From Sipunculus nudus (Eukaryota > Annelida > Sipuncula > Golfingiida > Sipunculidae): DNA of 64,000 nt. The position numbers and the translations under genes were made by a program. The notes under the pieces are model-generated. The model saw only the letters and a program-made list of their open reading frames with translations. It was not told the DNA's origin and did not search any database. Of this stretch, positions 1 through 64,000 are shown one piece after another; position 1 is the first letter of the stretch, and each line of letters starts with the position of its first letter. The stretch spans positions 34,322,229 through 34,386,228 of the forward strand of contig CM049314.1 of the NCBI GenBank assembly GCA_026874595.1, given 5' to 3'.

Positions 1-1
1 C

Positions 2-350
2 AGACTGGTTCCAACTCCAGTATGTATCATATGATATGAATAAACATTTCATTTGCCCAGAGAAGTTGCCAAAAGTTGGCTGTACAATTCATGAAACATT
101 TATGATTAGATTAATAGATATTGATAATTAACCAATGCCACGTACCATGGAATATCAAAGATTCAGTATATCGTATTTTCTATACATCCATCATTCAATT
201 TTTGGACAACAACTCATGTTTCAATATTTGAAAACTAGAAATAACTGAAGAAAGTAATTTTATAAGAAATCTTCACGGATAATCAACCAGGATCGCGTGA
301 ACGTCCATGACAACCGGTATGAACGTGCATACTGGAGTTGAAACCAGTCT
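2..350. mobile_element. Short inverted-repeat element (MITE-like)
   Basis: Bases 2-24 and 328-350 are inverted copies differing at one base; the ends read AGACTGGTTYCAACTCCAG inward. The roughly 350-bp size, absence of coding and long matched ends fit a non-autonomous DNA transposon. The target duplication cannot be judged because the left end meets the window edge. The superfamily is unknown. Confidence 0.7.
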
Positions 351-2169
351 AAAGCTTAGTCAGGAGTTGCAACTGGGAGTACTTAAGATGGCGTTGTACG
401 CCTGTCTCTATGCTTGGCTGAGGGCCATAATAAAGCTGGGAACAGTCTAGGTCTTTCTGAACAGAGAAAAGTACCGAAAAGTAACTGAAAAGACTCTAAA
501 AGCACTTTTTAATTAATGTTTACACTAAAATTACCAAAGAGTTGTTTCAGACTGTCAGTAAAGTTAGCAAATTGTGCTTTATTTTACCCTTTCATAGGAT
601 GATGAAAAGTGACTGAAAAGCACCATGAAATGACAAAATGAAATTTACCTGTCTAGAGATTTTTACTACCCTTTACATGAGCCAAACATATTGATAAAAT
701 GTCAAATTTTCATAACAGACCTTTGAAAATCTGTTTTTATTTTGGAAAATAGGGCAGCAACGTGGCAATAATGGAAGCACTGCAATGTTTTGAGGAGGCA
801 AGTAAAACGTCAAAATGTTTCAACGGCGTTTGTTTCAAAATTGGCCCTAAATTATTTTGACAGACCCTCACAATTGTATTGGGATGTTTCCATGTATGTG
901 ATACACTTACCGGGGCTTATTCCGATATCTGACGTCTATTACCTGAAATTACTTACTTAACCTTTTATAAAAAAAAAAATAGACAAGAAAACGTCGACCC
1001 CCACCTCACACAGGTTTTCGTTTTTGTTTATATCCACCTGTTTATAACATGTGGGGGACGCCAAAATAAATCAAGCAGATTCGACAAGGACATCTTTAGG
1101 CAGTTAGACAAACAAGAGTTTTGCAAATGGCATTTTTTTCAACTGCTGATCCTTTAACTTTCGCATATAAGCAAACAACCACGGAAGGTAACATGGTTTT
1201 TCCTGTAATTAAACATTGCCTTGCTTACCCACAGCTTGTAGATAAACAAGCTCATACAACCGTCACAGAGGCGTTTCAGAAACATTTGCTACCAGAAATT
1301 TGCTAAAAATTAACAATATCTCAAAATTGTCTTTTGTTTTTTCCTCTACTATATTTCTTTCATGTTTAAATTGAAATTTAAAATTGTTTATTGAATCAAA
1401 ATTCAAAAGAAACACGGTAACGGAAAAAGAAAAAAAAATCGGGTTTGAGACAGTGTCATGTAGTTTGATATTAGCCCATTAAAAAGTTTTTGGAATTACT
1501 GGTTACTTAAATTTCAGAACCATATAAAAATTAAAATTGTCAAAAATGTTAAAATGTCACATGAAAATGAATGTTAATTTCATAAAAAAACATATACCAT
1601 ATATAATAAGAAAGAGCTCTGTACAAGGTTTAAAATTATGTATACTTTATGGGGTCTTACATGCATTTGAAAAAGTTTTTGGGTTGATTTTAAATTTAAG
1701 GAGTTTTGCCAGGGATGTAATAAAGTGTAATAAAGAAAATTTGCTTAGTTTACTGTTCAAATGTATGAAGACATTACTTATTTCATACCCTAACGTCAAA
1801 GCAACCACTAACAACGATTCTTTTCGATAAGTCGCGACAGTCCTGAAGACCGAGGTTATGCGTCATTGTTATGTTTGGGTTACCTAAAATGGAGCCTCGT
1901 GACATATTGTTGTCACGGTTACTGCGCGTGATCATGCCCCGTTGAACCCCGTGGCGAAGAACACGAACAAAGCTGCGTGCCCTCAAGCAGATCACCAAAT
2001 TACAGGGAAATTTAGATGTTACATATGCATATAGCCTTGGATATGAAAGTTACAGTTGATCACGAAAACCCTTGTAGCACAGTTCGTTCTTGCTGCCAGG
2101 TCCAACACACGTGATTTCTTTTGCATGATGAGACACTATCTCTCTGGAAAGGGTGATCTCCAAGTCTCC
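351..2169. other. Non-coding AT-rich stretch
   Basis: No reading frame here has domain-like composition or flanking splice sites. The short open frames are AT-rich noise. No structural repeat was seen. It is the upstream flank of the candidate TATA promoter at 2170. Confidence 0.5.
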
Positions 2170-2177
2170 TATAAATA
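2108..2177 (+). promoter_or_regulatory. Candidate TATA core promoter of the tandem-RING gene
   Basis: A canonical TATAAATA lies at 2170-2177, with an E-box CACGTG at 2108-2113 upstream. About 30 bases downstream begins a segment ending in a good splice donor (G|GTAAGA after 2261). The layout fits a TATA-driven non-coding first exon. Its link to the gene starting at 5056 is inferred from strand, spacing and the lack of another plus-strand gene nearby. Confidence 0.45.
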
Positions 2178-2199
2178 GGTCCTTCCAGCACAGCAAGAA

Positions 2200-2261
2200 A
2201 GCAGACATCTTACCTCGATCTTCTGGTTTACGAACACACCGCTACTCTAGAACATATATAG
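2200..2261 (+). other. Candidate 5' non-coding exon 1 of the tandem-RING gene
   Basis: The segment contains no ATG, starts about 30 bases after the TATA box and ends at G|GTAAGA. Splicing to the acceptor at 5020/5021 would give a 5' UTR leading to the start codon at 5056 or 5062. The 5' boundary is estimated. Confidence 0.4.
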
Positions 2262-3094
2262 GTAAGACGTAGTGCAGCTCATATCGTTACATATAAATTG
2301 TCATATAACGTTGGAATGTGTTTCAGTGATTGTTTTTATAAAATAGATGTTTGTTTAGACACGTGAATCAAATATCACAAAATGATTATATCTCAACCCC
2401 ACCACCTTCATCACCCCCACGAGTGAAATTTGTGTTAACTGTCTAATAGGGATAGGCCTATACATATCAAATATTTTTCCCGGTAAAACCATAACATGTC
2501 ATTCTAGATTTCCATCCCCGGGGCACAGACTCTCTCGCCACCTAATAATGTTTGACTGCAATTAAGAAAGAAGATGGGGAATGACTCAAAGTTAGGTTCA
2601 CTCTCTAGAATCCAACGTAGATTGGCTACATCTTCCTTGTAATCGATGTGTAAGCGATCCTGATGGGAATTAACCATCTACTTTATCTACACACTCACCC
2701 ACATATATACAATAACAAAATTAAAGTATTCACATGTATGATTGACAATATGTCATTTATTATTATAAATGACCAAGTAATTAAATAGTGACAGTGACAG
2801 AATAATGATTGATAAAATAGAATCAACGTCCATCCATACAGCAACATCCCACGCCCATTTACATCATACATCATGGAAACAAGAATTATCAATTACATCC
2901 CTGGGCATTGCCAAAAAAAACAAATGGCATGCAATTTTATTTGACTGATTAAATATAATATTGATTAGAATTACATTTCTGCCAAGTGTCATATGGCAAA
3001 CATAAGAAGTGAAAAACCAAACTTATATAAATTGGGGAGGAGGAGGGGATAATGAAGCAGAAAGGCAGGAATTACCCAGCAACTGAATATTGCC

Positions 3095-3108
3095 AGGCGC
3101 ATGCGCCT
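3095..3108. promoter_or_regulatory. Perfect 14-bp palindrome with NRF1-type core
   Basis: AGGCGCATGCGCCT is self-complementary and contains GCGCATGCGC, the consensus of the conserved NRF1 factor. It lies in presumed intron 1 of the RING gene. Regulatory function is inferred from the motif alone. Confidence 0.35.
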
Positions 3109-3635
3109 CCAGAAATAATGCCTGTCATTAGATAACACAGTCTATTTTTAGTGAAACCACAAAGGCCAAGAAAATCAAATATTGCTAAGTTTCAGGCCAA
3201 GAAAATCAAGTTGAACGTTAAGGTTCTTTCCATTGTAAAAGAAACAGTGTCCCATATAACTTTTAATTTTAACACATTACATATTAATGTTGTCAAACTA
3301 CAGTGCTGTGAGTTGTGGATAAAACCCATTATGCCCACCCTGAACATGAAGAACATTTAGTGTAGATCCAAATATGTTAAGCTCATCTGATCAAGTAGAT
3401 AAATTGACATTTTACAACCAGTCCCGGTGGTCGAGTGGTTAGCGGGTTTGATTATTAGGTCGATGCACTGATAGGTTATATTTACTAAAATATAGTGAAT
3501 CTTCTTAGCTTTCAGAAATGTATACTTTAAGGGCTCCCAAGGCATTAGATTGTTCAATGCAACGGAAAAACCGAAACAAAGACAGGTCATACGGGGGGGG
3601 GGGGGGGCAGTCCTGCATGCTACCTTAAAATAAAA

Positions 3636-3735
3636 AGAGAGGATTTAACGGATAACCTTAAAAGAGAATTTAACGGATAACCTAAAAAGAGAATTTAACG
3701 GATACCCTAAAAAAGAGAAATTAACAGATAACCTG
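3636..3735. repeat. 25-bp tandem repeat, four units
   Basis: The unit resembles AGAGAATTTAACGGATAACC. The phrase AACGGATA or AACAGATA recurs at about 3647, 3672, 3697 and 3723, spacing 25, 25 and 26. A G14 homopolymer lies just upstream. Confidence 0.85.
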
Positions 3736-5033
3736 CTTTCCGATAACCCGCTTGCCCCAGCGCAATGGGGACGTGGTTGGACATGTAACTAAGGGGTCAA
3801 AAAGGCTGTCGGGCTCCCTTGGTAGAACCAATGGGTATATAAACCACTGTTGGCTGACCTAGTATAACACCAGAGATGTTTCAAGTATACAAAACGTCAC
3901 ATAGGAAGGCATCAGACTGGGTTTATCCCTCAAGGGTGTCCGGATATGGCTTTATTTAAGCATAGATTAGACGCATTAAAATACCTCCACCAAAATATTA
4001 AATATAAAAAAAAATACAGCATAAATATAACTTTATCCGAATTTTTATAATGACAAATGACGGACGTTCTTTTTTGCTCAATGTTCATATTTTCCTTGTG
4101 GACTCTCTTGCCCATTTAATATCGATGTTAAATAAGCGATTACTGCATCTATATGCTGGTAATTTTTATATGAGTTTTTGTTCCGGTAGCCACACCTGCC
4201 ACAAGTGTAGTCTATAGCCAACACTGGTGTTGATTTATCTAATATGTATATATCTGATATATCCAGCGCCTGTGTATTATCAAATGACCAATTATATCAA
4301 ATTCTAAATATTTTATTTTTCCAAGACAATTGTCATTTCAAAACAATTGTCTCTCACACATGTAGCCATATTTTATGCACGTTATGATAACCCCACATAT
4401 GCACCAGTCCTAATATGTTACTCGCCCCATAAACTAATAAAGATAAGAAATTTAACACCAACACAAAAAAAATGGTTTCCTATGTCCTGGCAGACTTGTT
4501 TACCTGTGAACCCCTCCCCTTCTTTGATCCTATATTCTGTGTTACCTAGAGTACTTGTTTAACATACGGCAACATTTTGGCAGTGTTGTTTCCTGTTATC
4601 TCTCAGTGACACAGGGTATGTTCTAAAAGAAATTTGTATCTGCACAAACTTGTTATCAAGCGATCCCCGTCAGCATAAAATGAGGCCTATATATAGGACC
4701 ACTTATAGGACGGGCTTAAACCGGAGCTAAATACATGCACGGTGTACAGCCTTGATATGAATGATCATAAGTGAACAATAAAGTGGTTTTCAGTCTGTGA
4801 GAAGAAACTTTTAATTTAACTATACAATTACAGAATCACAACTGCATATACTTCATTTACATATGCACAAATATTGGTCATTTTCACGTTGAAATATACC
4901 CTGCACGGACAGATGAAATGTATTGTTTCTGAGATAAGAATGCTTTAGTTATCATTGCCTACTCCTGCTTCAAATATTTCTGATTTTATACTATGATTAA
5001 ACCTCCCCTTTACTTTACAGATATACTTTGCGC

Positions 5034-5051
5034 ATGCGTGACCTCAGATGA
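5034..5051 (+). promoter_or_regulatory. Five-codon upstream ORF
   Basis: ATG at 5034 reads MRDLR and stops at TGA 5049-5051, four bases before the main ATG at 5056 and in a different frame. If the transcript includes the exon starting at 5021, this minimal uORF would precede the main start. The ATG context is weak. Confidence 0.35.
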
Positions 5052-5055
5052 CCAA

Positions 5056-8000
5056 ATGATCATGGCGCTAAGTGAACTAGAAGGAATCGTTCTAGGTATG
5101 TTTCGTCTCATTAGTTTTACGGTACCGTCCATGGCAAAAACTTCCTCGTTTAACACAAGTGCAGAGTTATTTAAAAACCATAGACACATGAATTATACTA
5201 CGCTCTTTACACAGCGCTTTACCTATAGGGCTACTGCCTATATCGTAAGGCGCTGTTTGTTATGACCTCGTATCCTGAATTGCAACACTAGAGGGGAGCA
5301 CTGTATTTTTGTCCAATCAGATGAGACCTTGTGCTGGAAGACAAAGCCAAGCGAGGAATACACGGAGCCAATCATATTCATTTCTTTTTGAGTGACAGCT
5401 CATCCCCCAGCGTAACCGTCTGAACAGGCCACAGGCTCAGAGAGAATTGCCCCTGACGTGGTTTGCTTAGGGCCTTGGGCTCATTGGATGCTCGGCCGGT
5501 AAGCTGTAATTTAAACGAAACGTAACAAAAAGCCTGCGTGCACACCTCGCTGGCTGGTTTCAGTTCTGCAGACAACAGTTACATGGCTACGCTAACACAG
5601 TCATACTGTCATAATCGAAGCGGTCGATGATGCGAGAATGCATAGGGAGCAATTTAAATTCGACCGGAAATTCATCAAGCGGCGTTTGAAACGCAGCAAT
5701 GGGCGGAGCCAGGATGCCTGTCGAGTGTTTGTTTATTGGCATCTGATTGGCTGCTTGTCACATCATACGCACGTTTATTTCAGTGGACAACGAACCGCCA
5801 TCTGGTGTCTAAATATATCATAAACGGTCAAAGCTGGCAGCGTGAAAATCAGTTGCTTCTTTAGAAGCGGAAGATTTTTGCTGCCTCGGGAGCGTAGAAT
5901 TATACTAGAGCAGTAAATCTTCACCTAACGACCGCCTAAGTTGATCGACCACCTCAAAATAACCACTTGATCATGGTCCTGATTCTTTCCTGATCTTTAT
6001 AAAAGACCTCGCTTAGACGATCACCTCAAAAATCCGATAACTTTATCGAGGTCTCGTTGGTGGTAGTTAATTCGAGATTTACTGTATATCATTTCAAACC
6101 CGGTGCCTTGTTTTTAACTTTTAATCTTCTCTCCTTTTTTTCAGGTTTGTCCTTGGCTGGCTTTCTCTTCCTCAGTTGCTCGCTCTTTTTATGCTTACGT
6201 TTTATGTAAGTATTTTTATCAGTTATAAGTAATAATTTAGTAAAAATCAATAGTTTTCATGCTAACGTTGAATTTTTATTGTGTAGTGAGGTAAAATGGT
6301 TAGGTAAATCATTCAGCGTATGTAACTGACGAGTAAGCTAAGAAGAGTTTCAGTACCTCGCGTATTTTCAAACCTCAATATAGCATCTATATTATCCATT
6401 TTGTCTGCGTCAACTTGTTTGTATATCTGTGTATTCTATTTTTTTTTTCCTTTCTCAGTAATGGCCCTAATTATGTTGTTATATGTTCGTGTCCGTTTTG
6501 TCAACGATTAAAAATATTAAAATATAGTATGCACACTATATGCAAATATTTCTTGCCATACGCGCCATAGGAATCAATGAAAGTAGATCGGCCTCACAGA
6601 GCGCATACTTATGCCACAATCTACAGAACTCTCCCCCTGTCGACTTGAGACTCGACTTGCCTCCCCCCCCCCCCCCCCCCAATTTTTTTTATCGTAAAGT
6701 TTTCTGTCAGCCCCTGGCCTGGATCCCCGTCCAGATCCTTCATATCCTTTCACCTACTCATAATAATTCTTTGCAGTTCAATGAAACGTTTTCCGATATT
6801 ACAATAAAGCAAAAAAAAAACTTGATATACCGCTAGGATTTTTAAGAATCCTTTATCATTATTTCCAAAGAATTCCCACTGAAAGCTTGATAAAAGGAAC
6901 AGGTTTTACATACACAGACTTAGGACTCGTCGCCGCCCAGCGTCCCCTCAAGCGTTCCAATCGACAACTACCGAACGTAAATCTAGAATAAAGAAACGCG
7001 ACACACTCAAGAGGCACATGGAGGAGACGTTTATTGCCGGACTTGCCGAAAAACAAGCTCAGGAGAGTGGGTAAGGGTGCAGTATCTGTATCTATTAAAT
7101 CTGGAGAAAAAATGTTGGGAAAACCTATTTTGGCATTCCTTTGCTGGGAGTTTTGTACATGTGGCTTGAAAAGAGTTAAAGTTGTTTTCGGTATTTTTCT
7201 TGGCAAGTTTGCAAATTCCACCTAAAATGTAAATAAACAAATTAAACAAATCGCCCGCTCTATATTTTACGTTTTCTGGCAGTCTAAGTAAAAAACTAAG
7301 GAAGTTTAAAACTGGTGAGAAGACAACATCCACAGAGTTAAGCAATCAATAGACAAATTTAGAAGAAGAAAAAAAAGTCGATTAGGTGTAAGACAAATCG
7401 CTTCAGGGACTCGTTAATGCACAGTGCAGTGTGTTTGTTATATCGAATTGATTAATATTTATTTTCTTGTCGTTAACCTGGTGCTTATTTACACAATGTA
7501 ATTTTTCTTCTTTGTGCCACATATCCTTTGCTTGACACCAGTAATTACTAATTGGTTGTACGTGTTATTTTATCTTATTTAAAAAACAGCTATCTCATGA
7601 AGCAGATTGAATGACAACTTTCCAATTTCCATGATTTCAGAAATCCAGCCTGGAAAATCAAGAATGGGCTTCGGCGGGCAGGCCGCTGTTCAATATGTCT
7701 CGAAAGATACAAAGGCGATCCACACGAGATATTCTTAGGTTTTCTCAAGAAATGTGGTCATTATTATCATTTCGAGTGTATTTGGGCGTGGTTAGAACGC
7801 AATAGATCATGTCCATTCTGCCGAGAGAAAGTCCGCTTGAAAGAAGAGGATATTCAAGGGTTGTCGCTGCATTCGTTCCTTGCTGGGGATGTCACAGTCA
7901 GTGCCGGCGGAAAGGACATGACCTGCATTATGATGGGAGAAGATAACATTTCTTTCATGTCCAGTCTAAGTTCTCGCATGACTTTCCGCGAAGCGCTGAG

Positions 8001-8397
8001 CAGGCGCAGTTCTCGTGCAAACCTTCTTGATCACGTGGACGCTGACGACCATTCGCATCATACGGAGATCTCAAACGGTCCCGCGCAGTTACCTAGTGAG
8101 GTGCAACAAAACGCGGAGTCCTTCGCAGAACTGCAGTGCCATGTTTGTAAAAACAATTTCAGTGAGGCTACAGATGTGATCATAGTTGGCTTTGGGCCAT
8201 GTTGTCGCCATTTTTATCATTACGGATGCATGTCTTCAAGTGTCACTGATGACAGATGTTGTGAGTTGTTTTCTGGTGAATGTGATTTTTATGCTCTTTA
8301 TAGAAATGGATATCAACCAGTTTTGCGAGAAGAGGAGGTCATGAGTGCAGGCCCACCCGATGACCCCAATCACCTCCAGAGTGTACAAGTATCATGA
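5056..8397 (+). CDS. Membrane-anchored tandem RING-H2 protein (putative E3 ubiquitin ligase)
   Basis: Assembled from exons 5056-5095, 6145-6205 and 7641-8397 (858 nt, 285 aa). The phases agree (1, 2), and the splice sites are strong: CTAG|GTATGT, TTTTTTTCAG|, TTTTAT|GTAAGTAT, GATTTCAG|. Residues 10-31 form one hydrophobic helix spread over exons 2 and 3, followed by basic residues, so a single-pass anchor with cytosolic C-terminus is expected. A RING-H2 follows with ligands C50, C53, C72, H74, H77, C80, C91 and C94, plus the tryptophan and proline usual for E2 contact. A second module (C200, C203, C222, H224, H227, C230, C241) keeps exactly the same spacing but has Phe where the eighth ligand should be. 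The start may be 5056 or 5062; the latter has the better context (-3 A, +4 G). No orthologue is recognised. E3 activity is inferred from the first RING only. Confidence 0.72.
5911..6084. mobile_element. 174-bp MITE, CAGTAAA ends (copy 1)
   Basis: The left end CAGTAAATCTTCACC and the right end (reverse complement CAGTAAATCTCGAATTAAC) form inverted termini, with TA on the right flank. It resembles the copy at 31438-31617 throughout. CAGT ends and a TA target suggest a Tc1/mariner/pogo-type non-autonomous element. It lies in intron 2 of the RING gene. Confidence 0.75.
6206..7640 (+). other. Intron 3 of the tandem-RING gene
   Basis: Runs from donor GTAAGTAT to acceptor gatttcag. It contains a C20 tract at about 6661-6680. 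The overlapping open frames at 6859-7345 on both strands are not supported by composition or splice sites. Confidence 0.6.
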
Positions 8398-11300
8398 ATT
8401 AAAATAATCTCAGTCCTACAAAATAACAGTCAATGGTGTATATCCAAGAAAGAGATTTTACTCTATATGTAATATGGACGTGGGGATGAAAGGGGAATCG
8501 GGTACTCACGTACTCCAGTTATGGTAATTATGGACCGTAAACGACTACTCCAGTCTTCCATTACGAATCGAGTAGTCGTGTGGAAATACATTTAAATTTA
8601 CGAAATACTGTAAAATTACAGGCAGTATCATACGTTTATTCACTCAGCACGCTTTTACGCCGAAATCGAGCTACTGCGCATGGTAATTGTAAATTACAAT
8701 AACAAAGTCTATGGAGCAAATATAGAGGGTGCATTAACAACCTTAATTCCAAATAAAACGATTATAAAGAATATTATTGTATTTTTTGTTTGAAATTTCG
8801 TGAAACCCGGGGATCTAAATTTCGGCGAGACATCGGCAACGTGTCGGTGTAAATTTACGCAAATACAACGTGGAATCCGGTTTAAACAGTTGGTCTCGGG
8901 CCAATTCGAATTCGGCCGAGGAGTTCTGAGTGGTCCGGTTCCATGTTTTCCGCCATGCTTGATGTATACAGTGCTTGTTTAAAGACCGCTGAAGTAGCGT
9001 GCCGGGTGAACAAGCAATTGAGGTGACCTACCATCTGTCTCAATAGATCTTGACCCTGTGTGGTGGTTGAATTGTTATATTAAGCTGGAACCACTATCAA
9101 CGAGTTGACATAACAAACTGTGTCTTAAATTTCTTAGGTGCTACAAACTGTCTATTTAAATTCTTAGGCGTCAAAAACTATAGACTGTGCCGGTATTACT
9201 TGTGTTTATCTTTGTTAATAAATTGTAAATAAACATTTCATTTGGTATTTTAGTATGTGTTTCATTTTAAAATACAACGACACATTTTAAGTAATTATTC
9301 AACATTCCCTGAGGTATTATACAGCTTTAAAAAATAAAAAAATCAAGGATTATGGTACCTTAATGTCAAAACAACCCCTGACTCAATCGTTTGATCCTTT
9401 AGTTTACCAACGTAACATGTGAGTTATATTTATCTATTTAACTACATTATACGAGGTCACACGAAAATACATGCACTGCATATACATAAAATATATGCTT
9501 AACAGTTCTGATGTTTGCTTTTTAGGTAAAGTGAAATTGTGAGTACCAACAAGATGAGAAATGCTCATCAAGTCATCTAATTTTCAAAGAGAACCCTGAA
9601 AGGCCGACCAGTTGGACGACTAAATAATTAAAATAACTAAATAGAATTAAAATTAAAAGAATAATATAAAAGATGGAAGAAAATGCATAATATGTAGAGG
9701 CTTTGAATTAGGTTTCAACCATATGAAAAATATAATTGGTACAGAATAAAATGCGCCTCCCTTTCTCTGCATTGCTCTCCAGTAATTTAATTAAGGACCG
9801 CCCCGAAGTAACTGAGATTCTTTCAGCCAGCACCCGCCCCGCAAAATTTTCTTTCAGCCCGCACCCGCCCCGCCCCACATTTTTCATGTTTCCGGCTCGC
9901 AGTCCAGCCCGCAAAATAAAAGGTTTATATATCAAGGATATTTTACAGCATAAATATCATCCACGCTTATTATCAATATATATGGAATGTTTGATGGTTA
10001 GAATGAAAAATTAATTTTAATACGTTTTTGCAATCATTCAAACCATAATTCATGAAATATTTAAAGACATGTTTGATTGGTTAAATGGATTTAATATATA
10101 GATAATAATTTAACACACCTTAAATATGTTTACATAATTTACAGGAAAATAAATAAACCCTTTGCTTATTGTGTCTGTTTCTACTTAACTTAAAAAAAGA
10201 AAAGACAAAAATTATATCTTCAAAGTATGTACACCCGAAGTTACCCTTTGGTTTAGTATTGGCTATTCAAAAGCAATCAGACTACTGTGATGTGTTGCTG
10301 GTTAAAATCTTTTCAGTCATAATCTGCTAATTAGCTGAAACTGAGACTAATCAGGTCAAGGGAGAAAAGGGGTACTCTGACTGATGTGGCTTAAGGTTCA
10401 GGATGTTCATTGAGATAGACATGACCAGAGCGGTGTATCTTCTAGCAGTCATCACCACATTATGCAGTGCCCAAACAGGGATTTGACCAGCCAGTGGTTA
10501 ATGTCAGTAACAATTAGACAGCACATGGAGTGAAAATTAGATAAGGAGTCCACCTTAGGCTTTGTGGAGCCCCAGGTCAATTGAGTCATCTACAGAGCCA
10601 CACAATGTCTATTACAAGATCAAAGGTAGTCAAGCCCTTGCTTCACTCCCAGCCATATTATGTAATATGGAGACCTGTCACAAGTAAAGGGTTACAGATC
10701 ATATACAACATCAGGCCAGGTAACTTTATACAAAGTTATGACCAGCTTCCATTGCAAGGATAATTGTTTTAAATCTAGATTTCAGATTAATGATGCATTA
10801 TCTATTTTGTATATAACAAATTGACGTTATACCTAGAAAAGACACATTTGCATAGTGTTGTTAGAACTGTCAGTCAGTGTAAGGGGTTAACAGGAATTAA
10901 AATTTATTCAAATTTATCTTTTCATATTACTATTTTTACAACACCTGAAAACATATTATACAACAATATAATTGTCTTCAAATGATAGTTTTTTAAAGAA
11001 TAATTTTATGTTTATGTTCCATGAACTGCCAGATCATCGACCCGCACCCCGCCCCGCCCCGTCCCACATCATCGAAGAATATTCAAAATGTTCAGTCACT
11101 TGTGCACGAATGAACCTGGGAATATGGGCCGAATAAATGAATGCCCACATAAAGGAAGCTTGTATTCCTTGGAATGCAGATTTCTATGTAAAAACTCCTT
11201 CGATTACCGACAGCGCGGAGTTATTTAAAAACATTAGACACTTAAAATATACATCATGTCAAACCTGTGACTTGTTGTAAAGTTTTAAGAAAATCAACTA

Positions 11301-11509
11301 TTTTAAGATCTAAGCACAGAGGTAAAACAAAATTTAAAATTTCAATTTTAATCTGACTTTTTTGAGATGTTACTATGCAGTAGCTTTTGAGATGTTACTA
11401 TATGCAGTAGCCCCCCCCCCCCCCCCCCCAAAAAAAAAAATGGACATGCCCTAACCGGACGCAAAAATAGTACACAGTGTTATTATTATTAAGCTTACAT
11501 ATAAAATGG
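8398..11509. other. 3' flank of the RING gene and intergenic repeats
   Basis: A candidate AATAAA lies at 8752-8757. GC-rich blocks of the type CCGCACCCGCCCCGC occur at about 9828-9880 and 11038-11062, standing out from AT-rich surroundings and likely fragments of one interspersed family. A segment at about 11085-11185 resembles the inverse of 33800-33900. No gene was seen. Confidence 0.5.
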
Positions 11510-11664
11510 CAGGAGCGGATCTAGAGGGGGGGGGGGGGGTTTGCTTTTTTACCAATTTTTGCGGCATGGACCCCCCTTTTCAAGACTTGTGGAACTTTTT
11601 TCCAGGTTTTGTCAAGTCCTCCTGGGTGAGACCCCCCTTTTCTTAAATCCTGGATCCGCCCCTG
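11510..11664. mobile_element. 155-bp MITE with CAGGAGCGGATC ends
   Basis: The left end CAGGAGCGGATCTAGAGG pairs with the right end, which reads CAGGGGCGGATCCAGGATTT inward. The direct repeat AATGG (11505-11509 and 11665-11669) is a clean 5-bp target duplication. Relatives end at 13925, about 15257 and about 54934. Confidence 0.85.
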
Positions 11665-12587
11665 AATGGAGACAAATAATTTCATCGATATATTTTCGTT
11701 AGAAAGACCATTGCATGCATCAGGTTTTAACCGCTATGGGGTTTAATTTAAGTTTGAAATAACTTTACGAGTGGTTTTGCAAGGGACGCTAACTCTGAAA
11801 GCCTGAGCTGCCTTATCTAGTATCCTGATAAAAGTGCTAGCACTGATAATAGACTGATGTTTTTGCTCGAATCTAGAATTTGCTATTCTCGTTTCAATCA
11901 TATTTTAAACACTTCTCGTTCGTGATTATTCTTTAAGGTCTCTTCTTGGCAGCCTATCCTGCAATATCCAGTACCTCCTTTCTATTTTAAGGTCAGTTCG
12001 TTTTCGTCTGTTTATAACGTTCCATTTTAGGTCAATCCCCGACAATTAAGCTTGTTTTTGCTTTAAAACCTAATCTTCTCTCTATTTTCAGCGGCTTTTG
12101 CTGTTTTTCTATATTGTTACTCCTATATTGCCAATAATTTCCTATAAAAAATGTCTTTCATAATTTCCTTTATTTTCCAGCATTAAGACTAAAATCTCCT
12201 ATATTTTTCAACGTTCAATCGTATTTTTAATATTTATCTGTTATAACTGAATATTTCTATGTTATATCAACCTAACATCTCTGAAAGCAATTGCAAGCAG
12301 CTGTTTTTTTTTTATAGCACTGTCAACGTATGTGATACAGCATACTCCGTATACGTGCTTATACGGGCTGTCTACAACATAGAAATTTCGCAAAATGAAC
12401 TCGCGTGGCACGTGAGATTCTGCACAAACTTTCGAAGCAAACAGGCCGTAGGACCAACTATGCCGACTGTGCATGGCCAAAACTTTTCCTCTACGTCTGC
12501 GACCTCCACGGCCTACATGCCAACCAAAATTAACAGAGACGTACCCAGGGGCGTAGCCAGGATTGAGGGAGGGGAGGGGGCCATGAT

Positions 12588-13299
12588 CAGTGGCGGATCC
12601 AGACATTCGAAAAGGGGGAGGGGGGGGGGCGTTATCATGCCCGTATGCATGGGTACTATGTAAAAACTGTTATATATACGTGTACATGTATGTATATATA
12701 TAATAATAATAATAATATTAGCCCCCTCCCATATTGGGAATTTTTTTAATATGCAATGTAAAGAGGAAATTTTGAGGCAATTTTCACCAAAATATGAGGA
12801 TTTCCTGTTCCTGAAAAACTGTTCCCTTATATCTTTGTGTTTTGAAGTCAAACTGTAGAGACTTTCAATATTTAATATTTATATTACTTCAATATTAGGA
12901 TATAAAATTTCAGTCGTTTAAAAAAAAGTCAATCGCGCAAAGGCGCATTTACGTTAGTAACTTGCAAAATATTATCTTTTAAATATAATGCTCGGAGTGA
13001 AATTACTGATATGTTGAAGTTTTTTTATTAAACTTTGCATTTTACCGGGTACCGGTATCACCAGAGGGGCCGTGAGATTGTTCACGGTCGACTTCAACCA
13101 CGGCCTGTTGTTCTGCAGTTGTTCTGCAGCTATTCATAAATATCCCTATACTCAAGTAATTAATTTGAAAGTAATAAACTGCAGATTACTTAAAAATCTA
13201 ATTGCTAATTAATAAAAAAAAGAAAATAATCACAAAAATTGGAAATTAGATAAAATGAGAGTTATTGCAGCTCAAGGGGGCCCCCTGGATCCGGAACTG
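12588..13299. mobile_element. Nested element with CGGATCCAG ends
   Basis: Termini CAGTGGCGGATCCAG and CAGTTCCGGATCCAG (inward) match at 13 of 15 positions. They lie inside the 12546-13477 element. The target duplication is unclear. The ends resemble the 11510-11664 MITE family. Confidence 0.6.
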
Positions 13300-13317
13300 A
13301 TTGCAAAGGCAATTTAA

Positions 13318-13319
<2 letters not shown>

Positions 13320-13372
<53 letters not shown>
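13320..13372. repeat. (AT)n microsatellite
   Basis: About 26 uninterrupted AT dinucleotides within the 12546-13477 element. Confidence 0.95.
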
Positions 13373-13375
<3 letters not shown>

Positions 13376-13802
13376 TTAAGATATAGTGAAATTCCGAAAG
13401 GACAGCGAGTACTGGTTGCAACCGGGGGGGGCGGGGGGCATGGCCCCCTGCGCCCCCCCCCCTTGGCTACGCCCCTGGTACCATCCCAAAATTCATGCGT
13501 ATAGCTGGGACCAAGGCTTAACGCGCGCGTCGCGGCAAATTCAAATCATACTTGCTATAACGCGCACGACACGCGTCAAATTGGATGGTATAACCAACCA
13601 AGCACCAGTTGTATAATTTGATTATTTATATAAAAATAGTAATCTTAATGATCAGCACTGGTTTAATTGAATACAAATATATCTCTTTGGGACCAAATAT
13701 GTTCTGAATATGACAGGACTCGATCATTATTCGTAATGATATTTATATGTTTGTGTTGTTTTGTTGCACATTTTCTTTACAGATATACACATTAATACTT
13801 AT

Positions 13803-13925
13803 CATGAGCGGATCCAGAGGGGTACAGGCCGGGGGTCTAGACCACCGCATCTTTTCTACGGGTTAATTCAGACCATTTTTTACGGCCTGGATCGCTCCTT
13901 TTCCTAAATCCTGGACCTGCCCCTG
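13803..13925. mobile_element. Short GGATCCAG-type MITE copy
   Basis: The left end CATGAGCGGATCCAGAGG and the right end (CAGGGGCAGGTCCAGGATTT inward) match the family at 11510. The flanks CTTAT and ATTAT match at 4 of 5 positions. Confidence 0.7.
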
Positions 13926-15326
13926 ATTATAGTGATTTGAATTATCACAAACATTTTACTGGCAGTTAAATCATAAACGGGTATGTTGGTAAGGGAAACC
14001 GTCTCTACAGTTACGTAATTATCAAAAATCCCCACGCGGCAAGCGACTGCTGACGCGCACGTGACGCCAGTCGTTTTGCTTTTATACTAGTAATAAAAAG
14101 ACTGAAGCAACTTTTCCTAGGTTTAACGCGTGACGCTTGACCAACATGTTTCGTGCGCGTTAGTCTGTTTTGCTTTTAAAATAAATATACTGAAGCAACT
14201 TTGCACAGACGTGCGCATTAGTCTGTTTTGGGCTTTAGGGGCTTTCTTCGTTCTGACAGCCTGTGATGATCAACAAAAGTAGAAGACAAGAATTTATACA
14301 AAATCATTTATGATGAAGCATGTAAATACGACATTTACATTCATGTAATAAGTTCCTGTTTTCAATGGCACAAATAAGCATTTATATTTAGGACTGGGTG
14401 CATTAAATATTCAACATCTTATGTACATGGTCAACTTTAGCAATAACCAGGTGTCATATAGCGTGAACAGTTTTTGAGTCTCAGGTAACATCGGCATAAA
14501 CAAAATTATACTGTAAGCATGTATAAACTTATAAATACACACCACGTGTCTGTTATCAAATTAATAAACAAAGCTGCCTTAAAAGTTGATTTAACGAAAG
14601 ATGTCCACAAAACAAAAGTTCCATATAGTGCTGCCCCCTGCCTGTGAAACTCAGAGTTAATTTTTATCTACAATGCTACCAGTGACATACAAGTCTACCA
14701 TATATTTACCATAATTATCTTTTATATGAGAGGATATCCAAAAATTCAATATTTCATTTCTTTTATATAATTGGAGATTTTCACTGAATGAAAATTAATA
14801 CAATAAAGATGTCAAATTGTGATATGTAGCAATATAGCTTTAAATCTCATCATACATATCATCCTCAATATGACATCCGCTTGACATCCAGGTAACATGG
14901 GAGGACACATCAGGAAGTGGAGAAGCGTGGGGGGATATTGGGACATGATGGGGGCAACATCACAATAGCACATCAGGGTGACATCAGCAGTGTGTGAGCC
15001 AGCCTTAAGGATAAGCATTATGAATGATCAGCAATCATCAAGAATCAGAAAAAGGGTTTATCATACACACTGCTAAAAAATAAACAGGAAAAACATAACC
15101 TGAATATAAAGAAATCAGAGGTCAAGACCCACCCCCCCCTCCCAATTATCAACATTTTTTAGACCAATTTTAAACCATGACAGGTAAATTGCTAGGAATA
15201 ATCACACAATGACATCCGTTGACCCCTCCTGCTAGAAATCCTTGATCCGCACCTGTGTAGAAATTTTAAAATTATAGTCTGTAACAGTGCAACCTGGGAT
15301 AGTTTCAGATATGTGTTTTTTAAGCA
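13926..15326. other. Intergenic stretch downstream of RHBDD1
   Basis: No gene was seen. A truncated GGATCCG-type MITE occupies about 15121-15257. A CTCF-like core on the minus strand (GGCAGGGGGCAGCACT) lies at about 14625-14640. Confidence 0.4.
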
Positions 15327-15332
15327 TTTATT
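15327..15332 (-). terminator. RHBDD1: Candidate polyadenylation signal of RHBDD1
   Basis: AATAAA on the minus strand, 165 bases beyond the RHBDD1 stop codon; the best hexamer close to the stop. Confidence 0.5.
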
Positions 15333-15496
15333 ATTTTTTCTGTTGTTTTAGGCTGAAGAAGGGGGGCATACCTTCCCCGCCCAACACAGCACTATAACTG
15401 TTTGGCTGTCCACTATCAAATATATATTTCCTTTTCCGCTGTATAAACTTAACAAGTACACCAGGTTTGGCAGTTTCACCCTGTACACAGGATATG

Positions 15497-18400
15497 TCAA
15501 TGTCTTGAGAATCTTTCCAGCCGTCGAGCTCGCATTTCATCCAGACCACCTCTGTTCACAGAATGATTCTGTGTGTCAAGGTCTGGATACAGCCGGGATG
15601 AGGTACCGTCCATCCGAACATCATTACTGTCTGGATGAAGTGGGGGTGCACTGGGTTGTGTACCTGTTTAAAATGAAATATATATTACTTAAATGAAGAA
15701 TATGTAGGCATATATACAAGAGTTGTTTTTTCTTTAACAGAACAAGGGTCCCATGAGTTACAGTGCTCAGCCGAAGTTGCCTTCAAGGTAAAAATATAAA
15801 TTAATATCAAATGGAGATAAAGTCCAAGAGGAAGGAGTAATATAGGCCATGGCTGGTTGATATGATTTCTTTGTATTGCTGAGTAATAAATTGTTGCAAA
15901 TAATATTTTGTTATTTGACACCTGTGATTGCAGTCCACTGTTTTTAACACTCCTTTACAGGAGTAAGCAAACGGTTTCAAGGCAATATTTTGGCAGTTAC
16001 AGATTTATTTTAAAGGGAAGAAGCTAATTTGCATGTTAATTCAACATGCTTTATATGTGACTGGGCCCCTTTAAGCCAGGGTTGGAGCTAGGTTCACGCA
16101 CCTGTACCTGTACTTATACTAAGGACTTAATTAGCTGTACCTGGTTTAATGTAATGTAGGTTTGATACTGGAAATGGACAGGTTTACTTGCATACATGTG
16201 AAATGTATGCAGTTATAACAAGGCCTTTAAAACTATATCCACAGTGCTGTGTCACTCACGGTCATTAAGACTGTTGAGCATGGCTCTCTGTAGCTGTTCT
16301 TCCTCGGTCATGCCTGCGCTGTATGAATGTGTGTCTTCTGCTCCTGGCTGCTCCTGTTGGTATTCCCCTCTGTCAGTTTGACCTTGACCTCTGTGTGACC
16401 CCTGCCTAGTGTTGTATCTGTAATTTTGTGCTGGTTCCCTCTGCCACCGGTTTGATGCTGTGCCACTGTAGTTCATGTAACCAGGACCTGTGCTACGTCT
16501 GGTGGGTGCTGGAAAATAACATTAAATAATTGTCATAATCTTCTCAAGTTCTGAAGTTTATATACATATGAATGTGAAGCCTCAGGCTGTTACACAGTTT
16601 ACCTAAATTACTTTTATGCTAAAAATACTGGGTGACAGTGACTATATAATGTCACACCCTAGAAGGAATTGACTTTCCAGGTTCTTTTAAAGGGTGGACT
16701 AAACCAGCTGAAACTCACACATACACTCAAAATGATGTCAAAGGCTGTGTGTAACAAAACCAATAAAAGACCTGGGTTCTCTAAACCTAAGTTCCAATGC
16801 AAACATTGATACATGATACTACATATATATATATATGTATAAACTTCTTGAATAAAGATCATACTGGATAAATATTCAAAATAAAAAGGACTCCTTTATT
16901 ACACACCCATACCAATACCATGCCCATGAAATATATATAACAAGCTCCAAGCTGTAGCATTGTAACTGAGTAACAAATGTGATTACATGATGTTAACACA
17001 CTATGCACATCATACATCAGATTCAGTCAAGAATCTTGCCAACATCTATTAAATCACGCAATAAAAGTGTACAGGAAGCTGACCCACCAGTATTTGAACT
17101 AATAAAGATATATAGTTAAGCCAAAAAAAATGTATGGTTCTCAGGCGGTCCATATCAATTTTAACCCCTCTCATCAAAATATTTATTTTGATTTTCATCT
17201 TTCATGAAGATAAAATAATACAATTTTGATCAGATTTCCCTTGTTATGTAGTGCTTTTACCTGCATAACATATCTGTTATTATCATGCTTCTCCCTGATC
17301 ATATGATATTTTTATCAAAACAAACAAAAAAGGTAAAAAAAAAATTAAATCTACCACCCACACTGATTTCTGAAAAAAGTGCCTGAGAACCAAACCTTTT
17401 TTTTGCCTAAACATAAGAACATTTTATCTGAATTATAAGTCCATCAGGTTTAAGAAAATTTAATTTTATCATATCCCATTCCACAAACCTGTGTTCCCCT
17501 GTTTTTTTTTTATAATTTTCTTAAAGTTTATATTTATCATCAATTTCCTTGAAAACTACATCTGGAAGTGATGACCTAATATAGCAATTAAGAATTTTAC
17601 AATAAATCTTCAGTTTATGTTTCACAACTATTTATTCTCTTCACAATGATCTGGCAGATCATATGTGTCTCTGCATTCATGAGTAGCCATCTTTGTTTAA
17701 GCTGATTCAATTTCTTAGAGTATTTTAATACCTGACATCATCCAATGAGCAACTTTAATTTGAGGCCGTTTTTACATGTCACCAATAACCTTGACTGCCA
17801 TAAGTGATCCTGATATGTAGACCTGATATGTAAAATGTAGATTGATTTCTCATATTTTTATATAATTCTCTTTCTTGAATAAGGTGTAAGGTAGATAATT
17901 ACTGACATAGTTGAAAATTAGGCCCTTTAATCTCCAACCATAAAATTCATATTTTCACCCTTGAAAAGAAACTAATAAAAAATTTCATAGCTTAAAACAG
18001 TTGGACACGAGGGGATGAAACAAACTATAGTACCGGTACTCACTGAATGGTAAGTCCATCATGTATTTTAGGGGACCCTTGGCATAAGCTAACCCAACCA
18101 AGATTCCAGCAAGGTGACCTGTAAATAATCACAAATATGGGCAATATATGACATGACAAAACAGACGTATTAAATCAGATGACATTTTAAAATACCTAAA
18201 TATTTTCCTGATAGTGTATGGTACACGTCGCATATGCACAAAGAGCATTATGAAAGCACATTTAACAAAAATAAAAATTCATACAATAACACATAATAGA
18301 ATCATCATCAATAAGCACACCATTTTTCAACTTCCAAAACAGTGAAAGGTATATAAATGATCCACTGAATTAATATACAAAGACATTGCATACAGCAGAC

Positions 18401-20126
18401 AGTCCTAGTAATAAGTGCAACTTGACCATTATGGGCTAAAGCTCCATAAAAGAGACACATAAAAGATTAGGACTAAATCTGACTTATGTCAGTATTTTTA
18501 TGCTCTTCATCAAATTAAATAACTTTTTGTGAGGCATTTCATCACCATTCATGTTTCATCAGCCTTCCTTTAATATTTTCATATTTTTTTTCCCTCTAGA
18601 TTTGCTTAAAAATGTATCATAATAAAGCAATATTTAATGTACTTGCATTTTAGATTTGCCTGGGTAATTTTGAGGATGACATAATAAGACTGTTGGTGTA
18701 ATAATAAATTGCATGTATACTGTTTGTAAGTACTTATTTATGTGTGCATGAATTAATCTCAGGAAATATGTGCATGCCTTTTACCTTTGTAACTGAACAT
18801 TATACGTACCCATGAACGAGGCATTTGGTATCATTATCTGTATAAGTACCAGTTCTGCCCAGCAGGCATATCGAGTGGGAACTGGAATGATGTTCATTAT
18901 GTACTCAACACCAGGTGGCAGCATATATGTGGTCACTACTTTCAGCGCAAACACAACACCTGAAAAATATACACTGTCTGGTTACAAACAGAAAACCGAT
19001 GACTGGTTGTTGATTACACATGAGCAGAAATTGAGAGGTTATTACAGTCGAGCCTCAAATTTCTGTATCTCTTTATTCCGATAATTTGTTTTTCTGAAAT
19101 TTAAAGTAAGGAACAAAAAATTTACCTCGTTTAAGTGTCTTTCGCTGCTTTTATAATGAAAATAGGATTAATGATGATTAAAAATGATCTCATGAGATAA
19201 CGTTGCTTGACGGCAGGATTAACATATTAATGAAACTTTGATAATAATATGCCCCATGTACTAGCAGTATACTTCTTGAAAAATGTCTGACCTGGCATAT
19301 CTGTAACCCCAATTATCTGAACAAATTTTATGTTCCCCATATCATTTGGATATTTGAGGTTCTACTGTAATTGTTCGTGGTGAAAGAATGTGAAGTAAAT
19401 TTATGCCTCCTTTCTTTCATTTGCAAAACTCATCAGATTTGTGAATAGAGGTCCTTGTCTGACTTTGGGGGGTGCCCAAATGTGGAAATAAAAGAAAAGG
19501 ACAACCTTGGCACTATGGAATCAGTGTCTGTTGGCTTATTTATATAAAAAAAAGTTCAAGAGATATCTTTAGCAATGCAAATCAGATATTGCAATAGGCC
19601 TCTTATAATAATATTAATCTCACATACAAAAATCAAAGCAGACAATTTTACAATATCGTACTATGTGACAGCACTTACCTGAGAATCCAATGGCACAGTC
19701 AGTGAGATAATGAGGCTCCCCGAGAACTTGCTCAGCGAAAAGACCGAGACCAACCAACACACAGTTTGTAAGGAGAGTGAACACTACTAAAAGGTATGCA
19801 AAATATTCACTTCCAAATTTACGTTCCAAACTCCTTCCCTTCCACAAGAATGAAATCATATTAAAATAAAGGTGCCAGTCATTTATGTGATAAAACGCTG
19901 CAAAGATGAGCCGCTGCCACTCGTGGCGGTACCAAACATTGAAGGCACTGATGCACACTTCACTGTTTGACGGCCAATAGATGTCCAATAGTCGTAAAAA
20001 TACTGCCACGTGGATCCCTACTGTTGTTAAGGTTACTGGAGGAATGTGTTCAAATCCCATCCTGAACATCTGGTAGCCGAGAAGGACGATACCCAGCCCT
20101 GGGGCACGTCTTCTTTGTCGCATCAT
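15497..20126 (-). CDS. RHBDD1: Rhomboid-related intramembrane protease RHBDL4
   Basis: Coding exons 20126-19679, 18959-18810, 18118-18044, 16508-16260 and 15663-15497, all GT-AG and phase-consistent, give 1089 nt (362 aa). The family is an ER rhomboid protease that cleaves unstable or ubiquitinated membrane proteins for ER-associated degradation. Visible hallmarks are HxxDWHLYFNM in the rhomboid core, catalytic Ser149 in GFSG and catalytic His201 in GHLAG. A ubiquitin-interacting motif (TEEEQLQRAMLNSLND) lies at about 292-307. The C-terminal MRARRLERF at about 351-359 matches the p97/VCP-binding motif RxxRLxRF. The protein is longer than I recall for the human one (about 315 aa), mostly in the low-complexity Gln/Arg/Gly linker before the UIM. 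Two consecutive ATGs open the frame; the first is used here. A 5' UTR intron precedes it (acceptor before 20140). Confidence 0.96.
15664..16259 (-). other. RHBDD1 intron 4
   Basis: GTGAGT donor and CAG acceptor, both on the minus strand. No repeat structure was recognised inside. Confidence 0.85.
17120..17408. mobile_element. GCCAAAAAAA-type MITE (copy 1), RHBDD1 intron 3
   Basis: The ends pair as GCCAAAAAAAATGTATGGTT and its inverse, and include GGTTCTCAGGC. It belongs to a family with copies at 26368, 37516, 40461 and 48901 and fragments at 56391 and 61634. It carries no coding sequence. See the 40461 copy for the target site. The rest of this intron (16509-18043) is plain AT-rich sequence. 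Confidence 0.85.
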
Positions 20127-20140
20127 CCTTGATTAAGTCA
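20127..20140 (-). other. RHBDD1: 5' UTR segment of RHBDD1 exon 2
   Basis: Minus-strand acceptor CTTTCAG ends at 20141, and the start codon follows 14 bases into the exon. The transcript therefore begins in a separate upstream exon. Confidence 0.7.
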
Positions 20141-20785
20141 CTGAAAGAAAAAGGAAAATACATACGGCTTGATGTAAGGTTTCAAATTTTTTTTATTAAA
20201 GTGTAGGACTATACATAGTGCATTCAATGTTTTGAAGTTATGCTACTAGAATATGGACAATCAACAAGTGACTACAACGTGTACCAGTATCCCTCAGATC
20301 ACAGTTGCATCAATAATGTGAGGCATAGAATGTCCCCTGACCCAACAGCTCTCCAACTTTGTGGCATCAGAAACACCAAAGTATAGCAAGACACATGGAT
20401 GGATCTAAAAAAATTGTAGGTGGCACCACCGTTTTGGCAAACACTGGATGGATCAGGATGGCACACAAAAAAAACTGCAGATGACGCTACCAGTCTTGAG
20501 TATAGACCCAGTAGTGGCTTGTGAGTATGTTAAGAGCCACAGACATCTGGCTTTATTTATTTTGTGGACAAAGGGCACACAAAGCATTTGTTGTGATATT
20601 GTGTAATAGGTGCCTGTCCCAGTGAGACGACCACGTACTGGTTACAAATGACTGTTTCAGCTTGAGAGGAGCATGTATTACATTTTCAGCTGGCTGGGCC
20701 AGGAGGTCAGTAGTGATGATTTAACTCATGAGCATCGCTGGCTGAAACAACTGTGTGTGAAACCCTGGTTGGTTCACTGGTAGAC

Positions 20786-21236
20786 CCAGTTGTGGCTTTG
20801 TTGTAAACACAGAGCCACAGGCCCCTGCCTTCATTTATCTAGCAGATAGGAGTGCATGCATTGTAAGATGATGGTGATCTGGGGTGGTTGTTTCAGCCAG
20901 CAGTGTGAGGTGGACGTGTTACATCATCACTGCTAACTTCTTGACCCACCCAGCCGAAGGTGACTCATGCACCTGGCCGGCTAAAACAATCCACTGTGTA
21001 ACCCTGGTAACAACCTGTGTAGCCAGTGGTCTTGTGTAGCAAGTGGTCCAGTTACAAGGACTCACACAGCAGTGATGCTGTAACACATGCACTGCACACC
21101 ACTGGCTGAAACAATTGCCCCACTTCACCAAGATAAGATAGGCCTACATGTACTTAAACTGGGTGCATCGTCAGAAAATGCATGCGTTCCCGTTCGCTAG
21201 ATAAATGAAAGCAGTTTACAACAGAGCCACAACTTG
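20786..21236. repeat. Foldback (imperfect long inverted repeat)
   Basis: Arms of about 150-170 bases (20786-20934 and 21067-21236) are inverted copies. They pair around AGTTGTGGCTTTGTTGTAAA, TTCATTTATCTAGC and TTGTTTCAGCCAG blocks, with a loop near 20935-21066. Related blocks continue upstream at 20640-20750. No coding was seen. Confidence 0.75.
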
Positions 21237-21767
21237 GACTAGGTTCACTGGGACAGCCACCAATCACACAGGATCACAATTAAAATGCTGCACAGCATTT
21301 TGCATGTGCTATTCTGCTAGATGAATGCATCCAGAGGTCCATGTTATAGTAGTGAAACAGACTGAAATTCCAAATAACATGTTTTGTTGGGACCAGATTG
21401 TTTATTTGTGGTGTGAAACCGCTCAAAGCAAGGATAAAAAGAGTTCAATTTGTGATAATCTGACAGAAAGGCCGGTGTGGGACAGAAACCCTATTTCCTG
21501 CTAATTGTTGCCCAGGCCAATGTTTGTTGACATTGTGTCAAGCGCCTATGAACAAACCATTTCTAAGATATGTTATATCATGAGTATTATCACTATAAAA
21601 AATTAACAAATGGACACTACATGAAACGGACAGTGGGTGGCGCCACCAATCTTTGTTTTGCACTAGTTCACATGTGAACAGCTCATTCCATTTTTAACTG
21701 TCAGAAAGAACCTACAAAGGGTTTGCCCAATTTAATCGGACTCAATATTATTAGGCCCTGCCATATA

Positions 21768-23133
21768 CAGTCTAACCTCTTTCATACACCCCTTGTTCAT
21801 CTGCCAACCTCGCCTATCGCCAACAAATGACAAAGTCCCGATTTTCTTAATACTTATTTACCTGGTTCATTTGCCAGCCTCGCTGTCTGCCATTTGCTTT
21901 TTCACCCAAATGTGCCACATTCCCTTGATCATAAGCCAACTTCCTGATTTCCAGCTTAAGACAAGTCGGAAATATTTCGTCAAGCCAGGGGTGTTATCGC
22001 ATGGGCTCAGCTTACCTGGCCACGTCTGTGTTTACAACATGTCATGCTTCACTGCTTATAGATCAAGTAGCGGGTGAAATTGATTAATTAATGACTTAAC
22101 ACCCTTGAGTTGCTTGGGGACAGCTGACATCAGCTGATTGACCGGTGTAGATTTCACACCTCGGGTTGTTAGGACAAGTGTCATTTAATGAGGCAAACCA
22201 GATGAGTAGTAATGAGCAATTAACCGGGGTATAAGGTCAAGCTGCGTATACATATCGTGTACAGACAACAGTGAACCTAGGGGTATTGTCCTTAGTGACG
22301 CAGTTCGCTGGACGAAGCGTGCCTGGGATTCCGTCAGCAGCGCCACCATCGGCAATACTTGGAAACATACAGGATTATTCTCTGGGGTCACCAGCCAAAT
22401 TAAAAAGATTGGCACTGTGGTCCAGAAGCAAAAAGTATCCTTCCGCTTCTACAACGAGTGACTGATTGCTTTGGGATTGACCACAGTGCACGCATGTCTC
22501 ATCAAGAATTCGTCAAACCCCATTAGAATATAGAAACAGAACAACCTTTAAGTGATCAAGATATTGTGGAAACAGTGACAGACTACCATGATACAGCCCA
22601 TCCCACCTCTGAACCTGAGAAATAGTTCCCCAAATTCCGCATACATCTGCCGAAGTCTTTCAGGCCATGAAGACCATCTTACGATATTTTCGAGAGCTCC
22701 AACTAAAACAAACAGTCCTATATTGACGAATTTAACAAAATGGACCAAAGAATAACAGCTCTTCAGTCACAAGTTGGCAAGCAATGCTCCATTTCGGAAT
22801 TCTTTTGGGGCACACTCGGATGAAAGTGAAATGGCACAAGAAGAATTTTATATTTTGACCGGATATATTATACAAACATGAATAATTTGTAAACAAATTG
22901 TACACTGTATTTTTCTGTAGTTATTTGTAATTTTTTTCAATGTGAATAAAGATATATAAATGTATAAAATGCTGTTTTTTTTAATATGACTAGTTAAAGA
23001 GGAGCCTAAGAAATACATAGCCCGGTTTTAGCTACCCTGCACATCCCATATGGACCCCTCGATCTACCACCACCCTCGCTTACTGCCAAAAATCCCCCCA
23101 GTCCGATGTTGGCGAATGAAAGAGGTTCAACTG
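21768..23133 (+). mobile_element. Tigger/pogo-like DNA transposon relic
   Basis: Inverted ends CAGTCTAACCTCTTTCATAC and CAGTTGAACCTCTTTCATTC (inward) lie inside a TA duplication (21766-21767 and 23134-23135). The undisturbed foldback arm at about 23290-23309 preserves the exact empty site. Inside, 22540-22780 (+) encodes a decayed pogo/Tigger-type C-terminal tail, with SAEVFQAMKTILRYF after LSDQDIVETVTD, broken by stops. The element has no intact transposase. Confidence 0.85.
22540..22780 (+). pseudogene. Degenerate pogo/Tigger transposase C-terminal fragment
   Basis: Conceptual translation gives short blocks such as LSDQDIVETVTD, SAEVFQAMKTILRYF and NKMDQRITALQSQV in shifting frames with several stops. 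The pattern matches the tail of Tigger-family transposases. The catalytic DDE core was not recognised. Confidence 0.6.
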
Positions 23134-23388
23134 TATTGAGTCTGTAGCCATACAGTGAAAGTTTCTACAATAGAGTGTCTTTACAACAGAGCCAAAACTG
23201 GGTCTTCTGTTGACACTGGTTACAAGGGCATTGGGTGGTGTGTAGTCTGATCTGAGGCTTATATTGTAGAAACTCTCAGTGTATAGCTATCAGACTCAAT
23301 ATATGGCAGGGCCTAATAGTTATAATATGGAGTCCGATTAAATCGGGCTAACCAAGGGTCTACGAGGAGTTCTTCATAAAACAGGAAC

Positions 23389-23457
23389 TGTTTTGGTGGC
23401 CGCCGACGTCGACACAACAGGTTTCAGGTTTCTGTTGCGTCGCCGGCCCACCAAAGG
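23389..23457. repeat. GC-rich hairpin
   Basis: TTTTGGTGGCCGCCGACGTC and a downstream inverse (CTTTGGTGGGCCGGCGACG) can pair across a short loop. This is a GC-rich island inside an AT-rich intron. Confidence 0.55.
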
Positions 23458-25054
23458 GCTAACTGGGGTTATAGCACGATACGATCTGTTACTCTTAGAA
23501 AGAAAATTAAATAAAAATATTTCCTATGGTTTTAGCAAACCAATGTTCACAATCTTCACATAATGTTGTATGTCGAAAGGCCTGTAATAAAAAATAACCA
23601 GTGGAAAGCATGAAGCACCTGTAACATCAACAACTGATAGTATTTGTCCAAAGAGAATTGAAGCATTAACAGCCCCGGTAGACATCTTGCATTTGGTGGC
23701 AGTCCTGTATAAGGCTTTAGGCCTGTCTACTGTTATGTTCATATTTTTATTTCCTTGGTGCAAAATAGGGCTGAGAACAGAACAGTAATGTTTTCTAGTG
23801 GTCAAATTTGCCTTGGTGCAAGGCTGAGAATTACACACCAGGTGACCCGGGCTCCATACTCAGCCTTGAGTATGTTCTTACGAAATATCGTAGCGGTCCT
23901 TCTGATGTATCAGAAGGAAAGAATAAAAGAGTAATTAAGAATAAGATGCAGCTTAAACTATGTTCACTCTACCTATATATCCTTTATATATCAGTTTCCA
24001 TACATGTGGTGTCTCCTGTTTATGTTATATATGATATAACAGCATTTTATCATGAAGAGAAGAGCAGAAGACCATCACTGACACAGCCATGTTGCTGAGG
24101 CATGAACTCTGGTCACCCATGACCTGACCTGTGACCTGACCTCTGGTGTACCAGAGTAATTTATTGCTAATAAATCTATAAAAAAAAATCTTATTTCATG
24201 AATAATACTTATGAGTAAATGATAATATATGGCCTCAATAAGTCCTTTATAAGTTTATGGCTATATCATTTAAGGTTTTAACAAATTTGCCTATGGAAGT
24301 TATGGAAACAATATTTACTATAATTTATTTGGAACAATAATCAGAGGACAACTTTACTCATATCAATAAGGTCAAGGACAGGGTCATGTGACAAAAGATA
24401 AACATGACCGCATGGCAGGCTAAAAAAAACCACAGGAGTTGAAATCTTAACAATTTCCTTATAAGGGCACTTCTACATAATTTATTTTTACTCCAGAACA
24501 GTTTATTAGCCATTATTGGTAAGAAATTTGCTAAATTGCCTCCATTTTCTCTGTTTATTTTGCAAATATCCCAATATACCCCTGCTACGCTTTTCCATAA
24601 GAGGATCCCCATAACTGAAATCTCATTTCAGTGATGAACCCATAACAATGGTCAAATATACAATACACATAGATGTACTGAACATTAATCAATGGATATA
24701 TGTTAAATCTCACACTTGTGTATGGAGTGTTATAATCACAGTTAACTGCAGGTGCAATCTATGGACTCCACAATGCGTCAGTCACTGAAAAAAAAGCAAT
24801 TGAGGAGTTCATTCTTATGGGCTACTGTTTTGGAGGCTACAATAATCAGTGATTTAGTGATAATTGATTGAGTAAATAGTTTTCACTTTCGGTATTATTA
24901 ATATCAATTATCTCTGTCACTATTTGTATCAATAATAATACTTTATGCCAAATTATGGTTCATAATAAAATATTAATATAAATTACAATATCATTTACTA
25001 TAACCATATAAATTATAATTATTTCCGGTTACACATTTTGAAAACCTAACGTAC

Positions 25055-25450
25055 CTTGTGTTTCTCTTATGTGACTAGCCTGTAGATCTGTGACTATGTT
25101 ATATGATGCAAGTTCACGATTACTCAGTTTTAAACATTCATTCCTTTTAGTTGTGTCCATCTACAAAACAACACGTCGACTTTCTGCCTGCTACCGTTAA
25201 AATATCAGCTTGGTTACCCGAGTTAAGTGACGCATTCACTGCAAATTAACTCTTAATTCGTTTTGATTTAACTCGTTGGAAAATAATAGGAAACTAAAAT
25301 ATGAAAAAATCGTTGCCAAAATTGGAAACATAATTGGAAATATTACAGTGATACCGTAATTTCATTCAGATTAGCCAAGAAAATAAATGAGCGAATAAGT
25401 ACTGCAAAAGCATAACCGAACAAGTTGGAACGAGAAAAGATGGCTAAGGG
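25055..25450 (-). other. RHBDD1: Candidate RHBDD1 5' non-coding exon
   Basis: A minus-strand donor CAAG|GTACGT ends an exon at 25055. The start site is unknown, so the far boundary is only an outer limit. It is inferred from the need for an upstream exon and from the position opposite ANKRD42. Confidence 0.4.
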
Positions 25451-25778
25451 AGACTGTCCCAAATAAACAAATCACCACGTGGGTAGCCAAGGTGAAGGCC
25501 AAACACTGTTTTGTTTAGATTATTTTTACATAAATGCTTAAGCATTTACATCTATCTTAGTTACATATGTTTCTTGTGATTAAAAAGACAATCTTAGATG
25601 CCTTGTTCATAAATAATAAGGATTTCTATACTGATCGATTATAAAATCCGGGCCTGACCGGACACATACGGAAATAACCGCACAAGACTTTCACCCAATA
25701 AAATCTGTTTTCCCATTCCCTGCCGAATCAGTGGCGTGCAGGTGCTTCCGGATAAACAAGTGAACACAGGGTGACAAG
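25200..25778. promoter_or_regulatory. Putative bidirectional promoter, RHBDD1 / ANKRD42
   Basis: Lies between the divergently oriented RHBDD1 5' exon and the ANKRD42 start at 25779. It contains an E-box CACGTG at 25476-25481 and a CCAAT at about 25695, and no TATA box in a convincing position. Shared control is inferred from layout. Confidence 0.5.
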
Positions 25779-46101
<20,323 letters not shown>

Positions 46102-46605
46102 TCATGTCAGCCATTATGATATTGTTCAAAATATACATATCCATAACTCCGCCTCTTTAAAGATCTCTTCCCTTCATGAAATCCATTACTGTGGTTACCT
46201 TCAAATTTGCGAGGCTAATATTTTGTGATTTTCACTTTTTCGATGTTTTGCAAGAGCTCATTTTTCATGATCGTACCATGCAGTATCCTACACATAAAAT
46301 ATATCCTTTGTCACATTGATAATATAATATGCACACTCAAATAGCCATTTGATGAGGACCCACGGCAACAAGTAGAATTCCTGTCCACTATAGGCAGATA
46401 ATATGAAAGATGTTTCTCTTTGATTTACAAGTAACATAAAATATACATTATTATCTATAATATCAATATTTTGTCTTTTGACTTTTAAACCTACAGGCAT
46501 GATCACATTGATAACATGCATAAAATGCAAATGAGGCTGAATTATAAATGACCTGTGTAGATAAGTTGTCTTATTCATGAAGGCATATTTGGGATTATTT
46601 GTCTT

Positions 46606-46881
46606 CAGGGCTCTACATTAACTTTTGAATGTGCTTTCCCAACTGGGCAAGTAACATCTAGCTTTCATGTACCCTTCAAGAATTTTTACTCGCCCTACAA
46701 ACATTATTGATTGTGTTCAGGGACAAAAGATCCTTGTTCAACCATTTACTTGGGTAGGGGTGTATGTTGGACCCACTTGCCTGACTGGGCAAGTAGGAGG
46801 AGACTTCTAGTTGCCTTTCCACTAATTTCTTGAACTTCCACTTGCCCCACGCAAGTGGTCAACTGTTAATGTCGAGCCCTA
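46606..46881. mobile_element. 276-bp MITE, CAGGGCTCTACATTAAC ends
   Basis: The left end CAGGGCTCTACATTAACTTT and the right end (TAGGGCTCGACATTAACAGT inward) are flanked by the direct repeat GTCTT (46601-46605 and 46882-46886). The interior repeats ACTTGCC and GGGCAAGT. Such ends resemble hAT-type elements, but the 5-bp duplication is not the 8 bp expected, so the class is left open. Confidence 0.8.
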
Positions 46882-47840
46882 GTCTTTTGCAAATATCGCA
46901 AATATGAAACCCTTGCATACAAAAAGCCAACCACAGTATGTGTAAATAATATTGCATATATATATAGTGGATGTCCTATAACATAAATAAGGAGAGGAAA
47001 TGCAAAAAATATATCAACAAAACTATCATTTACTGCATTTTAATACTAAGTTTTTACATTCTTGTCACACACAAATACTTCATGGACTCCTACTTAAATT
47101 GTTTGTACAAACTGTATTATATAGCTATATTAATGTCCTGTTATTTTACACATATCCATCAGTTGGATAACACATTTGACAAGGACACATTTCATTAGTG
47201 CATTTTTAAATTTAGAGACTTATTTATATGCTGGTGGCTCTTGATCAAGTAAATATATGCACAAATGTATACACTTTACTCCCCCATTTTGCAGCCTCAT
47301 GCATCCATCACATTCACAGATACACTTTAATTTACACTTATTTCTATACATTTGTTATAGTTGACATGTATGTTCTGTAATAAAATCTAACCATCAGAAA
47401 CAGACTTGCTCATTTTAATCAGCTTTCAGGTCTGTTATACATGTGTTTGTGATAATAAACCTTGAGCCATGAGCAGGTGGTTTTTAAGCCCCCTCCCCCC
47501 AATTCATCTGTGAATGCTTTTAATGAATTTTCATAACTGAAGGTGGCACTACCTTCCAATGACAAAGCTGTCTTTATCAACTTACTGCAGTTTCAAGAAA
47601 AAGTGTTCATTATTTAGAAGCTGAAGACTATTGTCATGGAAAATCACAATTTCTTAAGATATGATCATGCCATGTTTGATAAAACTTCATGCAAGTAGTT
47701 TTCTTTTTTTAAATTAGGCATTTTATAGTGATACAATGGTCCATTGCATTGGCATGTCAGTGACCCAACTGGTTTTCCAAAGAGATTTTACCAGGACCTG
47801 TCTGGAAATTAAATATGATTTTCTTTGTTTAACATGATTT

Positions 47841-48062
47841 GTGGACAGCTAATCAACAATCAACAACGCTCGGCCTTCTCTGCGGGCGACCAGGGTTTGA
47901 TTCCTGGTGTGGCTACGAGAGTTGGAAGGCCAAGGCCAGTGGTTTTCTCCAGTTTCCTCCACTCTTACTGACTACAGAGCCCCAACATCCAAGCCATGGA
48001 GACTGCCTCATATTAGTTATTATAACTAGTTGTACAATCCATGGCAAAATAAATAAAAGTTT
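47841..48062 (+). mobile_element. tRNA-derived SINE (copy 2)
   Basis: Matches 38386-38630: CGCTCGGCCTTCTC, B box GGTTTGATTCC (47894-47904), GGTTTTCTCCAG, CAAGCCATGGAGA and the AAATAAATAAAA tail. The A-box region is disrupted. Confidence 0.85.
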
Positions 48063-48900
48063 ATAACAGATAGCCTAACAGGGAGGATGGCCAAAACCAT
48101 ATATTAGAGATTGTCATGAGTAAAATAAGATAGATGAGCTAAGGAGGAATTAACCATTTAAAGATTAAATTAAAACTAGAATACAGGTATTCGACAAGTG
48201 ACTACATGTATCCGCCAAAATCAAGATTGGTATGGATGAAATAAGGCAAGGATTGAGTGGTAATGGGAAATTGTGAGATGTGTAGCATAATAGCATTGAT
48301 GCCTGCCATGTAAATATGATTGTAGGTGGTGCCACCTGTCATTTGCACAAGAAAGCTATCCAAGATGTGTTCACATGCAAAATTTCAGGTGGATAAGTCC
48401 AATCACTGCTAAGATGAAGAGTGATTTTATAGGCAGCGGCGTCCGGCTTAAGAACATTGTATCTGCAAAACTGTTTTGGTGGATACAATTAAGATAAAAC
48501 AAAGACAAAACCAGTCTACTGAAATATGTATTTTTCTTGTTAAATACAGAATTAATTCACATTTCATATAATATGTATCAAAGTTTGGAGCATGAAATGA
48601 AGTTGTGACAAAATTCTATGCGTTAATACTATGCACACTTAATTCAGTTACAAAGAATATTTTCAGTGCTATTCCTAAGATTTTAATTTTTATCACTTTC
48701 CACATTTTACATTGTCACTGTATCCAAAATTGTTGATGGTTAAGTTTTCTTTAAAATGGGGAAAAAAATATATTTAATGCTTGCATGAAAACGTTACACA
48801 ACACATTGTATGAACTTTTGAATGCAGAACCATAAATTTAGAGTAACTTCTTGTAACATCAACATCTGTTCAGTGGTAATAATAGGTTTTCGATATTTAT

Positions 48901-49264
48901 GCAAAAAAAAAAAAAGGTTTGGTTCTCAGGCACCACCCATGTCTATTTTATCCCCCTGAATCAAATTTTTTTTCAGTTTTCAAAAGAAATTTACCGATTT
49001 TTGCTCAAGCCTCTCGAATGCTTGTTGTTTGTGGGCAATCATGTGAGTTTTTTAACAAAATGCGTGCATGAACACATGCACACATATTGCTGCTGTTTAT
49101 GCTAAAACATAACCTGCCTTGCACGCATACGTGTGCATGTATCAGTTACAACCAAATGTTTGCAATCTCAAAATCGTGAAATTTTAAAATAAAAAAAGTA
49201 AAAAAAATATCCCTCCCTCACTGTTTCTGAAAAAACTGAGAACCCAACCCTTTTTTTTTTTGCC
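48901..49264. mobile_element. GCAAAAAAA-type MITE (copy 5)
   Basis: GGTTTGGTTCTCAGGCACC left and GAGAACCCAACC right; the interior is longer and diverged. It ends about 160 bases beyond the NCBP2 stop, so the NCBP2 3' end may lie in or next to it. Confidence 0.8.
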
Positions 49265-49424
49265 TAACAAAACTGTTATTTCATGCTTCCTCTAATTCTG
49301 ACAAGTCTCTGGAAGCTGAATGAATGAACACGTTGATGAGAGAATGTAATGTAAATGAACCGTCAGGCCTGACACAAAATAAACATGTCACTGTTCCCTT
49401 GATCTTTAGAGAACAGTTTAATCA

Positions 49425-52400
49425 CTAGGGGGCACTAACAGGCTGGTTCGTAAGTTTGGACTGCACAAGTTTTCCGTAACCTCCTCGTCCACTGTCGTAA
49501 TCTGTTCGGTATTCATCTCGGACCTGCAATAAATAATATTTAAAATTTTAGTGCAGCACATTTACAGATATCAGCATGTTATAAGATACACAGAAATTGG
49601 CAATAAGTTAAAACAAGGCCTACAGGCCTAATGCGAACCTGTGCAAAGTTTGGGAGTATGAATGGAGGTTTATTTTTCAAATTTAATATTGATCCTTTTA
49701 AGTCCTGCATATCTACCTTAGTCATTATGATTTCAGCAAAATGGACATTTCGGACCTGCAAGTTTCAGACTAGGACATTTTAAAACTAGAATATGGGTAG
49801 TCAACAAGGGACTATGTGTATCCGCAGAAATCAGAGGGGGACGGGTGAAGTGAGGCATGGATTAAGTGGCAAGGGGAATAGAGTGAGGTGTGTTGCATAT
49901 TAGCATGGATGTCTGCAGCGTAAACGTGTCTGTAGGTGGTGCCACCTGTCATAAAATCGAGAAAATTGTCCAGGATGTATAAACCTGCAAATTTTCAGGT
50001 GGATAAGTCAAACCACTTCTGAGATATGAGTTATTATATATCAAGGCAGATGAACAGATGGGTGCTGTACATTAATGGTTGCAGGTGCCGCCACCAGTTT
50101 TGCTTATGATGAAGAGCTATGTGAGATCTATACACAAGCAAAATTTTGGCCTAATCGGTCAAACAGTTCCCCAGATATGAGCTTGGATGTCTGCAGAGTA
50201 AAAGTGAATGTAGGTGGCGCCGCCTGCCATAAAATCAAGAAAGCTGTCCAGGATGTATAAACCTGCAAAAATTCAGGTGGATAAGTCAAACCACTGCTGA
50301 GATATGAGTGATTTTATCCCAAGGAAGATGAACAGATGGGTGCTGTGCATTAATGGTTGCAGGTGGCACCACCAGTTTTGCCTGTGTTGAAGAGCTATGT
50401 GAGATCAATACACATGCCAAATTTTTGCCCAATCCATCAAACAGTTTCAGAGATATGAGCTTGGATGTCTGCAGAGTAAATGTGAATGTAGGTGGCGCCA
50501 CCTGTCATAAAATCAAGAAACCTGTCCAGGATGTATTAACCTGCAAAATTTCAGGTGGATAAGTCAAACCACTGCTGAGATATGAGTGATTTTATCCCAA
50601 GGCAAATGAACAGATTGGTGTTGTGCATTTATGGTTGCAGGTGGCGCCACCAGTTTTAACTATGATGAAGTGCTATTAGAGATCTATACACATGCAAAAT
50701 TTTGGCCCAATCAGTCAAACGGTTCCTGAGATATGAGCTTGGATGTCTGCAGAGTAAACGTGAATGTAGGTGGCGCTACCTGTCATAAAATCAAGAATGC
50801 TGTCCAGGGTGTATAAACCTCCAAAATTTCAGGTGGATAAGTCAAACCACTGTTGAGTTGAGTGATATTATCCCAAGGCAGATGAACAGATGGACGCTGT
50901 GCAAAAATGGTTGCAGGTGGCGCCACCATTTTTAGTGTATGTTATAAAGCTATCAAAGGGCTACATTTGTGCAAAATTTTTAGCCTGATCAGTCAAACGG
51001 TTCCCCAGATTTGTGGGTTTATCTGTGGAAACAGACACACAAATGGACACTGGGCAACAAGGAAAGGTCAGAGGTCATCCAAAAATGAGGGCGCAGCAGT
51101 TCACAAGTGACCTGATGATATCCCCAATTCGCTTAAAATGCAAACCATTTTTTTCACACAGTTGAAAGATATAGTTCCAATAATCTGGGAATTCTGCATC
51201 TAAACATTATGTCTAGACGTCTAGACACATTGTCTAGACACCCCCAAGAGCCAGGTCAGTTGCCATGGTGATGTCTGGACCCCACCTGTTTGTACTGAGT
51301 GACCTCTTGACTTGGTTGTTGAAACTCAGTATGTTGTCAAATCTGTTTTTAAATACAGAAAGACTTTTCCAATTGGCTACAATGTTTTTTTTAAAACTGT
51401 ATTTACCCAATCTATTCTTATAAAACTGGCAGAACCCTACCATAGAATAATTCTTGTAAAGTTTAAACCAATCAGCTTAACAGTTTCATCATAAATCTGT
51501 GTATAAGCTAGAAGAGTTTAAAATTACATTTTCGCTTGTAAAAAACACCTCAATGTAGGTGGCGCCACCAATACCTCAAAATCAGATATGACATATGTGA
51601 CAAACATTGGTATAAAATTTGGTGATTATAGCTATAGCCATTTCTGAGATTTTAATTTTAGTGCACTTTTTTTGGACAGATGACTAAGTTCAACCTCCCG
51701 TAACTCTGCCAAAAATCTCTGAACTGGAACCATTCGAACAAACTTGAGAGAGATTGTTCCAGAAATCATTTCTGTGAAATATTGGACTATTTGGCTGGAC
51801 AGTTTCAGAGAAGAAGATTTTTAAAGTTTTTAAGCTTTTTCTCTATAAAATCTAAATTAATGCAGATACCCAATAATAAGCTCCAGGGCACCAAGTTTCA
51901 CATGTGACTAATTCTTACATGTAATTTGGAGCTGTTAGCGGAAAGCCAGCGGCGGACGGCTGACGGCTGACGATGGACGGACGACGCTGCGCCATCACAT
52001 AAGCTCACAGGTTCGCTAAAAAACAAGAATTGCTGAAGGTGACAAGCCACATGTTGCTGCAGAAAGCCATAGCATATCTTGCTCGGTTCAATTTTAACAC
52101 CAGATGGTGGAAAGGCACACACATAAATGCCCCGTGCATAAAATTAAGATAAAATGGTAAAAGCCTGATATCATCAATGATGTGTGTTTCATCTGTCTGC
52201 ACATTTTTCCTTCCTGGTCTTTTGGCCTGTTCATACTTGTAGCTTTTCTCAGCATACAACCTAAGTGGCCATCACAGGTGCTAGAAGGTAATTCATTTGC
52301 TGGGTCAATAGAGCACACCCTTGTGGTAAAGACTTTGGCAAGGAGTCTTAGTGCAGACGGCCGTCAGAGCAGAACGCTGACCCACATCCTCAAGATCACA

Positions 52401-55400
52401 AGTGCAGCGCCCTAACCATTGCCCCACAATGCTCCATATGATACAACTAGTAGCCAAATAAATATGCTCTATACACAGCATTCAACATTGTGTCAAATTT
52501 CCTGGATATAAGCAGGCTTACTGCTGCCCCAAAAATGTATTTAACACAAACAGCAGTTTCAGGGTTGACAAGCTGATCAGTTGGCCAACTACAGTGTGTT
52601 ATGAAATGTCCAACAAGTCATCCCACCCTCATATGGCCAAACCCAGCAAAGTAAGCTAAAAAGAGCAGTGTTTTACAAATATAAGATACAATAAAAGCCT
52701 GTTAATATTCATTTAAGGTCACAAAGAAGTGAAGAAAAATAGAACAGGCAACAGTTTGGATGACTCTCAATTGACCTATCCATGAACTGTATGTGACCTT
52801 AATCACATATTCATTCAATGAATAATCATGAGCAGAGCAATTACAGGTAACAAATCAAGTTACCGTTGGCAATGTAAACAGTCAATCATCCCGTAAACAC
52901 AAAATTTCCATAATTTGGGCACGTAGTCTGCACCAGTTCCTATGTCAGCATGCTTTCAAGGATATTTTTTATACAAAGGAGATATAAGGAGTATAAAAAG
53001 TTCTAGGCCAAAGGTTGCAGGAGCCATTCCGCCAGCTACCTAGTGAATAATAATGTCTTACCTGGCACGTAATTCTTATGAGACAAATAATCCAAAATAT
53101 GGCCAAACATTTCACAATTATTACAATATATTCATCACCAGAAAACAGTTATGACAATTCAAGTAAATGACATCAGTCAATGTGACATCATACCTTATCG
53201 ACCTTTGTGACATCACTAGTGTCTTGTAAAAGGCTCTCACAACCATGGGCATGGAAAGCCTTGTGTAGGGGAGTGTACTTGGGGCTCATTAATATAATTA
53301 GGTTAAAAGGCGGAGCATATGGGCTGTGGTGGATATGTCAATTGTTTTATGCTCCTTTAGTTTTGTCTCATTGGTCTAATAAGAGAGTGGTTGTGCAAAG
53401 GCTGGGAAATAAGTCATTTAAGCTGCATCTGATGTAACTGGGTAGTCCCACTCTTGTAAGGCTATCAATGCCACACCATGCTCCTATACAGATAACAAAT
53501 TCTGCTATCAGGTAGATCATCCCTGATTTATTTATTGTGATCAGTATACATACCTGGCCTCCTGATTTTCCTCGTCCATACTGTCTGCCTTCTCTGAAGC
53601 CAGCATCGTAGTCTGTTCTGACGATGCGGTCATCTAGACGCGTCCCATTGATGTACCTCATACAGTTCTCAGCTTCCTCTCGTTGGTAATATCTATTTCC
53701 ATGTTAAAGAACTGAAGACTTAGGAAACCAAGTATGCTGGCAAGGTTAAACATACAAATTAAAAATAACTGTCCAGTCTCATACATTGGTATGATAGTGG
53801 CTCTTTGTTCACATTTTGTCCACAACTAAAGTGTGACCCCAAAGAAGATAAGCAGACCATACAATACAAGATCACTAAGTACATCAAAATCAGAATTTCA
53901 TATCATCGTTGACAATAAATATTTTCCTCTGTTCCATCATTATTTAATAGAACCTCAACTAGAACTGTAGTCTGAGCTGACATGTATTCTTAAAGTTATA
54001 AAAATATTTGTAATAATAATGCGTATTATGTCATGGATCATGCAGCTGGCTATGGGTCATTCTGGATCAACATAAAAGTTTCCTAACGTACTTTCTCCAA
54101 TTGGGACTGGTTTTCCATTGTTATCGTTCTGTGTGTTAGTAGAAACAGTCCAAGTATATTTGTTTACAATAATAAGACTGCATGACCAGGGGTCTGATCC
54201 TTAACATGCGCAACAACTCCCAATCACAGAGAGGAAACATGAAAGAAGAAACACAGGAGATACACTGGTTGGAAATTGGAAAAATCTTGATTCTTTGTGA
54301 AGTTGTGCAGTATGGATACCAGGTGGCGTGCTTGCTATGTTTATATTTTGTGCCAATGGTTGCATCCGGTGCACAGGAGTGGCAAACAGTTCAAAATGTA
54401 ATACTGGCAGATACCATATTTAAGTAAAGGACAAGCCACAATACCTCATGTATAGTTAACATACCTGGTATGTAAATAGGTCACTTTAATACATGTATGA
54501 TGATAATAAAAAGTTTTCAAGTTCCACGTTTCACTAGCACGTGCCACATCAGCATAAACTCTGGGACAAAGGCACTCCCAATTGCAAAAAATGGCTCTGA
54601 CCCTGAGCGGGGACAAAGAAATCTGGACTAATACACAGGAACAAGGTTTTCTGTTGGAGGTATGTAGGCTCTGACTACACATCTAGTTGTATAAACCTTT
54701 TAAATATATTAGCACGGATTTTCACTGTGGTACAGGTACTTAAGTCTTAGAAAGGTAATATACCTGTCAAGTCAGAAGCCAATTACCCCCCTCCCCCCCT
54801 TTTCATCCACCAAAAACCTTTTTTGTGGCCTGAACACCCCCTCCTCCTTTCCTGACCTGAGGACCTTTTAGGCTTTGTCATTATTCCTCCTGGGTTGGAC
54901 CCCCCTTTTTCCTAAATCCTGGATCCACCCCTGTCAAGTGCTCAAATATAAAACTGGCTTCCTATTTTCAGTCATACTCATTTTATTTCAATTAGGCGTA
55001 ATCAATTGACCAAATATCCTGCTTGAATTGCTGGTGAAGAAATATACCATCTCTACAGATAAAGGATACTCTACAAAGCAAAACCCACATGGGGTCTTTT
55101 TATACTTGTCCAGTCCCATGATGACTCTCTTGACATCCCCGCATCGGCTGAACAGTTCGTATATCTGCTCCTCTGAGGTATAATATGACAGGTTACCCAC
55201 ATATAATGTGGTGGTATGGAGCAATGCATTCTCCTGGTCGTGCCTGGTTCCCTGAAAGACAAAACAAATTACAGTCAAGCCCACTTTGAGTCAAAACTGT
55301 TAATAGAAAATCCTGTTTATTGTCACATAAATCTGAAGTCCAAAACCATTTCCTATATATACAATGGTAAATCTGACCGTTTAATATCATGGAATATTGT

Positions 55401-58400
55401 CATAATCCCGTTTATTGTAATGCTTGGAACCCTCCGCAGTGATACCAGTTCGAAGTTAATATCACATCAAACGCCGACACGGCGATCAACGAGGCCAAAT
55501 AGCCTGTAATCGGTCAGGCGTATCAAACGATCAAATCTCGCACCTGTGTACGGCAGGCAAGTCCAGTGATGCATGCAGTTCACTCCCCGTCACTTAGCTA
55601 CTAGTAATTAACGTCTTGCCACAGTAATCCAGATCATTTCGTTTCTTCGTACCTTAACAAGGGCGATGTTTGCGATCACATATAATACGAAATGAACTCC
55701 TGGCCTTTAAAAGGCTGTGGTCTACACCTCAGTGACGTTTCGCTGAGATTATATGAAGCACTAGCTTTAAACGTTGCTTACGACTTGAAATCCCCTTAAA
55801 GGGTCTACGAAAAGCTTGAGGTTATGTGAGCACTGGAGGAGATACCCGGTCAAAAACCTTAATCGCGGCGAAACTTCAGAAAGTTGACAATGGCATGACA
55901 ATGCCCGCTCCCCGAATAGGCCTATCATAAAGACGATCAGGGAAAAGCGCAAAAGTCGGGGAAAGAATTATCTAGTAAAAAAGTTTGTTACAAATAACGT
56001 TATAACAGACGCTATATCTCTTTCTGTAGGCAAGTTGGATTTTTGTCAGTTCTTGCGGCATGCGGCACAAAACTGACAGGAAATAAATTGTCATGTGAGA
56101 AAAAACGTAATTTGATATGCCGTTGTGCAATAAAAATAATCATAAATGTTTCTGTCTCTTTTTTATTGACAATTTATTAAATATCTTTTGAGACATAACG
56201 TATTTCTATGACTCCAAAGGTCATTGATGTTGAAGCCCGCATGATGTCACATCCCAGTTATTATCATAATTTATGCATGCACCAACGATATGACAATAAG
56301 CGGGCTTGACTGTATATATTAAATTACTACAGGTAAATTACATCCAGCCTGGATGTCCATGATCCAGTGCTGTAAGCTAAATATAGGTAAGGCCAAAAAA
56401 AATAAGTAATAAGTTTCTCAGGCACTTTATTTCAGAAACTGATGCAGGCGGGCAGCATTTAATTTTAATTTTTTTTTACCATGAAAATTGCTTACATATA
56501 AATTATTTCTCAGGCACTGGCATAGAAATGACAACCAATGATTAAATAAACAGTGCATAGGTCAAATTTGTCAAAAGTTTGAAAGGGATCTTCGAAATAT
56601 GTGACATGTTTATTTCTTTTACATGTATATTAACATACCAAGAAGATTACATAGGACAACGGCTGTGAAAACCTCAAAGGTGAACACCAGATCACAAAGA
56701 AAATTTTATACAAAAATACATTAACAATTAAAAGCTCTAATTGGTCAATTGTTTTGGAGGATTTATCAATGTATTTAAGTAGATTCATTGGTAACAAGGG
56801 ACCCATGGGTCACGGCGCTCAGCTTAAGTTTGAAATTTTTGCAAATGCAAAATATTCTATTTTAATGTTTTTCATTCATATAAGCATATGAGAAGCTAAG
56901 AGGGAAGAGGCCCTCCTACTTAGTTATAGTGATGTTCTAAATATATGATTGCAAACTAATACTCTGACAAGACTGTCATGAAGAAAAACAGTAAAAGTTT
57001 TGAGATACTGTGATGCATATGAAAAATTTACAGATGGACAGGCAAGTGGACAGAATCGACTAATACCTTTATTTGACTTTCAAGGGAATAATGCATTTAA
57101 GTTTATATATAAGCCTATTATTTAAGCATATCCACTTTTTCCATTAAAATAGTTTTCATCTGATTAATTTTTTTTATTTACAAGTTTTATAAATTTGTAT
57201 TAAAAAACACTGAAAATATAAGTTAAAATATTATAATTCTAAGTTGCAATCATTATATATCCAGAGTGTAGCTCAAATTGGGTCATATTATGCATACACA
57301 TATATTTTTATTATTTTTAAATCACAAATGTTTAAACTGAAATTAAAAGAAAATAATGCCACAACATGGCATCTACAAGATTATTCCTTCAATCACTGTT
57401 AAAAAGTTTTGCACATTGGAGTTTTAAGCTTAACCTTATTCACCGAAATAAAATAAAAGATTCAGTAAATTTGGTTAAATAAAAACATCTTTTCAAATAA
57501 AGTATACACACTGTTGGTTGAATGAGGGACAAACAATATCATTATGCTAATTACAATCTAAGCTATAATTTATTACTGGAATTAATAGTCAATTTCACAC
57601 CTGGTGAAGTTTTTACTCTTCTCAAATAAGGAATTACTTATCTGATGAACATCTACACTTTCATAGCAATACACCACTTTGTGGACACAATTAAATGTGC
57701 ACTTTAATCATTGTAACCCTGGTGGTACATAATAAATCTAAAATGTAGCACTGCATAGCCAAGAATAAAATGAAATACAGAAAATAATAACATTCATCTA
57801 GTTAATCCACCATCTGGGGGGGGGGGTGTGCAGGGCAGAGGGGAAGCCTGCTAGTAGTGGCAAAGCTGAGCCAAGGCAAGCTGCCTGGGGTGGGTTACAT
57901 AATGCAAGTGAAGGCTGTACTACTAGGAGGGCTAGATGTAAACAACACTTGACATGGTGTATGAAAACTTGAATAAAAGCTACTCTTTTCAATCAATTCC
58001 TTTGAAATTTCAGATTTAAAAAAATTAAATCCTTATGTTTATATGATGTGAAAATTAAATCAACAGTGCTTACAGGGAAAAAATGTGCCATTGCCAAAGT
58101 TGGACAAAATGAAGGTATTGATTTTTTATTTAAGCTAATAACTTGAAAAAATTGCAAAGTTCAGATCTAATTTTGGGTAAACAATTGAATCTTGATTAAA
58201 TAAAGTTATATTCCTGAAAAAAAGTCTCCAGCTTCAGCAATTCTCATCTTAGGTGTATAAATATATTTCTTGATTTTTTAAAAAGTGCATTATGTTTGGG
58301 CCCATACCGTATTTCATCTAATCGTTCGACCATAAAAAAATAAATAAATTTTACAGAGGTCGATTAAATGGAGGATAATTAGAAATTAGTACCTTGCAAA

Positions 58401-59527
58401 TCACGTCATGGTCGAATAAATAGAATCGTTTTTATGTATGGGTTCGTCAGCCATCACCTGAGTTCATGGTCGTGTCTCTCGTATTGTCCATTACAGCTGT
58501 ATCTTTATGTTTGCTATTAAATCCCGTCATGTGACAATATAATAGGTTACAAAATAAATGTTATCCATTATATAAGGGAGCTGTTTCTTAAAATCAACTG
58601 TATTAATTCCATTCAAATGGCGAGTTATGGGCGTTCATACATTGCTGTGGTGGAAATATGAAGTGCGTATTTGCCGTCGTACGGTGGGCGATATTATAGC
58701 TTTTAAGAAAAATTTGGTTTATTATCTTGTCAGATCTTCTCAAAAATATCATAAATAAGACCAGTAAATTTCACAAGATTTTAATCGTATTTTAAAGAAA
58801 TACAAAATACAAACATCCTGCTCACCGTGTTTGTAAGAAAACAAATATTCACAGCATGATCAACGTATTTGTCAGTTATAAATACAAAGTGATGAATGCA
58901 AACTACGTTTCACAGCATACCTATTGTGTTTGTCAAGACACTGTGTTATGTAAATGAGGTTGTTATATGAAAAACAAGAAAGAATAGTGAGGGAATATGT
59001 CGGTACAAAGGGGCTGAGGAAGATTTAATAGCGAGTTTGGTTATAATAACGCCTGTTGTCCAAACACGGACACGGGACATGATTTCCCGGCCAAGTGTTC
59101 CCGTTGCCCAAACATCGATTAACATGAAAGGCGATAGTTTGCCCTTTGACCACTACCGTGTAATCTTGGTCAGACCGTGTCGGAGGGTAAACTGTGACCA
59201 GTCGGTAATTAGTGAGTCGATTTTCATTGAATGTAATTAACGGTGGGGCATCGGAAGCACCTAATCGGGCAAGACGTTCTCTAAACACTGCTTCATTTCA
59301 TATTTCATGACTCATTTAATTGATATCGTGATCAACATACTGAGGTAAGATTTTCATTTTCAGCTGACTGCATGCAGATTTGTTTTTTTTTAACTTGCAT
59401 ATTTCCACACAATGTAACTGTACCGGTATTCAGAATTACTGAAATCATGAATGAAAATGCTCAATACTGACTCGATAATATGCGAAGTACAGAACCATGT
59501 CTCTAGCGGTCCATAGAGAAACACAAT

Positions 59528-59565
<38 letters not shown>

Positions 59566-62500
59566 CATTTATATATAACAATAGTAAATAAAAATAAGGA
59601 TTATAAAATTTAATGATAATTCTTTTCACTTTTGAACCGTAGTGGTAAGAAAATTCGCCCATGTTTTTTTTGTTTCATTTATAATGATGCATTTATTTAA
59701 TCTCAAATAAGTTAGATCATTCATACGGGACTGAAGGGACGCAAAACGTGTAGTGTCAAGGCTGAATCCAATAAATCACATAATTTATGCTTATAAGTAC
59801 GGTACTTTTTTCAGAGGGTTCCTATCAAATAATATTTATTTTAGCGCTACTGGTTGTTGTTTAAGTCTGTTCCCATTTCCCATGTCCCATGCTGCTTTGC
59901 GCGTGGCCTTTGAGTTTGTGTTCATGGGCAAGCTATTTACGCCCCAAACGACCAAGGGTGCCTGCCAAGAGATGAATGCCGTGAATACAGCATTATTTTA
60001 TAATTAACATGATTATCTTACGTCAGTTATCAACTACTATCGAGCGAGTGTTAGAGATATCTTTTCGTCATCAAACGTCAATGTTTGGCGTATTTACGGC
60101 AACAAGGTCAGGGGTCAGAGCTGACAGTCATGAGCCATTTTAAACGTCGCTATAATGCGATCACTTTTGCGCAGTTTGTTAAAAGTATTAAAGAAAAAAC
60201 CCATTTACATTTGTCCTGATGAATGAAACAAACACCAAATACAGTATGTTACATATATTCCTTTATTTTATTCATCAGTCACTTACCTTACTGGATATGA
60301 CTGGTCTCTTTCGACACCATGTCCGCCAGTTTGGACATGATTCAGTGAGATAAAAAACTTTTCAAGCAGTTGAAAATAAGAGGAAATTTAGAAATTAATA
60401 ACCTTGAATGTTATTGGAGGTCGTATAAATAGAGGGATCAAACAATTGGATGAAATACGGTAACTTAAAAAAAAATACACAATACTGACATCATTTCTGG
60501 CATGTGCATAGCGAATGTATAGAAAAATATGTATATTATATATGATCACAGTCAGATCAGTGGTTTTGATATTAGGCAGTCTTAAAGTGTAACAATGGGC
60601 TTTTAATGGAAAAATGAAGTTTTTCATTTATATCTCAAAGGAATTAAATCCTAGTGACCAAATTCTTGGCATGATAGAGGATTTTGGAGACATCTAACTG
60701 TATGCAAAATTTAAGGAACTTAGAGCTGAAGCTCGGGAGCTGAGCTCTAGCAAACTGCATAACACTAGCTTGATGTAAACAATATGTGACGTGGTGCTTG
60801 AAAACTTGAATAAAATCTACAGTTTTTGATCAACTGGTTTCAAATTTTTGGTGTTAACAGTTGAAATGTTAACAAAAACATGCTTCGAAAATTAAATCCA
60901 CAGCAGTTACAGGAAAAAAATTTGCCATGGTCAAAGTTGGGCAAAATTTAAGGTACCAATTTTTTATTTTTGCTAATATTTTAAAAAATTTAAAAGATTT
61001 TGATCTAATTTTTGGTATACATTTTAATTTTGATTAATAAAAGTAATATTACTGGAAAAAAGTGCTTAGCTTTAACAAGTTTTGTTTTAAGTGGTCAAAT
61101 TTCTTTCCTGGTTATTTACAAAATGCATTATGTTTGGGCCCATAACTTTTTCAAATTATATAATACAGACCTAATTTCTTGCATGTACATAGGAACTATA
61201 TAGAGGATTATTAATGGTTAATATGAGGAAAAACAGATGAGTGGTTTTGAAGTCCTGAAGTGTGAAAATAGGTTTTTAATAAAAAATTGAGGTTTTTCCT
61301 AAATTTCTCAAAGGAACGAAGTCGCAAAGACCCAGTTTTCAGCTTGGTAGGAGATCTTGGGGACATCAAACATTATTCCGAATATTGGATTCCTAGGTCT
61401 TGCAGTTTCAAAACGTGCCACATCTACAGACGGACGGACGACGGACAAAGGACCACGACTATAGCTCAGATGATTTATAGTCAGCTGAGCTAAATATGGG
61501 CCAAGTATCATAAGAAGAGAAACTGCCCAACGCAGGTGTCATAGATTTTTTTTGTAGAGCAATCAAGCACGTCACCAGATTACCACGTGACACTTGGGCA
61601 ATAATAGCATTTCAAGCCTTGGTTTAAATTGATGAGGGCAGTGCCTGAGAATTAATTTTTTTGGCATAAGCTAAATATCTTGAGGAAAAAGGTAGTTGTT
61701 TGTATCTGAAGATTTTAACCTCATAAAAAGGGCTATGGTAGTAAAATCTCCCATCATTGAAACATGTTTTTTTTTTACATGTGGAGGTATTTGTCCTGAT
61801 CCGGGTATATCCTACATGGTATGCAAACTTTAAATATAAACATGAACTAAACACCCTTTAGGATATACCTGGAACAGAAAAATAACCATCCCAAGTCTCA
61901 AGCTTGAAACACTAGGGGAAGTGTAAGAGTCTATAATTTGTATAGCACAAAGGCGCCCCCTAGTAGCAGTGGTAGCAGATGTAAATCAAGCAGCCATGTT
62001 TGAACAGACGACAGGCTGTTTCTGAGTACTCAGGTGGATAAAGACCCACATATACAAAAATAAACACATTTGAGCCAACTAATTATTATGTAAACCATTT
62101 GTGGATATACCAATCAAACAGACTAAATGCATTTTTTATGCTGACGTCATCCGAATAAAAGGTGACAAGATGTCAGTTTAAAAGTTAGTTCTAACTTTTT
62201 GTTTCGATATTGGAGTTCTGCTGGTATGGTATATATACCACTACCACAACCCCTGTATTGAGGGCCTGCCAGCCTGTCAAAACACTTGTGTTTTGGGTAG
62301 ATGTGATGAAACACCCTTTTTAATTCGAATCTGGAGCAAATATGTAATATCAATCGATACATAATCATACCCAAAACACTTGTGTTTTGTTTTGGGTGTT
62401 TGAGGGGACTGCTATGGGTCCGCCTAAACACTAAAAACACTGGTGTTTTGGGTATGTGTAACAAAACACTACGAAACACCCTTTTAAATTCGAATTTGAA

Positions 62501-63275
62501 GCAAAACACTGGCATAGGTTAATAAATTATCATCTTTTGCATGTGTAATTGCAGAATTGTGCCACTACTCTGTAAAATAAAAAAAAAAGAAATAGTGTTT
62601 TGTACAACTGACAGGTGCTCTGCTTGTTTGCGACTTGCGCCACTAGGGGGCAGCGTCATAGCTGGCATAAACGGCTGCCGAGTCAGCTGTTGAACCGACC
62701 ACGGCACGAAACACTCGTTTTTATCTTTATTTCATAAATTTATAACACAAAATTGCAGAGATATATTCATCAGATGATTATTTATCGATTGGTGTTACGT
62801 TTTGGGTTCAGATTTGAAGTTAAGTGGGTGTTTCGTGGTGTTTCGTCACAGATACCCAAAACACCGGTGTTTTGGGTGTTTAGGAGGACCGGACTGCTAT
62901 TGCCAGGATAGATGGGGTTGCTCTCAATGTTTAATGTATTAAAGGAGTATAACTATAGACCAGTACCTATGTACTTTGTAAAAGTCATGTCGATGTACCT
63001 GACCATCTCATTAGTACCTATACCAAGGTGCAAGGTACCTGGCTAAATATTTATAATATTTAAAGGCAACCGATGGTTGATCGTGGGCGATAATAAGGGC
63101 AGTTTAGGGCCAGAATTCCATGCAGTTCACAGTTTGAGATGTGAAGAGCAAACACAGATACGAAAACCTAACACGTGAAACAAACTTAATGTAAGCCACT
63201 CACCTTGAAGTGTTGGTCACGGTAGGCGCTCAGACCTGCTGACCCGGCGCTTCTCTTTCTGCTAACAAACGACAT
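49425..63275 (-). CDS. NCBP2: Nuclear cap-binding protein subunit 2 (CBP20)
   Basis: Coding exons 63275-63204, 55251-55070, 53692-53554 and 49523-49425 (phases 0, 2, 0) give 492 nt, 163 aa; the human protein has 156. CBP20 binds the m7G cap with NCBP1 and promotes splicing, export and RNA processing. A single RRM is visible: RNP2 LYVGNL (40-45) and RNP1 CGFCFVEY (79-86). Cap-contact residues are present by alignment (Y18, Y41, F81, R110, D112), and so is the C-terminal [17 protein letters not shown]. The residue matching human W115 is Tyr113. The N-terminus is shorter than human before the YRDQHF block, and the C-terminus is about ten residues longer. The exon 2 donor used is GTAGA|GTATCC, chosen because only it joins exon 3 in frame as VEYY. 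Confidence 0.97.
49786..51020. repeat. 278-bp higher-order tandem repeat with GGTGGCGCCACC cores
   Basis: GATGTCTGCAG starts at 49908, 50186, 50464 and 50742, an exact 278-base period. Each unit has two palindromic cores (49935, 50084, 50213, 50362, 50491, 50640, 50769, 50916), alternating 149 and 129 bases except the last gap of 147. The half-units share a CTGCAAAATTT or ATGCAAAATTT block, AGTCAAAC and GAGATATGAG, so each unit is an old dimer. 278 is not a multiple of 3, so the short open frames in it do not persist. In NCBP2 intron 3. Confidence 0.93.
51021..53553 (-). other. Remainder of NCBP2 intron 3
   Basis: A diverged GGTGGCGCCACC copy lies at 51556 and a GACGG/GACGA-rich block at about 51950-51990, like that at 61425-61450. 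No other gene or element was resolved. Confidence 0.5.
53693..55069 (-). other. NCBP2 intron 2
   Basis: Contains a short GGATCCA-type MITE at about 54772-54934. The 81-codon open frame at 54182-54427 (+) has no recognisable domain or splice support. Confidence 0.6.
54772..54934. mobile_element. GGATCCACCCCTG-type MITE fragment
   Basis: The right end CCTAAATCCTGGATCCACCC matches the family at 11510. The left end is eroded. The direct repeat CTGTCAAGT (54764-54772 and 54931-54939) brackets it, overlapping the expected 5-bp target. Confidence 0.6.
55272..56312. mobile_element. 1041-bp TA-target element beside NCBP2 exon 2
   Basis: CAGTCAAGCCCACTT and the opposite end (CAGTCAAGCCCGCTTATT inward) are flanked by TA (55270-55271 and 56313-56314). 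CAGTCAAGCCC plus TA fits a Tc1/mariner/pogo-type element. No transposase was seen. A truncated relative lies at 42987-43740. Its edge is only about 20 bases from the exon 2 acceptor. Confidence 0.88.
56391..56520. mobile_element. Fragment of the GGCCAAAAAAA MITE
   Basis: GGCCAAAAAAAATAAGTAAT, TTTCTCAGGCACTTT and a diverged interior match copy 4. A second TTCTCAGGCACTGG follows at about 56507. A small end fragment (GTGCCTGAGAATTAATTTTT) lies at 61634-61665. Confidence 0.65.
58307..60460. mobile_element. 2154-bp TA-target element, CCGTATTTCATC ends
   Basis: The left end CCGTATTTCATCTAATCGTT and the right end (CCGTATTTCATCCAATTGTT inward) lie between TA dinucleotides (58305-58306 and 60461-60462). 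Copy B shows the undisturbed target. No transposase was recognised in either strand. A (TC)n run at about 59530-59562 lies inside. The superfamily is undetermined. Confidence 0.88.
59530..59562. repeat. (TC)n microsatellite
   Basis: About 16 TC dinucleotides, inside the 58307-60460 element. Confidence 0.95.
60765..61365. repeat. Interspersed repeat copy B (uninterrupted)
   Basis: Matches copy A across the insertion point; GGGCCCATAACTT is continuous at about 61137-61149. It ends near a GACGG/GACGA-rich block (61425-61450). Confidence 0.8.
61952..61966 (-). promoter_or_regulatory. CTCF-type core motif (minus strand)
   Basis: Read on the minus strand this is CTACTAGGGGGCGCC, one change from the common CTCF core CCACTAGGGGGCGC. 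It sits about 1.3 kb from the NCBP2 start. Binding is inferred from the motif only. Confidence 0.4.
62416..62891. mobile_element. 476-bp MULE-like element with about 85-bp inverted ends
   Basis: 62416-62501 and 62808-62891 are inverted copies with block identity over about 85 bases (shared CCTAAACAC, GGTGTTTTGGGTAT, GAAACACCC, AAATTCGAATTTGAA or its variant). The direct repeat GACTGCTAT (62407-62415 and 62892-62900) is a 9-bp target duplication. Long ends plus a 9-bp duplication match Mutator-like elements. A related end-type block at about 62265-62400 lies just outside. No transposase was seen. Confidence 0.82.
62640..62654 (+). promoter_or_regulatory. CTCF-type core motif inside the MULE-like element
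   Basis: CCACTAGGGGGCAGC matches the CTCF core consensus CCASYAGRKGGCAG throughout. It is near the centre of the 62416-62891 element and divergent to the motif at 61952. Confidence 0.5.
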
Positions 63276-63420
63276 CTTCGACTTCTTGTTGTGGCTTTCC
63301 TTGGTGTCGCGTGATGCCGTGTTTTTAGAGTGAAGTTTATACGCGCATGCGTTGTTAAGTTATGGCGTGCCCGCCACAAGAACGTGCTAAGTTCTCATAC
63401 CAATAATTGTAATATAAAAT
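63276..63420 (-). promoter_or_regulatory. NCBP2: NCBP2 promoter region
   Basis: Immediately upstream of the NCBP2 ATG. CGCGCATGCG at 63342-63351 is close to the NRF1 consensus. No TATA box was seen at a sensible distance, which fits a housekeeping promoter. The start site is unknown. Confidence 0.45.
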
Positions 63421-64000
63421 CATCTTTATTATAAACGGGATTTTGGATGGTCATTATCTTCTTTTTAAATTAATATCCAGAGAGAGAGAGAGCGCGAGAG
63501 CGGTGAATGGCCGGGTGGGGGGGGGGGGGGGAGGAGTATATTTGTGGACCTTAATACTTGGTACACATTCAAACTTCAACATATTTGGCAAAATATTATA
63601 TATAAGCAGCCAGCGTTATCTCCTAAAAAAAATCACAGGCTGTTATTCGGAACAGATATTTTTTTAACAACTATGCCTTCCGAATTGCATTTTCATATAT
63701 ACTGGTAGGCCTACATGCCTTAATTTGTACTATAAAAATGAGTAAACACATACATCAGCAGCTTTTCGTTGTAGGAGCAGGCCACTTTCACTCATTAGGT
63801 CATTTTACGTTTGAAGTTAGAGAGTTTCAGCGCTATATTGTTTTTCAAACAGTTTTCTTCGAATATTTGCGCTAATCAAATTTTATGAAAACTGTCCCGT
63901 TATTGTTATAAATGAAAACATAAATGGGGTTTCTTTTACATATATTGGCCCATATAGGAAGTACACCGACAGCTAGCCTCCGTAGTCAAATTGACCATGC
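63421..64000. other. Upstream flank of NCBP2
   Basis: A GA-rich run at about 63478-63500 and a G14 tract at about 63518-63531. No gene was seen to the window edge. Confidence 0.5.

Follow-up and report, generated by a model that had tools for sequence, protein, structure and literature searches.

Overall, we believe that the 64,000-nucleotide stretch of Sipunculus nudus DNA analysed here (the window) encodes a single-pass membrane-anchored RING-H2 E3, in which a first zinc module would act as the ligase and a second, probably an old duplicate of the first, would have a docking or regulatory role. We hold this composite reading with slightly better than even confidence. At the level of sequence, three of its components are supported in silico: the gene model, the membrane helix and the catalytic-type first RING. 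The gene looks like an animal-type one for a small membrane-anchored ubiquitin ligase; such ligases are well known, and the combination here departs from them only modestly.

The general pathway can be envisaged as follows. The short acidic N-terminus would lie in the lumen or outside the cell, one helix (about residues 11-33) would span the membrane, and the basic flank and both zinc modules would lie in the cytosol. There module 1 would bind a charged E2 and transfer ubiquitin. Module 2, which probably arose long ago by internal duplication, would adopt a RING-like fold in which the first zinc site (C200, C203, H227, C230) is intact and the second (C222, H224, C241) has either been lost or been restored by a neighbouring cysteine. 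Without the usual E2 binding, it would present a docking or regulatory face to a substrate or partner.

The predicted gene and its membrane helix

The features of the predicted gene are as follows, all on the plus strand.

2170..2177, plus: TATA-box-like TATAAATA, candidate core promoter by pattern match
2200..2261, plus: putative 5' untranslated exon, start approximate, donor TAG/GTAAGA
5021..5095, plus: exon 1, predicted acceptor 5021, coding from ATG 5056 or 5062, donor after 5095
6145..6205, plus: exon 2, most of the predicted transmembrane helix (about residues 11-33)
7641..8397, plus: exon 3, an open frame joined by an in-frame splice, with both zinc modules, linker, C-terminal tail and stop
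7687..7821, plus: module 1, canonical RING-H2, residues 50-94, best stretch here for Pfam zf-RING_2
8137..8271, plus: module 2, RING-like, residues 200-244, eighth position Phe244, with sub-cut-off family matches
8281..8283, plus: Cys248 codon, a possible substitute ligand for module 2
9217..9222, plus: AATAAA, candidate poly(A) signal by pattern match (further AATAAA sites at 8752, 9228 and 9333)

A preliminary description of this DNA had proposed that two small exons join in phase to the RING exon and add a hydrophobic helix, and both proposals are borne out. Exons 5056-5095, 6145-6205 and 7641-8397 join in frame into a protein of 285 residues, the junctions 5095/6145 and 6205/7641 both being GT-AG with phase kept, and the protein has a 19-residue hydrophobic stretch (residues 11-29, mean Kyte-Doolittle hydropathy 2.36) that begins in exon 1 and is completed by exon 2. 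Together with the acidic N-terminus and the basic flank, this helix suggests a type III anchor; by the flanking charges, both modules would be cytosolic.

Splice sites were scored with crude matrices of approximate base frequencies, so only the ranking of the scores is meaningful. By that ranking, the first junction has a donor (5095) within the top 1.9% of the window's GTs and an acceptor (6145) within the top 0.03% of its AGs. The sites of the second junction, donor 6205 and acceptor 7641, rank no higher than the top 4.2% of GTs and of AGs, respectively, which, with a model drawn from sequence, leaves some room for a different gene structure, wherein exon 3 comes from a different transcript and the protein lacks the membrane helix. 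We consider this very improbable. Exon 6145-6205 ranks first among 96 candidate internal exons (24-400 bases long, acceptors at about 5150-7500, stop-free and keeping the frame between exons 1 and 3), with a score of 14.9 against 8.3 for the runner-up, and skipping it shifts the reading frame. Moreover, the 260-codon open frame that contains exon 3 (7615-8397) has no in-frame Met ahead of the first RING, and an upstream exon is therefore needed. We infer that the ligase gene gives rise to a transcript.

The 5' region is less sharply outlined. The motif TATAAATA at 2170, the donor after 2261 (top 0.6% of GTs in the window by the same crude matrices) and acceptor 5021 (top 0.3% of AGs, likewise) may together delimit a 5' untranslated exon. 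A coding exon at 2200-2261 was rejected, since a search of 2196-2261 returned no ATG, although one may lie further upstream. Within exon 1, the context of ATG 5062 (A at -3, G at +4) is better than that of ATG 5056, and the protein may therefore be 283 residues long instead of 285. Upstream lie two very short ORFs, starting at ATG 5034 and ATG 5048, which possibly exert translational control (5034-5062); the TGA stop of the second overlaps ATG 5056. In the intron that separates exon 1 from exon 2, positions 5925-6087 are 74% identical to 31452-31620.

A complete RING-H2 and an altered RING-like module

Module 1 reads C50-x2-C53-x18-C72-x-H74-x2-H77-x2-C80-x10-C91-x2-C94, with all eight C3H2C3 ligands in RING order. 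When the whole exon 3 protein is compared with Pfam, zf-RING_2 is matched at E 2.3e-14 and 53.8 bits (cut-off 27.3), and zf-C3HC4_2, zf-C3HC4, zf-rbx1, zf-RING_UBOX, zf-RING_11 and zf-ANAPC11 are also above cut-off. For all seven families the best stretch is module 1, with the scores of zf-RING_2 and zf-RING_11 gaining from a second stretch outside it. The module carries I52, W84 and P92, which we take to be the E2-contact positions, and Arg95, directly after the last Cys, at what we take to be the linchpin position.

For comparison, we used 43 background RING-H2s. Of 85 loci, 39 supplied 44 distinct stretches and 46 none; one stretch was discarded because it shared its core with another. This set comprises 7 RINGs from a viral collection and 36 from a prokaryote collection and is not an animal RING set, and its search pattern fixes C-G-H-x-F-H-x2-C-x3-W. 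Ile or Val occupies the first E2-contact position in 41/43 of them and Pro the last in 41/43; the Trp is fixed by the pattern. Against the PDB, an 80-residue module 1 query matches 38 sequences at 22.4-42.8 bits, including RNF4, EL5, RNF13, AMFR, RLIM and RNF24, of which a two-RING RNF4 construct is the best match (42.8 bits), with EL5 at 36.8 and RNF24 at 29.8. The suggestion in the preliminary description that one copy kept catalytic potential thus agrees with the ligands, the contact residues and the zf-RING_2 match, and module 1 would be expected to have E3 ubiquitin ligase activity.

Module 2 reads C200-x2-C203-x18-C222-x-H224-x2-H227-x2-C230-x10-C241-x2-F244, seven ligands at the spacing of module 1. 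The identical spacing described earlier (C-x2-C-x18-C-x-H-x2-H-x2-C-x10-C) is therefore present at residues 50-91 and 200-241, and Phe does replace the last ligand, at position 244. By the cross-brace order of RINGs, zinc site 1 of module 2 (C200, C203, H227, C230) is intact and site 2 is one ligand short. Three cysteines lie outside the ligand pattern of module 2 (221, 240 and 248) and none outside that of module 1; a substitute ligand is therefore possible, and module 2 may be a ligand short in name only. At the E2-contact positions, Ser234 stands for Trp and Glu242 for Pro, and the linchpin position is Ser245. Thus, the earlier statement that the second module is without E2-contact features holds for the Trp and the Pro but not for the first position, where Val202 is kept.

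Compared with Pfam on its own, module 2 yields nine family matches at E up to 1, none above its own cut-off and all of RING or PHD types, SLX1_C among them. The two top families are SLX1_C (E 9e-4) and zf-RING_2 (E 0.0049), with seven others weaker. AlphaFold models made without relatives have mean pLDDT values of 36.2 and 40.9, too low to inform on the fold. Module 2 may have a RING fold, and we propose that it is a pseudo-RING for binding or regulation.

A different role for module 2 would be that of a built-in RING partner, packing on module 1 and helping to hold the donor ubiquitin, as MDMX and BARD1 may do for their partners. Both modules are on one chain, and the linker of 105 residues permits such pairing but does not demand it. 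A dimeric partner RING contacts the donor ubiquitin in many RING E3s, but RING-H2 ligases that act as monomers, for example RNF38 and RNF13, also exist (PMC8897509). We regard built-in pairing as improbable. More speculative, and slightly less probable again, is an active/inactive RING pair in one membrane chain, wherein a duplicate-derived pseudo-RING, its second zinc site reshaped by the new cysteines, clamps the donor ubiquitin or senses zinc or redox state. If true, one chain would do what MDM2/MDMX-type pairs do with two.

The origin of the second module

We favour internal duplication as the source of the two modules because none of the 43 background RING-H2s resembles module 2 as closely as module 1 does; our confidence is reasonable but by no means strong, and we do not regard duplication as proven. 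By BLASTP the two modules align at 30.4 bits with E 5e-8 (a single comparison) and 12/43 identical residues. In global alignment to module 2, module 1 scores 70, the 43 background RING-H2s having a maximum of 57 and a median of 32, in a score that also rewards equal loop length. Under a loop-neutral score, which omits the ligand columns and the pattern-fixed aromatic column, none of the 43 background RINGs reaches the score of 3 obtained by module 1, their maximum being -5; the only eukaryotic controls, fragments of RBX1, EL5 and RNF4, score -13, -9 and -11, respectively. When the non-ligand residues are shuffled, the observed similarity is reached in 0.03% of 200,000 trials.

The shared spacing itself is not a private mark of the pair. 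While the x10 loop occurs in 24/43 of the background RING-H2s and the x18 loop in 1/43, RBX1 also has an x18 loop together with a non-Cys (Asp) eighth position. RBX1 accordingly lies at the centre of the main competing explanation, that module 2 was acquired independently of module 1 as a divergent RING resembling RBX1 in the length of its loop and in its missing last Cys. In phmmer searches, RBX1 chains are the best PDB matches of module 2, at up to 17.1 bits (E 0.064) and aligned beyond the last ligand; the N-terminal part of the protein itself (an 87-residue module 1 query) scores 18.8 bits against module 2, a comparison run with filters off where that with RBX1 used default settings. The best-domain scores are 18.0 for module 1 and 15.2-16.0 for the three RBX1 chains listed. 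In the reverse direction module 2 scores 18.4 bits as a match of module 1, below all 38 of the PDB sequences matched by module 1, and a PDB search with a two-row profile of both modules again retrieves ordinary RINGs, RBX1 included. Nonetheless, module 1 exceeds RBX1 in each comparison with module 2, by phmmer (18.8 against 17.1 bits), by global alignment (70 against 54) and by the loop-neutral score (3 against -13). We therefore consider independent acquisition unlikely, while giving it more weight than any other alternative. The internal duplication proposed in the preliminary description is thus strengthened by the background comparison, which no RING-H2 out of 43 matches, and weakened by RBX1, which trails by only 1.7 bits.

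At the DNA level the modules are identical at 65/135 positions and at 14/45 third codon positions, the latter near chance. A duplication would therefore be old, and other species should carry the same layout. These values also bear on whether module 2 does anything at all, since it might be a degenerating relic without selected function inside a working single-RING ligase. The eighth ligand, the Trp and the Pro are gone from module 2, and we found no sign of an acquired function. Against this, the frame is open across 260 codons, and seven exactly spaced ligands persist despite the near-chance third positions; provided that the modules are duplicates, this points to long maintenance. Decay of this kind appears to us unlikely, and a little more so than an independent origin; a maintained old duplicate is the reading we prefer.

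In searches for relatives, no stretch of the viral contigs matched exon 3, and of 51 pattern matches to the module alignment in those contigs none was confirmed by tblastn. The prokaryote genome contigs gave 112 pattern matches for exon 3, none confirmed, and phage records gave no match at E up to 1. NCBIfam returned two matches far below cut-off (the best, rad18, at E 0.025) and PHROGs one, at E 0.34. Within the 64-kb window there is no paralogue of the ligase, the best tblastn match outside the gene having E 0.97. Among 48 RING-pattern open frames in the 85 background loci, none has a second RING-like pattern.

Known ligases and genomic surroundings

By analogy, the best functional model for this protein may be RNF122. 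Like RNF122 and RNF24, the predicted ligase has an N-terminal membrane helix followed by a RING-H2; unlike them, with one RING each, it has a second RING-like module (200-244) 105 residues after the first, and among the PDB matches of module 1, RNF24 (29.8 bits) ranks below the RNF4 construct (42.8 bits). The literature describes RNF122 as an ER-localised E3 with an N-terminal TM and a C-terminal RING, its localisation TM-dependent, that carries out polyubiquitination with UbcH5a-c, Ubc6 and Ubc13 (PMC2905333), and, in a second source, as having neither a signal peptide nor a PA domain (PMC4021871). A third names RNF24 and RNF122 as potential candidates for membrane-protein ubiquitination at the Golgi, endosomes and lysosomes (PMC6669922).

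RNF32 resembles the ligase in having two RING-H2 modules per chain; it differs in that the ligase has a membrane helix ahead of the RINGs, which RNF32 is not known to have. The IQ consensus has basic residues after Ile-Gln, and the linker of the ligase, by eye, has a sole Ile-Gln without following basic residues, whereas RNF32 has an IQ motif. No IQ family was found between the RINGs at E up to 1 (Pfam, exon 3 protein). RNF32, with the IQ motif between its two RING-H2 domains, is described as the first dual RING-H2 protein to be reported from mammals (PMC12317687).

RBX1 resembles module 2 in its x18 first loop and its non-Cys eighth position, but it has Asp at that position and keeps the Trp and Pro, where module 2 has F244, S234 and E242; RBX1 also has a cullin-binding part. 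An RBX1 paralogue was rejected on the differences in the Trp, the Pro and the eighth position, and an RBR (RING-IBR-RING2) ligase because no IBR or RBR family was matched at E up to 1 in Pfam.

Two RINGs in one chain are uncommon. In flax, 563 RING proteins have one RING, 9 have two and 2 have three (PMC8601054), a two-RING share of 9/574 by our own sum. In the literature covered here on dual or tandem RINGs, RNF32, RNF24/RNF122 and bivalve E3s, mostly non-subscription papers surveyed by title and abstract opening and thus weak evidence of novelty, we found no membrane protein with a TM, a RING-H2 and a RING-like module in this layout. In this context, a membrane ligase with one complete and one altered module would offer a small natural system in which to ask how a catalytic zinc module, once duplicated, stops binding E2 and takes on a different role, with wider consequence limited until relatives are known.

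The window has 36% GC and no N, and neither a tRNA nor, at gathering thresholds, any Rfam match was found in it. A Pfam scan of ten other open frames gave three matches at E up to 0.01, and a PDB match marks one further exon:

19623-20132, minus: rhomboid exon (Pfam E 9.5e-14)
31861-32376, plus: open frame ending in an ankyrin-repeat match (Ank_4 E 6.3e-5)
53371-53703, minus: nuclear cap-binding protein subunit 2-like exon, no Pfam match (PDB match E 1.3e-21)
54991-55290, minus: RRM exon (Pfam E 1.3e-12)

The rhomboid exon, unmatched in the PDB at E up to 0.001, presumably resembles the RHBDL4/RHBDD1 group, and the exons at 53371-53703 and 54991-55290, about 1.3 kb apart on the same strand, probably belong to one gene. 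The rhomboid, ankyrin, RRM and cap-binding exons, together with the introns, fit an animal genome.

Repeats are also present in the window. Positions 49897-51010 form a local tandem repeat with a unit of ~278 bases and copies 81-89% alike, and a related stretch lies at 48170-48431. A dispersed family of ~200-270 bases, 78-85% alike and in both orientations, occurs at 17154-17432, 26498-26695, 37558-37823 and 40437-40706, and an interspersed repeat has two copies, at 42976-43741 and 55619-56315, that are 84-87% alike in two blocks.
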